DNA from: Streptomyces antibioticus
GTDB lineage: Bacteria; Actinomycetota; Actinomycetes; Streptomycetales; Streptomycetaceae
Assembly: GCF_001514065.1 (NCBI RefSeq)
Contig: NZ_KQ948433.1
Span: 186,398 to 250,397 of the forward strand
Direction of reading: 5' to 3'
Length of the DNA stretch: 64,000 nt
Below, piece by piece: positions 1-64,000 of the stretch. The first letter of the stretch is position 1. Every line of letters begins with the position of its first letter. The notes under the pieces are model-generated. The model was not told the DNA's origin. It worked only from the letters and a program-made list of their open reading frames with translations, and did not search any database. A program made the position numbers and the translations under genes.

Positions 1-3000
1 CGAGTCCGGCGCGGGCGCTGATGTCGAGAGCGCGGGCGTGCTGTTGCACCCGCACGGCGTGCTCGACGTCGGCGGCGCCCGCGAACGTGTCGACGAGACG
101 GCTCAGTTCCTGCTGGGCGTGGGTGCCCGCGCCGAGGACGTCGTCCACCGCCCCGTCCAGGACCCGCCACGCCTGCGCCGCCTTCGCGGCGGCCGCGTCC
201 AGCTCTGCCTTCCTCGCCTCGAACTTGCTCTGCTGCGCCTGGAAGTACTTCTCCTCCGCCTCGGCTTCCTTCTGCGCCTTCTGGTACTGCCTGGTCTGTT
301 GCTTGGTCGGCTCGGGAAGCCGGTCGTACTCGGACTTGAGTCCCTCGAACTTCTCCTTGGCCCTCTGCCACTTGGTCAGCGCACCGTCCCGTGCGACCGT
401 GGCGTCCTCCAGCCGCACCTTCGCCGACGGCACCTGACCGACCGCCTTGGTGTGCTCGGCCAGCAGGTCGTCCAGGGCGTGCGGCTCGCCCGCGGAGTGC
501 GCCGCCGCCGGCTGATGCCCGCCGGCGACGGCGCGCGGACGGTCTTTCAGGCTCTGGGCGTAATGGGCCGCCAGGCCGCGGTCGACCTGGCCGGGTGCGA
601 GGCCGAGCCTCACCAGGTCCTGCTTCGCCGCGTCGAGCTGAGTCTGCGCGGCGGACAAGTCCTGGCGCAGCTTCACCTCGTGCGCGCTCGGCCCGCTCGA
701 TCTCCCGGCATGCGGCTGATCGCCGTGCAGCTGTCCCTCGATGCGGCCCACGTCGTAACGCGCCTGCGTGAGTTTTCCCCACGCCTCCACCCGCTGGTCG
801 TGCAGCGGATGCCGCGGCCCTCCGAACAACGCGTCGATCCGTGTGGCGTCCTCCTGCCACAGCCGCGCGACATCGGACGCCGTCAGCCGCTCCACCGATG
901 GCAGCTCGAGATCACGGACGACATGCGACAGCGACTTCAGTTCGAAGCCGACCTGGACCACGAGCAGCTCCACTCCGGGAACCCGCTGCGGGTCGGGTTC
1001 ACCGGCCAGATACCGCTGGGCCTTCGCCTCCAGTTCGCGCAGTACGGTGACGCGCCGCACGACGTCCGGCTCGGGTACGGCCTGGTACTCGTGCAGCAGG
1101 TCGTCCAGGAACCGGATGTCCGACCAGGCCCGGACGCCCGTCAGCGTCGCCGTCTGCTGCCGGAACACGTCGGGATCCAGCATGTCGGGCCGCCGCACAC
1201 CCTTCACACTTGCCGACTGCCCGGCCCGCCCGGGCCCCGCATCGGCTCCCCCGTCCTTGGAACCGACCTCGGACGCGGTGGGCGTGTCGGGCAGGGTGTG
1301 TGCGGCGGAGGCGGTGGGCGCGGCGGACGAATCTGCGGCGGACACTGTGGGTGAGTCGGACGACGTATGCGGGGCGGGCGCGGTGGGCGTCTGGGGCGTG
1401 TTGTGAGCCGCGGCCATGACGGCCCGCTCGGCCCCCTGCCCAGCGGCGATATCGACCTGCACCATCGCAGGTTCGGGTGCCTTGGGGGCAAGTGCCTCGG
1501 TCGGCGCGGGGGCCGGGGGCTCCGACGCCTTCGGCGCGGACGATGTGGCGGGTGGAGTTTCCGGCACCTTGGCCTCAGAGGGCCGAGGCGGTCCAGAGGC
1601 CGCGGGCGCCGAGATCTCGGCCGCCACCCCCTTCGGCTCCATCACCCCCGCTCCGCTGGCCTTCAGATCAGGCATTTGCGTGTCGGCGACCACACCGGTG
1701 TCCCGTGCCGGCGGCTTGGGCTTGCCGGAGGCCTTCGGACCGCCGGAAGCCGGGACCGACTTGGAGGTCTTGGCGCCACCGTCCTTCGGTGCCTTCACGC
1801 CACCGTCCTTCGGTGCCTTTGCGGCACCGTCCTTCGGACTCGTGCCCTTCGGCTTCGCCGTCTGCCCCGTACCGTTCTTGGCGCCGTGGAGTTGCTGAAC
1901 CTCCGTCTTCCAGTTGCCTTGCAGGTGCTCGATGTCCCCGAGAAGCGCTTCCCGCTTCTTGAGAAGGCGCTCGATCAGTTCCAAGCGCTCCGGGCTGTCG
2001 AGCTTCCACCCCTTCGTCAGCTCGATGGACTCCTCGATGGACGCCTTCGCTTCCTTCAAATGGGCGTCGATCTTCACGGTGTTGTTCTCCTGTACACCGT
2101 GCTCGGCCGACCGGAACGCGTCCTGCGCCGCATCGGCGTGCTTCCCGGACCACCGCCCGACCGGATCCATCGTCCCGTCGGGGAAGTAGCGGCCGTCACC
2201 GTCAGGGTCATGGACGTGCAACGGTTCCGGTCCGACACCCAGAAGGTTCCGTTCCCCCTGCGCGAGCCCGTCCACGGCCTTGGGTGTGATCGGAAGACCC
2301 GACCCGAACTTCGCCTCGGGACGGAACAGTTTCGACACGAGACGGCCGAGATCCTCCGTCGACATCTTCAACGCGAGGTCCGTGTATTCGGACCCCATGG
2401 AGATGACCTCGCGCACCACCGACAGCGCGAGCGCGTGGGTCACGTCCTCGCCGTGGAACACCTCGGTCTCAAAGGTGACGGTCCGCGTCAGGTCTCCGTT
2501 CTGTGGATACTTGTACGTCCACTTCGCGTGCGCGCCGATCTTCTCGAAACCCGAGTCGTACTGGGCGCTGCGGAACACCTTCGACGTCAGTGCCTCCCCC
2601 GACGCCGTCTTCTGCGCCACTTCCAGCTTCTGCATCGCCGGGCGGTCCAACGGGTGCAACTGGTCGTGCAGGGAGACCCAGCCGCCGTGCTCCTTGAGCA
2701 CCTTCGCGTCGAAGACCAGCGTTGTCGGGCCGTAGCGGGTCGCCATCGGCGCGTCGCCGACGTCCATCCGGAAGAACACGAAGTCGTCGTTGCCGAGGCT
2801 CGACGTGTTCTTCACCGAGCTCTTGCCGGACGCCAGGAACTTCACGTCCCGGCGCGCCAGGTCGCCCTGCGAGGACATCAGACCGCTGTTCGCGATCGCG
2901 TGATAGGCGGGCGTCGCGTGCTTGACCCGGTAATCCAGTCCCCTCAGCCTGTCCAGCAGTCCACGGAGGTCCTGGGCCCGGTCGGGATGCTGTTTGATCA

Positions 3001-6000
3001 GCTTCTCGACCTCTGCGTCCAGGGTCGTCAGGTTCTTCTTCGAAAGGTCGCGGACGAACTTCTGCTGCTGCTCGGGAGTCAGTTTGTCCAGGCTGCCGTA
3101 CGCCTTCTTCCAGTCCGCGTCGTGACCCGGCAGCACGGTCTCCCACTGCGTCCCCTTCGGGACGTCCTCGTAGGCCTTGTCCGAGCGGAACCTGCGCACG
3201 ACCTGGCCCAGCTCATGGAAATCGGCAAGGGCCTTCTCCGTGCTGAACACACCGTCGATGCGCACCACGTCACCGGGCGTCGCGTTCTCGAGCGCGTGAC
3301 TGACGCGTTGGGCGAGCTTGCCCGCCGTGAACGACAGGGGCCCGTGCTCGGCGCGCAGCCCGTAGACACCGCCCACAGGGGCGGCGTCCTTGATGAAACC
3401 CTTCTCCAGCATCGAGCCGAGGTTGTCCGCCGCCTTACCCAGACCCTGTGCGGCGTCCTTGAGCTGCGTGGTCACCTTCACCTCGACGAAGTCCGTGTGG
3501 CCCGACTTCGTCACCGGCCCCAGGAGCTGCTCCAGGTCCTTGGCCTGTGTGAGCACCTGTTCGGCGTGCTCCTTCACCTCCTGGCCGGTCAGTGCGATCT
3601 GGTCCCAGCGGACCGGGCGGCCCGCGGCCAGGTCGGCCCGGGTCAGACCACTGAGGTCGTCCGCGTGCGTCCGCAGCACACCGGCGAGGTCGAGGTGTCC
3701 CTCCGCCGCGAACTTCTCGACGTACCGCTGCACATCCCGCTGGGCGAAGTCACGGGCGGCGACATGGAGGTCCACACCGGCAGCCAGATCGTCCTGGGCC
3801 TTCCTCAGCGCGTCCTGGGCCTTCTTCAGTTCGGCCAGTGCGGCGTCTAGACCCGGCTTGGCCTTGTCCACATCGGTCTGGGCCTTGTCGAGGTCCTTCT
3901 TCGCCTTCTGCACACCGCGCTCGTTGGTGCCCTCCGGCAGCTGGTCGAACTTGTCCTGCTGAAGCTTGAGCTTGGCGAGCTTGGCGTCGTAGGAGGTCTG
4001 GGCCTGGGCCGCTGCCGACTCGGCTTTCGGCATGGCCTTCACGGCTGCCTGCTGCTGCGTCATCAGGCCGTCGAGCTTCGGCAGCTCCGCCGCCGTGTGC
4101 GACGACGACGCCGTGTGCTGGACACCGGCGCCGTCCAGACGCGGACGCTCCTTGAGGCTCTGGCTGTGCAGGTCCCACAACTGCCGGTCCATGTGCGCGC
4201 TGTCGACACCCAGATCATCGAGTTGGCGTCGCAGGTCGTCGAGGTTCGACTGCGCGGCGGACAGCTCCTGCCGGAGCTTCAGCTCGTGCGCGCTCGGCCC
4301 GCTCGATCCCCCGGCGCGCGGCTGGTCGACGCGCACCTGTCCTTCAAGCCGGCCCACGTCGTAACGCGCCTGGGTGAACTCGCGCCACAACTGGCGGCGG
4401 TCGCCGCTCAGCGGGTCGTGCGGACCGCCGAACAGGGCGTCGACGCGCTCGCCGTCCAGCCCCCAGAACCGTTCGATCTCGCCGGGCGAGAACGGCAGGG
4501 ACTTCCCCGGCACGATGGGAGCGGCGCCGACACCGGTCTTCGCGCCGAGGCCCGCACCGTTCTCCGCGGCCTCGCCGGCGGTCCCGGTCCCGTGCCCGGA
4601 GGGCACGTCGGCCATCCGGCTCGGGCGCGGTCCGGGTATGCCCAGTGCGTCGAGGTGAGCCTCGATGCTCTCGACGTCCATACCGAGCCGGACCAGTTTG
4701 CCCTGGGCAATGTCCGAGGCGCCTTCGGCGTGCTGGAGGTCGAGCTTGGCGGCGGCCTGGTCGACGTTCTCCGAGGGCTGTCCGATCTTGCCGCCGGTCT
4801 CGTCGAGTTGGCGTTTGGCATCGGCGACGGCGGCGCTCGCCAGCTCGTACTCGTTCCAGGCGACCAGCCGCTCCTGGCCGGTCTTGCCCGTGGCGCCGCC
4901 GGTCACGGCCTCGAACTTGCTCAACGGGGCCGGCCTGCCACCGCCGGCGGTTGCGCCCTGTTTCGGGACGGGGGTCCGGGCCGGACGCAGCGCGATGTGC
5001 TCACCGACCACCACCGCGCCCGAACCGTCGTCCAGCACTCGTACGGCACCGGTCGGGGACGTACCGGACCCCGCCTTGACGTGGGTCGAGGCAGCGACGC
5101 CCGCGGCGTCGCCGGTGCCCACCCGCTGACCGAGCAGGTCCAGGTCCGCACGGGCCGACACCCCGAGCTGGTCGCTCTGCGCGGTGATCGAGGGGGACGC
5201 GGGCTCCTCGGCCAGCCGCTCCGGCGTACCGCCGGAGAGCCCGTCGAGTCCCCGTACGCCGGTCTTGGCACCCCCGGCAGACGGCGCGGCCGTACCGCCG
5301 CCCTTGACGCCCCCCACCGACGGACCATCAGCCGAACCGCCCTTGACGCCACCCGCGGACGGACCGCCCAGCGCCCCGGCCTTGAGATCGCCGCCCCCCG
5401 AGGACGCGCCGATCGACCCCACCTTGGCATCCGTCGCCGGCGGCGTGGTTCCGAGCGTCCCCGCCTTCACCTCCACCGCCCCGGCCGACATGTCCAGCTC
5501 CCCCGCCTTCACGTCGGTCGCCACCGAAGTCGTGGGCGTTGCCCCCGCCTTGGCGTCCGTCGTCATGTGGCCGGTGGTGACCGTGGGCGGCGGGGTCTGG
5601 AGGCCGTGGGCGGCGCCGTGGCCAGCCATGATGTCGGTGGTGCCGATCGCCTCATGCACCTCGGGTGCGACGACCACCTGCTTGCCCTCGCCGTTGGTGA
5701 CGGCTGTACCCCGGTAGTCGACGTGCAACGTGGTCGGTGTGCCGCTCTGGGCGCCGACCTGCATGCTGATGCCTTCGTGCGTCATCCGGATGCCGGAGAT
5801 GTCGCCGTCCACGATGCTGCGCAGTTCGGGTATGCCGAGCGCGTGGAAGTCCTCGACGTGGCCGGTGGCCACGCGGACCGAGGACAGGGCGTCGCTGAAG
5901 GACGTGTGCAAGCCGGTGCCGGACGGCGTCAGGTCACCCCGCAGGGCGTGCAGGCCGGTGGAGCCGAGGTCGGAGAGGTTGTGCCCGCCGGCGACGCTCG

Positions 6001-7534
6001 TGCCGCCGAAGTGGGTGGGCAGCGGCTCCAGCAGCCCGGCGCTGGTGCGCTGGAAGCCGGTCGCGTGGTCGAAGGCGGTCAGGTGGTCGATGGAGTCCAG
6101 GCCACCGGCGTTGGCCATCAGGTTGCCCACGGCGCCGGGGTTGCCGGTCCCGTTCAACGAGTGCAGTGAGGTGAGACCGCCGTTGACGCCACCGATGTCG
6201 GCGCCGAGGCTGATGCCGTGCAGGCCGCCGAACTGGGTGTCGATGCCGGTGTTGAGACCATGCAGCCCGCCGGGGTTGAGGCTTTGGAGGGCGCCGTGGC
6301 CGAAGCCGTTGAAGGAGATGCCGGAGGGCAGTCCGGTGAGGCCGCCGTGGCCGCCGGTGAGCGCGCCGATGTGCAGGCTGCCGCCGAGGGCGTTCTGTGA
6401 CAGATGCGCGGTGGGGGTCAGCAGCCGGGTGCCGAAGCCCATCTTGAAGGCGCTGTTGAAGCCGACGCCGAGTTCGAAGAAGTCCACCGGCAGCACCGCG
6501 CCGAGCAGCAGCCGTCCGCCGAAGCTGATGGGGTAGACGGCCACCTTGCCGAGCGTGGTGCTGATGCCGGCGGTGGCGACCTGGAAGTCTGTGCGGAAGG
6601 TGTGGGCGAGCAGCTTGAGGCCCGCGATGGTGATCCGGACGCCTTTCATGGCCAGATTGGCCAGTCCGTTCAGCCCGCGCAGCACAAGCCCGGGCAGGGC
6701 CGTCACTCCGCCGTAAATGCCTCTGATGCTGATGCCGGTGGTGAGGATGTGGGCCAAGCCGCCGCCGATGTTGCTCACGCCCGCGGAGAGCGTTTTGGGC
6801 AGGTTCTTCAGCGCGTTGAACACCCCCTTGGCCAGCGCGCCGATGTTGAGGCCCTTGGTGGAGGGAAAGAGGATGCCCACGAAGGCGAGTACGACGTCCA
6901 GGACGCCCGCCTTGCCCTCGGCGAAGTCGACGAGGGTGCTGATGAACATCACCATGCCGAGGCCGAAGGCGAGCAGGCCGATCCAGCCGCCGAAGATGGC
7001 GCCCACGATGGCGAGGATGATCTCCAGGATGCCGAGGCTCTTCAGGAACAGGTGCCAGGCGTCGATCGGCTGCCGGATCTCGTGCTCGGCGTCCCGCATC
7101 CGCTGCTGGAACAACCTGACCGCGTGGTGGTAGTCGTCCTGCGCGGTGTGCGCTTGGGCCTTGTGGGCGGCCAGCTGCGGGTCGTCCTTCGACAGTCCCT
7201 GCGCTCCCGACAGCGCCTGGTCTGCTTTGGCCTGCACGTCCAGGAGGGCGTTCCGGTACGCCATGGTCGCGTCCGCCGCGATGGAGAAGGACTTGCCGAT
7301 GGCGTCGATGAACTGCTTGAGGTGTCCGTCGATCTTCTCGCGCACCGCCTCGGCGGTCTTGCCGAGGAAGCCGTTGCCGGACTGGTCGAGTACGCGGTTC
7401 AGGCCACTGGTGATCTCCTCGCCGAGATGCTCGGTGTCCCGCAGCCCCTGGTAGAGGGAGGAGAGGGCGTCCGGATCGCCGGGTGTGGGGTCGCCGTGCA
7501 TACCCAGCGCGCTCCAGTCCTGCGGCCGTGCCAT
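1..7534 (-). CDS. Giant type VII secretion effector-like protein (partial, C-terminus off window)
   Basis: An uninterrupted minus-strand frame of 2,511 codons runs off the left edge. The ATG at 7534 follows a good GGAGGG ribosome binding site. Residues 1-115 (starting MARPQDWSALGMHGDPTPGD) resemble the putative T7SS secretion-signal domain that begins many actinobacterial polymorphic toxins. Two hydrophobic segments follow at about 165-202, then a Gly-rich stretch, then K-A-G rich spacer repeats (nt 5250-5560). Long helical modules alternate with Ala/Pro/Lys linkers. A module around residues 1018-1131 (IDALFGG-type box and ARYDVGR segment) recurs around 2218-2331. A globular region near 1420-1760 contains GNDDFVFFRMDVGD; I do not recognise it securely, though an ADP-ribosyltransferase-like toxin fold is possible. 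The family role, a toxin exported by T7SS, is inferred from architecture and from the neighbouring WXG100-like and EccC genes. Any C-terminal toxin tip and immunity gene would lie outside the window. Confidence 0.85.
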   Translation of the reverse strand, partial: MARPQDWSALGMHGDPTPGDPDALSSLYQGLRDTEHLGEEITSGLNRVLDQSGNGFLGKTAEAVREKIDGHLKQFIDAIGKSFSIAADATMAYRNALLDVQAKADQALSGAQGLSKDDPQLAAHKAQAHTAQDDYHHAVRLFQQRMRDAEHEIRQPIDAWHLFLKSLGILEIILAIVGAIFGGWIGLLAFGLGMVMFISTLVDFAEGKAGVLDVVLAFVGILFPSTKGLNIGALAKGVFNALKNLPKTLSAGVSNIGGGLAHILTTGISIRGIYGGVTALPGLVLRGLNGLANLAMKGVRITIAGLKLLAHTFRTDFQVATAGISTTLGKVAVYPISFGGRLLLGAVLPVDFFELGVGFNSAFKMGFGTRLLTPTAHLSQNALGGSLHIGALTGGHGGLTGLPSGISFNGFGHGALQSLNPGGLHGLNTGIDTQFGGLHGISLGADIGGVNGGLTSLHSLNGTGNPGAVGNLMANAGGLDSIDHLTAFDHATGFQRTSAGLLEPLPTHFGGTSVAGGHNLSDLGSTGLHALRGDLTPSGTGLHTSFSDALSSVRVATGHVEDFHALGIPELRSIVDGDISGIRMTHEGISMQVGAQSGTPTTLHVDYRGTAVTNGEGKQVVVAPEVHEAIGTTDIMAGHGAAHGLQTPPPTVTTGHMTTDAKAGATPTTSVATDVKAGELDMSAGAVEVKAGTLGTTPPATDAKVGSIGASSGGGDLKAGALGGPSAGGVKGGSADGPSVGGVKGGGTAAPSAGGAKTGVRGLDGLSGGTPERLAEEPASPSITAQSDQLGVSARADLDLLGQRVGTGDAAGVAASTHVKAGSGTSPTGAVRVLDDGSGAVVVGEHIALRPARTPVPKQGATAGGGRPAPLSKFEAVTGGATGKTGQERLVAWNEYELASAAVADAKRQLDETGGKIGQPSENVDQAAAKLDLQHAEGASDIAQGKLVRLGMDVESIEAHLDALGIPGPRPSRMADVPSGHGTGTAGEAAENGAGLGAKTGVGAAPIVPGKSLPFSPGEIERFWGLDGERVDALFGGPHDPLSGDRRQLWREFTQARYDVGRLEGQVRVDQPRAGGSSGPSAHELKLRQELSAAQSNLDDLRRQLDDLGVDSAHMDRQLWDLHSQSLKERPRLDGAGVQHTASSSHTAAELPKLDGLMTQQQAAVKAMPKAESAAAQAQTSYDAKLAKLKLQQDKFDQLPEGTNERGVQKAKKDLDKAQTDVDKAKPGLDAALAELKKAQDALRKAQDDLAAGVDLHVAARDFAQRDVQRYVEKFAAEGHLDLAGVLRTHADDLSGLTRADLAAGRPVRWDQIALTGQEVKEHAEQVLTQAKDLEQLLGPVTKSGHTDFVEVKVTTQLKDAAQGLGKAADNLGSMLEKGFIKDAAPVGGVYGLRAEHGPLSFTAGKLAQRVSHALENATPGDVVRIDGVFSTEKALADFHELGQVVRRFRSDKAYEDVPKGTQWETVLPGHDADWKKAYGSLDKLTPEQQQKFVRDLSKKNLTTLDAEVEKLIKQHPDRAQDLRGLLDRLRGLDYRVKHATPAYHAIANSGLMSSQGDLARRDVKFLASGKSSVKNTSSLGNDDFVFFRMDVGDAPMATRYGPTTLVFDAKVLKEHGGWVSLHDQLHPLDRPAMQKLEVAQKTASGEALTSKVFRSAQYDSGFEKIGAHAKWTYKYPQNGDLTRTVTFETEVFHGEDVTHALALSVVREVISMGSEYTDLALKMSTEDLGRLVSKLFRPEAKFGSGLPITPKAVDGLAQGERNLLGVGPEPLHVHDPDGDGRYFPDGTMDPVGRWSGKHADAAQDAFRSAEHGVQENNTVKIDAHLKEAKASIEESIELTKGWKLDSPERLELIERLLKKREALLGDIEHLQGNWKTEVQQLHGAKNGTGQTAKPKGTSPKDGAAKAPKDGGVKAPKDGGAKTSKSVPASGGPKASGKPKPPARDTGVVADTQMPDLKASGAGVMEPKGVAAEISAPAASGPPRPSEAKVPETPPATSSAPKASEPPAPAPTEALAPKAPEPAMVQVDIAAGQGAERAVMAAAHNTPQTPTAPAPHTSSDSPTVSAADSSAAPTASAAHTLPDTPTASEVGSKDGGADAGPGRAGQSASVKGVRRPDMLDPDVFRQQTATLTGVRAWSDIRFLDDLLHEYQAVPEPDVVRRVTVLRELEAKAQRYLAGEPDPQRVPGVELLVVQVGFELKSLSHVVRDLELPSVERLTASDVARLWQEDATRIDALFGGPRHPLHDQRVEAWGKLTQARYDVGRIEGQLHGDQPHAGRSSGPSAHEVKLRQDLSAAQTQLDAAKQDLVRLGLAPGQVDRGLAAHYAQSLKDRPRAVAGGHQPAAAHSAGEPHALDDLLAEHTKAVGQVPSAKVRLEDATVARDGALTKWQRAKEKFEGLKSEYDRLPEPTKQQTRQYQKAQKEAEAEEKYFQAQQSKFEARKAELDAAAAKAAQAWRVLDGAVDDVLGAGTHAQQELSRLVDTFAGAADVEHAVRVQQHARALDISARAGL

Positions 7535-7717
7535 GTGCACCCTCCGTACCGTCGAACAACCCCGTGACGCACTCCGCGTCGGGGTGGTTGGTTCACATGT
7601 ATCTGTTCATCGTAGTGTGAGTACGACCGCTTCCCACGCCTGGGCCGGACACATGGGTCGGCAACACACGTATCGTCCGTCGGCGGGGTGCGGGTCGGGC
7701 GAGCGGAGGGAGAGAAC

Positions 7718-8641
7718 ATGCCGGATTTCGACGTGGTGTTCGACTACGAGTTGCTGAACACGCTGGCCAAGGACACGGACCGGCTCCAGAACCAACTGGC
7801 GGATCCGCGGCTGCTGGGTCGGCACAAGTTGTACGACGGCGCCGCGCTCGGCGGGGGCGCCAAGGCTGTCAACAGCTTCTTCTTCAACTGGGTCGGCCCC
7901 TTCGAGAACGCGAGGGACCTGCTGAAATCACTCGGCGAGACCTACCGGTTCGTCGCCCAGCGGATGTTCGAACAGGACGCGCAGTACGCCTCGGACGCCA
8001 CCACGAAAACCCTCGGTTTCATGCAGAGCGTCTGGAAGATGAACAAGGACTCCTACGACGCCTGGAAGTGGCTGACCGAGCACTCGATCACTGTCCACGC
8101 CTGGGACGACAAGGGGCACGAGTACCTCAAGCAGCAGCAGCTGGCCGATCCCAACGCCCCGGACGCGCCCAAGCCCCCGGGTCTCCAGCCGACCGTCTAC
8201 GACTACACCCACGATGACGGCGACGGCACCAACAACGTCCACAACTCGACGCAGATCACCTATGACGCCGACGGTAAACCCACGTCGAGCGACATCAAGA
8301 TCGACGACGGGGACGGTGGCCTGAAGTACCAGGAGCACACCGACTACGGGGAGAACCACAGCTACACGACGACGATCAGCCACGCGGACGGCTCAAAGAC
8401 GGTCATCGAGGTGCACGGCAACGCCGACGGCACCGGGACCAGGAACGTTACTGACACCGACAAGGACGGCAAGACCACCGACACGTCGAGCTGGACCGGC
8501 TCCGGCCTCGGCGGCGACGACCCGAAGTGGACGAACAACGACCCGAACGCCACCGACACCGACGGTGACGGCGAGGACGACAAGAACACGGACGACGGCG
8601 GCTCCCAGCACTCGAACACGGGTGTCGGCAGCACCGTCTGA
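7718..8641 (+). CDS. T7SS-associated protein with helical N-terminus and acidic repeat tail
   Basis: A 307-residue protein. The ATG at 7718 is chosen because GGAGGGAGAG sits just upstream; in-frame codons further up lack a site. Residues 1-140 are predicted helical (MPDFDVVFDYELLNTLAKD onward, with FNWVGPF), as expected for a WXG-like secretion partner. From about residue 150 the protein changes to a Thr/Asp/Gly-rich, strand-forming, very acidic region with DTDGDGEDDKNTDD near the end, which resembles calcium-binding thrombospondin type-3 loops. It is divergent from the giant effector and followed 32 bp later by the WXG100-like gene, so it is probably a substrate or substrate partner of the same secretion system. 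No enzymatic motif is visible. The precise family is not recognised. Confidence 0.8.
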   Translation: MPDFDVVFDYELLNTLAKDTDRLQNQLADPRLLGRHKLYDGAALGGGAKAVNSFFFNWVGPFENARDLLKSLGETYRFVAQRMFEQDAQYASDATTKTLGFMQSVWKMNKDSYDAWKWLTEHSITVHAWDDKGHEYLKQQQLADPNAPDAPKPPGLQPTVYDYTHDDGDGTNNVHNSTQITYDADGKPTSSDIKIDDGDGGLKYQEHTDYGENHSYTTTISHADGSKTVIEVHGNADGTGTRNVTDTDKDGKTTDTSSWTGSGLGGDDPKWTNNDPNATDTDGDGEDDKNTDDGGSQHSNTGVGSTV

Positions 8642-8673
8642 CACGCCCGCGAACGCTCTTTTAAGGAACCCAC

Positions 8674-8985
8674 ATGCCCAGTAACAACGTGCAGTTGCAG
8701 TACGGCCAGATCGAGACCGTCTCCACGCAGCTGACGCACGCCGTGACGACCATCAACCCGCAGCTGATGCAGCTGAAGGGGTCGGTGGACAACCTGCTGA
8801 ACGACGGCCTCTTCCTTCAGCAGACCAGTCCGGCGATGCAGCACGCCTACGAGCAATTCACTGTCCAGCTGACGCAGATCGTGACCAAGATCGAGGACTT
8901 CGCCAAGCAGTTCACCGCGATCAAGACCCAGATCGACGACATGGACCGGACGATGGCCGCCCAGATCAAGGGCAACGGCAGCTGA
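8674..8985 (+). CDS. WXG100/ESAT-6-like small protein
   Basis: 103 residues, the usual length for WXG100 proteins, and rich in Gln, Thr and hydrophobic heptads. It should form two helices split near residues 45-55 (LLNDGLFLQQTSPAM). The canonical W-x-G turn is not present: the turn reads NDG without tryptophan, so the assignment rests on size, helical pattern and context. Such proteins form dimers that are exported by, or activate, the EccC ATPase. The ATG follows TTAAGGAAC. It is in one transcription unit with the 307-residue gene upstream and converges with eccC, with a strong hairpin between them. Confidence 0.75.
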   Translation: MPSNNVQLQYGQIETVSTQLTHAVTTINPQLMQLKGSVDNLLNDGLFLQQTSPAMQHAYEQFTVQLTQIVTKIEDFAKQFTAIKTQIDDMDRTMAAQIKGNGS

Positions 8986-9000
8986 GACCGGGCACGCGAA

Positions 9001-9034
9001 GAGGGGCGCCGCGCAGAGCGGCGTCCCTCTTTTC
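9001..9034. terminator. Bidirectional hairpin terminator
   Basis: A 12-bp stem (GAGGGGCGCCGC against GCGGCGTCCCTC, one G-U pair) with a 5-nt loop is followed on the plus strand by TTTT. It sits 16 bp after the WXG100-like stop and 13 bp before the stop of the convergent eccC, and can serve both. Confidence 0.8.
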
Positions 9035-9046
9035 GTTCGCTCAGCC

Positions 9047-12000
9047 TCAGCGGGCGTCGGCGGCCTCGGTCTCCGGCACCAGCACGGTCATCAGCGACCC
9101 CGCCTCGTCGACAGTGAAGGCCCGCCCGGGGACCCGGTTGACGCGGATCACGTTGTGCGGCAGCCGCAGCCCCAGGACGTCGCCCTCGCTGACGGTCTGC
9201 GGGGACAGCAGCAACCCCTTGCGGGATCGCCGTACCTGGCCGATCCAGGTGCTGAGCGGCGACACCAGTGCCTCGGCGGGACCGGCGACGGCCAGACCGA
9301 CGGACCGGTCACGGCCGGAGGAGGCGATGTCCCGCAGCATGCCGTCGAGCGGTGACATGGCCAGCAGGTCCGCGTCGTCCACCATGACGACCGCAACTCC
9401 GCCGACCGTCTCCAGGGCCGCTCGCAGCTCCTCCTCGCCCGGCGCGGGCGAGGTCAGCACGACGGCTTTCGGGTGCCCTTCCAGGCCCCGCAGGGGCGAC
9501 TCACGCGGGGTGAGCGCCACTACGCCGGTTCCGGCGCGCAGCAGGGACGCCCCCAGCGACAGCAGCGAGGTGCTGCGCCCGGATCCGGGCGGGCCGACGA
9601 TCGTGTACGTCGAGGCGACACCGGCGAAGTCCACCCAGACGGGGGCCACGTCGTCGCCGCCGAGGCCCAGCATCGCGGTCAGCGGGCCGCGCGGGGCCGT
9701 GCCGATCCGGTCGTACGCCTCCTTGAAGCCGATCGTCATCGGCAGGGTCTCCACACGGAAGGGCCGCGCCGATGCCGGCACACCCGCGTCCCGGGCTGCC
9801 GCCTCGGTGCCGATCCTGTGCAGCGCCTCGGCCTGTTCCGGACCGCTGAGACCGCCCGGCAGGACTGCGACCTGGAGTTCGCTGCCGGTGTCGGTGCGGA
9901 AGCCGCGACCGGCGGGGATCACGGACGGCACCTGTTCGCGCGCGATGCCGTTCATGGTGTAGTCGCCGATGTCGTTCATCCGCATCAGCAGCTTGTTGTC
10001 GTTGAGCGCGGCGATCCGCCCGGCCATCAGGGCCCGTTCGGAGGTGGCGACGACATGCATGCCGACCGCCGCGCCCTCCCTCAGCAGCATCCCGACCTGG
10101 CTGACCATGCGGCCCTCCTCGATCTCGCCGATCAGCGCGCTGAGCGTGTCCCAGCCGTCGATGAGGAGCATCAGGTGCGCGGGGCGCCGGTCCGGGGGCA
10201 GCGCAGCGCGCAGTTCGGTGATGTTGCCCGCCGAGTGCATGGTCATCAGCTCCTGGCGGCGTGCCAGTTCGGCGGTGAGCCGGTTGAGGAGTCGGCCCAG
10301 GCGTTCCAGGTCGGAGCGCGGCACCACGGCTCCGGTGTGCGGCAGGGCGGAGAGCGCCGACAGCGCGCCGCCGCCCGCGTCGATGGCGTGGAAGTGCAGG
10401 TTCGCGCAGGAGTTGGCGCGGGCTAGCGCGCTGGCCATGGTGCGCAGCGTCTGGGAGCGGCCGGAGCGCGGCATGCCCAGGACGAACAGGTGGGAGAAGG
10501 TGTTCAGGTCGAGGAACACCGGTGGCTGCGACTGGAGTTGGGGCAGGTCCTCGCGGGCCCAGGCGGCCGGGACCAGTTGTCCGTCGCCGGTCGGGGCGGT
10601 CGGCTCGGGCAGGTCGGACAGGGACAGGGTGTCGGCCAGCGGCGGCAGCCAGGGGCTGGGCGCCGGCCGGTGGCCGTGCCGTTCGGCCGCCTCCACGAGC
10701 GCGTCGACCAGGGCCATCAGGTCGGTCGGCCCCTCGTCGTCGTCGAGAAGGGCGAACTCGTCCTCGGTCTCCTGGGGTGCCTCCACCGGGCGGCCGAGCC
10801 CCTGCCAGGACAGCGGGGTCATCCACACCCCGGTGTCGTCGTCGGGGAGTTCGGCCTCCGCCGGGCCGGCGGGGTCCGATTCGTCGTGCGGGCGCGGGGA
10901 ACCGACGTAGGCCGTCTGGAAACTCATCGCCGAACGGTGCCCGGTGCGCACCAGGGCGCGTCCCGGGGTGGCCGCGGAGATGCTGGCCGCGTCCGGCACG
11001 TCCAGCACGTCGCTGCTCTCGGTGGCGTCGGTGACGCGCAGCGAGATCCGCAGGTTGGTGTTGGCGCGGATATCGCTGGTGACGACACCGGCGGGCCGCT
11101 GGGTGGCCAGCACCATGTGCAGGCCGAGTGAGCGGCCGCGCTGGGCGATTCCGACGAGGCCGGGGATGAAGTCGGGGATCTCCCGGGCGAGGGTGGCGAA
11201 CTCGTCGATGACCAGCAGCAGTCGCGGCATCGGCGGCAGGTTCGGGTCACGGCGGCGCAGCGCCCGGTACTCGGGGTGGTCCTTGGCGCCGACGGCGGCC
11301 AGCATGTGCTCACGGCGGATCAGTTCCGCAGTGAGCGAGGCGAGGGCGCGCTGCACGAGGTGGCTGTCGAGGTCGGTGACCATGCCCAGGGTGTGCGGTA
11401 GCCGCACACAGTCCTTGAAGGCGCTGCCGCCCTTGTAATCGACCAGTACGAAGGTCAGTTCGTCGGGGCGGTTGACCGCGGCCAGCGAGGCGACGAAGGT
11501 CTGCAGCAGTTCGGACTTGCCGGAGCCGGTGGTGCCCGCGATCAGTGCGTGCGGGCCGTCCTTGACCAGGTCGAAGGCGACCGGCCGGTCGAAGCCCTGC
11601 CCGACGAGCGCGGACGTGGAGGCCGGCCGGCGGTCCCAGCGCTGGAGCACCTCCTCGACAGTGGGCGGCTCCAGGTGCAGCAGGTCCAGCAGCGAGACGG
11701 TCTCGGGCAGTCCGCCGCCCGTGTCCGGGGTGACGTCGTGGACCGGGGCGATGCCCCGTGCCAGGCGTTCGGCCCACTCGGCGGTGACGTAGTCGGGGCG
11801 GATGCCGGTGACGTCGGGCAGCCCGGTGCGGCGCAGCGTGAGGGTGTCGGCGGCGATGGACACCACCGCGCTGGCCTCCTCCGGCAGCATGCGCTCCTCC
11901 CGGTCCAGGCACAGCAGATGGATGCCGCGCAGTGGGCCTTCCTTGAGGACCTGCACCATGCCGGGCACGTCCCGCAGCTCGCGCGCCCCGTCCAGGACGA

Positions 12001-13651
12001 CCAGGACGTCGGGCTCGCTGAGCAGCGCGCCGCGCATTGTGGCCTGCTGCGCCTGGTTGCGGTTGCGGATGACGTTGATGAGCTCGGTGACGCGGTTGGC
12101 GACGGTCTCGGGGTCGTTGCCGAGGAGGATGACGGGTGCGTTGTCCTGGCCGGCGGACAGCCCGGAGCGGGCGTGCGGCAGCCAACGGGCCCACTGCCAT
12201 GCGTCGGCAGCCTTGCTGTCGGTGAGTACGCAGATCTTCAGGTCGCGCGGGCTGTGCAGGACGGCGGCCTGCGCCACCGCCCAGCGGGCCAGCGCCCGGG
12301 CGGGTTCCTCGGGACCGGCGACGCCGACGACCTGGCTGCCCGCGAGGTCCACGCCGATCGGCATGTCGGGGATCTGCCAGTGGGCGGTGCGGTGGTTGTC
12401 CTCGCGGGAGCCGTCATCGATCTGCAGCAGCGACTGCTGCTGGGTGGTGCCGATCCGCAGCACGAGGTTGTCGGGGTCGGAAGGCCTGCGCTCCCACAGC
12501 CGGGCACCGGGTCCTACGGCCATCAGCCCGACGACCGCCGGGTCCGGCGCGGAGGCGACGCGCACCCGGCGCTCGTGCTCCACCTTGGCCCGTACGTCCG
12601 CTTCCAGCGAAGCGCGGCGCAAGCGGTAGTTGGCGACGCCCTCTAGGTACTCCTTGCGGCCTCCGCGGCGGCCGCTGACCCAGTTGCCGATAGCCAGGAC
12701 CGGGCTGAGCACCATGAACATCAGGTAGAGGAAGGAATGGAAGAACCACACCATGGCGACGCCCATGAACATCGGCGCAATGATCACCAGGAAGGACAGG
12801 GGACGGCGCTTGGGGGGTTCGGGCGGTGCGGGCAGCCGGAAGGTCTCCGGTTGCAGCGGGGGGAGCAGGCGCGGCGGCCTGTTGAAGTCCAGGCTCGCCT
12901 TCGGCGAGGCCACCACAGCGGCGTCGGCCAGGGTGGGCCGTACCGCGCGCAACAGGTGCTCGCCGACGACGAGTTCACCGTCCAGCTCCCAGCGGGTCCA
13001 GCCACGCGGCAGTCCGTCCTCCTCCTGTTCCTCGGGGCCGGGGTCGGGCTCGGGCGGCAGTGCCACCACGTCCGCGCGGGGTCGCGGCGGCGGTGCCTCG
13101 GGGAGCGAAAGCCGGACCTGCGCGTCGTCCTCGGGCAGCACGGCGAGGACCGTACCGTCCGGACGTACGGTCAGCCGCAGCCCTTCGCCGGGCATGCTTC
13201 GGCCCGCCAGTGGCACGGAGCTACCGGCCCGGGGGCCGATCAGATGGGTGCCGACGCCGAGCTGGTATACCTGGCCGGCCACCGGGCCGCCGATCACCTG
13301 GATCTCGACGACGGGGGCGGAGCCGGGCTTCTTGGGTGTGGGCATCGCGTCGCGAGCGGGGCCGTAGGCCGAGGCGGTGTCCCCGACCGGCCGGCCCAGG
13401 CCGAGGGTGCTGCCGTCCCGGATCCCGGAGGAGGCCAGAGCGAGGTCCGGGTCGAGGAGACGGTCACCGAGATAGAGCGGGATGTCTGCGGCGGAAGCGG
13501 CCATGTCCGGCTCCTCGCCGGGCGCGGCGCCCCGGTGCGCGGCCGACAACTGCGTGGCGAGCCTGCGGACGGGGGTGGCGGCGGCCGCGTTGACGAGGAC
13601 GTCGCGTTGCTCCCGCCGTTGGTCGTCCACGGTGGTGACGAGGAACTTCAC
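9047..13651 (-). CDS. eccC: Type VII secretion ATPase, EccC/EssC type
   Basis: A 1,534-residue FtsK/SpoIIIE-family motor. The N-terminus (about 1-90) reads as a ubiquitin-like fold, and 110-200 as an FHA-like domain (IGGPVAGQVYQLGVGTHLIG). Two adjacent membrane helices lie near 287-325. Three ATPase modules follow: Walker A GTTGSGKSELL near 705 with Walker B LLLVIDEFATL, then degenerate GMPRSGRSQT near 1058, then GPPGSGRSTS near 1351. EccC recognises WXG100-type substrates and powers export across the membrane. The UBL/FHA front end recalls the EssC arrangement of Firmicutes T7SSb. The start is GTG at 13651, overlapping the stop of the upstream gene (GTGA), so translation is probably coupled. 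No eccB, eccD, eccE or mycP is in the window. Confidence 0.93.
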   Translation of the reverse strand: MKFLVTTVDDQRREQRDVLVNAAAATPVRRLATQLSAAHRGAAPGEEPDMAASAADIPLYLGDRLLDPDLALASSGIRDGSTLGLGRPVGDTASAYGPARDAMPTPKKPGSAPVVEIQVIGGPVAGQVYQLGVGTHLIGPRAGSSVPLAGRSMPGEGLRLTVRPDGTVLAVLPEDDAQVRLSLPEAPPPRPRADVVALPPEPDPGPEEQEEDGLPRGWTRWELDGELVVGEHLLRAVRPTLADAAVVASPKASLDFNRPPRLLPPLQPETFRLPAPPEPPKRRPLSFLVIIAPMFMGVAMVWFFHSFLYLMFMVLSPVLAIGNWVSGRRGGRKEYLEGVANYRLRRASLEADVRAKVEHERRVRVASAPDPAVVGLMAVGPGARLWERRPSDPDNLVLRIGTTQQQSLLQIDDGSREDNHRTAHWQIPDMPIGVDLAGSQVVGVAGPEEPARALARWAVAQAAVLHSPRDLKICVLTDSKAADAWQWARWLPHARSGLSAGQDNAPVILLGNDPETVANRVTELINVIRNRNQAQQATMRGALLSEPDVLVVLDGARELRDVPGMVQVLKEGPLRGIHLLCLDREERMLPEEASAVVSIAADTLTLRRTGLPDVTGIRPDYVTAEWAERLARGIAPVHDVTPDTGGGLPETVSLLDLLHLEPPTVEEVLQRWDRRPASTSALVGQGFDRPVAFDLVKDGPHALIAGTTGSGKSELLQTFVASLAAVNRPDELTFVLVDYKGGSAFKDCVRLPHTLGMVTDLDSHLVQRALASLTAELIRREHMLAAVGAKDHPEYRALRRRDPNLPPMPRLLLVIDEFATLAREIPDFIPGLVGIAQRGRSLGLHMVLATQRPAGVVTSDIRANTNLRISLRVTDATESSDVLDVPDAASISAATPGRALVRTGHRSAMSFQTAYVGSPRPHDESDPAGPAEAELPDDDTGVWMTPLSWQGLGRPVEAPQETEDEFALLDDDEGPTDLMALVDALVEAAERHGHRPAPSPWLPPLADTLSLSDLPEPTAPTGDGQLVPAAWAREDLPQLQSQPPVFLDLNTFSHLFVLGMPRSGRSQTLRTMASALARANSCANLHFHAIDAGGGALSALSALPHTGAVVPRSDLERLGRLLNRLTAELARRQELMTMHSAGNITELRAALPPDRRPAHLMLLIDGWDTLSALIGEIEEGRMVSQVGMLLREGAAVGMHVVATSERALMAGRIAALNDNKLLMRMNDIGDYTMNGIAREQVPSVIPAGRGFRTDTGSELQVAVLPGGLSGPEQAEALHRIGTEAAARDAGVPASARPFRVETLPMTIGFKEAYDRIGTAPRGPLTAMLGLGGDDVAPVWVDFAGVASTYTIVGPPGSGRSTSLLSLGASLLRAGTGVVALTPRESPLRGLEGHPKAVVLTSPAPGEEELRAALETVGGVAVVMVDDADLLAMSPLDGMLRDIASSGRDRSVGLAVAGPAEALVSPLSTWIGQVRRSRKGLLLSPQTVSEGDVLGLRLPHNVIRVNRVPGRAFTVDEAGSLMTVLVPETEAADAR

Positions 13652-15285
13652 GGCTCGTTCCGCCTTTCGGCTCGGGGGTTCTCGAAGGATTCGGCGTCAC
13701 GGTTGCCGGCCGCCGAGACTCCCGTGATCTCCGGCTCGGCGAACAGGTCACGGACGGCCGGAGCCAGGGGTTCCGCGGCGGCGGAGGCGGTGGTGCCGGC
13801 GAAGGCGGTGACGTCGGTGGCGACGGGCTCAGCGGCCAGAGGCGGACGCGACCGAACACCGGGCCCGACACGCTCCGCGACGGAGCGGCGCGCATCCGGG
13901 GCTTGGGCGGGAGGCGTCGAACCGGCGAGAGGCTGTGAACCGGCAGGGGCCTTCGGACCGGCAGGAGTCTTCGGACCGGCAGAAGTCCGCGGCCCGCCGG
14001 GGGCCACCGGCCCGGCAGCAGTTTCCGGGGACATCGCACCGGCCGAAAGCCGTAGCCCGCCCGACGGCACGGCACCGCTCCCCGACGGAACTTCGCCGCC
14101 ACGCCGTGCCGCACGACCCGGCGGCCGCCCCGCACCGCCACCCCCAGGCCCCTCGGGCTGCTGCCGCCGCTTGACGCCCCTGCGGGCGACGCGGGCGACG
14201 GCCGGGCCGAGCGGCGCCGCGTCGGTCGCGAGGCCCAGGCCGGGTGCCTCGGTACGACCGCGCGAGTTGACCCGGATCTCCCAACGGTGGACGGAGACCG
14301 GCCCGACCACCACGGCGCACACCGACCCGGCACCGGCCAGTTCGGCCAGCCGTGCCGCCTGTTCGTCGTCCGGCGCCGCACAGACCACCACCACCGGCCG
14401 GGCGCGGTCGGACGTCAGGTGGACAAGAGAATTCAGTACCTCGTCCAGGTCGGGGCCGTCGAAGCGGGGGTGCACTCCACGCGTCACGAGCACGTCGGCC
14501 GGGCCACCCGGCAGATCGAGGTAGGCCGCCACCGCCTGGACGAAGTCACGAACCGCCCTGCGTTCGCCGTAGGCGTTCAGGATGCGGGCCCCACGCATGA
14601 GGTCGAGGAAGACCACACCGTCGTCACTCAGCCCGAGCGGCACGAGAACTCGGCCGGTACCGGACGCCACTCCGCCGCCGCCCTCCGCGTCGCCTGGCGC
14701 CTCCCCCGCCTCCTCCGCATCCGCATCCGTCCCCGTCCCCGTCCCCATCCTTGGGAGGCTCTCGGCATCGATCGCGGAGGCGTACCAGAGAAGCGGATCG
14801 TCGCCGGTCTCCCACGGATGCCGGGGCTGCGGCAGGCTTCGGCCGGCCACGGACACAGCGACCTCGCCGTCGCTGCGCCGGGTGGCGGGCCGGACCCCGA
14901 CCGCGAAGGCGAAGGCTTGGGGCGCGCTGGGATGGACGGCGGCGTCGACACCGTCAAGTGCGTGCCGGGCCAGGGTCACCGGTGCGTCGGACGTCAGCAG
15001 CCGGGTGAGTCGCCTCACGGCAGCACGGAAGCGCAGGAACTCGCGTACCGGCTCGGAGAAAGCCTGGCGGGTCAGGCGGACCTGACGGGCCAGCCGACGC
15101 CACGCCCGGCGTCGGCCCCCCTGCCTGCGCACCAGCCAGCGCCCCAACAGCCAGACCAGCAGCAGGAGTTCGGCCAGCGCGAGGATCAGGGCGCTGGCAC
15201 CCGAGTCCCAGGAGAGGGCGAGCGTGCTTTCGGCTTGCGCCACCGTCGCCCAGGCTTCCATCGGACCCGCCTGATGGATGTGCAC
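13648..15285 (-). CDS. Membrane-anchored T7SS-associated protein
   Basis: 545 residues, with one clear hydrophobic segment at about 28-50 (LILALAELLLLVWLLGRWLV) followed by an Arg-rich stretch, so the bulk is probably cytoplasmic. The middle (about 80-360) looks folded and includes VVVVCAAPDDEQAARLAELA. The last 180 residues are a low-complexity Ala/Pro/Gly tail with repeated GPKTPAGPKAPAG-type units. Its stop overlaps the eccC GTG start, which argues for a shared complex. It is not recognisable to me as EccB, EccD or EccE. Function unknown; an inner-membrane accessory of the secretion machine is the simplest inference. Confidence 0.75.
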   Translation of the reverse strand: MHIHQAGPMEAWATVAQAESTLALSWDSGASALILALAELLLLVWLLGRWLVRRQGGRRRAWRRLARQVRLTRQAFSEPVREFLRFRAAVRRLTRLLTSDAPVTLARHALDGVDAAVHPSAPQAFAFAVGVRPATRRSDGEVAVSVAGRSLPQPRHPWETGDDPLLWYASAIDAESLPRMGTGTGTDADAEEAGEAPGDAEGGGGVASGTGRVLVPLGLSDDGVVFLDLMRGARILNAYGERRAVRDFVQAVAAYLDLPGGPADVLVTRGVHPRFDGPDLDEVLNSLVHLTSDRARPVVVVCAAPDDEQAARLAELAGAGSVCAVVVGPVSVHRWEIRVNSRGRTEAPGLGLATDAAPLGPAVARVARRGVKRRQQPEGPGGGGAGRPPGRAARRGGEVPSGSGAVPSGGLRLSAGAMSPETAAGPVAPGGPRTSAGPKTPAGPKAPAGSQPLAGSTPPAQAPDARRSVAERVGPGVRSRPPLAAEPVATDVTAFAGTTASAAAEPLAPAVRDLFAEPEITGVSAAGNRDAESFENPRAERRNEP

Positions 15286-15719
15286 GAGAACCCCTCGATA
15301 TGTCGCCGACCGGAGAACAACCGGATGTCCGAAGGGCTACGACACACAGACCAGGAGTGTGCTCACCCCGGCCGTATGGCCGCCCCGACCACACAGGTGT
15401 GATGCGGCCGTCTCCCGCCGCTGTCATCACCGAGTCTAAGGGGAAACATGTTGCCTGCACGCACGGGTGTGACGGCAGCCGCATCATGGACAGCAGCAGT
15501 GGACGCGCACACATGCGGAAGTCCAGCGCCCAGGTCTAGGACTCGATCGCCTGCGGTTACTGGGCTGACGTCGTCTGGGACACGTTTGCCAGAGTCGCGG
15601 TGTGGTCCGAGCCTGACAGTTGCTGGTCATGGCCCCGGCACCCGCCCGTCCTACGGTCAGGGTGTAACCGTATGCGTCGACGACCCTGACCATCCGTGCC
15701 ACCGGTTGACCGCCCTCGC
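15286..15719. other. Intergenic region, no supported gene
   Basis: About 430 bp between the secretion operon start and the 3' end of the dienelactone hydrolase gene. Open frames here are short and have poor codon bias on both strands. It must contain the promoter of the secretion operon (minus strand), but I cannot pick a convincing -35/-10 pair. Confidence 0.5.
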
Positions 15720-16475
15720 TCAGAGGGCCCGGCCGAACAGGGCCAGCAGTTCTGACCAGTGCCGCTCGGCCGCCGCCGGGTTGTAGGCGGCCGTGTCGGA
15801 CTGGGTGTAGCCGTGGTGCGCGCCCGCGTAGACCTCACACCGGTGCGTGACATCCGCGTCGGTGAGCGCCTTCTCCAGCCTGCGAATCTGCTCCTCGGGC
15901 ATCGAGAGGTCCTCGTCGGCGTGCGCGAAGTACAGCTCGGCTGTGATCCGGTCGGCGAGCAGGTGCGGACTGTCAGGTGCCTCGCTCGCCAGGTCGCCGC
16001 CGTGGAAGCCGGCCGCCGCGGCGATGCGGTCGGGGTGGGTGCCCGCCGCATGGAGCGCGAGCCTGGCGCCCATGCAGTACCCGGTAATGCCAACTGGTCC
16101 GTCCGCAGCCAGAGATGACTGCGCGAACCACTCCAGGTAGGCCCCTGCATCGCGCCGCGACAGCTCAGGGGTGAGCGCCTGCATCAGCGGGACGACCTTC
16201 CCCACGATGTCAGGCCGGGCCGCCATGTCGATGAACTCGGGCAGCTCCACCACCGGGATGCGCCCGTGCCGGTAGAAGACATTCGGGACGAGGACGGTGT
16301 AGCCGGCGGTCGCCAGCCGGTCGGCCATGGCCGTCAGGTGCGGACGGACCCCGAACGCGTCCTGGTACATGAGGACGCCCGCGTGGGCCTGCTCGTCGTC
16401 GGGGCGCGCCAGATAGGCGTCGGCGATGCCGTCGGCGGTGGGGATGTCCACGAGGGTTCCGATCACGGCGTTCAT
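15720..16475 (-). CDS. Dienelactone hydrolase family protein
   Basis: 251 residues, the family's normal size. The alpha/beta-hydrolase triad with a cysteine nucleophile is visible: Cys134 in GYCMGARLA, Asp187 in AHADEDLSM and a His at 220-221 in AGAHHGYTQ. Enzymes of this family open lactones such as dienelactone in chloroaromatic breakdown, or act as broad carboxylic-ester hydrolases; the true substrate cannot be read from sequence. It is cytoplasmic, with no signal peptide. It diverges from the Tat-exported amidohydrolase across about 215 bp. Confidence 0.9.
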   Translation of the reverse strand: MNAVIGTLVDIPTADGIADAYLARPDDEQAHAGVLMYQDAFGVRPHLTAMADRLATAGYTVLVPNVFYRHGRIPVVELPEFIDMAARPDIVGKVVPLMQALTPELSRRDAGAYLEWFAQSSLAADGPVGITGYCMGARLALHAAGTHPDRIAAAAGFHGGDLASEAPDSPHLLADRITAELYFAHADEDLSMPEEQIRRLEKALTDADVTHRCEVYAGAHHGYTQSDTAAYNPAAAERHWSELLALFGRAL

Positions 16476-16647
16476 GGAATAGGTGTGCCTCTCTGCGGGA
16501 AGGTTGGCTCACGCCCGGAACACCCTGGTTGGTGACCTGATTCCCTTTTTCGGTCATTGGCTCGTAAAAACATGTTCCTGCATGACGTGCCGACGGCAGA
16601 CACATATTCTCCTCGGCGAGATGTCACGATCACACATCCACCGATCA

Positions 16648-16677
16648 CACGACACCACACCACACCACACCACACCG
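16648..16677 (+). repeat. Short CCACA tandem repeat
   Basis: Five-base units of the CACAC type are repeated about five times in the leader just before the amidohydrolase ribosome binding site. It is a possible slippage tract, but lies outside the coding sequence. Confidence 0.6.
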
Positions 16678-16691
16678 AGGACAAGGCTGAC

Positions 16692-18389
16692 GTGAACGAC
16701 TTCCATCCCGGCCGCAGACGCCTGCTCAAGATGTTCGGCCTGGGCGCCACCGCGAGCACGGCGGCGATTCTCCAGGCCGACCCGGTGCTCGCGGCGACCC
16801 TCGGGTACGACGAGAAGACCGGGGTCTCCCCCGCCACCTACCGGGCCCCCAAGGGGCTGGCGCAGAACACCGCGGCCAAGCAGACCGCCCTCGACTGGAT
16901 CGCGGCCGAGCAGGGCGCGATCACCCGGCTCAGCGACGAGGTGTGGCAGCACGCGGAGCTCTCGCTGCGCGAGTGGAAGTCCTCCCTCGCGCACGCGAAG
17001 TTGCTTCAGGACAACGGCTTCACGGTCACCTGGGGCGCGGGGGGCTTCCCGACCGCGTTCGTCGCCACGTACGGCACCGAGGGCCCCGTCATCGGCTTCA
17101 ACGCGGAGTACGACGCGCTGCCCGGCCTGTCGCAGAAGAAGGGCGTGGGCACGCACGACCCGCTGGTCTACAACTACGACGCCTACGGCCCCACGTACGG
17201 CGCGGGCCACGGCGACGCCCACAACGCCCTCGGCGCGGGCGGCACCGCCGCCGCCATCGCGGTCGCGCGGGCGATCCGCGCCCACGGTCTGAAGGCCACC
17301 GTCAAGCTGTTCGGCAGCGCGGGCGAGGAGCAGCTCGTCGGCAAGGCGTACGCGGTCAAGGCAGGCGTCTACGACGGCCTCGACGCCTTCCTGGACTGGC
17401 ACCCCTTCAACATCACGGTGCCGTTCTGGAACACCACCAGCGCGCTGATATCGGCCACCTTCACCTTCCTCGGCGCCTCCGGCCACGGCGGCACCCCGCT
17501 GGGCAACAAGTCCGGGCTGGACGGCGCCCTGCTGATGGCGACGATGTCGGAGTACCTGCGGGAGAAGAACGTCGCCCCGTCCGGCCGCTTCCACTACGCG
17601 ATCATCAACGGGGGCGGCGCCCCGAACGTGACCCCGGACATGTGCTCCATCTGGTTCTTCGTCCGCGAGGGCAGCCCGGCGCGCGCCAAGGTGCTCTACG
17701 ACAAGATCGTGGAGTGCGGCAAGGCCGCCGCCCAGGCCAGCCAGACCCGCCTGGTGCACAAGTTCCACTCCGCGACCTGGAACCTGCTGGCCAACAAGGC
17801 CGGCGCGGAGCTGCTCAACGACAACATGCGGCAGATCGGCGCGCCGAAGTTCACCGACGCCGACCACGCCCTGGCCAAGGCGGTGCAGAAGTCGCTGGGC
17901 AAGCCCGAGACGGGCATGCCGACCGAGCTGACCCCGCTCGCTCCTCCGGCGGCCGCCTACACCGGCGGTCTGGCCACCGACACCGCCGACATCAGCTGGC
18001 AGGTGCCCACCGCCGTGCTGCTGTCCGCCGCCTACCCTCCGGGCATCCCGAACCACAACTGGGGTGCCACGGCGACGGCGGCCACCAACATCGGCCACCA
18101 GGCGCTGCTGTCCGCCGCCCGCTATCTGGCGGCGGGCGCGATCGACCTGATCGAGCAGCCGGACCTGCTGGCCGCGATGAAGCAGGAGTTCCAGGACCGC
18201 ACCGAGGGCGTGGAGTGGGCCTCGATGATCCCCGACGGCAACCAGCCTCCGCTGTACGAGCCGCCCGCCGAGTTCCTGAGGGCGACCGGGCAGTCCTGGC
18301 CGCCGAAGGGCGTCACCTGGCCGGTGCCGCCGATCGTCTCCACCGAGCAGCTGGGGGGCACCGGCCCCGCCCTCGCGCCGGTGACCTGA
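16692..18389 (+). CDS. Tat-exported M20 family amidohydrolase (AbgB-like)
   Basis: 565 residues. GTG at 16692 follows GAGGACA and puts a twin-arginine signal at the very start (RRRLLKMFGLGATAST), so this start is preferred over longer in-frame options. The mature part matches metal-dependent M20D amidohydrolases: NAEYDALPG, GHGDAHNALG, SAGEEQLVGKA and the ATDTADISWQVPT block typical of the p-aminobenzoyl-glutamate hydrolase subunit B group. It probably cleaves an N-acyl or glutamate amide outside the membrane; the substrate is unknown. A strong hairpin follows the stop. Confidence 0.9.
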   Translation: MNDFHPGRRRLLKMFGLGATASTAAILQADPVLAATLGYDEKTGVSPATYRAPKGLAQNTAAKQTALDWIAAEQGAITRLSDEVWQHAELSLREWKSSLAHAKLLQDNGFTVTWGAGGFPTAFVATYGTEGPVIGFNAEYDALPGLSQKKGVGTHDPLVYNYDAYGPTYGAGHGDAHNALGAGGTAAAIAVARAIRAHGLKATVKLFGSAGEEQLVGKAYAVKAGVYDGLDAFLDWHPFNITVPFWNTTSALISATFTFLGASGHGGTPLGNKSGLDGALLMATMSEYLREKNVAPSGRFHYAIINGGGAPNVTPDMCSIWFFVREGSPARAKVLYDKIVECGKAAAQASQTRLVHKFHSATWNLLANKAGAELLNDNMRQIGAPKFTDADHALAKAVQKSLGKPETGMPTELTPLAPPAAAYTGGLATDTADISWQVPTAVLLSAAYPPGIPNHNWGATATAATNIGHQALLSAARYLAAGAIDLIEQPDLLAAMKQEFQDRTEGVEWASMIPDGNQPPLYEPPAEFLRATGQSWPPKGVTWPVPPIVSTEQLGGTGPALAPVT

Positions 18390-18409
18390 CGGCACCGCGT
18401 CCCGCCCGA

Positions 18410-18450
18410 CTCCGCCCGTGGTCGTTGCGCCTCCACGACCGCGGGCGGAG
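18410..18450 (+). terminator. Hairpin terminator after the amidohydrolase
   Basis: Sixteen-base arms (CTCCGCCCGTGGTCGT against ACGACCGCGGGCGGAG, one bulge) lie 20 bp after the stop. There is no clear T tract, which is common in Streptomyces. Confidence 0.65.
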
Positions 18451-18622
18451 GTCTTGAGTGACTGAGGTCTTGGGTGACTTACGTCAGACCGCCCCGGGGC
18501 GGGCGGGACACCTGAGCCTGTGCCTGCTCGGCCGCAGACCGTCAACTGACCGATGTCCGAGGGCCGCGCCCGGCGAAGAGTGGTGCACACAGACTTCGTT
18601 CCACGGAGGGGGAACTCCTGTC

Positions 18623-19090
18623 ATGCACCGTGATCAGTCACCCCTGCGGGCGCATTCGGCGCCCGAGCTCGTGCCCTCGCTGTATCTGAATCTCGACCAG
18701 ATGGTCGACGAGTTCACGCGGCAGCCGATCACCGCGAAATTCCGGTTCGACCCGGACATGCCGGCGGTGATCACGGTCGAGTTCGTGGCGGAACGAGGCC
18801 CGGGGCTCGTCTGGCGCATCGGCCGCGAGCTGCTGCACCGCGGCCTGACGGCGATGAGCGGCAACGGCGACGTACGGATGTGGCCGATGTCGCCCGGAGA
18901 GCGGGCCTCGTCCTGGCTGCTGCTGGAATCGACGGAGGTGGAGGCGCTGTTCGAGGTCCCCATCCCGCCGCTGGCGGACTGGCTCGACGCGACGTACCGA
19001 GTCACCTCCGCCGAGGCGGAGATGACGGGTCTGGACTGGGACGGCTTCCTCAGGGACCTGCTCGACGACCCCGAAACGGCCACCGAGTGA
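18623..19090 (+). CDS. SsgA-like (SALP) sporulation/cell division protein
   Basis: 155 residues starting at the ATG behind GGAGGGGGAA. The body carries the SALP pattern: LVWRIGRELLHRGL, then GNGDVRMWP, then LLLESTEVEALFEVP, in the same order and spacing as in SsgA and SsgB. These proteins are confined to morphologically complex actinomycetes and guide septum placement and peptidoglycan remodelling in sporulation, which supports a Streptomyces-type host. The C-terminus is acidic. This is a member of the family, not demonstrably SsgA, SsgB or any named paralogue. Confidence 0.85.
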   Translation: MHRDQSPLRAHSAPELVPSLYLNLDQMVDEFTRQPITAKFRFDPDMPAVITVEFVAERGPGLVWRIGRELLHRGLTAMSGNGDVRMWPMSPGERASSWLLLESTEVEALFEVPIPPLADWLDATYRVTSAEAEMTGLDWDGFLRDLLDDPETATE

Positions 19091-19116
19091 CCGTGGCCGG
19101 GCCCACACGGGCTGAC

Positions 19117-19145
19117 TTGCCCCATCTGGCGTCACCTGTCAGAGT
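19117..19145 (+). promoter_or_regulatory. Putative sigma-70 type promoter of the Bax-inhibitor gene
   Basis: TTGCCC at 19117-19122 and CAGAGT at 19140-19145 are 17 bp apart. The -10 falls inside the palindromic site at 19131-19151, so a protein bound there would block the promoter. The predicted start is near 19152, about 70 bp before the gene. Confidence 0.45.
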
Positions 19146-19151
19146 GGTGAC
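19131..19151. promoter_or_regulatory. 21-bp palindromic operator, copy A
   Basis: GTCACC, nine bases (TGTCAGAGT), GGTGAC. It is a perfect half-site match to the other copies of this family and lies 72 bp upstream of the Bax-inhibitor family gene. Confidence 0.7.
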
Positions 19152-19222
19152 GCACAGAGTTTCCGTCTGACGACACACCTGTGCCGCAGGCCGCACGTGT
19201 GCGGCGGACGAGGAGGACCGAA

Positions 19223-20077
19223 GTGAGGACCAGCAACCCATTCCTGTCCCGTTGGGACAGCGCCGGTGGCCCCGGCCGCACCTCCGCACGCACGGCTCGG
19301 CCGGTGGGCGCGACGGTCGGCGGCGGACCGGCCGGCGACTACACCACCAACCCCTACGCCCCGGGCACGGACCCGTCCCCGCGGACCGGCGCAAACGCCG
19401 TCACCATGGACGACGTCGTCGTCCGCACCGCGACGACGCTCGGCACCGTGGTCCTCACGGCCGTCCTGTCCTGGCTCCTGCTGCCCGTCGACGAGGCCAA
19501 CGTCGGTCACTCCTACGGCCTCGCCGTCGGCGCCGCCTTCGTCGCCTTCGTCCTGGCGATGATCCAGTCCTTCAAGCGGACACCGGCACCGGCCCTGATC
19601 CTCGCATACGCGGCGTTCGAGGGCGTGTTCCTCGGCGTGCTGTCCAGCACGATCTCCACCTACATCGCACCCGGTGTCGTCGTGCAGGCGGTGCTCGGCA
19701 CCTTCGCGGTGTCCGCGGGGGTGCTCATCGCCTACCGGATGCGCTGGATACGGGTGACCCAGCGGTTCGCCGGCTTCGTCGGCGCCGCCGCGACCGGCTT
19801 CGTCCTGCTGCTCCTCGCCGACGTCCTGTTCTCGGCCTTCGGCGCCGGTGACGGCCTCGGCTTCCACAGCGGCGGGCTCGGCATCGTCTTCGGCCTGGTC
19901 GGCGTCGTGCTCGGCGCGGCCTTCCTGGCACTGGACTTCAAGCAGGTCGAGGACGCCGTCGCCTACGGCGCCCCGCGCGAGGAGGCGTGGCTGGCCGCCT
20001 TCGGTCTCACCACCACCCTGGTGTGGATCTACCTGGAGGTGCTGCGCGTGCTGTCCCTCTTCAACAGCGACAACTGA
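19223..20077 (+). CDS. Bax inhibitor-1/YccA family membrane protein
   Basis: 284 residues from the GTG that follows AGGAGG; an upstream in-frame start lacks a site. After a polar N-terminal stretch of about 70 residues there are roughly seven hydrophobic helices (TTLGTVVLTAVLSWLLLP to AAFGLTTTLVWIYLEVLRV), the topology of the BI-1/YetJ family. The DFKQVED segment near the last helices carries the acidic residues seen in this family, which is linked to pH-sensitive calcium leak. It has its own palindromic operator and promoter and its own terminator, so it is a single-gene unit. Confidence 0.92.
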   Translation: MRTSNPFLSRWDSAGGPGRTSARTARPVGATVGGGPAGDYTTNPYAPGTDPSPRTGANAVTMDDVVVRTATTLGTVVLTAVLSWLLLPVDEANVGHSYGLAVGAAFVAFVLAMIQSFKRTPAPALILAYAAFEGVFLGVLSSTISTYIAPGVVVQAVLGTFAVSAGVLIAYRMRWIRVTQRFAGFVGAAATGFVLLLLADVLFSAFGAGDGLGFHSGGLGIVFGLVGVVLGAAFLALDFKQVEDAVAYGAPREEAWLAAFGLTTTLVWIYLEVLRVLSLFNSDN

Positions 20078-20089
20078 ATCTCCGTCCGC

Positions 20090-20121
20090 GGAGGGGCACG
20101 CGCTACGGCGTGTGCCCCTCC
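20090..20121 (+). terminator. Hairpin terminator after the BI-1 gene
   Basis: A 13-bp stem (GGAGGGGCACGCG against CGTGTGCCCCTCC, one G-U pair) with a 6-nt loop lies 12 bp after the stop. Confidence 0.75.
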
Positions 20122-20215
20122 GGCATGTCCGCGCGCGGGCGCACGCTCTGAACCCGGCCGGAACCCGGCTCGTTCTCCTGGTGACGCCCGACCGCCGGAA
20201 CGGGAGAGACACCTC

Positions 20216-21448
20216 ATGAGCGCCGAAAAGCAGTGCCCCCACCAGCCCGCGAGGGTCGTCATCGACCCCTCTTTCAAGGCGGACGCCCCCGCCCGCTACG
20301 ACCGCCTGCGCGAGCTCGGCCCCATCCATCCGGCCGAGTTCCACCTAGGCCTGCAAGGCTGGGTGGTCGTCGGCTACGACCTTGCCCGCGAAGTGCTCAC
20401 TCACCCCGCCCTGCTCAAGGATTCCACCCCCGCCGCCGAGGCTTTGGCCGCCGCCGGTTACGTCCTGAACAAACCCTCCGTCGGGCTCGGAGCCCAGATG
20501 ATGGAGGCCGACCCGCCCGAACACACCCGACTGCGGCGCTTGGCCGCGGCCGCCTTCACCCCACGCCGTACGGCCGAACTGGCGCCGCGCATCGAGCAGA
20601 TCGCGCACGACCTGATCGACGCACTGCCACCGGCGGGCGAGGTGGACCTCGTGGAGGCGTTCAACGCCCCGCTGCCGGGCATCGTCATTGCCGAACTCCT
20701 CGGCATCCCCGAGGAACACCGGCTCGACTTCCGCCGCTGGTCGACCCAGGCCCTGCGGGTGGCCTCACCCGAGCACCGGGCGGCGCTGGCCGGCCTGCAC
20801 GGCCTGCTGGCTGGTCTCGTGGCGGCCAAGCGCCGCAGCCCCGCGGACGATCTGCTGTCCGCCCTGATCGCCGTACGTGACGAGGACGACGGCCGGCTCT
20901 CCGAGGAGGAACTCGTCGGCACGGCGCTGATGCTGGTCGTCGCCGGCCACGAGAGCACCGTGAACCTGCTCGGCAACGCCGTGCTGGCTCTGCTGCAACA
21001 CCCCGACCAGCTGAAGCAGTTGCGCGAACGCCCCGAGCTGGTGCCCGGGGCGGTGGAGGAGTTCCTGCGCTACGACCCCTCCGTCGAGCGCTCCACCAGC
21101 CGCTACGCGGCCGAGGACCTCGAACTCGCCGGGGTACCGATCCCCCGGGGCAGCATGGTCGTCGTCGCCCTCGGCGCCGCCGGGCGCGACGCCCCGCAGG
21201 CCGAGGACACCAACCCCGCCGTACTGGACGTGACCCGCCCCGCCGCCCGGCACCTGGGCTTCGGCCATGGCATCCACTACTGCCTGGGCGCCCCGCTGGC
21301 CCGCCTGGAGGCGACCGTCGCCCTGCGTGTCCTGCTCGCCTGTCTCCTTGAGATCCAACTCGCCGTCCCAGCTGACGAGTTGGAGTGGATCGACTCCGGC
21401 ATCATCCGCGGGGTACTGACCCTGCCGGTGCGCTACCGCGTCGGCTGA
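20216..21448 (+). CDS. Cytochrome P450
   Basis: 410 residues, full length for a bacterial P450. Visible landmarks are the I-helix oxygen-activation motif AGHEST, the K-helix E-x-x-R within EEFLRY, and the heme-binding loop FGHGIHYCLGAPLARLE with the cysteine ligand at 356. It is cytoplasmic and needs a ferredoxin partner, none of which is encoded nearby. The substrate is unknown; related actinomycete enzymes hydroxylate natural products or xenobiotics. The stop lies inside the 3' end of the opposing SnoaL-like gene (16-bp convergent overlap). Confidence 0.95.
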   Translation: MSAEKQCPHQPARVVIDPSFKADAPARYDRLRELGPIHPAEFHLGLQGWVVVGYDLAREVLTHPALLKDSTPAAEALAAAGYVLNKPSVGLGAQMMEADPPEHTRLRRLAAAAFTPRRTAELAPRIEQIAHDLIDALPPAGEVDLVEAFNAPLPGIVIAELLGIPEEHRLDFRRWSTQALRVASPEHRAALAGLHGLLAGLVAAKRRSPADDLLSALIAVRDEDDGRLSEEELVGTALMLVVAGHESTVNLLGNAVLALLQHPDQLKQLRERPELVPGAVEEFLRYDPSVERSTSRYAAEDLELAGVPIPRGSMVVVALGAAGRDAPQAEDTNPAVLDVTRPAARHLGFGHGIHYCLGAPLARLEATVALRVLLACLLEIQLAVPADELEWIDSGIIRGVLTLPVRYRVG

Positions 21449-21882
21449 ACACGCAGATGGCGGCTGACATCGCCCACCAGATGGATCAGGACCCGGCGCT
21501 CGGTGAAGCGCCAGCGCCCGTCCACGCGCTCGAACCGGTCGCTGTAACGGCCCGCGGCCACCGGCTGGAGCGGGAAGTCGGGCAGCGCCTGGAACACCGT
21601 GACGTACGAGCGCGCGGCGGCGGTGCCCGCCTCCTCATCCAGGTCGACGACGATGTTGGTCGTGACGTGCTGGGTGCGGGGCGTGCCGTCCTCGTAGAGG
21701 ATCACGCTGTCCCTGAGCATTTTCGTCACCCCGCCGTCCCGGCCGGGGACAGGTGCGCCACTGCCGATGAACACGGCGTCAGCGAACAGTTCACCGACGC
21801 CGTCGAAGTCGCCGGTGTCGACCAGCTCCGCGTACCGGGCGATCAGGTTGGTGATGGGCCTGGTGTCAGAAGTCTCACTCAT
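21433..21882 (-). CDS. SnoaL/NTF2-like fold protein
   Basis: 149 residues with the cone-shaped NTF2-like pattern: N-terminal helix ITNLIARYAELVDTGDFDGVGELFAD, then strands with HVTTNIVVDLDEE and RYSDRFERVDGRWRFTERRV. It resembles the SnoaL_4/ring-hydroxylating dioxygenase beta-subunit-like group of small isomerases and hydratases. It overlaps the P450 tail and could act on the same pathway, but the strands oppose and this is only context. Substrate not readable. Confidence 0.85.
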   Translation of the reverse strand: MSETSDTRPITNLIARYAELVDTGDFDGVGELFADAVFIGSGAPVPGRDGGVTKMLRDSVILYEDGTPRTQHVTTNIVVDLDEEAGTAAARSYVTVFQALPDFPLQPVAAGRYSDRFERVDGRWRFTERRVLIHLVGDVSRHLRVQPTR

Positions 21883-21924
21883 GGTCTGGAAGCACCTGTC
21901 TGGTAGGTCGTGGTCGGACAGCCT

Positions 21925-21956
21925 TCAACCCGCGGCCCTATCGGGCCGCGGGTTGA
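21925..21956 (-). terminator. Hairpin terminator downstream of the 201-residue membrane protein gene
   Basis: A perfect 14-bp stem (TCAACCCGCGGCCC) with a 4-nt loop lies just past the end of the minus-strand gene at 21975 and upstream of the SnoaL-like start. Confidence 0.75.
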
Positions 21957-21974
21957 GACATGAATGTGGGCGGG

Positions 21975-22580
21975 TCACACGGTCCGGGTGCGCAGCTGGC
22001 GGGACTTCCAGCCCAGCAGCAGGGCCTGGAGGATGAACCACACGCCGCCGCCCGTCGCGTACACCGACAGTACGTCGAGCGTGGGATTGTCGCCCGCGGC
22101 CTGGATGTTGTAGGTGATGCCGACGAGGAAGGACAGTCCGCCCGAGATCAGGGTGGGCCACTGCTTGCCCAGCTCGGGGCCGCGCCGGCGCACTCCGACG
22201 ATCAGCTGGGCGGCGCCGGAGACAACGGCCCAGACGCCGAACACGTGGAGTGCCGCCGCCAGGCTGCCGGCCCCGGCGAAGGCGAGCGCGATGGCCGCCA
22301 GCGTGCTGAGCACCCCGTTGAACGCGGTGACCTTGCGCTCGGAGCCGTCCGGGGTGGCGCGGTAGTCGATCAGCGAGGACACCGCGTCGATCAGCGGGTA
22401 GACGACCAGCAGGACGATGGCCCCTGCCTTGAGGTCCTCGTGGTCGCCCTGGACGCCGGCGAACGACAGCGCCCAGGCGACGGCGAGGATGCCGCGGGTC
22501 AGGTACAGCTTCAGCAGGGAGGAACGCTCTCCCGCGCCGGTATGGCCGGTCGGGGTCGAGATCGCGGTCGGGGTGCTCAT
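21975..22580 (-). CDS. Polytopic membrane protein (DUF308/HdeD-like)
   Basis: 201 residues with about six hydrophobic helices, including AGAIVLLVVYPLIDAVSSLID, GVLSTLAAIALAFAGAGSLA and GGVWFILQALLLGW. The pattern of paired short helices with a conserved acidic residue resembles HdeD/DUF308 membrane proteins, whose role in acid stress is poorly defined. It starts 44 bp after the tannase-family gene behind GAAAGG, so the two probably share a transcript. Function unknown. Confidence 0.75.
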   Translation of the reverse strand: MSTPTAISTPTGHTGAGERSSLLKLYLTRGILAVAWALSFAGVQGDHEDLKAGAIVLLVVYPLIDAVSSLIDYRATPDGSERKVTAFNGVLSTLAAIALAFAGAGSLAAALHVFGVWAVVSGAAQLIVGVRRRGPELGKQWPTLISGGLSFLVGITYNIQAAGDNPTLDVLSVYATGGGVWFILQALLLGWKSRQLRTRTV

Positions 22581-22624
22581 GTCGGTTCGGCCTTTCTCAG
22601 GTCAGGGAGTTGTCGCCGACCCGG

Positions 22625-24211
22625 TCAGTGCCGGGAGGAGGAGACGCAGCGGAAGCTGGAGGCGGCGGCGGGGTCGCCGTAGCCCTTGTAGCGGGACACC
22701 TGCGGGTAGCTGCACAGGTTCCGGGAGACGCTCTGGCCGTCGGCGTTGATCAAGGTGGCGGGCAGCGTCTTGGGCGCCTTGCCGTGCTCGACCCACGCGG
22801 TCAGTGCGGCGAGGCCGTCGGTGGACCCGTCCTGGCCGTTGAGGCCGCAGTGGCTGGTGCCGGGGGCGAGGAAGAGACGGTAGAAGTCGTCGACCCGCTT
22901 GGTGCCGCCCATCTCACGCTCGACCTGCTTGCGGTAGTGCACCGTGCCCTGGGCGGGGATGTACTCGTCGGCCAGGCCGTGCCAGGTCAGCAGCTTGCCG
23001 CCGGACTTGCGGAAGTCGGTCAGGTCCGGGTCGTCGGTGCCGATGACCTTGTCGTACTCGGCCTGCGACTGCTTGAACAGTTCGGTGAAGCGGCTGTAGG
23101 TGATCGTCGACAGGTCCAGCGAGGGGTCGTTGGCGACCCAGAGCTTGACCCAGGCCGCGGGCACCGGGAAAGCGTCGGCACCGGCCAGTGCGCTGATGTC
23201 GGCGCCGACTGGGACGCCGTACCAGAGCTTCTTGCCGGACGGGGTGCGCGGGCCGTCCCAGATCTTGCGGACCACGGCCGCGTCGGCCGCCGTGATGGTG
23301 AGCTCCTTGCCCTCGCACACGACCTTGGTGCCGATCAGCCGGCGCGGGTCGAAGTCACACCGGGAGGGGTCGTTGACCAGGCCGTCCTTGATGCCGTCGA
23401 GCTTGTCGCAGGCTGTGACGGCGGCGTCGGTGAAGGCTTTGAACTCACACGCCGACGGATGGGTCTTCTCGTTGTTCATGACGATCTGCGGCCACAGCGT
23501 GGCCACCTCGAACTCGTCCCAGTTGACGGCGGGCGCGTCGGCGAGGATGCCGTCGTAGTCGCCGGGGTAGCGCTGGGCCTCCATGTAGCCCTGGCGTCCG
23601 CCGGTGGAGCAGCCGGTGAAGTAGGAGTAAGCGGGACGCTTGCCGTAGACGCCGTCGACGACCTCCTTGCCCACGACCGCCGCCTCGTGCTGGGAGCGGG
23701 AGGCGAAGTTCTTCAGCGGGGTGGTGTTGACCTGGCCCGCGCTGTTGAGGGCCCAGCTGGTGTCGAGGGCGTCGCCGACGCCGGCGTCGGTGGTGACGGC
23801 GGCGTAGCCCTGCTTGACGGCGGTGGCCAGGCCCACGTTGTTGTCACCGGCCAGGTAGGCGGAGCCCCCGAGTCCCTGGAAACGGCCGTTCCAGCCGCTG
23901 ACCGGCAGCCAGGTGCGCACCTTGGCGTGGTCGTCGGCGCCGGGGTGGGTGAGCGTGACGGTGACCTCGCAGTAGGCGGGGACGTCGGTGACCGTGCCCT
24001 GCAGGATGCCGGTGCCCTGGATGGTGCCGCCGGCCTGCTGGACCGCCGTCACGGACTCCACCGCGGTGCCGGCCGGGGCCTTCACCGAGGGAGTGGTGCA
24101 GGAGAACGCGGTGACGGTGGAGGCGTTCTGGGTCTCCGCGGAGGCGGTCGGCAGGTAGACCGCCGCGGCGAGCGGCACGCCGGCCGCGAGAACAGTGAGA
24201 AGTCGTCTCAT
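22625..24211 (-). CDS. Secreted tannase/feruloyl esterase family protein
   Basis: 528 residues. ATG at 24211 opens a Sec signal (MRRLLTVLAAGVPLAAAVYL, cut near TASA). The serine nucleophile is Ser202 in GCSTGGRQGY and the catalytic histidine is His454 in GTSHCG. Cysteines sit directly before the serine and after the histidine, the CS-D-HC arrangement that joins the triad through a disulfide in tannases and feruloyl esterases. It should hydrolyse esters of plant phenolics such as gallate or ferulate outside the cell; which one is not readable. A perfect palindrome 132 bp upstream may be its operator. Confidence 0.93.
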   Translation of the reverse strand: MRRLLTVLAAGVPLAAAVYLPTASAETQNASTVTAFSCTTPSVKAPAGTAVESVTAVQQAGGTIQGTGILQGTVTDVPAYCEVTVTLTHPGADDHAKVRTWLPVSGWNGRFQGLGGSAYLAGDNNVGLATAVKQGYAAVTTDAGVGDALDTSWALNSAGQVNTTPLKNFASRSQHEAAVVGKEVVDGVYGKRPAYSYFTGCSTGGRQGYMEAQRYPGDYDGILADAPAVNWDEFEVATLWPQIVMNNEKTHPSACEFKAFTDAAVTACDKLDGIKDGLVNDPSRCDFDPRRLIGTKVVCEGKELTITAADAAVVRKIWDGPRTPSGKKLWYGVPVGADISALAGADAFPVPAAWVKLWVANDPSLDLSTITYSRFTELFKQSQAEYDKVIGTDDPDLTDFRKSGGKLLTWHGLADEYIPAQGTVHYRKQVEREMGGTKRVDDFYRLFLAPGTSHCGLNGQDGSTDGLAALTAWVEHGKAPKTLPATLINADGQSVSRNLCSYPQVSRYKGYGDPAAASSFRCVSSSRH

Positions 24212-24342
24212 CGCTTGTCCGTCCAAGGAAGTAGAAATACGGGAAGTAGGTGTGCGGGAACCAGCCCGCGAGAGGGAGGTGCGCAGGTGCGACACAAACG
24301 TGTCTGCACGGATCACTCTGGCCGTGCGGGACCGCCGCGCAC

Positions 24343-24360
24343 GACAGTCAGTTGACTGTC
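24343..24360. promoter_or_regulatory. Palindrome upstream of the tannase-family gene
   Basis: GACAGTCA-GT-TGACTGTC, a perfect 8+8 inverted repeat 132 bp before the start codon. It is a candidate operator for a dimeric repressor. No regulator gene is adjacent. Confidence 0.45.
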
Positions 24361-24362
24361 TG

Positions 24363-24386
24363 CTCCCCGGCCCCCTGACCGGGGAG
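24363..24386 (-). terminator. Hairpin after the cytochrome b gene
   Basis: CTCCCCGG and CCGGGGAG, eight perfect pairs with an 8-nt loop, 19 bp beyond the minus-strand stop at 24405. Confidence 0.55.
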
Positions 24387-24404
24387 TGTGAACGTCGCGT
24401 TAGG

Positions 24405-25085
24405 TCATTCGACGGTCGGTCGGCCGTCGTCCTCGCGCTTCTCGCCCAGCCACCGCGAGTGGTGCCGGTCGGCCCATGACCGGCTGACGAACCCGGTGCG
24501 CATGCCCAGCCGCGCCTCGGGGTCCTCGAAGGCCCTGCGCATGTGTCCGATCAGGACGAAGGTGATGGCCCAGGCCAGGATGTCGTGGACGAAGATCGCG
24601 CTGGTGCGGGAGATGGCGGGCAGCAGTCCCATGAACCACATCAGCAGGCCGGTGAACATCATCACCAGCACCGCGCCGGCGATCCAGCCCGCATAGAGCT
24701 TCTGTCCCGCGTTGAACTTGCCCGCCGGCCGGGCCTCGGGTGACCTGCGGCGCCTGCGCACGGCCCGCAGCCACTGGCGGTCGTACACCGCGAAGCGGTT
24801 CAGGCGGCGCAGGTCGGCGCGGAAGGCCGGGGAGAACAGGCCCAGCAGGAAGGGCAGCGGCAGCGAGATGCCGGACCACTCGTGGACCGTGACCATCAGG
24901 TGCCGCCGGCCGACGAGCAGGGCCAGCGGTCCGATGTAGAGGCAGGCGGCGGAGACCAGGCACAGCAGCATCAGGTAGCCGGTGGCCCGGTGGACCAGGC
25001 GCTCGGCGGTGGTGAAGCGGAGGATGCGGCCCTCGGGTTCAGGCCGCGTGCCGGTCGGCGCCGTCGAGCCAGCCGTCGACCGCAT
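24405..25085 (-). CDS. Cytochrome b subunit (formate dehydrogenase gamma/b561-like)
   Basis: 226 residues with four membrane helices and histidines placed as heme ligands (ERLVHRATGYL, MVTVHEWSGISL, AIFVHDILAWA, FVLIGHMRRAF). This is the di-heme cytochrome b type that passes electrons between a molybdenum enzyme and the quinone pool. The first credible start, ATG at 25085, lies 47 bp inside the end of the upstream molybdopterin gene, so the two are tightly linked and very likely form one complex. No strong ribosome binding site is visible, consistent with coupling. Confidence 0.85.
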   Translation of the reverse strand: MRSTAGSTAPTGTRPEPEGRILRFTTAERLVHRATGYLMLLCLVSAACLYIGPLALLVGRRHLMVTVHEWSGISLPLPFLLGLFSPAFRADLRRLNRFAVYDRQWLRAVRRRRRSPEARPAGKFNAGQKLYAGWIAGAVLVMMFTGLLMWFMGLLPAISRTSAIFVHDILAWAITFVLIGHMRRAFEDPEARLGMRTGFVSRSWADRHHSRWLGEKREDDGRPTVE

Positions 25086-25755
25086 ATCCACGCTCCTCCC
25101 AGTAGCCGGGGACGACCTTGTCGGTGACCGAGATGCCGGACAGCCACTTGGCCGACTTGTAGAAGTACATGGGCGCCACATAGAGGCGTACGGGGCCGCC
25201 GTGTGCGTGGGTGATGGGCTTGTCCTGCATGTTCAGCGCCACCAACACGTCGGAGCGGCGGGCCTGTTCGAGGGTGAGGCTCTCGGTGTACGCGCCGTCG
25301 AAGCAGGTGAACCGGACGGCGGCACTCGGCGAACGCACACCCGCGGCGTCCAGGAGGTCGGCGAGCTTCACGCCTTCGAAGGGTGTGTCGTCCACGCGCC
25401 AGCCATCGGTGCACAGTACGTCGTGGACGACCCGGGTCTGCGGCATCGCGCGCAGTTCGTCGAGTGTGTAGGTCTTCGGCCGGTCAACCAGTCCGTCGAC
25501 CCGGAGTTCGTAGTTGGTGGCGTCCTTGTGGGGCACCGAGCCGACGACGCTGTAGTACCGGAAGCCGCCGGGGTTGGGCAGCAGACCGGTCAGGCCGGTG
25601 GCGTCGACCTCGGACGCCTTGGCGAGGAACCCTTCCCAGCCCCGCTGGAGGTACGGGGCGGCGGCGAGACCGGCCGCGCCCGCGCCGAGCATGCCCAGCA
25701 TCGCCCGCCGTCCGACAGGGGCGCCCCCGGTCCTCGGCTTCGGCTTTTCCGCCAT
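25039..25755 (-). CDS. Tat-exported molybdopterin-dependent oxidoreductase (sulfite oxidase family)
   Basis: 238 residues from the ATG behind AAGGAG. The twin-arginine signal is GRRAMLGMLGAGAAGL. The mature part matches the molybdenum-binding core of the sulfite oxidase/MsrP family: YELRVDGLVDRP, DVLCTDGWRVDD with Cys115 as the molybdenum ligand, and GGPVRLYVAPMYFYKSAKW. It probably reduces or oxidises a small sulfur or oxo compound in the cell envelope, using the cytochrome b encoded immediately downstream. A type-T palindromic operator sits 58 bp upstream. Confidence 0.92.
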   Translation of the reverse strand: MAEKPKPRTGGAPVGRRAMLGMLGAGAAGLAAAPYLQRGWEGFLAKASEVDATGLTGLLPNPGGFRYYSVVGSVPHKDATNYELRVDGLVDRPKTYTLDELRAMPQTRVVHDVLCTDGWRVDDTPFEGVKLADLLDAAGVRSPSAAVRFTCFDGAYTESLTLEQARRSDVLVALNMQDKPITHAHGGPVRLYVAPMYFYKSAKWLSGISVTDKVVPGYWEERGYAVDGWLDGADRHAA

Positions 25756-25812
25756 GGTGTGCGCTCCTTCGGACACGTGTGAGCTATTGCCCGGTCCGTC
25801 CGTCATGTGATC

Positions 25813-25833
25813 GTCACCGGTTTAACTGGTGAC
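25813..25833. promoter_or_regulatory. 21-bp palindromic operator, copy B
   Basis: GTCACC, GGTTTAACT, GGTGAC, extended by a matching AT on each side. It is a single copy between the divergent molybdopterin oxidoreductase and ABC-F genes. Confidence 0.7.
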
Positions 25834-25933
25834 GATGCTGGCATGGGGATGTCGGAACTGTCAACCGCAAACGTTTGAAGGGGCGGCTGCTAAGCTGGGA
25901 GCGACGTTGACCGTGTATCGAGGAGTCACAGAC

Positions 25934-25963
25934 GTGGTGGGTGAAGACGACATCTCCGGGTGA
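25934..25963 (+). CDS. Leader peptide of the ABC-F gene
   Basis: A frame of nine codons and a stop, encoding MVGEDDISG (start GTG, with a second GTG next to it). It is preceded at the ideal 8-bp distance by AGGAG (25921-25925). It lies 134 bp before the ABC-F start and just ahead of competing hairpins. Such short peptides are the sensing part of ribosome-mediated attenuators upstream of antibiotic-resistance ABC-F genes. Its translation is predicted, not proven. Confidence 0.55.
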   Translation: MVGEDDISG

Positions 25964-25972
25964 GATCCGGAT

Positions 25973-26073
25973 CTGACGACCACCGGCCGGCGCACAGGCG
26001 CGCTGCCGAGGTGGTCTGTCTCGTCGTACCCCTTTCCCCACGTCTGCCCAGGGCACAGGCCTATCCTGTGCCC
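25973..26073 (+). promoter_or_regulatory. Attenuator-like hairpins in the ABC-F leader
   Basis: Segment 25975-25984 (GACGACCACC) can pair with the GGTGG...TCGTC region near 26011-26027. Further down, GGGCACAGG (26051-26059) and CCTGTGCCC (26065-26073) form a perfect 9-bp stem. The spacing after a short leader frame fits drug-dependent switching between terminator and antiterminator. Confidence 0.5.
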
Positions 26074-26096
26074 TCAGTCCCATCGAGGTCGCCTCC

Positions 26097-27731
26097 ATGT
26101 CCGACGCCGCGATCGTCTGCTCGAACCTCTCCTTCGCCTGGCCCGACGACACGCCCGTCTTCCAGGACCTGTCCTTCTCCGTGACCCCCGGCCGCACCGG
26201 CCTGGTCGCGCCCAACGGCTCCGGCAAGTCCACCCTGCTCAAGCTGATCGCCGGCGAGCTCAAGCCCGCCACCGGCTCGGTGTCCGTCGGCGGCACCCTC
26301 GGCTACCTGCCGCAGAGCCTCCCGCTGACCGGCCATCTCACCGTCGCCGAGGTCCTCGGCGTCGCCGCGGTGATCCGCGCCCTGGACGCCGTGGAGTCCG
26401 GCGACGTCGCCGAGGAGCACTTCGCCACCATCGGCGACGACTGGGACATCGAGGAGCGCACCCGCGCCCAGCTCGACCGCCTGGGCCTGGCCGACCTCAC
26501 CCTGGACCGCAGCCTGAGCACGCTCAGCGGCGGCCAGGTGGTCTCCCTCGGCCTCGCAGCCCAGCTCCTCAAGCGCCCCGACGTCCTCCTCCTCGACGAG
26601 CCCACCAACAACCTCGATCTCCAGGCCCGGCACAAGCTGTACGACGTCCTCGGGGACTTCACCGGCACCCTGCTCCTGGTCAGCCACGACCGCGCCCTGC
26701 TGGACCGCATGGAGCGCATCGCCGAACTCGGCAGCGACGAACTGCGCCTGTACGGCGGCAACTTCACCGAGTACGAAGAAGCCGTGCGCGCCGAGCAGGA
26801 GGTCGCGGAGAAGAACATCCGCAACGCCGAACAGGAACTCAAGCGCGAGAAGCGCGAGATGCAGCAGGCCCGCGAGCGTGCCGAGCGCCGGATGAGCAAC
26901 GCCTCCAAGAACCTGAAGAACGCCGGTCTGCCCAAGATCTTCGCGGGCAACATGAAGCGCGGCGCCCAGGAGGCCGCGGGCAAGTCCGGCACCATGCACG
27001 CCTCCCGGGTCAGCGAGGCCAAGGCCCGCCTGGACGAGGCCGGACGCGCCCTGCGTGACGAGCAGCGCCTCACCCTGGAGCTGCCCGACACCCAGGTGCC
27101 CGCGGGCCGCAACCTCTTCCTCGGCGAGGGCATGCAGGTGCGCCTAGGCGAACGTGACGTGTTCACCCCGGGCGGCGTCGACCTCACCGTCCGGGGCCCC
27201 GAGCGCATCGCCCTCGTCGGCCCCAACGGCGCCGGGAAGACCACCCTGATGCGGCTGATCACCGGTGAACTCACCCCGGCCAGCGGGGAGATCAAGCGCA
27301 ACGACGGCCGGATCGCCTACCTCTCCCAGCGCCTGGACCTGCTCGACCTGGACCGCACGGTCGCCGAGAACTTCGCGAAGTTCGCCCCCGAGCGGCCCGA
27401 GGGGGAGCGCATGAACCTCCTCGCCCGATTCCTGTTCCGCGGCCCCCGCGCCCATCTCCCGGTCGGCGTCCTGTCGGGCGGCGAACGCCTGCGCGCCACG
27501 CTGGCCTGCGTCCTGTGCGCCGAACCGGCCCCGCATCTGCTGCTGCTCGACGAGCCGACCAACAACCTCGACCTGGTCAGCGCGGGCCAGTTGGAAAGCG
27601 CGCTCAACTCCTACCAGGGCGCCTTCATGGTGGTCAGCCACGACGAACGCTTCCTCGCCGAGATCGGGGTGAACCGCTGGCTGCGGCTGGCCGACGGCAC
27701 ACTCAAGGAGACGGCGGCACCCGAGGTGTGA
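26097..27731 (+). CDS. ABC-F family ATPase (antibiotic resistance type)
   Basis: 544 residues with two ATP-binding domains and no membrane segments, as in ABC-F ribosome-protection proteins. Walker A motifs are APNGSGKSTLL and GPNGAGKTTLM; signatures are LSGGQVVSLG and LSGGERLRAT; both are followed by LLLDEPTNNLDL. The linker between them (about residues 230-310) is a long charged coiled coil with KREKREMQQARERAERRM, the part that enters the ribosomal E site. The leader with a small peptide and hairpins points to induction by a ribosome-targeting drug. The drug class cannot be read from sequence. Confidence 0.93.
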   Translation: MSDAAIVCSNLSFAWPDDTPVFQDLSFSVTPGRTGLVAPNGSGKSTLLKLIAGELKPATGSVSVGGTLGYLPQSLPLTGHLTVAEVLGVAAVIRALDAVESGDVAEEHFATIGDDWDIEERTRAQLDRLGLADLTLDRSLSTLSGGQVVSLGLAAQLLKRPDVLLLDEPTNNLDLQARHKLYDVLGDFTGTLLLVSHDRALLDRMERIAELGSDELRLYGGNFTEYEEAVRAEQEVAEKNIRNAEQELKREKREMQQARERAERRMSNASKNLKNAGLPKIFAGNMKRGAQEAAGKSGTMHASRVSEAKARLDEAGRALRDEQRLTLELPDTQVPAGRNLFLGEGMQVRLGERDVFTPGGVDLTVRGPERIALVGPNGAGKTTLMRLITGELTPASGEIKRNDGRIAYLSQRLDLLDLDRTVAENFAKFAPERPEGERMNLLARFLFRGPRAHLPVGVLSGGERLRATLACVLCAEPAPHLLLLDEPTNNLDLVSAGQLESALNSYQGAFMVVSHDERFLAEIGVNRWLRLADGTLKETAAPEV

Positions 27732-27812
27732 GCAGGTGACGTGTGCCATGGCCCGCGTCCGAGGCGCCCTGCGCCCGGCGGGCCGCCCACCGCTCACTCC
27801 TGGGGGAGCCCC

Positions 27813-29522
27813 GTGTCCGCACTGATCGCTCACGACCTCGTACGCAACCTCGGTGGCCGTCGCGTCCTCGACGGCATCTCCCTGACCGCCTCCCCCGGCC
27901 ACCGCATCGGTCTCATCGGGGAGAACGGCGTCGGCAAGTCCACCCTGCTCCGCGTTCTCGCGGGCATCGACGAGCCCGACGCGGGCAGCGTCACCCGCCC
28001 CGCCGACCTGGGCTTCCTCCACCAGGAGATGCCCTACGACGCCGAGGCGACCATCGCCTCGGTCCTGGACGAGGCGCTGCGCGAGGCCCGCGAGGACCTC
28101 GCCGAACTGGACCGGCTCGGCGAGGAGCTGGCCCGCGCTCCGGAGGACCCCGAGCTCCTGGAGGCGTACGGCAAGCGCCTGGAGATGGCCCAGGACCGGG
28201 AGTCCTGGGACGCCGACCGCCGTGCCGCTCTGGTCCTTGACGGCCTGGGCCTCGGCGCGTTCGGTCACGACCGCACCCTCGGCTCGCTCTCCGGCGGCCA
28301 GCGCGGGCGGCTGGCGCTCGCCGCCCTCCTCGTGCGCCGCCCCGCCGCCCTGCTCCTCGACGAGCCGACCAACCACCTCGACGACGGCGCCGCCGCCTTC
28401 CTGGAGGAGCAGATCCGCGCCCTTCCCGGCACGGTCGTCGTCGCCAGCCACGACCGGGCGTTCCTCGACGCCGTCTGCACCGACCTCATCGATCTCGACC
28501 CCGCTGTGGACGGCCCGGTCCGCTACGGCGGGAACTACAGCGCCTACCTCGCGCAGAAGCGCGCCGAACGCGGGCGCTGGGAGCAGCGGTACGCCGAGGA
28601 GCAGGAGGAACTGGAGGCGCTGCGCGAGTCCGCGGGGGTGACCGCGCACCGGGTGGCGCCGGACCGGGGCCGTACCGACAACGAGAAGATGGGCTACGGC
28701 CACCGGGCGGGCCGGGTGCAGAGTCAGATCTCCCGCCGCGTCCGCAACGCCACCCGGCGTCTGGAGGAGCTGGAGCGCACCAAGGTCGCCGAGCCGCCCC
28801 GCCCGCTGCAGTTCGCGGCCGGGGAGCTGGCCACGCGCAGCGAGGAGGGCCCGCGGCCCTTGCTGTCGCTGCGCGAGGTGCGGGTGCCGGGGCGGCTCGT
28901 GCTGTCCGGCCTGGAGGTGTCGCCGACGGACCGGCTGCTGGTCACCGGCGGCAACGGAGCGGGCAAGTCGACGCTGCTAGCTGTGCTCGCCGGGCGGCTG
29001 CCGGCCGAGGGCGAGGTAGTGCGGCGGCGCAGGCTCAGTGTGGGGCTGCTGACCCAGGACACGACCTTCGAACACTCCGACCGCCCGGTCCGTGACACAT
29101 ACGAGCTGGCGCTGGGCGCGCAGCGGGCGGAGAAGGTGCCCCTGAACTCTCTCGGCCTGCTGCACGAGGCGGACCTCGACAAGCCGGTCGGGCAGCTGTC
29201 GGTGGGCCAGCGCAGGCGGCTGTCCCTGGCCCTTTTGGTGGCCCGTCCGCCTCAGCTCCTCCTGCTCGACGAGCCCACCAACCACCTCTCCCCCGCCCTG
29301 TGCGACGAGCTGGAGGCGGCGCTGGGCCCCGGCCCTGGCGCGATCGTGGTGGCCAGCCACGACCGCTGGCTGCGGCGCCGCTGGCAGGGCCGCGAACTGC
29401 GGCTGGAGGCGGGCCGCGGCCTGCACGAGGGGACGTACGCGCTCGACGGTCCGCACCCTGGAGCACCAGTTAAAACGGTGACGCCTCTTGCGCCCGACCA
29501 GAGTCACCTGTCAAGATGGTGA
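27813..29522 (+). CDS. ABC-F family ATPase (TlrC/OleB-like)
   Basis: 569 residues from the GTG behind GGGGGAG, 81 bp after the first ABC-F gene and probably on the same transcript. Two nucleotide-binding domains: GENGVGKSTLL with LSGGQRGRLA and LLLDEPTNHLDD, then GGNGAGKSTLL with LSVGQRRRLS and LLLDEPTNHLSP. The linker contains TDNEKMGYGHRAGRVQ followed by RRVRNATRRLEELE, the pattern found in macrolide/lincosamide resistance ABC-F proteins of antibiotic producers. It is only distantly related to its neighbour, so this is not a recent duplication. Its last codons overlap the operator pair C/D of the downstream regulator. Confidence 0.93.
   Translation: MSALIAHDLVRNLGGRRVLDGISLTASPGHRIGLIGENGVGKSTLLRVLAGIDEPDAGSVTRPADLGFLHQEMPYDAEATIASVLDEALREAREDLAELDRLGEELARAPEDPELLEAYGKRLEMAQDRESWDADRRAALVLDGLGLGAFGHDRTLGSLSGGQRGRLALAALLVRRPAALLLDEPTNHLDDGAAAFLEEQIRALPGTVVVASHDRAFLDAVCTDLIDLDPAVDGPVRYGGNYSAYLAQKRAERGRWEQRYAEEQEELEALRESAGVTAHRVAPDRGRTDNEKMGYGHRAGRVQSQISRRVRNATRRLEELERTKVAEPPRPLQFAAGELATRSEEGPRPLLSLREVRVPGRLVLSGLEVSPTDRLLVTGGNGAGKSTLLAVLAGRLPAEGEVVRRRRLSVGLLTQDTTFEHSDRPVRDTYELALGAQRAEKVPLNSLGLLHEADLDKPVGQLSVGQRRRLSLALLVARPPQLLLLDEPTNHLSPALCDELEAALGPGPGAIVVASHDRWLRRRWQGRELRLEAGRGLHEGTYALDGPHPGAPVKTVTPLAPDQSHLSRW
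29462..29482. promoter_or_regulatory. 21-bp palindromic operator, copy C
   Basis: AGCACC, AGTTAAAAC, GGTGAC (one half-site change). The distal member of a pair in front of the CGNR regulator, lying inside the 3' end of the ABC-F gene. Confidence 0.65.
29488..29517 (+). promoter_or_regulatory. Putative leaderless promoter of the CGNR regulator
   Basis: TTGCGC (29488-29493), an 18-bp spacer, then CAAGAT (29512-29517). Seven bases further is the GTG start itself, so the transcript may begin at the start codon. The -10 lies inside operator D. Confidence 0.45.
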
Positions 29523-29523
29523 T
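29503..29523. promoter_or_regulatory. 21-bp palindromic operator, copy D
   Basis: GTCACC, TGTCAAGAT, GGTGAT. It ends one base before the regulator's GTG start, 41 bp after copy C. Confidence 0.7.
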
Positions 29524-30084
29524 GTGAATCTTGACCATGTCTTCGTATGCGGGCACCCGGTCCTGGACTTCGCGGCCACGCTCCGGGCCCGGCGCTCGAC
29601 TCGGTTCGAGATGTTCGTGACGCTGGAGCGGCTGAACGCCTGGTACCTGGAGTCCGGCCTGGTGGACACCATCGCCGGGGGCCAGGACGACGATGTCCGG
29701 GAGGCGACGGCCGTCCGCGAGGCCATCTACCGGCTCGTCACCGACCGACGCCTCGGCGAGGAGTTCGACCCGGAGGCACTCGACGCGGTCAACGCAGCCG
29801 CGCGCAAGACCCCCGTCACGCCCCAGCTCACCCTGACGGGGCGGCTCATCGAGGCGACGCCCGAGCAGGCGCTGGCCACGGTCGCCCGGCAGGCGGTGGA
29901 ATTGCTCAGCGGTCCGGACGTGCCACTGATGAAGGAATGCGGCAACCCTGAGTGCACCCGCGTCTACATCGACCGCTCCCGAGGCATGCGGCGCCAGTGG
30001 TGCGGGATGGAGTCCTGCGGCAACAAAATCAAGGCCGCCGCGTACCGGGCGCGCAAGAAGTCCGCGCCCGCCGCCGCGCACTGA
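29524..30084 (+). CDS. CGNR zinc-finger/ABATE domain transcriptional regulator
   Basis: 186 residues. The GTG at 29524 gives the family's usual opening (NLDHVFVCGHPVLDFAATL); upstream in-frame codons lie in the operators. The N-terminal ABATE ligand-sensing domain covers about residues 1-130. The C-terminal zinc finger is complete: CGNPECTRVYIDRS, then RRQWCGMESCGNKIKAAAYR, with four cysteines and a basic DNA-binding tail. The family is described as stress-responsive regulators of nearby genes. Two copies of the window's recurrent palindrome cover its own promoter and start, making it the leading candidate for the protein that binds all eight copies; that is inference. Confidence 0.92.
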   Translation: MNLDHVFVCGHPVLDFAATLRARRSTRFEMFVTLERLNAWYLESGLVDTIAGGQDDDVREATAVREAIYRLVTDRRLGEEFDPEALDAVNAAARKTPVTPQLTLTGRLIEATPEQALATVARQAVELLSGPDVPLMKECGNPECTRVYIDRSRGMRRQWCGMESCGNKIKAAAYRARKKSAPAAAH

Positions 30085-30105
30085 CCTGCTCGGCGGGCGG
30101 GAGGC

Positions 30106-30792
30106 TCAGTCTGCCGCGAGGCCCCTGAGGGTCCTGCGGAACCGGTTCATCAGCACGCTGCGGGCCCAGCGCACCGGCGGCGGGAAATGCGCGCTGACCC
30201 GTGCCCGGCCGGGAACGGGCTCCGGGTGTTCCAGGAACCCGACGGTCAGGTGCGGCTCGCCGCGCCATACACCCTCGGCCGCCGCCTTGCGCAGGACTTC
30301 GAGATCCTCTTCCCCGGCCTTGGCGAGCAGTCCCTCGAGCAGGGGGCGCACGGCGGAGAAGTGCCCGGTCAGCCCCTCGCGGAGCTGGCGGGACGCGAAG
30401 GTTCCCTCCTTCATCGCGTACCCCCAGCCCACCGATCCGCCCACCCGGCGTTCCTCGGCGATCCGCTCGATGACGCTCTCCAGCGCGTCGAGCCCCTCGG
30501 CCAGCACGTCGTCGTCCTCGTCCAGCAGATCGAGACTGCGCGCCGTTTCCGGGCAGCGTGCGCGCAGCATTGGGTGCAGCAGCTCGTCCTCGGCGCGCCG
30601 GTGATGGCGTACGAAGCCGACGAACCACCGTACGGTCGTCACCAGGGCGCTGGTCTCGACCGGCGCGCCGTCCGCGAGCCGGGTGAACGACTCCGCGACC
30701 AGATCCGCACCCCGGGCCACCACCGTGTGGGCGGCGAGGAGCTCCTCGAGAATACGGGCGCCGTCCGTGACCGGCGCCTGCGTGGCGGACAT
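30106..30792 (-). CDS. Hemerythrin HHE-domain protein
   Basis: 228 residues from the ATG behind GAAGGG. The N-terminal half is a helical bundle with FVRHHRRAEDELLHPML, supplying the HHxxE metal ligands of the hemerythrin cation-binding family; further His and Glu ligands follow in the later helices (GHFSAVRPLLEGLL). Such proteins bind a di-iron centre and sense or hold oxygen, NO or iron. The C-terminal 70 residues are basic and unassigned. It converges on the CGNR gene with a 22-bp gap. Confidence 0.85.
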   Translation of the reverse strand: MSATQAPVTDGARILEELLAAHTVVARGADLVAESFTRLADGAPVETSALVTTVRWFVGFVRHHRRAEDELLHPMLRARCPETARSLDLLDEDDDVLAEGLDALESVIERIAEERRVGGSVGWGYAMKEGTFASRQLREGLTGHFSAVRPLLEGLLAKAGEEDLEVLRKAAAEGVWRGEPHLTVGFLEHPEPVPGRARVSAHFPPPVRWARSVLMNRFRRTLRGLAAD

Positions 30793-31032
30793 CCGTGAAC
30801 CCTTCTGCACCTACGTGAGCGCACCGGCGGCCCGAGGGGGGACACGGGCCGCCGGTGCGGGGACGGGGACGGACCACGCTCGTGAGCGTGGCTGGCTCCG
30901 AGCCTCCCGTCCCGGCTCCCCCGTCCGCGTGCAAGACGGTGGAGCCTTCCAATGGGAGAACGTGGCTGCGGATGTGAAAGGTTCACCACATGATGCGGAG
31001 CCAACCGTTCCAGCGACACACCTTGTCGGCGC

Positions 31033-31776
31033 TCAGAGATACATGGCCCGATGGCTGCGGTAGGCGAAGGTGTCACCCGAGCTGAGGATCGTCACGATCT
31101 CCTCGCAGAAGCGTTGGTACTCCAGCTCCCGCTCGGACGGCAGGGTCACGGACACGGCTCCTTCCTGGATCGCCACGAACCGCAGGACGTTCAGCAGTTC
31201 CGATGGGGGCGGCAGCAGCAGCACGTCCATCACGCGCCGGAAGAGGTCGGTCAGCCCCTCATCGATGTCACGCTGCCCAGAGCCCGAGCAGGCCCCCGGA
31301 GCAGTGCCCACGGTGGCGAACAGATCGAGGCAGGCCGTCAGCTGCCCGAGGTCGGCCGCGGCAACCTCGATCGGATAGAGGCTGGTCAGCTGGTGACCAC
31401 GCATGCTGCGCAGGGTGTAACGCAACGGGGGCGGCTCCGCGGGGCCGACGACGGCGGGCGCGTCCTCGGCGTGCCAGCGCGCCCACAGCGGCAGCTTCAA
31501 CAGGACCTGCACCCAGCTGTCGTAGGCGTCCGAGATGATTCGCTGCTCGTCGGATTCCGCGCCCGCGTGGTGCAACTGGTAGAGGTGGCGGAGGAGCGGC
31601 TCCTCAAGGCTCTGGAACTTGGCGTAGAACACAGGGTCGTCAGGGACCAGGACGTACAACGAGCGCCTCCACTCCCCCGTGAGACCCGCCCGGTCGGCAG
31701 GGCCGGTCACGAGGTGAACGGACTGGGTGACCGCGAGGTTCACGGGATCGCCCGGGACGGGGCCCGCACCCACCAC
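31033..31776 (-). CDS. Unrecognised protein behind operator pair E/F
   Basis: About 247 residues, soluble, mixed helix and strand, with HLYQLHHAGAESDEQRI, WVQVLLKLPLWARWHAED and a C-terminus ending AYRSHRAMYL. There is no motif I can name and no signal or membrane segment. Start is uncertain: GTG at 31776 or 31773 behind GGAG, with a further GTG at 31743. Codon use is normal, so it is a real gene. Operator copies E and F lie 12 and 60 bp upstream in the same order and orientation as at the CGNR gene, implying shared control with the stress genes. Confidence 0.75.
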   Translation of the reverse strand: MVGAGPVPGDPVNLAVTQSVHLVTGPADRAGLTGEWRRSLYVLVPDDPVFYAKFQSLEEPLLRHLYQLHHAGAESDEQRIISDAYDSWVQVLLKLPLWARWHAEDAPAVVGPAEPPPLRYTLRSMRGHQLTSLYPIEVAAADLGQLTACLDLFATVGTAPGACSGSGQRDIDEGLTDLFRRVMDVLLLPPPSELLNVLRFVAIQEGAVSVTLPSERELEYQRFCEEIVTILSSGDTFAYRSHRAMYL

Positions 31777-31787
31777 CGCTCCGTCGC

Positions 31788-31808
31788 GTAACCGTCTTGA
31801 CTAGTGAC
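31788..31808. promoter_or_regulatory. 21-bp palindromic operator, copy E
   Basis: Read on the minus strand: GTCACT, AGTCAAGAC, GGTTAC. The proximal member of the pair, 12 bp before the unknown gene. Confidence 0.6.
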
Positions 31809-31835
31809 GCATGATGCGGGACCATGAGGTCAATC

Positions 31836-31856
31836 GTCACCAGTTAAAGCGGTGAC
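31836..31856. promoter_or_regulatory. 21-bp palindromic operator, copy F
   Basis: GTCACC, AGTTAAAGC, GGTGAC. The distal member of the pair, 48 bp from copy E. Confidence 0.7.
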
Positions 31857-32099
31857 GCACTCGAAGGGTGCTAAGTCACGTGACCGATCCACCGGCTGCG
31901 GCACACCTGCCAGGCTCGACACCCCCTCCCACCGGGACATCTTCGGCCGCACACACATGTCACGGAACATGGCTACACTTCGCGGTCTTGGCCGCACGCC
32001 GCGCACGCGCAGCGGGCTTGGGTCCCCCGCCGACGCGGTGACGACGGACCGGATGGGCGACCACAGCATTACCGGAGAAACAGCGAGGCCAGCCGCCAG

Positions 32100-34223
32100 A
32101 TGGACGCGACAGTGCGCTACTCACTTCTCGGGACCGTACGGGCGACGCGTGGGGACACCGAGATCGACGTGGGGCCCCCGAAACGCCTGGCCCTGCTCGC
32201 CCTGCTGCTGCTCCGCGCGCCCGGGCCGCTCACCCTGGGCGAGGCAGTCGACATCCTGTGGGACGAGGAACCGCCGCCCAGCGCAGTCAATGTGGTGCAC
32301 CGCCACATCGGCGCCCTGCGGCGGACACTCGAACCCGAACTGCGCAGCCGCAGCAACGCAGAACACCTCGTCCGCGCCGCCGACGGCTACCGGCTCCTGG
32401 TGGACACCACCAGCTCGGACCTGCTGCGCTTCCGCGACCTGCGCGCCCAGGCACAGCTCGCGCTCCGCGACGGAGCACCTGCCGAAGCGGCGCAGGACTT
32501 CATCGAAGCACTTCGGCTGTGGCGCGGTCCCGTCGTCGCTGCCGGAACGTCCGTGGCCCGGCATCCGGTCTTCACCTCTGTGGGGCACGAGTTCGTCGCC
32601 ACGGTGAAGGAGGCCGCCGACGCCGTCCTGACCGCGGCACCCGCGCTGACCGAGGAAGTCCTGAGCGTGCTGCGCAACGCCCTGGACAGCCACCCTTTCG
32701 ACGAGGCCCTGCACTCCCGTGCGATCGCCGCCCTGGCCGCAACCGGCCGGCAGGCTGAGGCACTGCGGCAGTTCGAAAGCATCCGCGGCGCGCTCGCCGA
32801 GGAACTGGGCGTTGAGCCCGGCCCCGAACTACGCGCCGCCCAGCAGCACTTGTTGCAACGCCGGGCCCTCCGGACAGCGGACGCCTCGCCGCCCGCACGC
32901 TCGGAAGCCGGCCACCCGGCCCAACTCCCCTCGGACTGCGCCTCTTTCGCGGGCCGACGCGAGCCCCTGAGCCAGTGCCTGGAACTGCTGCCGATCGAAG
33001 GCGAGAGCCGCCCGCCCACCATGACCGCGGCCATCTGCGGTATGGCGGGAGTCGGCAAGACGACACTGGCCGTGCACTGGGCCCATCTGGTCGCCGACCA
33101 CTTCCCCGACGGGCAGATCTACGTCGACCTCCAGGGCCACCACCCCTCCCGGCCCCCGCTCGACCCGGCCGAGGCGGTCAGCGAGGTACTCCGCGCGCTG
33201 GCCGTCGACCACGATCCCGGCCACAGCAGCACTGCCACGCTGACCGCCCTCTATCGCAGGGCCCTCGGCGGACGCCGGCTGCTCCTGGTCCTGGACGACG
33301 CGGAGAGCTGTGAGCAGGTACGCCCCCTGCTCCCCGGCACGCCTGGATGTGTCGCCGTCGTCACCAGTCGGCGGCGCCTGGACGGCCTGGCGGTCACGGA
33401 CGACGCCCGGATCATCACGCTGGCGCCCATGACCCGCGCGGAGGGCCTGGAACTGCTCGACCGGCGGCTGGGCACGGACCGTATCCGGGCCGAGCACACC
33501 GCCGCGGAGGAGATCGTGGAGCTGTGCGGCGGCCTGCCGCTGGCGCTGGCCGTCACCGGGGCCCGCGCGCTGGTGCAGCCGCGGTTTCCGCTGTCCTCGC
33601 TGGCGGCCGGGCTCCAGGACACCGACGGCTCTCTCGACGCGCTGTCCTGTCACGACGACCGCACCGACACCCGCGGGTCCTTCCACCGCTCTTACGAGGC
33701 GCTGAGCAACAGCGCCGCGCGGTTGTTCCGACTCCTTGGCCTGCACCCCTCGCGCGACATCGGCATGCCTGCCGCCGCCAGCATCGCCGGAACCGATCCG
33801 CGCAGGACCCGCCAGCACATGGCCGAGCTGATGGACCATCACCTGCTCGTCGAACTAACCGCGGGCCGGTACACGTGCCACGAGCTGCTGCGGACCTACG
33901 CCCGGGAACTCAGTGCGGTCCTTGACTCGCCCACCGTGCGCTCCGAGGCCCTTGCAAGAATGTTCGAGCACTACCTCTACAGCGCCGATGCCGCCACAGC
34001 GCACCTGGCGCCCCACCGGGGAACCATGCTCCTGTCGTCGCCGCGTCCCGGCGTCCTCCCCCAGCAGTTCAATGGGCGCGCGGACGCCGCCGATTGGATC
34101 GTCGCCGAAAAATACGTGCTGCCGGAACTCGTCCGCTCCATCGAGAGCCACCCCCACGACGGGGCCCTCCAGCGCCGCCTGACCTCAGCCCTGGAGATGT
34201 GCGTCCGCTCGGCTGGCTCCTAG
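32100..34223 (+). CDS. AfsR/SARP-family transcriptional regulator with NB-ARC ATPase
   Basis: 707 residues. An OmpR-type winged-helix DNA-binding domain lies at about 1-95 (YSLLGTVRATRGDTEIDVGPPKR), the bacterial transcriptional activator domain at 100-250, and an AAA/NB-ARC switch at about 280-560 with Walker A GMAGVGKTT and Walker B RLLLVLDDAES. A helical region follows. Unlike AfsR it ends soon afterwards without a clear TPR array. Such proteins switch on secondary-metabolite or differentiation genes. It converges with the ECF sigma gene (4-bp overlap of stops). Confidence 0.92.
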   Translation: MDATVRYSLLGTVRATRGDTEIDVGPPKRLALLALLLLRAPGPLTLGEAVDILWDEEPPPSAVNVVHRHIGALRRTLEPELRSRSNAEHLVRAADGYRLLVDTTSSDLLRFRDLRAQAQLALRDGAPAEAAQDFIEALRLWRGPVVAAGTSVARHPVFTSVGHEFVATVKEAADAVLTAAPALTEEVLSVLRNALDSHPFDEALHSRAIAALAATGRQAEALRQFESIRGALAEELGVEPGPELRAAQQHLLQRRALRTADASPPARSEAGHPAQLPSDCASFAGRREPLSQCLELLPIEGESRPPTMTAAICGMAGVGKTTLAVHWAHLVADHFPDGQIYVDLQGHHPSRPPLDPAEAVSEVLRALAVDHDPGHSSTATLTALYRRALGGRRLLLVLDDAESCEQVRPLLPGTPGCVAVVTSRRRLDGLAVTDDARIITLAPMTRAEGLELLDRRLGTDRIRAEHTAAEEIVELCGGLPLALAVTGARALVQPRFPLSSLAAGLQDTDGSLDALSCHDDRTDTRGSFHRSYEALSNSAARLFRLLGLHPSRDIGMPAAASIAGTDPRRTRQHMAELMDHHLLVELTAGRYTCHELLRTYARELSAVLDSPTVRSEALARMFEHYLYSADAATAHLAPHRGTMLLSSPRPGVLPQQFNGRADAADWIVAEKYVLPELVRSIESHPHDGALQRRLTSALEMCVRSAGS

Positions 34224-34756
34224 GCGGCAGCCCACTCCCGTGCAGCCTCCGGCCGCACTGCTCCACGCAGCCTGCGCAGGGCGATGTGGTGGCGGCTCTT
34301 GACGGTGCCGGCCGGGATGCCGAGTATGCCAGCCGTCTCTTGGATGCTGCGGTCGCACAGATATATGTGCACCAGCACGGCGCGGTGTTCGGCGGACAGT
34401 CGCTGCAGCAGAGGCCTCGCCACCAGTGCGTCGCGCACCGCCTCTGTGCCGTCGGTCCGCGACGCGGGGTCGTTGTAGGTGACACCGACGACCTCCCTGC
34501 GCGCATGGGGCTTGCGCACCCAGTCGATGACCAGGTGCCGGGTCACGGTGAATAGCCAGCCGCGGACCGACCCTTCCATGCCCAGTAGACGGTCGATGTT
34601 GCGCCAGGCCCGGATGATGGTCTCCTGGACGATGTCCTCGGCGAGTCCGTGGTCACCGAGCATCTTCTCGGCGTACGAGACGAGGCTTTCCCGGTGTTCC
34701 CTCATGATGCTGCCGAGCAGCTCGGATCGGGACACAGCCGTGAGGGGCGTAGCCAT
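34220..34756 (-). CDS. ECF RNA polymerase sigma factor
   Basis: 178 residues from the ATG at 34756. Region 2 is intact (SYAEKMLGDHGLAEDIVQETIIRAWRN with GWLFTVTRHLVIDWVR) and region 4 has the expected helix-turn-helix (LSAEHRAVLVHIYLCDRSIQETAGILGIPAGTVKSRHHIAL). The size and SigK/SigL-type region 4 fit an ECF factor that works with a membrane anti-sigma, but no anti-sigma gene is adjacent. It diverges from the secreted cupin gene across 359 bp, so that gene is a possible target. Confidence 0.93.
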   Translation of the reverse strand: MATPLTAVSRSELLGSIMREHRESLVSYAEKMLGDHGLAEDIVQETIIRAWRNIDRLLGMEGSVRGWLFTVTRHLVIDWVRKPHARREVVGVTYNDPASRTDGTEAVRDALVARPLLQRLSAEHRAVLVHIYLCDRSIQETAGILGIPAGTVKSRHHIALRRLRGAVRPEAAREWAAA

Positions 34757-35115
34757 AGTGTTTGAACCGTCCTGGTTCTGTGGTGCGGCGACCGGGGGCT
34801 GGATCTGACCCCCGCAATCGCACTGTAGGCATCGGCGGGTGCCAGAAAAATGCTGTGTTTGTGTCGTCCGACTGCCGCGCCTGTACCAGGCGAACACGTG
34901 TGATTAAGAGGTGGGGCAAGAACACCGTCTCACCTGCGCCTTTCGTCTACGGACCAGCGATTCCCCGTCCTTACAGGATCCAAACAAACGCCACACATGA
35001 GTCGTATGTCACGTGCCGTGGAGCCGCCTTGACCGAAACGCAATGTGTGCACCTGACGGGCATTAAATACGTGTGTGAGACTGCCGCCCTGAAACCACCG
35101 GAAAGGCATGACTCC
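34757..35115. other. Divergent intergenic region
   Basis: 359 bp between the ECF sigma gene and the cupin gene. It is less GC-rich than its surroundings and must hold promoters for both. I see no convincing ECF-type promoter pair and no small gene. Confidence 0.5.
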
Positions 35116-35553
35116 ATGCGTAAGAATCTGCTGCGGCTGGGTGTCGCCGTCGCTGCCGCCGCCGGACTGTCCTTCGGCGCGGGCACCGCCTTCGCCACCC
35201 CGGCCGGGCCGGGCGTGACCGGCAAGATCATCTCCCAGACCACCCTCGGCGACACGGACTACGTCCTGCGTCAGATCACCATCCCTCCGGGGCAGAGCAC
35301 CGGGTGGCACTACCACGACGGAACCCTGTACGGCTTTGTCCAGCACGGCACGCTGAGCCACTTCGACTCCGACTGCCGCACCGACGGCGTCTACCGAGCC
35401 GGCCAGTCGCTGACCGAGCCGTCCGGCGCCGACCACGTGCACATCGGCCGCAACCTCGGCAAGACCGACATCGTCCTGGACGTGCTGTACGTGCTGCCGC
35501 ACGGCGCCCCGCTGTCGGAAGACGCCCCCAACCCGGGCTGCGACTTCCAGTAA
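35116..35553 (+). CDS. Secreted cupin-domain protein
   Basis: 145 residues. ATG at 35116 (behind GGAAAGG) starts a Sec signal: MRKNLLRLGVAVAAAAGLSF, cut near AFA. The mature part is a single cupin barrel with motif 1 PPGQSTGWHYHDGTLYGFVQHG and motif 2 GADHVHIGRNLG, giving histidine metal ligands. Two cysteines (DSDC, NPGCDF) could form a disulfide. The function of such exported cupins is unknown; metal or small-molecule binding is likely. A perfect 13-bp hairpin ends the unit. Confidence 0.88.
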   Translation: MRKNLLRLGVAVAAAAGLSFGAGTAFATPAGPGVTGKIISQTTLGDTDYVLRQITIPPGQSTGWHYHDGTLYGFVQHGTLSHFDSDCRTDGVYRAGQSLTEPSGADHVHIGRNLGKTDIVLDVLYVLPHGAPLSEDAPNPGCDFQ

Positions 35554-35573
35554 ACCTCCGCGATCCCGTACGT

Positions 35574-35607
35574 CGAGCCCGCCACGGCAGTACACGTGGC
35601 GGGCTCG
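35574..35607 (+). terminator. Hairpin terminator after the cupin gene
   Basis: CGAGCCCGCCACG and its exact complement with an 8-nt loop, 20 bp after the stop. It can also serve the convergent MEKHLA gene. Confidence 0.75.
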
Positions 35608-35634
35608 GCCCATGTCGGATCGTGAGTCGGAGCG

Positions 35635-36099
35635 TCACATGTCCGCCGGCGTCCAGGAGCGGAACACCGCCGCCTGACCGTGGATCCGCCCCTCGCCGTC
35701 CAGCAGATCCCACATGGTCACGTCCTCTATCCAGAACGGTTCGCCGCTCCTGCCGATCCGTATCCCTCGGTAACCGGTGGCGTAGTGATGCTCGGTCACA
35801 GCGCGGACGAAGGCGTCACGGTCTGCCTGGCTGTCCGGCCGCGCCGATAGGCGCGAGGGCAGGCCGACGAATTCGTCCCAGGAGTAGCCGAAGCAGCCCT
35901 GTGCGGTGCTGTTGGCGTAGATGAACTGCGGGTCGGCGGAGGTGTCGTGCGCCAGCCGCCCGAACGGGGCTCGCTCGTACAGCCACCGCGCAGCGTCCGG
36001 TTCGGACTTCCCCGCACTGGGGCACAGGGGCTCGCCCACCAGGCGCAGATGGCTGGAGAAGATCAGTTCGGCGAAGTCGCCGTCAAGGGGTGTCATCAC
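35635..36099 (-). CDS. MEKHLA (PAS-like) domain protein
   Basis: 154 residues consisting of one MEKHLA domain, a PAS-related fold: PFGRLAHDTSADPQFIYANS, CFGYSWDEFVGLPSRLSA, then GYRGIRIGRSGEPFWIEDVTMWDLLD. No output domain is attached. Stand-alone copies occur in bacteria; the ligand is unknown. It may act as a small sensor or enzyme. Confidence 0.85.
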   Translation of the reverse strand: MMTPLDGDFAELIFSSHLRLVGEPLCPSAGKSEPDAARWLYERAPFGRLAHDTSADPQFIYANSTAQGCFGYSWDEFVGLPSRLSARPDSQADRDAFVRAVTEHHYATGYRGIRIGRSGEPFWIEDVTMWDLLDGEGRIHGQAAVFRSWTPADM

Positions 36100-36290
36100 C
36101 GTTCACATGTCTCTTTGTCCGGGGACGGCTGTGAGTTGCTCCAGGGGTTTCTTTCTCGTCAAGAGCCTTGACAGGAAAGTGTCCGCCCGAACAGCCTATG
36201 GCAACGTTGTCAGATCGCGGAGACCGCTTCCGCGTGCCCACCGACGCTCACGCCACCGCTCACTCACACGCTGTGATGGGACGATCACAC

Positions 36291-39200
36291 ATGGCCGATC
36301 AGTCGAGCCTTCCTCGACACACCTCCCGGCGCACCGTTGTCGCCGCGGGCTCCACCTTGCTGGCCGGGTTCGGTCTGGGCACGGTGTTCGCCCCGCCCGT
36401 CGAAGCCGCCGACGCCACCGGCAGCAGCATCCCGTCCGCACCGGGTGAGATCGCCGCGTACCGTCCCGTCCGGGCCTCCTCGCAGGCCTACGCGCCCACC
36501 CCCGCCGGGTTCGTGGTGGACGCGCTCCCCCAGCCCGGCGTGCGCGGCACCGGTTGGCGGGCCGAGGCGGGCGACCCGCAGTGGATCGAGGTGGACCTCC
36601 AGGCGGACTGCCGCGTCGACCGCGTCCGGCTGACCTTTGAAGCCGACGCGAGCGACCCGGTCTTCACGCCTCCCGACAGCGGCAACCCGCGCCAGGGCAC
36701 CACGGGCAAGGAGATCCTCTCCAGCTACGCCCGCGAGTTCGTGGTGGAGACCTCCCGCGACCACACGACCTGGACCAGCGTCTACCGCACCACGGCCGGC
36801 ACCGGCGGAGTGGTGGACATCCCGCTGCCCAAGCCCGCGACGGCCCGCTGGGTCCGTATGACGGCCCGACTGCGCTCCAACCCCAACCCCCTGGGCCTGA
36901 ACGGCTTCGAGGTCTACGGCACCGCCCCCGCCCACCGCTCGAAGGCCACCGGCTGGACCGACTGGGGCCTCCACCACGGCGACGCGCCCGCCCTCACCGT
37001 CGCCGCCGACGGCACCGTGCCCCTGGAGTCGGGCTGGACGCTCACCCTGGACGACTGGGCAGACGGCGAGGGTGCGAGCCTTTCGCGCAACGGCCTCGAC
37101 ACCAGCCGCTGGCTGCCCGCGACCGTGCCCGGCACCGTCCTCACCTCCCTCGTCGATCAGGGCAAGCTGCCCGACCCGGTCGCGGGCCTGAACAACCTGC
37201 GCATCCCGGAGGCTCTGTCCCGCCACTTCTGGTGGTACCGGCGCGCCTTCGACCTGCCGCGCGGTCTGCGCACCGGCCAGGGGCGGCACATCTGGCTGGA
37301 GTTCGACGGCGTCAACCACAAGGCCGAGATCTGGCTCAACGGACACGGAGCGGGCGAGGTGACCTTTCCCTTCGCCCGTTCCGCCCACGACATCACCCAA
37401 CTCCTCGCCAAGGACGGCGCCAACGCGCTGGCCGTACGCGTCTCCCCCATGCCGACGCCCGGCAGCCCTGGCGACAAGGGCCCGGCGGGCGAGGCCTGGG
37501 TGGACGCCGGAGCCAACACGATGAACCTCAACTCACCCACGTACCTGGCCTCTTCGGGCTGGGATTGGATGCCTGCCGTCCGCGATCGCGCGGCCGGCAT
37601 CTGGAACCACGTACGCCTGAGATCGACCGGGCACATCGTCCTGGGCGACCCGCGCGTGGACACCGTGCTGCCCAGGCTGCCGGACCTGTCGGTCGCCGAG
37701 CTCACCCTGACCGTCCCGGTCCGCAACGCCGACTCCGCCGCCCACGAGGCCACCGTCACCGCCGAGTTCGGCGATGTCCGGGTCTCGCGCACGGTCACCG
37801 TCCCGGCGGGCGCGGACATCGATGTCATCTTCACCCCGGACGCGTTCGCGGCCCTGCGAGTGCGCGCCCCCGAGCTGTGGTGGCCCAACGGCCTGGGCGA
37901 GCCCGCCCTCCACCACCTCACCCTCACCGCCCGCACCGGCGGCACCGAGAGCGACCGCCGCACCACCCGCTTCGGCATACGGCAGTTCGGCTACGCCTAC
38001 GACACCCCGCTGAAGTTCACCCCGTCCTCCGACGCGTACACCCAGACCGTCCCGCTCGGCGCCCAGAAGGCCCGCCACGTCCGCGTCCGATGCCTGACCC
38101 GGACCACCGACTGGGGCAGCTCGCTGTGGGCGCTGTCGGTGTACGACAGCGCTCACCCCGACACCGACCTCGCCCTGCACGCCCCCGCCGAGGCCTCCAG
38201 CACCGACGAGGACAGCCACGCAGCCGCCAACGTCACCGACGGTGACGCGAGCACCCGCTGGTCCTCCGCCTTCGCCGACGACCAGTGGATACGCGTAGAC
38301 CTCGGCGCGACGCAGACCTTCGACCGGGTGGACCTGGTGTGGGAGCGGGCCTATGCGCGCACCTTCGTCGTGCAGGTCTCGGCGGACGGCGAGCAGTGGA
38401 CCGACGTCGCGTCCGTCGACAACACGGCCGTCCCGCTGCCCTTCAACAGTGGCGACGCCAGCCTACGGATCACCGACTTCGAGGCCCGTACGGCCCGTTA
38501 CGTCAGGCTGTCCTGCGGCCTGCGCAACACCAGTTGGGGCAACTCGCTGTGGTCCCTCGCCGTCATCGACAGCGCGGAGCCGGGCACCGACCTCGCCCTG
38601 CACCGGCAGACCACCGCTTCCAGCGAGGAGGACGACCACCCGGCCGCGCACGCCACCGACGGCGACCCCGGCACCCGCTGGTCCTCCGCGTACGAGGACC
38701 ACCAGTGGCTCCAGGTCGACCTCGGCTCCAGCCGCCGCTTCGACCGGATCGCGGTCGTCTGGGAGCAGGCGTACCCGAAGACGTACACCGTGCAGGTCTC
38801 CGACGACGGCGACACCTGGACCGATGTCACGACCGTCTCCAACACCCCCGACCCTCTGAAGATCAGCGTCAACGGCGTGCGGGTGCTGGTGCGCGGCGGG
38901 AACTGGGGCTGGGACGAGCTGCTGCGCCGGATGCCCGCCGAGCGGATGGACGCGGCGGTGCGCATGCACCGGGCGATGAACTTCACGATGATCCGCAACT
39001 GGGTCGGCAGCAGCAACCGCGAGGAGTTCTACGCCGCCTGCGACGCGCACGGCATCCTCGTCTGGAACGACTTCCCCAACGCCTGGGGCATGGACCCGCC
39101 GGACCACGAGGCGTTCCTGTCCGTGGCCCGCGACACCGTCCTGCGCTACCGCAGCCACCCGAGCATCGCGGTGTGGTGCGGCGCCAACGAGGGCAACCCA

Positions 39201-40373
39201 CCGGCCGCGGTCGACGAGGGCATGCGCAAGGCGGTCCAGAGCCAGGCGCCGGACCTGCTCTACCAGAGCAACTCCGCCGGCGGTGTCGTCACCGGCGGCG
39301 GCCCGTACGGCTGGGTCGAGCCGGAGAAGTACTTCGACCCCGCCACCTACGGCAGCAAGGACTTCGGCTTCCACACCGAGATCGGTATGCCTGTCGTCTC
39401 CACCGCCGCCAGCACCCGCGCCATGCTCGGCGACGACGGCCCGGAGTGGCCGATCGGCGGCGCCTGGTACCACCACGACTGGAGCGAGCGCGGCAACCAG
39501 GCCCCGCAGAACTACAAGGCCGCCATCGAGACCCGGCTGGGCGCCGCCCGCGACCTGGACGACTTCACGCGCAAGGCGCAGTTCGTCAACTACGAGAACT
39601 TCCGCGCCATGTTCGAGGCGTGGAACGCCCACCTCTGGGACAACGCCAGCGGGTTGATGCTGTGGATGTCCCACCCGGCCTGGCACAGCACGGTCTGGCA
39701 GACGTACGACTACGACTTCGACGTCAACGGCGCCTACTTCGGCTGCCGCACCGCCTGCGAGCCCCTGCACGTCCAGGCCGACCCGGTGAAGTGGCAGGTC
39801 ATCGCGGTCAACCACACCCGCGAAACACTGAAGCGGGCGACGGTCCGAGCGGAGACGTACGACCTGTCGGGCCGTCGTATCGCCGAGCCCCGACAAGTCC
39901 ATGTGGATGTGGAACCGGCTGCCAAGGCGGTGGCCTTCACGGCGGCCCCCACAGCCGACCTGCCGGACCTGCACCTGCTGCGCCTGACTCTGGAGGGCGC
40001 CGACGGCAAGCTGCTGTCCCGCAACACCTACTGGCGCTGCCGCACACCGCAGGCCCTGCGCGCCATCGACCAGATCCGGCAGGCGAAGTTGTCGGCCTCA
40101 CTCACCGGGGTGTCCCACGACGGAGACCGGCGTACGGTGACCGCCACAGTGCGCAACCGCGGTTCCATGGTCGCCGCCATGGTCCGGCTCTCCCTGCTGG
40201 ACGAGAACGGTGACCGTGTCCTGCCGACCCTGTACGACGACAACTACCTGTGGCTGCTGCCCGGGGAGTCGCGCTTGGTGACGCTGTCGTGGCCCGCGTC
40301 CGCCCTGCCGTCGGGGCGGCCGAGGCTCAGGGCCGAGGGGTACAACACTCCCCCGGTCACCGTGCGCGGCTGA
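36291..40373 (+). CDS. Tat-exported glycoside hydrolase family 2 enzyme with three discoidin domains
   Basis: 1,360 residues. ATG at 36291 leads a twin-arginine signal (SRRTVVAAGSTLLAGFGLG). Order: discoidin (F5/8 type C, CBM32-like) domain at about 54-213; GH2 sugar-binding domain 240-446; Ig-like domain 447-567; two more discoidin domains 574-858; TIM barrel 859-1157 with acid/base Glu967 in WCGANEGN and nucleophile Glu1030 in FHTEIGMP; then C-terminal beta domains. The closest group is exo-beta-glucosaminidase/beta-mannosidase-like GH2. The second and third discoidin domains interrupt the link between Ig domain and barrel: PLKFTPSS before and PLKISVNGVRVLVRGGNWGW after look like a duplicated joint. 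It is likely to trim chitosan-like or mannan polymers outside the cell. Confidence 0.93.
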   Translation: MADQSSLPRHTSRRTVVAAGSTLLAGFGLGTVFAPPVEAADATGSSIPSAPGEIAAYRPVRASSQAYAPTPAGFVVDALPQPGVRGTGWRAEAGDPQWIEVDLQADCRVDRVRLTFEADASDPVFTPPDSGNPRQGTTGKEILSSYAREFVVETSRDHTTWTSVYRTTAGTGGVVDIPLPKPATARWVRMTARLRSNPNPLGLNGFEVYGTAPAHRSKATGWTDWGLHHGDAPALTVAADGTVPLESGWTLTLDDWADGEGASLSRNGLDTSRWLPATVPGTVLTSLVDQGKLPDPVAGLNNLRIPEALSRHFWWYRRAFDLPRGLRTGQGRHIWLEFDGVNHKAEIWLNGHGAGEVTFPFARSAHDITQLLAKDGANALAVRVSPMPTPGSPGDKGPAGEAWVDAGANTMNLNSPTYLASSGWDWMPAVRDRAAGIWNHVRLRSTGHIVLGDPRVDTVLPRLPDLSVAELTLTVPVRNADSAAHEATVTAEFGDVRVSRTVTVPAGADIDVIFTPDAFAALRVRAPELWWPNGLGEPALHHLTLTARTGGTESDRRTTRFGIRQFGYAYDTPLKFTPSSDAYTQTVPLGAQKARHVRVRCLTRTTDWGSSLWALSVYDSAHPDTDLALHAPAEASSTDEDSHAAANVTDGDASTRWSSAFADDQWIRVDLGATQTFDRVDLVWERAYARTFVVQVSADGEQWTDVASVDNTAVPLPFNSGDASLRITDFEARTARYVRLSCGLRNTSWGNSLWSLAVIDSAEPGTDLALHRQTTASSEEDDHPAAHATDGDPGTRWSSAYEDHQWLQVDLGSSRRFDRIAVVWEQAYPKTYTVQVSDDGDTWTDVTTVSNTPDPLKISVNGVRVLVRGGNWGWDELLRRMPAERMDAAVRMHRAMNFTMIRNWVGSSNREEFYAACDAHGILVWNDFPNAWGMDPPDHEAFLSVARDTVLRYRSHPSIAVWCGANEGNPPAAVDEGMRKAVQSQAPDLLYQSNSAGGVVTGGGPYGWVEPEKYFDPATYGSKDFGFHTEIGMPVVSTAASTRAMLGDDGPEWPIGGAWYHHDWSERGNQAPQNYKAAIETRLGAARDLDDFTRKAQFVNYENFRAMFEAWNAHLWDNASGLMLWMSHPAWHSTVWQTYDYDFDVNGAYFGCRTACEPLHVQADPVKWQVIAVNHTRETLKRATVRAETYDLSGRRIAEPRQVHVDVEPAAKAVAFTAAPTADLPDLHLLRLTLEGADGKLLSRNTYWRCRTPQALRAIDQIRQAKLSASLTGVSHDGDRRTVTATVRNRGSMVAAMVRLSLLDENGDRVLPTLYDDNYLWLLPGESRLVTLSWPASALPSGRPRLRAEGYNTPPVTVRG

Positions 40374-40467
40374 GCCGCGGGCGCCCGGGAGCCGGGTGTG
40401 CCGCGTTCGTGGGGCGCGGTGCTCCCGGCGGGTGGGTCACCGCCCGCGCGGGGCGGCGGCCGGTAGG

Positions 40468-40866
40468 TCAGACGGCACGCTCGTAGCTCGCCCAGGCGAT
40501 GTGGGACTCGTGCAGGGTCACGGCCACCTCGTGGATTCGCCGCGCGCCCTCCCCCAGCGCCCCCGCATGGATCGCCTCGACCAGGTGGTCGGCGATCACC
40601 TTGGCCAGGTACTCCGTCGAGGTGTTGATCTGCTGGAACCGCTCCTCGTCGTCGAGGTTGCGGTAGTTGAGCTCGGCGATGACCTTGCCCAGTTCAGCGG
40701 TCGCCAGCCCGATGTCCACGACGATGTTGTCGTCGTCCAGCTCCGGGCGCCGGAACGTCGCGTCCACCACGAAGGTGGCCCCGTGCAGCCGCTGAGCGGG
40801 CCCGAAGACCTCGCCGCGGAAGCTGTGAGCGATCATCATGTGGTCACGTACGGTGATGCTGAACAA
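40468..40866 (-). CDS. 6-pyruvoyl-tetrahydropterin synthase/QueD-like protein
   Basis: 132 residues. The TTG at 40866 follows AGGAGG and gives the usual opening [15 protein letters not shown]. The T-fold pattern is clear ([51 protein letters not shown]). Of the zinc histidines, His14 and His28 are present, but the third is replaced by alanine (LHGAT instead of HGH). It may therefore have a different activity from true pterin or queuosine enzymes. Stand-alone gene. Confidence 0.85.
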
Positions 40867-40998
40867 GGGTCCTCCTGGTGAGGTGTGCGCTCGGCAGCGA
40901 GCATATAGCCGAGCCACATGTGACTTGGTGTGTGAACCAAATGTGAGATCCCCTCGTGTCCATGGTGTGTCGGGTGGCGGCGCCGGCAGAGGAGGACC

Positions 40999-41454
40999 AT
41001 GGAGACACCACCGGTGAGACGCCTGGAGCTGGCCCTTACCGACTTCGCCGAGCGGTACGGCGCTCTGACCCGAGCGCGCGAGCAGATGCGGGCGCTGTCG
41101 GTGACGGCCTGCTCCCGGGACGACGTCGTGGAAGTCACCGTGGGCGCTGACGGCCGCCCGGCGAGCATCCGCTTCGTCGACGAGCGGTTCAGGGAGATGC
41201 CCGCAGCCCAGCTCGGTGACAGCGTCATGGATGCCCTGAGCACGGCGCGAGCGGAGGCGGCGGCGCGGTTCAGCGCTGCCATGAACAGCGTGGGGCTGCC
41301 GGTGCAGGCGTCCCGGGACACACCCAGACCCCGTCCTCAGGAGCCGTTGTGGGGCCGCAGGTCGGCTTCGGCCCACGTCCCGTTGCCGCCGGATCTGCGA
41401 GCGGCGGTAGTGGCTCTCACGGACTCCGTGTGCGACGCCGTCAGGTGTGTCTGA
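40999..41454 (+). CDS. YbaB/EbfC-family nucleoid-associated protein
   Basis: 151 residues behind GAGGAGGACC. Residues 5-105 match the YbaB/EbfC fold: a helix ([20 protein letters not shown]), a three-strand sheet ([21 protein letters not shown]) and a long helix ([24 protein letters not shown]). These dimers bind DNA without strong sequence preference. The C-terminal 45 residues are Pro/Arg-rich with no known domain. In actinomycetes such proteins are often linked to secretion or mobile regions. Confidence 0.8.
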
Positions 41455-41527
41455 GGCGGTTCGGCCCGGCAGAAACACATATTAGGTTGATTGTACATAT
41501 ATTGCTGTCCCGTCGAGGGGCAGCTCA

Positions 41528-42316
41528 GTGGCACCAAGGATCGGGACAGTCATGCCGAAATCCCCGCGACCGGACGACATCGTCCGCGTCGAGAGCAACG
41601 TGTACTCCGTGTCCGGCAGCAACACCAACTGGGTGATCGTCAAGGACGGTGACAGCTGCACCCTCGTCGACTCCGGCTACCCCGGCGACCGCGAGGCCGT
41701 GCTGGGCTCCCTCGCCGCTCTCGGACTGGAGCCGCGCGACGTGGCCGCAGTCCTGGTGACGCACGCGCACAACGACCACATCGGCGCGGCCGAACACTTG
41801 CGCACCACATACGACGTACCGGTGCTCATGCACCACGAGGAGGTGCCGCACGCCCGGCGCGACTTCCTCGACCAGGTGACGGTGGGCCAGGTGCTCGCGC
41901 AGGCCTGGCGGCCCGGAGTGCTGCCGTGGGCCGTCCACGCGCTGCGCGCCGGCGGCACCACTCATGTGCCGGTCTGCGAGCCGCAGGCGTTTCCGGCAGC
42001 GGGGGCCCTGGATCTGCCCGGGGCACCAGTGCCCGTGCACACCCCCGGGCACACAAAGGGCCACTGCGCCTACCACCTGCCCGAAAGCGGCATTCTGATC
42101 ACCGGCGACGCCCTGGTCACCACACATCCGACGTCACGGATCAACGGCCCGCAGCTGCTGCCCGACATGTTCCACACCGACCGGGCGCGGGCTCTGGAGT
42201 CCCTGACCGCGCTGGAGGAGCTGGACGCCAGCCTTCTCCTGCCCGGGCACGGGCACGTGTACCACGGCTCCGCCAGGCAGGCCGCCGCGACCGCCCGCGA
42301 GCACGCGGCCCGGTGA
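41528..42316 (+). CDS. MBL-fold metallo-hydrolase
   Basis: 262 residues from GTG 41528 (behind GAGGGG); ATG 41552 is an alternative. The metal-binding motif is THAHNDHIG (HxHxDH), with further ligands in HTPGHTKGHCAYHL and ILITGDALV and the late PGHGHVY. The overall order is that of glyoxalase II-like hydrolases of the MBL superfamily. Cytoplasmic; the substrate is not readable. Confidence 0.9.
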   Translation: MAPRIGTVMPKSPRPDDIVRVESNVYSVSGSNTNWVIVKDGDSCTLVDSGYPGDREAVLGSLAALGLEPRDVAAVLVTHAHNDHIGAAEHLRTTYDVPVLMHHEEVPHARRDFLDQVTVGQVLAQAWRPGVLPWAVHALRAGGTTHVPVCEPQAFPAAGALDLPGAPVPVHTPGHTKGHCAYHLPESGILITGDALVTTHPTSRINGPQLLPDMFHTDRARALESLTALEELDASLLLPGHGHVYHGSARQAAATAREHAAR

Positions 42317-42520
42317 CCGGCGGCTCCCCCAGAGGGCGGAAGAGGTCATCGACGGTTCAATCACACACTTACCGGGCAGTACGTTCGACGGGGCCTCGCG
42401 CGGGTGGCATCGCCAGCGCTTGAAAGAAGCCGAAGAACACCCACACTCCCGCTATGCACGGGCACATCAGCCCTTATCGTGAAGAGTGAGCATGTCGGAG
42501 AAACCATCTGACGTTGACAC

Positions 42521-42529
42521 TTATCCACA
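42521..42529 (+). promoter_or_regulatory. Single perfect DnaA box sequence
   Basis: TTATCCACA, 60 bp upstream of the gene at 42589. It is isolated, so it is not an origin by itself; it may be chance or a DnaA regulatory site. Confidence 0.3.
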
Positions 42530-42588
42530 CGGGCCCCTCGGCGTGGGTACCATGCGCAGCGTCATCCATATCGAGGGAGTGAACGGTT

Positions 42589-43158
42589 GTGACCAGCCAA
42601 TCAGCCGCCACGCTCCGGTCGCGGTACGTAGCACAGGCCGCGTCGGACCTGGAGGAAAACCGTCGGGTGCAGCAGCAGCTGACGGATCGGCTTTCCACGT
42701 TGAAGCAGGAAGAAGCCCTGCTTGCGGACATCCTCAAACTCGCCGAGCAGTACGAGGGTTTCGCAGATGCCTCCCGACTGCCTGAGCAGCTTCAGGACGA
42801 GCCGGTCGTTGCGAAGGCGAAGAAGGCTTCTACCGACGCCGCCCGTCGCTCCGCGTCGGCCAAGAGCGCTTCGAGCAGCAGGACGGCGAAGGCCGACGCG
42901 AAGGGGAAGTCGCGTCAGCCTCTGCTCGGCGACCTGCTGGCGGAGCTGCTCGGCCAGTACACGGAGCCCCGCCTGGCGAAGGAGCTGCGCGACGAACTCC
43001 TCGAGAAGCACCCGGACCGCACCCCCACCCCTCAGGTGGTGCGGAACACGCTGGAGTCCTTGGTCGCCAAGGGCCGCATCCGGCGTCACAAGCAGCAGCG
43101 CTCCGTCATGTACACCCTGGTCGAGCCGGACGGGGCAGCCAGCAGCAGCTCCGACTGA
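42589..43158 (+). CDS. Putative winged-helix DNA-binding protein with coiled-coil N-terminus
   Basis: 189 residues from GTG 42589 behind GGGAG. Residues 10-60 form a coiled coil (LEENRRVQQQLTDRLSTLKQEEALLADIL). An Ala/Ser/Lys linker at 75-105 follows, then a compact C-terminal domain at 108-180 (LLGDLLAELLGQYTEPRLAKELRD and VVRNTLESLVAKGRIRRHKQQRSVMYTLVE) that reads as a winged helix with a basic wing. It is probably a dimeric regulator. No named family is recognised. Confidence 0.75.
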   Translation: MTSQSAATLRSRYVAQAASDLEENRRVQQQLTDRLSTLKQEEALLADILKLAEQYEGFADASRLPEQLQDEPVVAKAKKASTDAARRSASAKSASSSRTAKADAKGKSRQPLLGDLLAELLGQYTEPRLAKELRDELLEKHPDRTPTPQVVRNTLESLVAKGRIRRHKQQRSVMYTLVEPDGAASSSSD

Positions 43159-43218
43159 CCCGTCACTCGTCCCGCGGGCGATGGTCCGCAGCCGTACCGC
43201 GGCACACACCGCGTGTAC

Positions 43219-43235
43219 GTCCCGCCTCGCGGGAC
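43219..43235 (+). terminator. Small hairpin after the winged-helix gene
   Basis: GTCCCGC, three bases, GCGGGAC. A longer pairing of CTCGTCCCGCG (43166) with CGCGGGACGAG (43228) is also possible. Confidence 0.45.
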
Positions 43236-43341
43236 GAGCTGACGCATCGTCATGCTTCATTCCCCGGCGCGTACGTGATCCACTCCCCCGGAACGACACG
43301 TATCTGGCAGAACTTCATTCCGGAACAAGCGACGGGACCTG

Positions 43342-44025
43342 TCACCAGCCGCGCCACACGTTGTCGAAGGCGGCGCTCTCGATGTCACGCCGCAGCCGGA
43401 GGGCTTCCAGCTGCATGACGGCGTCGCCGACGGCGGCAAGGACAGTCGTGACGTCATCGTCGAGGGGGCTGCCTTCGGCGCCGGACGTCGCCTCTTCGCG
43501 CCCGCAATCCACGCCCCCGGAATTCTTGTCGCTGGCATCCGTGGCGCCGGAGCCTTCGGTGGGCTGGGGAGGCACGAGCCCGGAAGCGACCAGCAAGGCG
43601 GCGAGGACAGGCTCGCCGGAGGCCTTGCGCCGCTCCGCCTCCCGCCGGGCTGGTGAGTCGGCCAGTTCGGTCCGTCCGGACAACAGCCGCAGGCCATGTC
43701 TGTGCTGGTGGACGACCAGCCCGTCCTGCTCCAGGGCGTCGGCATAGGCCGGTACGAGGTCCTCAGCCCGGCGCCACAGCCACTCCTCGACCGTCTCGTA
43801 CGGCTCCCGCCGGACCAGTGCGGCATCCGCCTGGTCCAGCAGCGGGTCACCGGACGCCACGCGCGGGCCGGGCACCAGACGATCTCCGTCCAGGCGCAGC
43901 GTCCCGCGGTGCAGCAGGTCGATGGCCTCGGCTCCGGCGAGCGCAAGCGACAGGTCCCCCTGGCCCACGAGCTGTTCGGCCGGCATGCCCAGCGTGACGA
44001 GCACGAGGTCGCGTGCGGTGCTCAT
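43342..44025 (-). CDS. GPP34-family protein
   Basis: 227 residues from the ATG behind AGGAGGG. The start STARDLVLVTLGMPAEQL and the block GDLSLALAGAEAIDLLHRG match the GPP34 (Golgi phosphoprotein 3-like) family, which in actinomycetes is common but undefined; eukaryotic members bind phosphoinositides at membranes. The start overlaps the stop of the flavoprotein gene (ATGA), so the two are co-translated. The C-terminal third is poorly conserved and acidic. Confidence 0.82.
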   Translation of the reverse strand: MSTARDLVLVTLGMPAEQLVGQGDLSLALAGAEAIDLLHRGTLRLDGDRLVPGPRVASGDPLLDQADAALVRREPYETVEEWLWRRAEDLVPAYADALEQDGLVVHQHRHGLRLLSGRTELADSPARREAERRKASGEPVLAALLVASGLVPPQPTEGSGATDASDKNSGGVDCGREEATSGAEGSPLDDDVTTVLAAVGDAVMQLEALRLRRDIESAAFDNVWRGW

Positions 44026-45470
44026 GCGTCCCTCCTGGTCTCCAGCAGGCGCAGCCACACCTCGCTGATGGTGGGGAAGGCGGGTACGGCGTGCCAGAGA
44101 CGTTCGACCGGCACCTCCCCGGTGATGGCGACGGTCGCCGAGTACAGCAGTTCGTCCACGCCCGGCCCTACGAAGGTGGCACCGACGACGACCTGCCGTT
44201 CCCGGTCGACGAGGATGCGGGCCTTGCCCTGGTAGTCGGGCCGGTACTGCACGGCACCCACGACGTGCCCGATCTCGTAGTCGACGACCTCCACGTCCCG
44301 GCCGAGGCGCTCGGCCTCCTGCGCGGTCAGGCCGACGCTCGCGACGGGCGGGTCGGTGACGACGACACCGGGGACGGCCTCGAGGTCGGCCGTGCTGCTG
44401 TGCAATCCCCAGCGGCCGGTGTCCAGCCGCTCGCCCCGTGCCCGGGCGGCGATCACCGAACCGGCGACGCGGGCCTGGTACTTGCCCTGGTGGGTGAAAA
44501 GGGCCCGTCGGTTGACGTCGCCGACGGCATACAGCCACTCCCCCGGGGCGGCGGTGACGGTCAGGGTGTCGTCGACGGTGAGCCAGTTCCCCGGTTCCAG
44601 CCCTACCGTGTCGAGGCCGATGTCCTCCGAGCGCGGGGCGCGACCGGTGGCGAAGAGGATTTCGTCGGCGGTGAGTTCGGAGCCGTCCGACAGCCAGATC
44701 CGGATCTCGCCCGTCCCCTCGCCGTCCGCCCGCTTTGCCTCCACGACGGAGACGCCGAAGCGGACCTCGGCACCGGCTTCCCGCAGTCGCTCGGTGACCA
44801 ACTCCCCCGCGAACGGCTCCATTCGCGGCAGCAGTCCGTCCTCCCTGGCCAGCAGGGTCACCTGGCTGCCCAGCGCCTGCCAGGCGGTGGCCATTTCCAC
44901 GCCCACAACGCCGGCGCCCACGATCACCAGCCGCCCGGGCGGCTGGTGGGCGCTGGTGGCCTCCCTGCTGGTCCAGGGGCGCAGTTGGTCCATGCCCGGC
45001 AGCGGGGGCAGGGCCGCGCGGCTGCCGGTGCACACGGCGACCGCGTGCCGGGCGTGCAGCCTGACGACGTCACCGTCGGGCGTCTCCACCGTCACCTCGC
45101 GCTCCCCCGCCAGCCTGCCGTGTCCGCGCAGCAGATCGATACCGACCGACTTGATCCACTCGACCTGTCCGTCGTCCTTCCAGTGGGAGGCCATGCGGTC
45201 CCGGTGTGCCAGGACGGCGGCGACGTCGAGCGGCCCCTTGACGGCGGGGTCGAGCCCCGGGACGTGCGCGGCATCGGCACGGAACAGCGCGGGGCGCAGC
45301 AATGCCTTGCTGGGGTCGCAGGCCCAGTACGAGCACTCCCCGCCGGCCAGTTCGCTCTCCACGATGACGGTGCTCAGACCCGCAGCGGCGGTCCGGTCCG
45401 CGACGTTCTCACCGACCGGCCCAGCGCCGATCACTATGACGTCGTACGTACGGATGTTCTCGGTCGGCAT
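44022..45470 (-). CDS. FAD/NAD(P)-dependent disulfide oxidoreductase
   Basis: 482 residues behind GGAGGAC. It has FAD-binding VIVIGAGPVGENVADR, the active-site pair in GGECSYWACDPSK, NAD-binding VIVGAGVVGVEMA, ATGRAPRSEDIGLD, and a C-terminal interface with the catalytic HAVPAFPTISE histidine-glutamate. The redox cysteines keep the four-residue gap of lipoamide dehydrogenase/mercuric reductase, but the usual GGTCLNVGCIPSK reads differently, so the partner thiol may be unusual (mycothiol or other). Middle gene of a VOC-oxidoreductase-GPP34 operon. Confidence 0.93.
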   Translation of the reverse strand: MPTENIRTYDVIVIGAGPVGENVADRTAAAGLSTVIVESELAGGECSYWACDPSKALLRPALFRADAAHVPGLDPAVKGPLDVAAVLAHRDRMASHWKDDGQVEWIKSVGIDLLRGHGRLAGEREVTVETPDGDVVRLHARHAVAVCTGSRAALPPLPGMDQLRPWTSREATSAHQPPGRLVIVGAGVVGVEMATAWQALGSQVTLLAREDGLLPRMEPFAGELVTERLREAGAEVRFGVSVVEAKRADGEGTGEIRIWLSDGSELTADEILFATGRAPRSEDIGLDTVGLEPGNWLTVDDTLTVTAAPGEWLYAVGDVNRRALFTHQGKYQARVAGSVIAARARGERLDTGRWGLHSSTADLEAVPGVVVTDPPVASVGLTAQEAERLGRDVEVVDYEIGHVVGAVQYRPDYQGKARILVDRERQVVVGATFVGPGVDELLYSATVAITGEVPVERLWHAVPAFPTISEVWLRLLETRRDA

Positions 45471-45519
45471 GTGTCCTCCGTTGGCTGTGTGCCGGGCGGT
45501 GAGTGGGGGCGGGCGGGGT

Positions 45520-45966
45520 TCAGCGGCCGGGGGCGCGCTCGGTGACCTCCTGAAGGAACCACTCGTTGCCGTCGAGGTCCTTGAAAGCGGCGAAGGTGCC
45601 GTAGCTGGCCCGCTCTGGATGCGCACCCAGCACACGGTGGGCGTCGCCGGCGTGGTGGAAGGCGCCCGTCTCGTCGCGGAAGGGGCCGTGGACCTCCACT
45701 CCGTACGAGGTGAGCTCCTCCTGGGCCTTGAAGATGTCGGTGACGGTCAGCTGGAGGCCGTGGAGCGTGCCCGGCTCCTGCCGGGTCAGGCCCTCGCCGA
45801 AGATGATCGAGCACTCGGAGCCGGGCGGGGTCACCTGGACAATCCGGTAGCCGTCGTTGATCGGGAAGTCGGCGTCCAGGCGCCAGCCGAGCTGCTCGAC
45901 GTAGAAGCCCTTGGCGCGGTCGACGTCGGAGACGGGCAGGATGACGACTTCGAGCTTCATGTCCAT
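45520..45966 (-). CDS. VOC-family (glyoxalase-like) protein
   Basis: 148 residues from the ATG at 45966. It shows the two beta-alpha-beta-beta-beta halves of the vicinal oxygen chelate fold: VVILPVSDVDRAKGFYVEQLGW, GLQLTVTDIFKAQEELTSYG and FAAFKDLDGNEWFLQEVTE with the late Glu ligand. It could be a glyoxalase, dioxygenase or binding protein for a thiol-reactive toxin. It lies 49 bp upstream of the disulfide oxidoreductase gene in the same direction, hinting at a detoxification unit. Confidence 0.88.
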   Translation of the reverse strand: MDMKLEVVILPVSDVDRAKGFYVEQLGWRLDADFPINDGYRIVQVTPPGSECSIIFGEGLTRQEPGTLHGLQLTVTDIFKAQEELTSYGVEVHGPFRDETGAFHHAGDAHRVLGAHPERASYGTFAAFKDLDGNEWFLQEVTERAPGR

Positions 45967-46237
45967 GACTGTGATCTCACTTTCGGTGGTGGGGCCGCCT
46001 GGCCGACCAGGAGCAGCCGTTGTTGTTCGGGTGCCGGGTGTGCGAGATGCCGTGTGTTCAGTGTCGGCGTCGGTCGACATGTGTCGCGTCAGTCAAGTGA
46101 CGGTGCGTCTCGGAGTATGCGTGTATGCCGATTCGTTATCGGGGCCGTCGCACCCGACGGTTGCTTGATACGTGTGTCTGATGAGACCCCGATCGGGGTC
46201 GTCGACCGAACGAATTCGCCCCTTGGAAGGACGGATC

Positions 46238-47140
46238 TTGAGAAGACTCCTCCCCACCTCCCGCGCCGGGCGGGCGCTGACGGTGGGTGCCACGCTGCTC
46301 TCCGCCGCAGCCGCCTTCGCCCCGGCCGGGACGGCCCTGGCAGCCACCGAGAGCCGGCACCGGGTGGATTACGTCGCCCTCGGTGACTCGTACGCCTCCG
46401 CGCCGCTCGTGCCCACCCAGGTCGACCCGGCCTGTCAGCGGTCGGACCGGAACTACCCTTCGCTGGTGGCGCGTTCGCGGTCCGCAGCGCTGACGGACGT
46501 CAGCTGTGCGGGCGCCACCACCGACGACATGACGGCCCCGCAGGGCGACGGCGTACCGGCCCAGCTCGATGCCCTGAAGCGGGGCACCGACCTGGTCACG
46601 GTCACCATCGGCGGCAATGACATCGGGTTCTCGACCGTGCTGGGCACCTGCGCCCAGCTGACGTCCGGCAACCCGGCGGGCGCCCCGTGCCAGGAGCACT
46701 TCGCGGGTGGTGGCGCGGACCAGATCTCGGCCGCGGTCGCCGCGACCGGACCGAAGGTCGCGCAGGTTCTGCGAGGCATCCACCGTCGGGCGCCGCACGC
46801 CCGGGTCGTGGTCGTCGGCTACCCGGACCTGTTCCCCGAGGACGGTGTCGGTTGCACCAGCAGCAAGGTGCCGCTGGCCGCTGGCGACTTCGCGTGGCTC
46901 CGCGACAAGGAGAAGGAGCTCAACGCGATGCTGGCTCGTCAGGCCCGTCGCGGCGGGGCGGCGTACGTGAACACTTACACGCCAACCATCGGTCACGACC
47001 TCTGCAAGCCGGCCGGCGAACGCTGGATCGAGACCTTCGCTCCCGAGTCTCCGGCTGCGCCGGTGCACCCCAACGCCCCAGGTGAAGGGGCGATGGCTGC
47101 CGCGGTCGAGGGCGTTCTCGCGGGCCACGGGCGCCGCTGA
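46238..47140 (+). CDS. Secreted SGNH/GDSL hydrolase
   Basis: 300 residues from a TTG behind GAAGGA, which gives a tidy Sec signal (RRLLPTSRAGRALTVGATLL, cut near ALAA). The four SGNH blocks are visible: GDSYASA with the catalytic serine, the Gly in CAGATT, GGND, and PVHPNAPGEG with the catalytic histidine. Pairs of cysteines suggest disulfides, as in the Streptomyces extracellular lipases of this family. Probable esterase or lipase; an upstream ATG is possible but has no site. Confidence 0.9.
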   Translation: MRRLLPTSRAGRALTVGATLLSAAAAFAPAGTALAATESRHRVDYVALGDSYASAPLVPTQVDPACQRSDRNYPSLVARSRSAALTDVSCAGATTDDMTAPQGDGVPAQLDALKRGTDLVTVTIGGNDIGFSTVLGTCAQLTSGNPAGAPCQEHFAGGGADQISAAVAATGPKVAQVLRGIHRRAPHARVVVVGYPDLFPEDGVGCTSSKVPLAAGDFAWLRDKEKELNAMLARQARRGGAAYVNTYTPTIGHDLCKPAGERWIETFAPESPAAPVHPNAPGEGAMAAAVEGVLAGHGRR

Positions 47141-47441
47141 CGTTCTTGTGGTGCGGGGCGGCCGGTCCGGCACAAGCCGGTGCCGAGTCCGGTCGCCCTC
47201 CCGCGTGTGTGACCGTCCGTCACAGAAAGCTGCTGGGCCCGGGACCGTAGCCCGCGAACGCGGCGCTCTCCGCCCAGCCCCATACCTGGGTGTCCGTCGG
47301 CCAGTCACGTTCTTTCCCCGCGGTCACATTCTCGGATGCGCCTTGGCCTGAAACGTATTCGCCAGTGATGCTTTGGGTGTGAGCACGACATTTCTCGGCG
47401 GACCGTACACGTATGTGCGTCAGGGAGACCATGGTGTGCTC
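47141..47441. other. Convergent intergenic region
   Basis: 301 bp between the SGNH hydrolase and Ohr genes. Apart from the hairpin near 47162, nothing was found; small frames here have no ribosome binding sites. Confidence 0.5.
47162..47192 (+). terminator. Imperfect hairpin after the SGNH hydrolase
   Basis: CCGG and CGGCAC arms pair with GTGCCG and CCGG around a small internal loop, 21 bp after the stop. Confidence 0.45.
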
Positions 47442-47870
47442 TCAGGCAGCGGCGCTGGCGTTGATGGTGACCGGGACGTTGTCGCGCGTGGCCTTGGAGT
47501 AGGGGCAGATCTGGTGGGCGGCATTCGCAAGCTCCTGGGCGGTGGCGTCGTCAACGCCACCGAGCACGGGGCTGAGGACGGCGGACAGGGAGAACTCGCC
47601 GTCGTCGCCGTGCGTGAGCGTGACCTCGGCCGTGATGGCCGTGCTGGTGAGGCGGACCTTGCGGCTGGTGGCGGCCCGGCGCAGGGCGCCGAGGAAGCAG
47701 GCGGCCCAGCCGGCGGCCAGCAGCTGCTCGGGGTTGGTGGCGGTGCCCGCGCCGCCGAGCTCCTTGGGGAGGGCGAGGCTGGTCTCCAGCAGGCCGTCGG
47801 AGGAACGGACGTGACCGCCGTTGCGGCCCTCTCCGTCGACGTTGACGACGGCGGTGTAGCTGACTGCCAT
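47442..47870 (-). CDS. ohr: Organic hydroperoxide resistance protein (Ohr/OsmC family)
   Basis: 142 residues from the ATG behind GGGAGC. Both redox cysteines are present: Cys58 in LLAAGWAACFLGAL and Cys122 in AHQICPYSKATRDNV, the Ohr rather than OsmC pattern. It reduces organic and lipid hydroperoxides with a dithiol donor in the cytoplasm. No ohrR gene is adjacent. The operator pair G/H lies in the 284-bp divergent region shared with the subtilisin gene. Confidence 0.92.
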   Translation of the reverse strand: MAVSYTAVVNVDGEGRNGGHVRSSDGLLETSLALPKELGGAGTATNPEQLLAAGWAACFLGALRRAATSRKVRLTSTAITAEVTLTHGDDGEFSLSAVLSPVLGGVDDATAQELANAAHQICPYSKATRDNVPVTINASAAA

Positions 47871-47945
47871 GACTGTGCTCCCCATCTGGGTCGGAGGTTT
47901 GGCATCGATAAGTCATTGCCCGGCCTCTGACCAGCGACTTCTCAT

Positions 47946-47966
47946 GTCACCGGTTGAGGCGGTGAC
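47946..47966. promoter_or_regulatory. 21-bp palindromic operator, copy G
   Basis: GTCACC, GGTTGAGGC, GGTGAC. The distal member of a pair whose order points toward the subtilisin gene, and 76 bp from the ohr start. Confidence 0.7.
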
Positions 47967-47987
47967 GCAATCATGGCAGTCTCGCGC

Positions 47988-48008
47988 GTCACCCGTCAAG
48001 GTGGTGAT
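47988..48008. promoter_or_regulatory. 21-bp palindromic operator, copy H
   Basis: GTCACC, CGTCAAGGT, GGTGAT, 42 bp after copy G, with the same GTCAAG core as the proximal copy D at the CGNR gene. Confidence 0.7.
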
Positions 48009-48154
48009 TTGAGCGGTGCCGGTTCACATGCCGCCTGGCGCCCTTGTGACATGTCCCAGGTGTGCCACCGGCATCGAGTGACACCTGCCGGACAGCCGAC
48101 GGATTCTGTCGCGCAGATGAACAGCACACAGCGCGCCGGAGAGGCACGGATCCG

Positions 48155-51100
48155 ATGAGACACATCCGCTTGTTGGCGACCTTCACCACGGGCGTCGCCC
48201 TCGCCGCGGCAGCAATCACCCCGTCGTTCGCCGACCAGCCGACCCCACCGCGCCCCAGCCCCGTCGCCGCGGCGACCCCGGATGCGGCCACCGTCCACCT
48301 CGTCACCGGTGACCGCGTCACCGTGACCAAGGGCCGGGACGGTCACCAGACGGCGGCGATACGACCGGGCAGCGGGCGCGATGGCATCGTCTTCCACACC
48401 TTCGAACAGGATGGACACCTCACCGTGCTCCCGTCCGACGCCTCCGCACTTGTCTTCCAAGGACGCCTGGACCAAGCCCTGTTCGACGTCACCGCTCTCC
48501 TCGCCCAGGGCTACGACGACGCTCACATCGACGCACTGCCGCTCATCGTCGCCACCCCCGGCGGTACGGCCGGGCGCACCGCCAACCGGCTCTCGACCTT
48601 CGCCGAACCGGGCGCCCCGACAAGGGAGTTGGCCAGCGTCGACGCCCGTGCCGTGCACATCGCGCAGACCGACCTCAGCCGCTTCTGGACCCAGCTGTCA
48701 CCCACCGACACGAAGGCGAAGCAAGCCTCCGTCCCCCGCATCTGGCTCGACGGCCGGGTTCACGCCGTCCTGGACCGCAGCACCGCCCAGATCGGCGCCC
48801 CGACCGTCTGGCAGACCGGTGCGCACGGTGAGGGCGTCAAGGTGGCGATCCTCGACACGGGCGTCGACCAGACCCATCCCGACCTGGCCGGACGCATCAC
48901 CGAGACGGCGAACTTCTCGGACAGCGCCACCACCGACGACCCCTACGGGCACGGCACCCACGTCGCCTCCATCGTGGGCGGCAGCGGAGCGGCCTCCGCC
49001 GGCAGCCGCAAGGGCGTGGCCCCGAAGGCCGACCTCCTCGTCGGCAAGGTGCTCGGCGACAACGGCTCCGGCTCCGATTCCCAGGTCATCGCCGGCATGG
49101 AGTGGGCGGCCGCCCAGGGCGCCAAGGTCATCAACATGAGCCTCGGCTCCGACCAGCCCAGCGATGGCTCCGATGTCATGAGCCAGGCCGTCGACGAGCT
49201 CTCCCGAACCACTTCCGCCCTGTTCGTGATCGCCGCCGGCAACAGCGGCCGGGACGGCATCTCCACGGTCGGCTCCCCCGGTGCAGCCGAGTCGGCGCTC
49301 ACCGTCGGCGCGGTCGACCGGGACGACTCCCTCGCGGACTTCTCCAGCCGCGGCCCCCGGGTCGGCGACGGATCGGTCAAGCCCGACATCACCGCCCCCG
49401 GCGTCGGTATCGTGGCGGCTCGCGCCGCGGGCACCACCGAAGGCGACGTCGTCGACCAGTACTACGTCGCCTACTCCGGCACCTCCATGGCCACCCCCCA
49501 TGTCGCGGGCGCCGCCGCCCTGGTGGCCCAGCGCCACCCTGACTGGACCGGCCGCCAGCTCAAGGACGCACTCGTCAGCACCGCCCACACAGTGACCGGC
49601 CAACTGGTCACCGAGCAGGGTAGCGGCCGGGTCGACGTGCCCGCTGCGGCCCTGGGTCCGATCACGGCGACCGGCACCCTCACCCCCGGCCCGCTCCAGC
49701 TCAGCGACCCGGCCCGCACCTTCGAGGTGACCTACACCAACACCTCCGCCCAGGTCCGCACCCTCAAACTGGTCCCCCACCTCGAGGACTCGGCGGGCCG
49801 CCCCGCACCGACGGACGCCCTGCGCCTCGCGACCACCGTCACCGTCCCCGCCCACGGCACCACCACCATCCCCGTCACCGCAGACCCCGCCAGTGCAGGA
49901 CAGGGCACCTATTACGGCTACATAGCCGCCACCCCCGCCGACTCCACCGGCCCTCCGGTGCACACCACGCTGAGCCTGATCGTGCACGGCCCCGTCCACC
50001 GACTGACGGTAAGGACGTACGACAAGAACGGCACCCGCGTTCCCGCGCAGCCCCTCATCTGGGGCCCGGGAGGCTTCGTCACCTACACCGACCCCGAGCA
50101 CGGCGTCGCCGAGGTCGAGGACGGCACCTACCAGGTCAGCCACACCTCCCTCAGCACCGCCGAGGACGGCCAGGAACTTCGGGAGGTCGTCCTGCCGGAG
50201 GTGAAGGTCAACAAGGACACCACGGTCACCGTGGACGTCCGCAAGACCGTCCCCGTACAGATTCGTACGCCCCGCCCGGCCGAACAGCGCGGAGTGCTCA
50301 GTTACCAGACCTACCGCGAACTCGACGGGCACGCCTTGGTGCAGGGCACCATGTTCTTCGACATCGCCAAGCGCCTCTACGTCAGCCCGACCGCCCAAGT
50401 GCACAACGGCACGTTCGAATTCGCATCCCGCTGGCAACTCGTCGCCCCGCTCCTCCAGTCCCGCGCCTCCGGCCTGCCCGGCCCCATCGACGCCTACTAC
50501 ATGCCGGCATCGCCCCTCTTCGGCGACCGCGGCACCACCCTGCGCGCCGTGAACGCCGGCGACGCCGCCTCCCCCGCACTCGGTGGCCTGCGCGGCCGAC
50601 TCGCCGTCCTCACCGATGACCAGGGCACCGGCACGGACCAAGCCCTGCGGCAGATCGCAGCGGCAGGCGCCAAGGGCGTCCTGCTGGTCCACTTCGACGA
50701 CAACCCCTGGACCCGCTGGACCCCGGAAGGCGACCGCTCACCGCTGCCGGTCGTCCGCGTCGGCGCCACCACAGGCGCGAAGATCCTATCCCGCATCCCC
50801 CGCCACACCACCGATCTCACCTTCCGTGGCACGGCCCGCAGCCCCTACCTGTACGACGTGATGCAGGTGTCCGAACAGCAGATCCCCCAGCACGTCGTGT
50901 ACACCGTCACCGCCCGCGACAGCGCCACAGTGCACACCACATACGCGCACAACGGCGGCAGCGACTGGGCCGCCGAACAGCGCTTCGCCCGCCGCCCGTA
51001 CCAGCAGACCGCCTGGCTCCAGTACAACCGCTACGTCCCCACCGGCTTCACCCGCACCGAATACGTCAGCGCCGGTGACACCAGCTGGCAGCATCTCGTG

Positions 51101-51916
51101 CACCACACCACGGTCTACGACCCCGACCTCCCCCTCGCCCTCGGTATGCGTGACACCCCGCGCACCTACCGGGCGGGTGCCACGGCGAAGGAGACCTGGC
51201 AGGGCGCGGTCGTCCGCCCTTCGATCCCCGCTCACGCCACCGACCCGACCGTGCGCCAAGGTAACGTCATGCGCCTGCGCATACCGGAGTTCACCGACTC
51301 ACAACCCGGCCACTGGTCCCGCTACCTGCCCGACGACGACGGCGGCATCGGTACAAGGAGCACGGAAGCGTCCCACGACACCGTGAGCGCGACCCTCTCC
51401 CGCGATGGCGTGGAGCTCACCGACCTCAACACCGCCTGGACGGACGTCGAGGTGCCGGCTGCTTCCGCCAACTACCGCCTGGAACTGCGCACTTCCCGCA
51501 CCTCCCCCGACTGGGAGTACGCCACCAAGACCGCGACGACCTGGACTTTCCGCTCCTCCCTCACCGACAAGCCGACCGCTCTCCCCCTCCTGCAACTGGA
51601 CTACGACGTACCGGTTGACGCCCACAACACCGTTACGGGCAGGGGCTATTACGGCGTAATAATCACCACCCGCGCCCAGGACGGCGCCTTCGCTCCGCAC
51701 CACACCAAGATGCGCATGGAGATCTCGTACGACGACGGCCGCACCTGGCATACCGCCAACATCCGGGACCGCGGCCACAACACCTTCCAGGCAACCCTCA
51801 ACCGCCCGCACCACGGCGGCGGTACCGCCTACGCGACCGTACGCATCACAGCCCAGGACACCGCGGGCCACGGCATCCAGCAGACGGTCCAGCGAGCCTG
51901 GTCGGTGCGCGGCTGA
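48155..51916 (+). CDS. Secreted S8 (subtilisin-like) serine protease, multidomain
   Basis: 1,253 residues from the ATG behind GGAGAGG. Sec signal MRHIRLLATFTTGVALAAAA, then a propeptide of about 170 residues. Catalytic triad: Asp near 234 in AILDTGVDQTHPDL, His near 266 in YGHGTHVASIVGG, Ser near 444 in SGTSMATPHVAGAAA. The long C-terminal half has beta-rich repeats and a PA-like insert at about 809-879 (GRLAVLTDDQGTGTDQALRQ, then KGVLLVHFDDNPW). Such large exported proteases are common in Streptomyces. The gene also contains a perfect core copy of the parAB-linked palindrome at 51647, encoding YYGVI. Confidence 0.93.
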   Translation: MRHIRLLATFTTGVALAAAAITPSFADQPTPPRPSPVAAATPDAATVHLVTGDRVTVTKGRDGHQTAAIRPGSGRDGIVFHTFEQDGHLTVLPSDASALVFQGRLDQALFDVTALLAQGYDDAHIDALPLIVATPGGTAGRTANRLSTFAEPGAPTRELASVDARAVHIAQTDLSRFWTQLSPTDTKAKQASVPRIWLDGRVHAVLDRSTAQIGAPTVWQTGAHGEGVKVAILDTGVDQTHPDLAGRITETANFSDSATTDDPYGHGTHVASIVGGSGAASAGSRKGVAPKADLLVGKVLGDNGSGSDSQVIAGMEWAAAQGAKVINMSLGSDQPSDGSDVMSQAVDELSRTTSALFVIAAGNSGRDGISTVGSPGAAESALTVGAVDRDDSLADFSSRGPRVGDGSVKPDITAPGVGIVAARAAGTTEGDVVDQYYVAYSGTSMATPHVAGAAALVAQRHPDWTGRQLKDALVSTAHTVTGQLVTEQGSGRVDVPAAALGPITATGTLTPGPLQLSDPARTFEVTYTNTSAQVRTLKLVPHLEDSAGRPAPTDALRLATTVTVPAHGTTTIPVTADPASAGQGTYYGYIAATPADSTGPPVHTTLSLIVHGPVHRLTVRTYDKNGTRVPAQPLIWGPGGFVTYTDPEHGVAEVEDGTYQVSHTSLSTAEDGQELREVVLPEVKVNKDTTVTVDVRKTVPVQIRTPRPAEQRGVLSYQTYRELDGHALVQGTMFFDIAKRLYVSPTAQVHNGTFEFASRWQLVAPLLQSRASGLPGPIDAYYMPASPLFGDRGTTLRAVNAGDAASPALGGLRGRLAVLTDDQGTGTDQALRQIAAAGAKGVLLVHFDDNPWTRWTPEGDRSPLPVVRVGATTGAKILSRIPRHTTDLTFRGTARSPYLYDVMQVSEQQIPQHVVYTVTARDSATVHTTYAHNGGSDWAAEQRFARRPYQQTAWLQYNRYVPTGFTRTEYVSAGDTSWQHLVHHTTVYDPDLPLALGMRDTPRTYRAGATAKETWQGAVVRPSIPAHATDPTVRQGNVMRLRIPEFTDSQPGHWSRYLPDDDGGIGTRSTEASHDTVSATLSRDGVELTDLNTAWTDVEVPAASANYRLELRTSRTSPDWEYATKTATTWTFRSSLTDKPTALPLLQLDYDVPVDAHNTVTGRGYYGVIITTRAQDGAFAPHHTKMRMEISYDDGRTWHTANIRDRGHNTFQATLNRPHHGGGTAYATVRITAQDTAGHGIQQTVQRAWSVRG
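51647..51661. repeat. Centromere-like palindrome, site 1 (inside protease gene)
   Basis: TATTACGGCGTAATA, an exact 15-bp core match to the sites around parAB, lying in coding sequence 255 bp before the protease stop. Confidence 0.65.
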
Positions 51917-51981
51917 TCATCACGGCGTGGAGTACAGTCCTCGAACTGCCCACGCCACTATGAGCGGAGAAGGCCTTCGGG

Positions 51982-52989
51982 ATGCTGGAAGCTGCGGGAA
52001 TCGCACCAGAACTGGAGGCCGTCTACCGACTCCTCGTGACGGCGGGCGGTGCAACGGCCGAAGACATCGCCCAGCGCACGAAACTGGACGGGACCGACAG
52101 CGCGCAGGTACTCGAAGCTCTCGTAAGCCAGGGGCTGGCCACGCACACCGACGGAACACCCCGCTTGTTCCGAGCGGTTCCCCCGGACATCGCGCTCCTC
52201 CCCCGCATCAAGCAGACCGCCGAGGCTCTGGACACCGCACGAGCGGAGGCGGGCCGCCTGTTGGAAACGTACCGCGAGACCGCGCGGCGCCACGACGCCG
52301 GGCAGCTGCTGGAGGTCATCACGGGGGCGGAGGCACTACGCCAGCGGCTCAAGCAGATCCAGGTCAACGCCCGTGAGGAGATGCTCTGGTTCTGCCGTGC
52401 CCAGTACGTGGCCATGCCTTCCGGCAGCAACACGGAGGAGTTCGAGGCCCTCGCCCGTGGCGTCCGTTACCGGGTGCTGTATGAGAAGGCCTTCTTCGAT
52501 GACGAGGGGGCCATCGACAATGTGGCGGCGGGCGTGCGCGCCGGTGAAGTCGCCCGCTCCGTCCCGTGGTTGCCCCTGCGCCTGGCGATAGCCGACCGGT
52601 CCGTGGGCATCTTCCCCTTGGTGCCGGGTGGCCCCGATGGCAGTCCCGGCGAGCCCACCACTGCCCTGGTCAGGGACAGCAGTCTGCTCGACGCCTTGGT
52701 CGCCCTCTTCGAAAGCTATTGGGAGAACGCCGTCCCCCTCCATTTCTCCGCGGAGGGCGAAGACCTGACCACGGACGACTTCATCTCCTCCCACCAGCCT
52801 GCCTTGTCACCTGCCGACAGCAAGTTGCTTTCCCTGCTGGTCGCGGGGGTCGCCGACAAGGCGATCGCCTCCCAGCTGGGGCTCAGCCGACGGACCGTCC
52901 AGCGTCGTATCCAGAGTCTGATGACCCGGGCCGGGGCGGGCACCCGCATGCAACTCGCTTGGCAGGCAGCCCGCCGCGGCTGGCTCTGA
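51982..52989 (+). CDS. LuxR-type HTH regulator with TrmB-like N-terminus
   Basis: 335 residues from the ATG behind AGAAGG. Residues 1-65 read as a TrmB-like winged helix (ELEAVYRLLVTAGGATAEDIAQRTKLD). The middle, 110-260, is a sensing region of the kind found in similar actinomycete regulators. The C-terminal LuxR helix-turn-helix is complete: LSPADSKLLSLLVAGVADKAIASQLGLSRRTVQRRI. It probably controls nearby secreted or secondary-metabolite genes; in Streptomyces this architecture often sits beside large subtilisins like the one upstream. Confidence 0.88.
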   Translation: MLEAAGIAPELEAVYRLLVTAGGATAEDIAQRTKLDGTDSAQVLEALVSQGLATHTDGTPRLFRAVPPDIALLPRIKQTAEALDTARAEAGRLLETYRETARRHDAGQLLEVITGAEALRQRLKQIQVNAREEMLWFCRAQYVAMPSGSNTEEFEALARGVRYRVLYEKAFFDDEGAIDNVAAGVRAGEVARSVPWLPLRLAIADRSVGIFPLVPGGPDGSPGEPTTALVRDSSLLDALVALFESYWENAVPLHFSAEGEDLTTDDFISSHQPALSPADSKLLSLLVAGVADKAIASQLGLSRRTVQRRIQSLMTRAGAGTRMQLAWQAARRGWL

Positions 52990-53051
52990 CGTTCCCTCAA
53001 CTCCCGTTGACTCAGCGGATGCCGCCGTCACACCAGCGACTCCCCAGCGCT

Positions 53052-53324
53052 TCACCACCTGCTCCGTCGTGGACAGGGACCACATCTCGGCACGGTCGAG
53101 AGAGAGAGCAGCCCGTCGAGATGATCGGCCTCGTGCTACACGATCTGCGCCCCCAGTCCGCCATACGTCTCGACGTGCTGCCGGCCGCACTCGTCCTCGT
53201 GGGTCACGCTGATGCCGTCCGGTCGAGCCACGACCGTCTGCCAGCCGGTCACGTTCAGGCATCCCTCGAAGGCCGCCGTAGGCGAGAGACCCACCGCATC
53301 GAGCCTGAACGATGTGAGGTTCAC
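53052..53324 (-). pseudogene. Peptide deformylase remnant with in-frame stop
   Basis: Minus-strand translation gives AAFEGCLNVTGWQTVVARPD, then GAQIV, a TAG stop at 53138-53136, then HEADHLDGLL. These are deformylase motif 2 (EGCLS-type, cysteine metal ligand) and motif 3 (QHExDHLDG), with the stop exactly where motif 3 has glutamine (CAG to TAG). Motif 1 and the N-terminal third are missing. Intact deformylases remove formyl from new proteins; plasmid copies can confer deformylase-inhibitor resistance. This one is dead. Confidence 0.82.
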
Positions 53325-53358
53325 CGATCAGGCACAGGAACAAGGAAGGGCACAGAGC

Positions 53359-53445
53359 GTGGCGGACAAACACGGCATATCAGAAGAACGTGAGCGCGAG
53401 CGCCGCTCAGACGCGACGGGGGCTCAGACCGCAGAATCGTTCTGA
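53359..53445 (+). CDS. Possible 28-residue peptide
   Basis: A GTG-started frame (MADKHGISEERERERRSDAT...) preceded by GGAAGGG. Very polar. It may be a gene remnant or chance; there is no homology to judge by. Confidence 0.25.
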   Translation: MADKHGISEERERERRSDATGAQTAESF

Positions 53446-53571
53446 GCGAAGAATCGAACTGTTCGAATGAAAGTCGCCTGAGTGGCTTTTGCTCCTTTTT
53501 TCGCTTTCCCGAGCAACTCCGATCGGTGGTAGGAAGCCCCACTCCCCCCAGCCGACTCCTGTGAGCGGCAG

Positions 53572-53592
53572 ACCTATTACGGCGTAATAGGT
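53572..53592. repeat. Centromere-like palindrome, site 2
   Basis: ACC-TATTACGGCGTAATA-GGT, a perfect inverted repeat around a central base, 75 bp after the parB stop. Confidence 0.8.
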
Positions 53593-53600
53593 CGAGACAG

Positions 53601-53638
53601 CTGTGGCCGGTACGAGACAGTGCTCGTACCGGCCACAG
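53601..53638 (-). terminator. Strong hairpin after parB
   Basis: A perfect 16-bp stem (CTGTGGCCGGTACGAG) with a 6-nt loop, 29 bp beyond the parB stop. No T tract. Confidence 0.7.
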
Positions 53639-53666
53639 ACGCGGCAGTCTTCGACAGCCAGGAAGC

Positions 53667-54872
53667 TCAGACCCGAGACTCTCTCCGCTGGCTCTGATGC
53701 TCGTTGAGGATGTCGAGCATCTTGTCGAACTCTGTGTCACTCATCTTCTGGATGAGGTGCATGGCGATGAACGCCCCATCGTCATACGGGAGTCGGCGCG
53801 CCGTTCCCGGCTCGGCCGGAGCCTGGTCCGTGTCTCCGCCGACGCTGTCGGCTGCCCGAGGGTCGGGGACGGTCTCCCCAGACTCCACCCGAGCTTCCGT
53901 CTTCACCGTTCGATCAAGCGCCTTCACCGGCGGCGCTGTTGGATCGGCAGTCGGAGGAACGACCTTGGCCACCGGCGGAGTTGGCGCCTTCGCGGGATCT
54001 TCCCAGCCGTTGACTGCCTGCGAGGGGACGGACGGCTCGGGCGCCGCTTCTTCCTCCTCCGTAGCAGAGGCCGAAGCGGGTGCCGCTGCTGTGAGCGTCG
54101 GCGTGGGCTCGGGCGCGACGGCAGGAGTCAGTGAGGGGGCAGGTGTGGGTGCTCGCCGTTCCTCTTCCTTACGCGCCCGCTCCGCCTTGAGTTCCTGGAG
54201 AGCTGCCTCCTGGCGCTCGTGGGGTTCCTTGGCGATGGAGCGTAGGAGCTCAACGGGCTCCTCCCCCACTGCGGCCTGGAGTTCCGGAGTCAGGTTCAGC
54301 AACGCGAGCCGCTGGGACACCCAACCTTGCGACTTGCTCAGCCGCTTGGCCAGCTTCACCTGTGACCCGTGGATGGAAAGCAGTCGCTGGAGTGCTCGAG
54401 CCTCGTCGAGGGGGTCCAGGTCATTACGGTGAATATTCGCGACGAGCGCGGACTCGAGGATGGCGTCGCCGTCGCTGCCTTGCTCGTCGTCAACCATCAC
54501 ATTGAGGTGCGTCAGGCCTGCCTCGCGCGCGGCGGCCAGTCGACTGCTGCCGTCGACGACAACATGAGTGGTGTCGGGTTCGAGGTCGTTGGCCCGGGCG
54601 GGGTTGGCCTTGAGGTAGGCGTCACGGTTCATGACCGTGATGGCCTGCTTCTGGCCGTGTTCCTTGAGGCTGCCCGTGAGCTCAGTCAGGTCGCCGAGGG
54701 AGGTGCGGGGGTTCTCAGGGTTGGGGCTGATGCGTGTGACGGGGAGGCGAGTCGGAGGTGCCACCCCGTCGGTGGGCACACCGGTGGCTGCGCCGATGGC
54801 GGCCCGACGAGCACTGACGGGCCGGGCGCCTCCCCCGAAGCGTCCGGCTCCGAGCTGGTCGGCCTTGCTCAT
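53667..54872 (-). CDS. parB: ParB-family partition protein
   Basis: 401 residues. The N-terminal ParB/Spo0J nuclease-like fold lies at about 45-170 (VTRISPNPENPRTSLGDLTELTGSLKEHG, VVVDGSSRLAAAREAGL, LVANIHRNDLDPLDEARAL), followed by a helix-turn-helix at about 172-194 (VKLAKRLSKSQGWVSQRLALL). A long Pro/Ala/Glu linker (about 230-360) leads to a short C-terminal helix, probably the dimer interface. It should load on centromere sites, most likely the TATTACGSCGTAATA palindromes. Its ATG overlaps the parA stop. Confidence 0.93.
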   Translation of the reverse strand: MSKADQLGAGRFGGGARPVSARRAAIGAATGVPTDGVAPPTRLPVTRISPNPENPRTSLGDLTELTGSLKEHGQKQAITVMNRDAYLKANPARANDLEPDTTHVVVDGSSRLAAAREAGLTHLNVMVDDEQGSDGDAILESALVANIHRNDLDPLDEARALQRLLSIHGSQVKLAKRLSKSQGWVSQRLALLNLTPELQAAVGEEPVELLRSIAKEPHERQEAALQELKAERARKEEERRAPTPAPSLTPAVAPEPTPTLTAAAPASASATEEEEAAPEPSVPSQAVNGWEDPAKAPTPPVAKVVPPTADPTAPPVKALDRTVKTEARVESGETVPDPRAADSVGGDTDQAPAEPGTARRLPYDDGAFIAMHLIQKMSDTEFDKMLDILNEHQSQRRESRV

Positions 54873-56128
54873 GAGATCTCCCGGGCCAGCGCACGCATGG
54901 CGATGGCCTGCTGTGAGGCAGGCGCGTAGCTCAGCAGCGGCTGCTTCATACGGACGGCTTCCTTCTGTTCCTTGAGGTCGTTGATGAGACCTACGACGCG
55001 CGGATCCTTTATGTCGATCCAGCCCTGAAGAGAGGAGGTGGCGATGTAGCCGCGTCGGCCGTCGTAGAGGTTGACGACAATGCCCAAGTAGTCGATGTCG
55101 AGGGCGAGGTCGTTGCGGAGATCCTCTATCTGGTTCGTCAGCAAGTCGTAGGCGTCGGCGGAGCTGTCCTCGGCCTGGACCACGATCAGCGCTCCGGACT
55201 GGCCCGGGCCCTCACTGTCACGACGGCGCCCGTAGTAGGCCGCGGCGTCCATGCTGAGGCCGAGGCTGGGCGGACAGTCGACGATGACTACGTCGTAATC
55301 GGCTTCGAGGGGCAGCAGGGCCCGTTCCAAGGCGGCTTCGCGCGCGCGCACTGCGGACAGACGGACATCGAGGAGGAAGGCGTCATGACATGCGGGCAGC
55401 AAATGCAGCCGTCCGCCGAAGTGGTCATCGTCGATGGAGACGATCAGATCCTTGAGCTCACCCTTCGGGTCGCCGGCCATGTGATTGGTGAGGCTGTCGC
55501 CGTTCATCGCCAGGGGAGCGGCACCGAGTTGATTGGTCAGGTGGCATTGGGGGTCGAAGTCGACCAGCAGGACGCGGAGTCCTGGCCCGGGGAGCTTCTC
55601 CACGTCCAGCGGGTCGGTCTCCACGACGGCCTCATCGGGTTCGTCGGCTCGGAGCGCGGAGGCCAGGGCCTTGGCGACTCGAACCGGGAAGAGCCGGTTG
55701 GAGTCTTCAGAGAGGGCTTCACCGACTCCGGCCGTGATGGCGGTCTTACCGACGCCGCCCTTCTGGTTGCACACGACGATCCGGCGGGTGATGGCAGGCC
55801 GCTGCACATCGGGCGCGGGATGGGTGTCGAGCCAGAGCTGAACGGACTGGGCGAGTCCCTGAATCAGCGATACACGTCGGTCTTCCGCGACCTTGCGGAA
55901 TGCCTCCCACTGTCCTGGCGGCAGGAAGGTGGAGAAAGACTCGGCTCCTGCCGTGTCGATCGTTGTGCTGGCTGACGCAAGTTCGCACCAGGCGGTGATG
56001 CCCTGCTCGACGGCGGTCTGAATCTCGATGCCGAGCTGGGCGGTTCTGATTTTGAGGTTCTGCCGGAGCCATCCCGGCAGCTTGGAGACGACCTTGGCTC
56101 GGTCGCTTGAGGTGGCTGGCATACTCAT
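54869..56128 (-). CDS. parA: ParA-family partition ATPase
   Basis: 419 residues. The deviant Walker A KGGVGKT is at 123-129, followed by LLVDFDPQCHLTNQLG and VIVDCPPSLGLSMDAA. It differs from short ParA proteins by a 115-residue N-terminal extension (LPGWLRQNLKIRTAQLGIEIQTAVEQGITAW), typical of plasmid type Ia ParA that also represses its own promoter. An inverted repeat directly upstream fits such autoregulation. ATP-bound ParA coats DNA and pulls ParB-centromere complexes apart. ATG 56128, or 56122 two codons on. Confidence 0.93.
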   Translation of the reverse strand: MSMPATSSDRAKVVSKLPGWLRQNLKIRTAQLGIEIQTAVEQGITAWCELASASTTIDTAGAESFSTFLPPGQWEAFRKVAEDRRVSLIQGLAQSVQLWLDTHPAPDVQRPAITRRIVVCNQKGGVGKTAITAGVGEALSEDSNRLFPVRVAKALASALRADEPDEAVVETDPLDVEKLPGPGLRVLLVDFDPQCHLTNQLGAAPLAMNGDSLTNHMAGDPKGELKDLIVSIDDDHFGGRLHLLPACHDAFLLDVRLSAVRAREAALERALLPLEADYDVVIVDCPPSLGLSMDAAAYYGRRRDSEGPGQSGALIVVQAEDSSADAYDLLTNQIEDLRNDLALDIDYLGIVVNLYDGRRGYIATSSLQGWIDIKDPRVVGLINDLKEQKEAVRMKQPLLSYAPASQQAIAMRALAREIS

Positions 56129-56137
56129 GGCGCTACC

Positions 56138-56180
56138 TTACTAACGTCGTAGATCATCTGCTGCATCGACACGTTAGTTA
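56138..56180. promoter_or_regulatory. Inverted repeat at the parA promoter
   Basis: TTACTAACGT (56138) and ACGTTAGTTA (56171) are 9/10 complementary with 23 bp between, starting 10 bp before parA. A likely ParA or ParB operator. Confidence 0.55.
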
Positions 56181-56215
56181 GTGCGAGTTGGTGATGCGAG
56201 GAGTCGCCGTGCCCG

Positions 56216-56230
56216 TATTACGGCGTAATA
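56216..56230. repeat. Centromere-like palindrome, site 3
   Basis: TATTACGGCGTAATA upstream of parA, exact core; the flanking bases are not palindromic. Confidence 0.75.
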
Positions 56231-56369
56231 GCGCGACCCGATTCACAGGACACGATGCACGGCACACCGGGACCACTCAGACTCCGCGAAGCCGTCTTGC
56301 TTTACAAGCCCTGGCACGCCGCTGCGCTCATCCTCACGACGAGGGGTCAAGCGTCTGTCGAGCCCTCAG

Positions 56370-56390
56370 ACCTATTACGCCGTAATAGGT
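56370..56390. repeat. Centromere-like palindrome, site 4
   Basis: ACC-TATTACGCCGTAATA-GGT, a perfect copy 6 bp after the stop of the 269-residue gene. Confidence 0.8.
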
Positions 56391-56396
56391 CCCGCC

Positions 56397-57206
56397 CTAC
56401 TCCTGCTGGAGTTCGATCGCTGCGGCCAACACCAGGCGGGCCTCTTCGGTGAGCGCCACAGAACGGGAACTCCGCTGTTCCAGCTTCGTCAGCGAGCGCA
56501 GTGCGGCGTCGAGGTAGCGCTTCAGGCTCACCATTTGCAGTGGGGTCCGGCAGTGGGGGAGGACCGCCTCGATCTCCTCAAGCCAGTAGTCAGCGTCCTC
56601 ATCCCGTACCAGGGCCTCACGTTGTTCCAACAGTCGCGTCGCCACCGGGACCATGAGCGCGTGCCGACGCTGCGCTTCCTCCTGCGCTCTCCGCTCAGCA
56701 GCCTCCGCCAGGGCCAGCCGCCGCTCAGCCTCCAGTACCGCTTCAGGTGTCCGCCTGACGTGATGGCCTCGCGAGGGGGCATCGCTCAGCCCCACCGCCT
56801 TCAGCCGCTTTGCCTTGTTGTACGCAGCACTTGCCGCACCTACGGCCAGCACGGGAGCCAGTTGGATCCACTGCGCTCCTGCAGCCCGTGCGTCATCCAC
56901 GGCCCGTGCCTGATGAGGTTCGATCTGCTCGCGGAGGTACTCCCACAACCGCACCCGCTTGAGCGCTGCGTCACGCTGTACTGCAGGGGGCTGCTTGCTC
57001 AACGCCCGGGCGTGCTTCTCGAGATACAGCAGCGCACCGAACAGTTCCTCGTCGGCCGGCATCAGCTCCACATCCGGGTCTTCTGCCTCCTCATGGAGCT
57101 GCCTCAGTTCTGCGACGAGCGCGCCAGCATCGAGGGTCCCGATTCGCATGGGGGCCCTGACCAGGGGCTTCGTCGGCCTTGTCGAACTCCGGGCACGCTT
57201 CTTCAT
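56397..57206 (-). CDS. Plasmid-core protein of unknown function
   Basis: 269 residues behind GGGACAGGA. Almost entirely helical and charged, with RLALAEAAERRAQEEAQRRHALMV as probable coiled coil. A possible helix-turn-helix (AAGAQWIQLAPVLAVGAASAAYNKAKRLKA) lies in the middle. It sits between palindromic sites 4 and 5 and between parA and the putative origin, and its promoter carries a split parS-like repeat. An accessory DNA-binding factor for replication or partition is plausible; no family recognised. Confidence 0.75.
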   Translation of the reverse strand: MKKRARSSTRPTKPLVRAPMRIGTLDAGALVAELRQLHEEAEDPDVELMPADEELFGALLYLEKHARALSKQPPAVQRDAALKRVRLWEYLREQIEPHQARAVDDARAAGAQWIQLAPVLAVGAASAAYNKAKRLKAVGLSDAPSRGHHVRRTPEAVLEAERRLALAEAAERRAQEEAQRRHALMVPVATRLLEQREALVRDEDADYWLEEIEAVLPHCRTPLQMVSLKRYLDAALRSLTKLEQRSSRSVALTEEARLVLAAAIELQQE

Positions 57207-57229
57207 GACAACATCCTGTCCCGCAGGGG

Positions 57230-57252
57230 CTGTTTCACATTCTGTGAAACAG
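57230..57252. promoter_or_regulatory. Split parS-like inverted repeat
   Basis: CTGTTTCAC, five bases (ATTCT), GTGAAACAG: both halves of the universal parS consensus but pushed apart by 5 bp. It sits 24-46 bp before the 269-residue gene. Confidence 0.55.
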
Positions 57253-57335
57253 GAGCAGTACAGGACAGTCTTCCTGACGGAGCGGCGGCCGGGAGGAAAG
57301 GCCTACTGGCGCGCTGGCGGCGTAGGTGGCTCGGG

Positions 57336-57356
57336 ATCTATTACGGCGTAATAGGT
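57336..57356. repeat. Centromere-like palindrome, site 5
   Basis: ATC-TATTACGGCGTAATA-GGT, one flank mismatch, between the 269-residue gene and the iterons. Confidence 0.8.
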
Positions 57357-57470
57357 CGCGGGGGAGCGGAGGCATCCCCTCCGGTCCAACTCCTGAAGCA
57401 GGGCACGGCCAGTCTCGGATGAAAGCCCGGTCCGCCTCACCCACGGCGTCGTGGTGTCTTCGCAAGCTTC

Positions 57471-58100
57471 TGGTCCCTGCTCCTCCACTCCCCACACCAG
57501 GACAACGAGTGCAGGGACCGAAGAGGTTCACGTTGTTTCGGACCGGAACTCAGCCGGTTTCAGGGACCAGGGTCTGAAACGGGAGACCGAGAGGGACCGG
57601 GGATGCTTCGGTCCCTGGACCTCGGTCCCTGGTGTTTTTGCAGGTCAGACGGCTCTTGATCACTCCAGTAGGGACTGAAGGGACTCAACTCCGCCATTAT
57701 GACGTAGACAAGACATGTATTCGTACACGCGCGCGCATACAAACCCACATATCTAGTACAGCTCATAATGGCCGAGTTGAGTCCCTACAGTCCCTGTTCC
57801 GCTAGACTGTATGCCTCTGACCTGCGACGATGCCCAGGGACCGAAGCGGAGCGCTGTACAGTCCAGCCCCTGCCGCTTCAGTCCCTGGACCCTTTGGTCC
57901 CTCTCAATCCCTCTCGGGGAGGGCAAACGAGGCCTCCGAGCGTTCAGTCCCTGCCGCCCCTAGGGTGGAACCCGACGCGGGACCGAAGGGACCCAAGGGA
58001 CTGAGGAACCTGATAGAAACGGCACGCCGATTGGACAACCTTCCTTTTGAGCAGGTGGGCCTTACACTCTTTTCGCATCAGAGTCCCTTCGGTCCCTGAC
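57471..58100. repeat. Iteron-like cluster of GGGACYGAAG motifs
   Basis: About nineteen GGGAC or GTCCC cores in some 630 bp, many as CAGGGACCGAAG or the complement CTTCRGTCCCTG, on both strands (for example 57512, 57562, 57671, 57834, 57879, 57979, 58083). Repeat density and position directly upstream of replication genes suggest an initiator-binding array. Confidence 0.7.
57667..57798. repeat. 36-bp inverted repeat flanking a 60-bp core
   Basis: Arms at 57667-57702 and 57763-57798 match at 32 of 36 positions when one is reversed. Each arm contains two GGGACT motifs and CCATTATGA at the inner end. The core 57703-57762 is relatively AT-rich and includes an alternating CGTACACGCGCGCGCATAC tract. 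Confidence 0.8.
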
Positions 58101-58164
58101 GAAAACGACAACGCGTCAGGTGTGTGAAGTGATCGGGCAGACAGAAGTGACAAGGACGATTCCT

Positions 58165-59292
58165 GTGCCGCGCGAAGGTGAGGACCGAGACAGTGCTGCG
58201 AGAGTCGCGCCTGCGTCGCCTGCGCGCCCGCAGGCCGTCGCCCGCTGGTGTGCTGCGCAGGGCTGGCCGGTGCACCCCCTCACACCTGGTCGCAAGACGC
58301 CTGTCGGCAACTGCGCTTCCTGCTCGGGGCAGAGGCACGAGCCGGCAACCTGCCCCTGTCCCCCAGCAGGGCGCCCCTGTCACGGCTTTCATGCGGCGAC
58401 CACCGACCCTGAACTCATCGACCGGTGGTGGGGCGACGCCCCGTCCGCAGGAGTGGGTGTCGCATGTGGCCCGGCAGGTCTCGTCGTGATCGACATCGAT
58501 GCCCATCAGGTGTCGGTCGCCGACAGGACCCATCTGCTGCCGGGTATCTCCATCCCTGAACAGGTCGAACTTGCCGGGCTGGCCTCGGGCTTCGACACGC
58601 TGGCCCTTTTGGCGGCTTACCGCGGAGAGCAGGACCCGGCCCTGGACGAAGACACTCTGAGGGTCCGTACTCCGTCCGGCGGCCTGCATGTCTGGTACCG
58701 GAACCCTGAGACCGATACCCGGTACCGCTGTTCGACCGGTTCCGGACGCAACACGGCGCTTGCCTGGCAGGTCGATGTGCGTGCAGACGGGGGCTACATC
58801 GTGGCGCCCGGCACCCGTACGCCCCAGGGTGTCTATCGCGCCGAAGGAACTGCCAGGTATCCCGCCGTAATACCGCGGTGGCTACGAAGCGAGCTGCGCC
58901 GCACAGGACATGTCATCGAGCCGCGCCCCTCGAAGGCCCTGGCCTCCGAGTACCTGGCAACTGCCTTGTCTCCCGCGACAGCAGACACGGTCGGGAGCGG
59001 ACCGAAGCGAACGGCCTCCGCTCATCAGATCATCGACCCTCTGATCGCTCAGGTCGCCCAGTGTGCTGCCGCTTCCGAGGGCACGGGCTTCTCGGAGAAG
59101 CTCAACAGGGCCGCCTACACGGCCGGAGGACTGGTCGGTGCGGGCCATCTGGAGCACGCCGCCATTCGCGACCGACTTGTCCGTGTCGCTCACTATGCCC
59201 GCCCTTGGCAGCAGTCCAGGAATGAAAAGATCGTTGACGACGCCCTTGCCGTAGGGTCCGTCCGCCCTCTTCACCTCAAAGGACGTCCATGA
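58165..59292 (+). CDS. Bifunctional DNA primase/polymerase (prim-pol)
   Basis: 375 residues from GTG 58165 behind AAGGA; in-frame GTGs at 58120 and 58129 are alternatives. The prim-pol catalytic acids are in LVVIDIDAH (Asp110, Asp112). It carries a cysteine-rich insert (CASC, TCPCP, PCHGFH) that probably binds zinc, as seen in actinobacterial plasmid and phage prim-pols. Later motifs include RVRTPSGGLHVWY and GYIVAPGTRT. It should make primers at the adjacent origin. The stop overlaps the helicase start (ATGA). Confidence 0.9.
   Translation: MPREGEDRDSAARVAPASPARPQAVARWCAAQGWPVHPLTPGRKTPVGNCASCSGQRHEPATCPCPPAGRPCHGFHAATTDPELIDRWWGDAPSAGVGVACGPAGLVVIDIDAHQVSVADRTHLLPGISIPEQVELAGLASGFDTLALLAAYRGEQDPALDEDTLRVRTPSGGLHVWYRNPETDTRYRCSTGSGRNTALAWQVDVRADGGYIVAPGTRTPQGVYRAEGTARYPAVIPRWLRSELRRTGHVIEPRPSKALASEYLATALSPATADTVGSGPKRTASAHQIIDPLIAQVAQCAAASEGTGFSEKLNRAAYTAGGLVGAGHLEHAAIRDRLVRVAHYARPWQQSRNEKIVDDALAVGSVRPLHLKGRP
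58858..58872. repeat. Degenerate centromere-like palindrome (site 6)
   Basis: TATCCCGCCGTAATA, 13 of 15 positions, flanked by GG and CC, inside the prim-pol gene. May be chance or a decayed site. Confidence 0.3.
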
Positions 59293-60875
59293 GCAGCAGT
59301 GCCGAAGGCTCCCCGCGTTTTGATCCGCAGGCTGCCGCTCAGCAGATGCTCGACCTTCAGTCGGCGGAACTGATCCCCGGCACTGCCCGGCTCCCGGCAC
59401 AGGGCGTCACCGGTTCCTCGGTCGCCACGTTCCCGCAGACCGCCCCAGTGTCTCAGGTCGTCGGCCCTGGCGCCGGTCTCGGTGTTCCCTCCGTGCTGCC
59501 CCCCTCTCTCTCGGACCGGGGCAACGCGCGGCTCTTCGTTCAGATGCACCGGGACCAGTTCCGCCATGTCGAGGGCCTGGGCTGGTTCTCATGGGACGGC
59601 TACCGGTGGAAGCGCGGCGGAGGGGAGAAGGCCGCACTGTGGGCCGCGGGGGAGATGGCTGAGGACATGCCCCTCAGCGACCCGCGTGGTGTGTTCAGCA
59701 ACCGTGAGCTCGCCCAGCACAAGCGGCGTACTCTGTCGACCACTGGCCTCAAAGCCCTTCTGACGCAGGCAAAGGCATCCCCCGACATCTCCGTCGACCC
59801 CGACCGGCTCGACGGCGACCCTTATGCCCTGTGCACCCCCGAGGGGGTTGTCGATCTCACCAACGGGCAACTGCGCAAGGCCGACCCGACCCGTGACTTC
59901 CACTCCCGGGCCACCAGCGTCGCCCCCCAGGACGTGGACACGCCTCGCTGGCACCGCTTCCTCGCCGACACCTTCGGGGATGACGACGAGGGCCAGGAGA
60001 TGATCGACTTCCTGCACCTGCTGCTCGGTTACTCGATCACGGGCGACGTGGGCGCTCAGGTGCTGCCCTTTCTCCATGGTGAGGGCAAGAACGGCAAGTC
60101 CGTGCTGCTCGACATCATGATCCAGATCCTCGGTGACTACGCCGACGCGGCCCCGCCGGGCTTCTTGATGGACCGGGGTGCGTTCTCGGAGCACTCCACG
60201 GAGCTGACCGAACTGCACGGGCGCCGCCTGGTGGTGTGCAGCGAGCTCAAGCCGAACGACAAGTTCGACGAGGCCCGCGTCCGTCTCCTGACGGGCGGCG
60301 ACAAGATCAAGGCCCGCCGGATGCGCCAGGACTACTTCTCGTTCACTCCCACCCATCACCTGTGGCTGCTGGGCAATCACCGTCCGGAGGTCTCGACCGG
60401 CGGCTTCGCGTTCTGGCGTCGTATCCGGCTGCTGCCCTTCACCCGCACGGTCCCGGCGCACCGCAGGATCGACAACCTCGCTTTCGAACTCGTGCGGGAC
60501 GAGGGTCCGGGCATCCTGCATTGGCTGATCCAGGGTGCACAGCGGTACCTGCGCACCAGAGACCCTCTGGAGGGCCCGGACCGGGTCCGTATCGCCACCA
60601 CGGCGTACGCCACCACCGAGGACCACATCGGCCGCTTCCTCGCCGAGTGCTGCACGCGGGACTGCGATCCCGGCAAGGACCTGCGGGTCGAACAGGGGCT
60701 GCTCTACGCGGAGTACAGCTCGTGGTGCAACGCGGGGGAGGGGATCCGGCCGGCGACTCCGCGAGCGTTCGCGAACCGCGTCCGCCAGGAGGTCGGGGTG
60801 GCCTCGCCGAACGACATGATCAAGTCGAACGGCCGTAAGTATTACCCCGGTATCGGCTTGCTGGAGCAGGCATGA
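59289..60875 (+). CDS. D5/P4-type SF3 replicative helicase
   Basis: 528 residues. N-terminal D5-like region 60-250 (FRHVEGLGWFSWDGYRW, PLSDPRGVF). SF3 helicase core: Walker A HGEGKNGKSVLLDIM near 265, Walker B RLVVCSELKPND, motif C HLWLLGNHRPEV, and an arginine finger region FWRRIRLLPFTRTVP. The C-terminal winged helix ends at the natural stop. It unwinds the origin together with the coupled prim-pol; together they replace a classical Rep protein. Family members drive phage and plasmid replication. Confidence 0.93.
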   Translation: MSSSAEGSPRFDPQAAAQQMLDLQSAELIPGTARLPAQGVTGSSVATFPQTAPVSQVVGPGAGLGVPSVLPPSLSDRGNARLFVQMHRDQFRHVEGLGWFSWDGYRWKRGGGEKAALWAAGEMAEDMPLSDPRGVFSNRELAQHKRRTLSTTGLKALLTQAKASPDISVDPDRLDGDPYALCTPEGVVDLTNGQLRKADPTRDFHSRATSVAPQDVDTPRWHRFLADTFGDDDEGQEMIDFLHLLLGYSITGDVGAQVLPFLHGEGKNGKSVLLDIMIQILGDYADAAPPGFLMDRGAFSEHSTELTELHGRRLVVCSELKPNDKFDEARVRLLTGGDKIKARRMRQDYFSFTPTHHLWLLGNHRPEVSTGGFAFWRRIRLLPFTRTVPAHRRIDNLAFELVRDEGPGILHWLIQGAQRYLRTRDPLEGPDRVRIATTAYATTEDHIGRFLAECCTRDCDPGKDLRVEQGLLYAEYSSWCNAGEGIRPATPRAFANRVRQEVGVASPNDMIKSNGRKYYPGIGLLEQA

Positions 60876-61077
60876 GGGCTGGCGTCGGGCAGCCGTCGAC
60901 CCGACGTGCCCTACACCGGTGTCGCGGTGCGCTCTACGATGGTGACCCGGCCCCGCACGCGGAGGTCCGCGCAGAGCGGCCCGTCAGGGTGCGGCGAGCT
61001 GGCCGGAGCGGGATGGATCGATGCCCGGACATGCCTCCATGGCCGGGGAGCATGCCGACGAAGGAGGGGCTGCAGCC

Positions 61078-61449
61078 ATGAGTTCGCTGTTGACCGAGAG
61101 CGACCTCATCCACGAGGCCGAGGTGGTGTGGCTGGAGAATCTCGAACGGCTCGACTACGTCCGTCAGGCGCTGGACAAGACCAGGCGGCGCAACACCAAG
61201 CCGCCCTACGCACGCGACGGCCGCATGGTGGGCTACGCGCTGCTGGACGAGGACGCCTCGCCCGATCCCGACAGCGGCCTGTACAAGCGCCGGGTGTTCT
61301 TCCTGTTGCCCCACGACCGTGACAGTCTGCCCGACGGTCTCTACCGCGAGGGCGCGCCGGGGGAGGCCGTGGACCCGCGCACGATCGAGCCGAGGAAGCC
61401 GGGAGCCAAGACCCCCCGCTCGCAGTCCGGCTCGGTGGCCGTGGCATAG
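61078..61449 (+). CDS. Small plasmid-core protein of unknown function
   Basis: 123 residues from the ATG behind AAGGAGGGG. Charged N-terminal helix (TESDLIHEAEVVWLENLERLDYVRQAL), then GLYKRRVFFLLPHDRDSLPDG and a basic Pro-rich tail. It follows the helicase gene by 200 bp in the same direction and may belong to the replication unit. No recognisable domain. Confidence 0.75.
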   Translation: MSSLLTESDLIHEAEVVWLENLERLDYVRQALDKTRRRNTKPPYARDGRMVGYALLDEDASPDPDSGLYKRRVFFLLPHDRDSLPDGLYREGAPGEAVDPRTIEPRKPGAKTPRSQSGSVAVA

Positions 61450-61565
61450 GCGCCCTGACCGCTTTGCGTTGGGCTTTTCCCGAAAGCAGGAGCGCCCCGT
61501 TCGCAGGCGGTGGCTTCCGGAGCGCGCGCGAACAGTTCCCCGCTACTACGACGTACCGCCGCCCG

Positions 61566-61618
61566 CACCGGGTTCACGTGCGTCGTCCTTGATGCAGCCG
61601 ACGCACGTGAACCCGGTG
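61566..61618. terminator. Perfect 20-bp inverted repeat between convergent genes
   Basis: CACCGGGTTCACGTGCGTCG and its exact complement around a 13-bp loop. Position suggests a two-way terminator, although the stem is unusually long and has no T tract. Confidence 0.6.
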
Positions 61619-61622
61619 GTGT

Positions 61623-62525
61623 CTACGCCGCGTTCCGCAGGACGAAGTCCCGGACCGCGGCCGTGAACGTCTCGGGCTCCTCGACGTGCCCCATGTGCCC
61701 GCTGTTCTCCAGTACCAGCAGCTGGGAGTCGGGGATCAGCTCGTCCAGTTCGTAGCCCCAACGCGGCCCGCAGATCACATCGTGACGGCCGACGATCACG
61801 AGCGCGGGCGGTTCCAGTTCCTTGAGGGTGGCGCGGTCGTCGATGACGTCGGGGGCGAGGTTCTCGTCCAGGCCCGAGATGTAGGTGGCCCGGACCGCGT
61901 CCCGGAACGGGGCCAGCCGCTCTTCGTTGCCCCAGTAGTCGGCGAAGTACGAAGGCAGTACACCCCGGGCGACCGCCAGGGTCTGCTCGTCGTCGGAGAT
62001 GCTGCCCATGGCACCGAACGCGGCCAGGACGTCGGGGAGCCCGGGGTGGCCTTCGTACTTGGCGATGAACGCCTCCACCATGCGGCTCGCCTCCGCGCCG
62101 TGCTCGGGTCCCGTGACGGGAGCGCCCTCGTACAGCACGACGCCCGCCACCTGCTCGGGACGGTGCAGGGCGTGGTACGCGGCCACGAAGGCCCCGTGCG
62201 AGTGCCCCAGCAGATGCACCTTGGCTACGCCCAGCCGGTTGATCAGCACCTGGAGGAAGCGGCTGTAGCGCTCGCGGGTGTAGCCGTGCGGGTGCGAAGG
62301 CAGCCTGCTGTCCTCGGACGTGCCCACGGGCTCGACGTAGACCATCGTCAGGTGCTTTTCGAGGGCGGGCATGCGCAGGTACTCCCAGAAGATCCCGGGA
62401 CCGCCGGAGTGTGCCACGCACACCGGCCCGCTGCCGTACACGTGGTAGCGCTGGGTGATCCCGCCGGTCTGGTAGATGTGGGTGCCGGGGGAGAGGGGGG
62501 CGGTGTGGTCAGGCGATGTGTTCAT
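61623..62525 (-). CDS. Alpha/beta hydrolase (proline iminopeptidase-like)
   Basis: 300 residues from the ATG behind GGAG. Triad: Ser in LLGHSHGAF, Asp in VIVGRHDVICG, His in ENSGHMGHVEEP. The oxyanion stretch SGGPG and the cap region match the proline iminopeptidase/haloperoxidase-like branch. Cytoplasmic; the substrate cannot be fixed. Confidence 0.9.
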   Translation of the reverse strand: MNTSPDHTAPLSPGTHIYQTGGITQRYHVYGSGPVCVAHSGGPGIFWEYLRMPALEKHLTMVYVEPVGTSEDSRLPSHPHGYTRERYSRFLQVLINRLGVAKVHLLGHSHGAFVAAYHALHRPEQVAGVVLYEGAPVTGPEHGAEASRMVEAFIAKYEGHPGLPDVLAAFGAMGSISDDEQTLAVARGVLPSYFADYWGNEERLAPFRDAVRATYISGLDENLAPDVIDDRATLKELEPPALVIVGRHDVICGPRWGYELDELIPDSQLLVLENSGHMGHVEEPETFTAAVRDFVLRNAA

Positions 62526-62634
62526 CGGGATCTCCATCAGGTCCACGAGGGTCAGTGACACCGACAAGACGCCCCGGGACCGCAGGAGTTCTATCGCGGC
62601 GGCGTGATCTGGATCACCCTGAAGGGACGAGCCA

Positions 62635-63606
62635 TCAGGCCGCGGCCGGCACCTGCTCGGGTGCCGACGGGGGGCGTGCCGCGTGGTAGAGCGAGACTCG
62701 GTCGAAGCGGCCGCCGTCCAGCGACATGATCCAGGCCACCCCGGGCGGGCAGTGTTCCGGATCGTCGGGCGGGCTGACCAGCTCCATCTCCCACACGACC
62801 AGCGAACGCCCGGCCACCACGTGCAGCGGACGCTGGCGCACTCCCGCCGAGAGGTCCCCGTCCATGCCCGCCAGCAGCAGACCGGCGCCGCCGAGCCGTT
62901 GCCCGCCGACCAGCAGTGCGACCTCGGGGGAGTAGCGGTCCTTGACCAGCTTGCCGAAGTCGCCGCGCTCGGCCGCCGCCAGGGTTTCCCGCGCCTCCTG
63001 CCAGCTGGCCTCGGTCCGACGTGAGGCGTCGTCGTGCGCGGTGGCGGCGGTGGCGGTGAGGCCCTGGGCGAGGGCGGCGCGCGCCTGATTCAGACGACTG
63101 CGCACCGTGCTCACCGGAACAGCACAGGCCTCGGCGATCTGCTGGTAGGAGGTGATTCCGGTGGAGAAGTACCGCAGGACGAGTGGCAGCCGCAGCGTCG
63201 GCGACAACGCCTCCACGGCTTCCCAGACCCAGTCCCGCAGCGCATGGCTGTGCAGGACCTCTTCGGGCGTGCCGCCGGAGGGAGGCAGGGGGAGCGTCTC
63301 CATGGGCTCGACCCGGCGAGCGTCCCGCAGCAGGGTGCGGCAGCAGTTGCGTACGACCATGCGCAGCCAGGGGCCCACGGCCTCCGGGTCACGGATGTCG
63401 GTGATCCGGCGCAGCGCCACGAGGGCCGCCTCCTGCATGACGTCTTCCACGTCCGGGCCGGGCCCCAGCAGACTGAGCGCCACCGCGCGCATGCCGGGCC
63501 GGTGCCGCTCCAGCAGGAGGGCCAGCGCCGACACGTCGCCGGACTGCGCCGCCAGGGTCAGAGCCGCGTCCTGTGCCGGGCTGACGTCTCCCGGTATCGC
63601 GTTCAT
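62635..63606 (-). CDS. ECF sigma factor with SnoaL-like C-terminal domain
   Basis: 323 residues from the ATG behind GGAGG. Region 2 (GPDVEDVMQEAALVALRRI, WLRMVVRNCCRTLLRD) and region 4 (LSPTLRLPLVLRYFSTGITSYQQIAEACAVPVSTVRSRLNQAR) are intact. From residue 215 a SnoaL/NTF2-like domain is fused, as in ECF groups that are controlled by this extension rather than a separate anti-sigma. The alpha/beta hydrolase gene downstream could be part of its regulon. Confidence 0.9.
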   Translation of the reverse strand: MNAIPGDVSPAQDAALTLAAQSGDVSALALLLERHRPGMRAVALSLLGPGPDVEDVMQEAALVALRRITDIRDPEAVGPWLRMVVRNCCRTLLRDARRVEPMETLPLPPSGGTPEEVLHSHALRDWVWEAVEALSPTLRLPLVLRYFSTGITSYQQIAEACAVPVSTVRSRLNQARAALAQGLTATAATAHDDASRRTEASWQEARETLAAAERGDFGKLVKDRYSPEVALLVGGQRLGGAGLLLAGMDGDLSAGVRQRPLHVVAGRSLVVWEMELVSPPDDPEHCPPGVAWIMSLDGGRFDRVSLYHAARPPSAPEQVPAAA

Positions 63607-63666
63607 ACCTGTCCTCCCGGCCACGCCACGTGTCTTCGTCCTTGACCCGCTGTGCGGGGTCGCGGC

Positions 63667-64000
63667 TCAGTACCAGTGGTTGGCCTGCCAGAACGTCCAT
63701 GCCTGGCACGGGCTGCCGTACACGCCGTTCATGTAGTTGAGGCCCCACTTGATCTGGGTGGCCGGGTTGGTCTGCCAGTCGGCGCCGACCGACGACATCT
63801 TGGAACCCGGCAGCGCCTGGAAGAGACCGTAGGCGCCGGAGGAGGCGTTGACGGCGCGGTAGTTCCAGCCGGACTCGTGGTCCACGATGTTGCTGAAGCA
63901 CTGGAACTGGCCGCTGGGCACCATCTGGCGCGCCATAGCCTGGATCTGAGCGACCGAGTAGGAGCTCTGCACGGGGAAGCTGGAGGCGGACCGGGAGGCA
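63667..64000 (-). CDS. Lytic transglycosylase-like secreted protein (partial, N-terminus off window)
   Basis: The frame continues upstream past the window edge (…ASRSASSFPVQSSYSVAQ). The visible 110 residues form an SLT-like domain: FSNIVDHESGWNYRAVNASSGAYGLFQALPGSKM with the catalytic Glu in HESGW, then NPATQIKWGLNYMNGVYGSP ending HWY. It is typical of Streptomyces extracellular cell-wall enzymes. The signal peptide would lie beyond the edge. Confidence 0.88.
   Translation of the reverse strand, partial: ASRSASSFPVQSSYSVAQIQAMARQMVPSGQFQCFSNIVDHESGWNYRAVNASSGAYGLFQALPGSKMSSVGADWQTNPATQIKWGLNYMNGVYGSPCQAWTFWQANHWY

Follow-up and report, generated by a model that had tools for sequence, protein, structure and literature searches.

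The closest described relative of the locus considered here is the ParABS1 system of SCP1 in Streptomyces coelicolor. Its parS1 has been mapped as a 13-bp inverted repeat, which is present at three sites and differs from chromosomal parS (as described in the sections of McPhillips et al., 2026, PMC13245405, drawn on here). For Noc, the sections of Jalal et al. (2020, PMC7383237) on specificity describe a contact between protein position 201 and base 6 of the binding site, and give R173/G201 as the residues of chromosomal ParB.

The window (the whole 64,000-nucleotide stretch of Streptomyces antibioticus DNA analysed) contains five palindromes around a parA/parB pair. Judged from sequence, these are, with a probability of roughly 93%, the parS centromere of an SCP1 ParABS1-like partition system with a type-I HTH ParB. 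The parB gene (53667..54872, minus strand) matches Pfam HTH_ParB (1.8e-9) and TIGR00180 (5.5e-23), with ParB_N below the cut-off (4e-5); its product has a ParB_N-like N domain carrying NPR (residues 54–56) and GSSR (108–111), followed by the ParB HTH. Alignment to solved ParB/Noc chains equates its specificity residues Q182, R188, N193 and E208 with Caulobacter positions 173, 179, 184 and 201. The adjoining parA gene (54869..56128, minus strand) encodes a ParA-type ATPase that matches Pfam AAA_31 (5.5e-22) and CbiA (8.6e-15) from residue 117, with about 115 residues ahead of the nucleotide-binding match. A gene for a 269-aa protein (56397..57206, minus strand) has no family match in Pfam (E up to 0.1), NCBIfam or PHROG (E up to 0.01), and a promoter and terminator scan of 56100–57400 found nothing. 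A set of scattered repeats, direct and inverted, of the GGGACCGAAGGGACT / AGTCCCTTCGGTCCC type (57472..58098, no strand assigned) is likely to be a replication origin, and is followed by a replication module (58120..60875, plus strand) made up of a Prim-Pol gene (58120–59292) and a D5/P4-type primase-helicase gene (59289–60875).

The exact 15-bp word TATTACGSCGTAATA occurs five times in the window, starting at 51647, 53575, 56216, 56373 and 57339, exactly where the initial annotation had placed it; none of the sites is assigned a strand, and their core is the 13-bp ATTACGNCGTAAT. Site 1 (51647..51661, 15 bp) lies within an S8 protease gene, where it is read as the codons TAT TAC GGC GTA ATA, three of which are rare in that gene (TAT 2/35 Tyr, GTA 5/109 Val, ATA 4/39 Ile). 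Site 2 (53571..53593), directly past the 3' end of parB, is the perfect 23-bp palindrome GACCTATTACGGCGTAATAGGTC, and site 4 (56369..56391) is the perfect 23-bp palindrome GACCTATTACGCCGTAATAGGTC. Site 3 (56216..56230, 15 bp) has its centre 95 bp upstream of parA, whilst site 5 (57339..57353), beyond the 269-aa protein gene that separates it from site 4, is a 17-bp perfect palindrome in a near-palindromic 23-bp surround with one mismatched pair. As the copy at 57339 is perfect for 17 bp only and those at 51647 and 56216 for 15 bp, two copies (53575 and 56373) are perfect at 21 bp rather than the three originally counted. Near-copies at 58858 (two mismatches) and 49910 (three mismatches, absent from the initial annotation) lose their symmetry two bases from the centre and after one base, respectively, and with so little symmetry neither is counted as a site; the 13/15 match previously reported at 58858 is real, but it is no palindrome and probably not a site.

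Allowing up to three mismatches, TATTACGSCGTAATA was found seven times in the window versus 0.04 expected from 100 shuffles. Across the whole 10.1-Mb genome (29 contigs) it occurs with at most one mismatch in only five places, all within the same 5.7 kb around parA/parB on contig C12 (424,694 bp). These searches, together with the survey of Streptomyces genomes below, reject a chance origin of the repeated word, in line with the first reading of the locus. That reading had also named even scatter of the motif over the replicon as an outcome that would speak against it, and no such scatter is seen, since all five copies are confined to one 5.7-kb stretch of C12. The word was likewise correctly distinguished from chromosomal parS: GTTTCACGTGAAAC is absent from the window at up to two mismatches, and its 15 exact copies lie on a different contig, C5, where 12 are no more than 45 kb from another ParB match at C5:539224, so the palindromes are not chromosomal parS. 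Chromosomal ParB, as described in PMC7383237, and the window ParB differ at positions 173 and 201 (R/G versus Q/E), whilst belonging to the same protein family and presumably sharing the same clamp mechanism.

Among 392 Streptomyces genomes, the exact 15-mer is present in 39 and a reversed control pattern in none. Strong kin of the window ParB (E<1e-70) were found in 33 of the 38 other genomes with the 15-mer, versus 7 of 116 sampled genomes without it, and in all seven of the latter the 13-bp core recurs 3 to 11 times at the ParB locus. Five of the 38 lack strong ParB kin; two genomes with a single 15-mer each (G007 and G317) have no ParB kin at E<=1e-20. In 57 of 74 ParB1-like loci, parA is preceded by a core site at a distance of at most 200 bp, and over these 57 sites mean conservation is 0.95 in the core and 0.44 and 0.40 in the flanks. 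Common ancestry of the whole stretch was rejected as the cause of the repeated word because the flanks diverge while the core stays. In twelve of the 74 loci (L109 duplicates L054) fewer than two sites lie within 5 kb of parA, and eight of these loci have zero sites in the 8.6–21 kb examined. In several such genomes the sites are clustered elsewhere, on a different contig or tens of kilobases off, with Prim-Pol/D5 and the 269-aa gene as the usual neighbours. Comparison of ORFs over eight stretches with detached clusters identified DUF6009 as the most widely common gene and missed the 269-aa gene, copies of which were located at most clusters by direct search.

A repeated palindrome was found near parB in 109 of 128 related ParB loci, and none in the other 19. 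Over the 109 loci the residue equivalent to 201 and base 6 agree throughout (109/109): D, E, A or S accompanies G (91/91) and K or R accompanies C (18/18). Likewise, Q at 173 accompanies A at position 1 (77/77), an A that occurs with other residues in 0 of 32 loci. Close pairs differ at base 6 alone, as in D/ATTACG and K/ATTACC, E/TTAACG and K/TTAACC, and S/AAAACG and K/AAAACC. In the distant R173 group (TTGTCC sites), where residue 201 is aligned across an insertion, base 1 is T, versus the G read by R173 in chromosomal parS.

Motifs were called by fixed rules, which detected one in 85/128 real regions, 0/128 shuffled regions and 0/15 control stretches; the rules were later relaxed to two copies for the count of 109. 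Loci with near-identical proteins were taken out before the covariation count. The idea of covariation came from L053, L060 and L062 (K-type loci that form one clade) and the distant L079 and L080, so the test is not blind for those loci. Later distant loci were picked as ParB hits (20 regions, then all 37 matches listed), and the motifs of those 20 regions were already known before the rules were fixed. L102 was set by hand to ATTACG because its top motif, ATTGCG, adjoins a second ParB, and one unrelated palindrome was dropped at L177; neither change alters the base-6 counts. On the tree, the covariation rests on few independent changes, five being required for residue 201/base 6 and two for 173-Q/A1.

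It is reasonably probable that these correspondences reflect a short recognition code, in which residue 201 sets base 6 (acidic or small residues for G, K/R for C) and Q173 goes with A1. If so, the code would hold for odd as well as even palindromes and independently of the other site letters, and the K/R–C pairing would have arisen several times. For large Streptomyces plasmids, parB sequence would then predict both the centromere and the partition incompatibility group, even with sites tens of kilobases from parAB.

By analogy with SCP1 ParB1 and other ParBs, a ParB dimer would bind each palindrome, each half-site being taken by one HTH domain. Base A1 would be read by Q182 (position 173), and G6, next to the central base, would go with E208 (position 201). 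The protein would then bind CTP and close into a clamp, leave the palindrome by sliding and spread across kilobases of adjoining DNA, and ParA would move the ParB-loaded region during segregation. The SCP1 ParB1 precedent, the co-occurrence across genomes and the covariation over 109 loci all support the original proposal that these are ParB loading sites.

Autoregulation by ParB-type proteins is known, and the site just ahead of parA is the most constant one (57/74 loci), as would be expected if only site 3 were functional, as an operator for parAB, and the other sites were relics. This is improbable: perfect symmetry over 23 bp is reached at sites 2 and 4 but not at site 3, and site 1 is kept within a gene, where it includes rare codons, and also in the relative L047, in a 58-bp piece that is the only part of the S8 protease gene matched there (blastn, E 1e-5). 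As one site could serve both for loading and as an operator, a role for site 3 in autoregulation is in any case not exclusive of the centromere.

The palindromes could also be operators of the 269-aa protein, for example a copy-number or gene regulator, that lie near parAB by accident. In the window and in many relatives its gene has sites on both sides, and it is found at six of nine clusters without a whole parAB in the stretch (L098, L106 and L128–L131; absent from L088, L101 and L113). It is, however, in the examined stretch of only 29 of the 74 ParB1-like loci, and 35 of those lacking it still have two or more sites no further than 5 kb from parA; conversely, of the 43 loci that match it, L118, L160 and L072/L157 hold full-length copies with no site closer than 2.5 kb. 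The protein is thus often linked to the sites but not required for them, and as it leaves unexplained why the site letters follow ParB residues, we regard it as very unlikely to be their reader. Least probable of all is that the palindromes are origin elements of the replication module, for although Prim-Pol or D5 is present at seven of the nine clusters, and those of L101 and L113 lie beside Prim-Pol/D5/DUF6009 with parB 53–66 kb away on the same contig, 27 of the 74 loci combine two or more sites no further than 5 kb from parA with an examined stretch free of Prim-Pol/D5, the origin-like repeats at 57472–58098 are different words, and the covariation with ParB is unaccounted for.

The centromere reading, to which we return, points to where a large Streptomyces replicon probably has its centromere, and the survey shows that a ParB1-like partition type with core ATTACGNCGTAAT is common in the genus. 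The covariation also suggests how related ParBs separate centromeres differing in one base, a question raised by the two systems of SCP1.

Unlike the Noc binding site (NBS), the window site is odd (13 bp with one central base), and the window parB adjoins parA. As in the Noc described in the relevant sections of Jalal et al. (2020, PMC7383237), the window has Q173 together with A1 and a basic residue at 179 (R), but it has E at 201 and G at base 6 instead of R201/C6; relatives with K or R at 201 share C6 with Noc. With KorB and its operator OB of RK2, as presented in the portions of PMC11790492 used here, the system shares an odd inverted repeat with a central G and a ParB-family reader, whilst the site letters differ (TTTAGCGGCTAAA is the OB inverted repeat within the printed OB oligonucleotide) and KorB also acts as a repressor. 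The KorB Pfam domain scores below its cut-off in the window ParB (16.4 versus 22.3 bits), and a literature search for KorB specificity residues found none.

The nearest likeness is to SCP1 ParABS1, as set out in the same sections of McPhillips et al. (2026, PMC13245405): both have a type-I HTH ParB, several 13-bp inverted repeats around parAB and a large replicon, and window ParB residues N54, R56, G108, S109, S110 and R111 are those named for SCP1 ParB1, with the same numbers. The likeness is set by these residues and the 13-bp site form, and there are five sites here versus three on SCP1. A literature search with four versions of the site word returned five papers that are, by title, on other subjects. 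The description of the centromere as unfamiliar in the initial annotation therefore holds in part, a related 13-bp parS having already been mapped on SCP1; by its sequence features, the system is a further member of the already known SCP1 parABS1-like kind.

The initial annotation claimed five exact copies of TATTACGSCGTAATA, and these were found at 51647, 53575, 56216, 56373 and 57339. Searched genome-wide at up to one mismatch (10,145,887 bases), the 15-mer had no copies beyond these five, all on C12, the 424,694-bp contig that carries the window's parAB genes. The sites had been described as palindromes, with three copies extended to 21 bp; the symmetry stands but its extent was revised, with perfect 23-bp palindromes at two sites and perfect symmetry reaching 17 bp at one site and 15 bp at the other two. 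A near-copy at 58858, put forward as a further site, lacks the palindromic form, and the symmetry check showed that another at 49910 is not a palindrome either.

The sites surround parB (53667–54872) and parA (54869–56128), both on the minus strand, and a minus-strand gene for a 269-residue protein (56397–57206) with no match in Pfam, NCBIfam or PHROG. In ParA, about 115 residues precede the nucleotide-binding match, and a DNA-binding domain is suspected there. Genes for a Prim-Pol protein and a D5-type primase-helicase lie nearby on the plus strand, and just before the former are dispersed direct and inverted repeats of the GGGACCGAAGGGACT type (57472–58098), a stretch that is likely to be the replication origin; C12 would be a plasmid, to judge from its partition and replication genes. 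Upstream of the 269-residue gene, GTTTCACATTCTGTGAAAC (57232–57250) comprises two chromosomal parS half-sites with 5 bp between them; this element, perhaps an operator, is also present in four relatives' stretches (L035, L036, L037 and L128) and absent from the other 21 relatives checked.

Alignment to solved ParB and Noc chains places Q182, R188, N193, E208 and R211 of the window ParB at Caulobacter positions 173, 179, 184, 201 and 204. In Noc, according to Jalal et al. (PMC7383237), Q173 pairs with A1 of the half-site and R201 with C6. Repeated palindromes were called by a fixed rule within 5 kb of 128 non-redundant Streptomyces ParB relatives (28–100% identity to the window ParB), and were found at 85/128 loci, against 0/128 shuffled regions and 0/15 control stretches; with two copies allowed, 109 of the 128 loci had one. 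Across these 109 loci, residue 201 and base 6 are paired with zero exceptions (E-G 43, D-G 39, A-G 8, S-G 1, R-C 13, K-C 5), and Q173 occurs with A1 in 77, while P, R, A, K, S, D, H or G is never found with A (32 loci). The first pairing requires five changes on the tree and the second two. Three pairs of close loci have sites that differ in base 6 alone: L068 (D, ATTACG) and L060 (K, ATTACC), L145 (E, TTAACG) and L180 (K, TTAACC), and L147 (S, AAAACG) and L146 (K, AAAACC). The window itself (Q, E; ATTACG) conforms. The R173 group carries T at base 1 and has no simple fit to the published rule, in which chromosomal ParB R173 reads G1 (PMC7383237). It is mainly because of this covariation that we take ParB, rather than the product of a neighbouring gene, as the predicted reader of the five sites, with high confidence.

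The genome contains two ParB matches at E≤1e-5, the window ParB and one at position 539224 of a second contig, C5, with 38% identity. All five 15-mers are on C12. The chromosomal parS, GTTTCACGTGAAAC, has 15 exact copies, every one of them on C5, and 12 lie no more than 45 kb from that second ParB. That the sites differ from chromosomal parS was borne out: at up to two mismatches, the window has no match to the parS word.

An exact match to the 15-mer was found in 39/392 Streptomyces genomes (reversed control pattern, 0/392). By whole-genome search, a ParB relative is present in 36/38 of the other positive genomes at E≤1e-20 and in 33/38 at E<1e-70; G007 and G317, where no ParB kin reached E≤1e-20, each contain a single 15-mer. 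In sampled genomes lacking the 15-mer, a relative was found in 10/38 (E≤1e-20) and 33/78 (E≤1e-15), and at E<1e-70 in only 7/116; the locus in each of these seven has between 3 and 11 copies of the 13-bp core. Scanning genome contigs for ParB yielded 46 loci, 31 with the core ATTACGNCGTAAT at least three times. Among the matches listed, 33 stretches were taken around 15-mer places, and ParA or ParB kin are found in 20 and absent from 13; for stretches with at least two exact copies the figure is 10/15. L054 (repeated as L109) lies inside a Streptomyces seoulensis chromosome record; its parB is of plasmid type and has six exact sites close by, which would fit an integrated plasmid. In L141, a row of twelve ATCACG-type palindromes at an exact 39-bp spacing (10278–10719) follows immediately downstream of the segment matched to a related parB.

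Of 74 ParB1-like loci, defined by the recognition helix SQGW, 57 have a core site no more than 200 bp upstream of parA. Conservation of these sites averages 0.95 over the 13 core positions and only 0.44 and 0.40 in the flanking DNA; the central base is free (0.44). Site 1 (51647) falls inside an S8 protease gene, where its TAT, GTA and ATA codons are rare; in the relative L047, the blastn match to this gene is limited to a 58-bp piece around the site, as though only this piece of the gene had escaped loss.

What speaks most against a simple unit of parAB plus sites is the existence of detached clusters. In 12/74 ParB1-like loci (L109 has no parA match), the search did not find two sites at up to 5 kb from parA, and whole-genome search of 15 genomes whose locus has few sites or none found the core in 11. 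Of nine site clusters examined that have no whole parAB in their stretch, 7/9 have Prim-Pol or D5 and 6/9 the 269-residue gene, which keeps in play two minor alternatives, that the 269-residue protein reads the sites or that the replication module owns them. One cluster has neither: L088 (10026–10257) has four core sites in tandem, spaced at 71–74 bp, and parB is on the same contig, about 58 kb off. In G003 and G111 the sites are 53–66 kb from parB, also on one contig. The clusters of L131 and L106 may not be truly detached, because the former stretch stops inside a parA match and the latter lies at a contig end.

We favour recognition by ParB, and the five sites would form the parS cluster of a system like ParABS1 of the Streptomyces coelicolor plasmid SCP1. 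Such a system is ordinary in kind; the part that deserves a test is the residue-to-base rule. Literature covering few subscription journals yielded neither the 15-mer nor such a rule for plasmid ParBs beyond PMC7383237. According to PMC13245405, three copies of a 13-bp parS1 surround parAB1 on SCP1; the six residues named there for ParB1 (N54, R56, G108, S109, S110 and R111) are all present in the window ParB at identical numbers. In L102 (1422–3892) and L132 (17699–19245), a second ParB with GHRR adjoins copies of ATTGCGNCGCAAT, which differs from ATTACG by one base per half, in the same stretch as the ATTACG system. GHRR is implied for SCP1 ParB2 by the residue list in PMC13245405, and the arrangement would fit dual partition systems as on SCP1, although the residue numbers and spacing are not alike (N48 and G106 versus N55 and G109).
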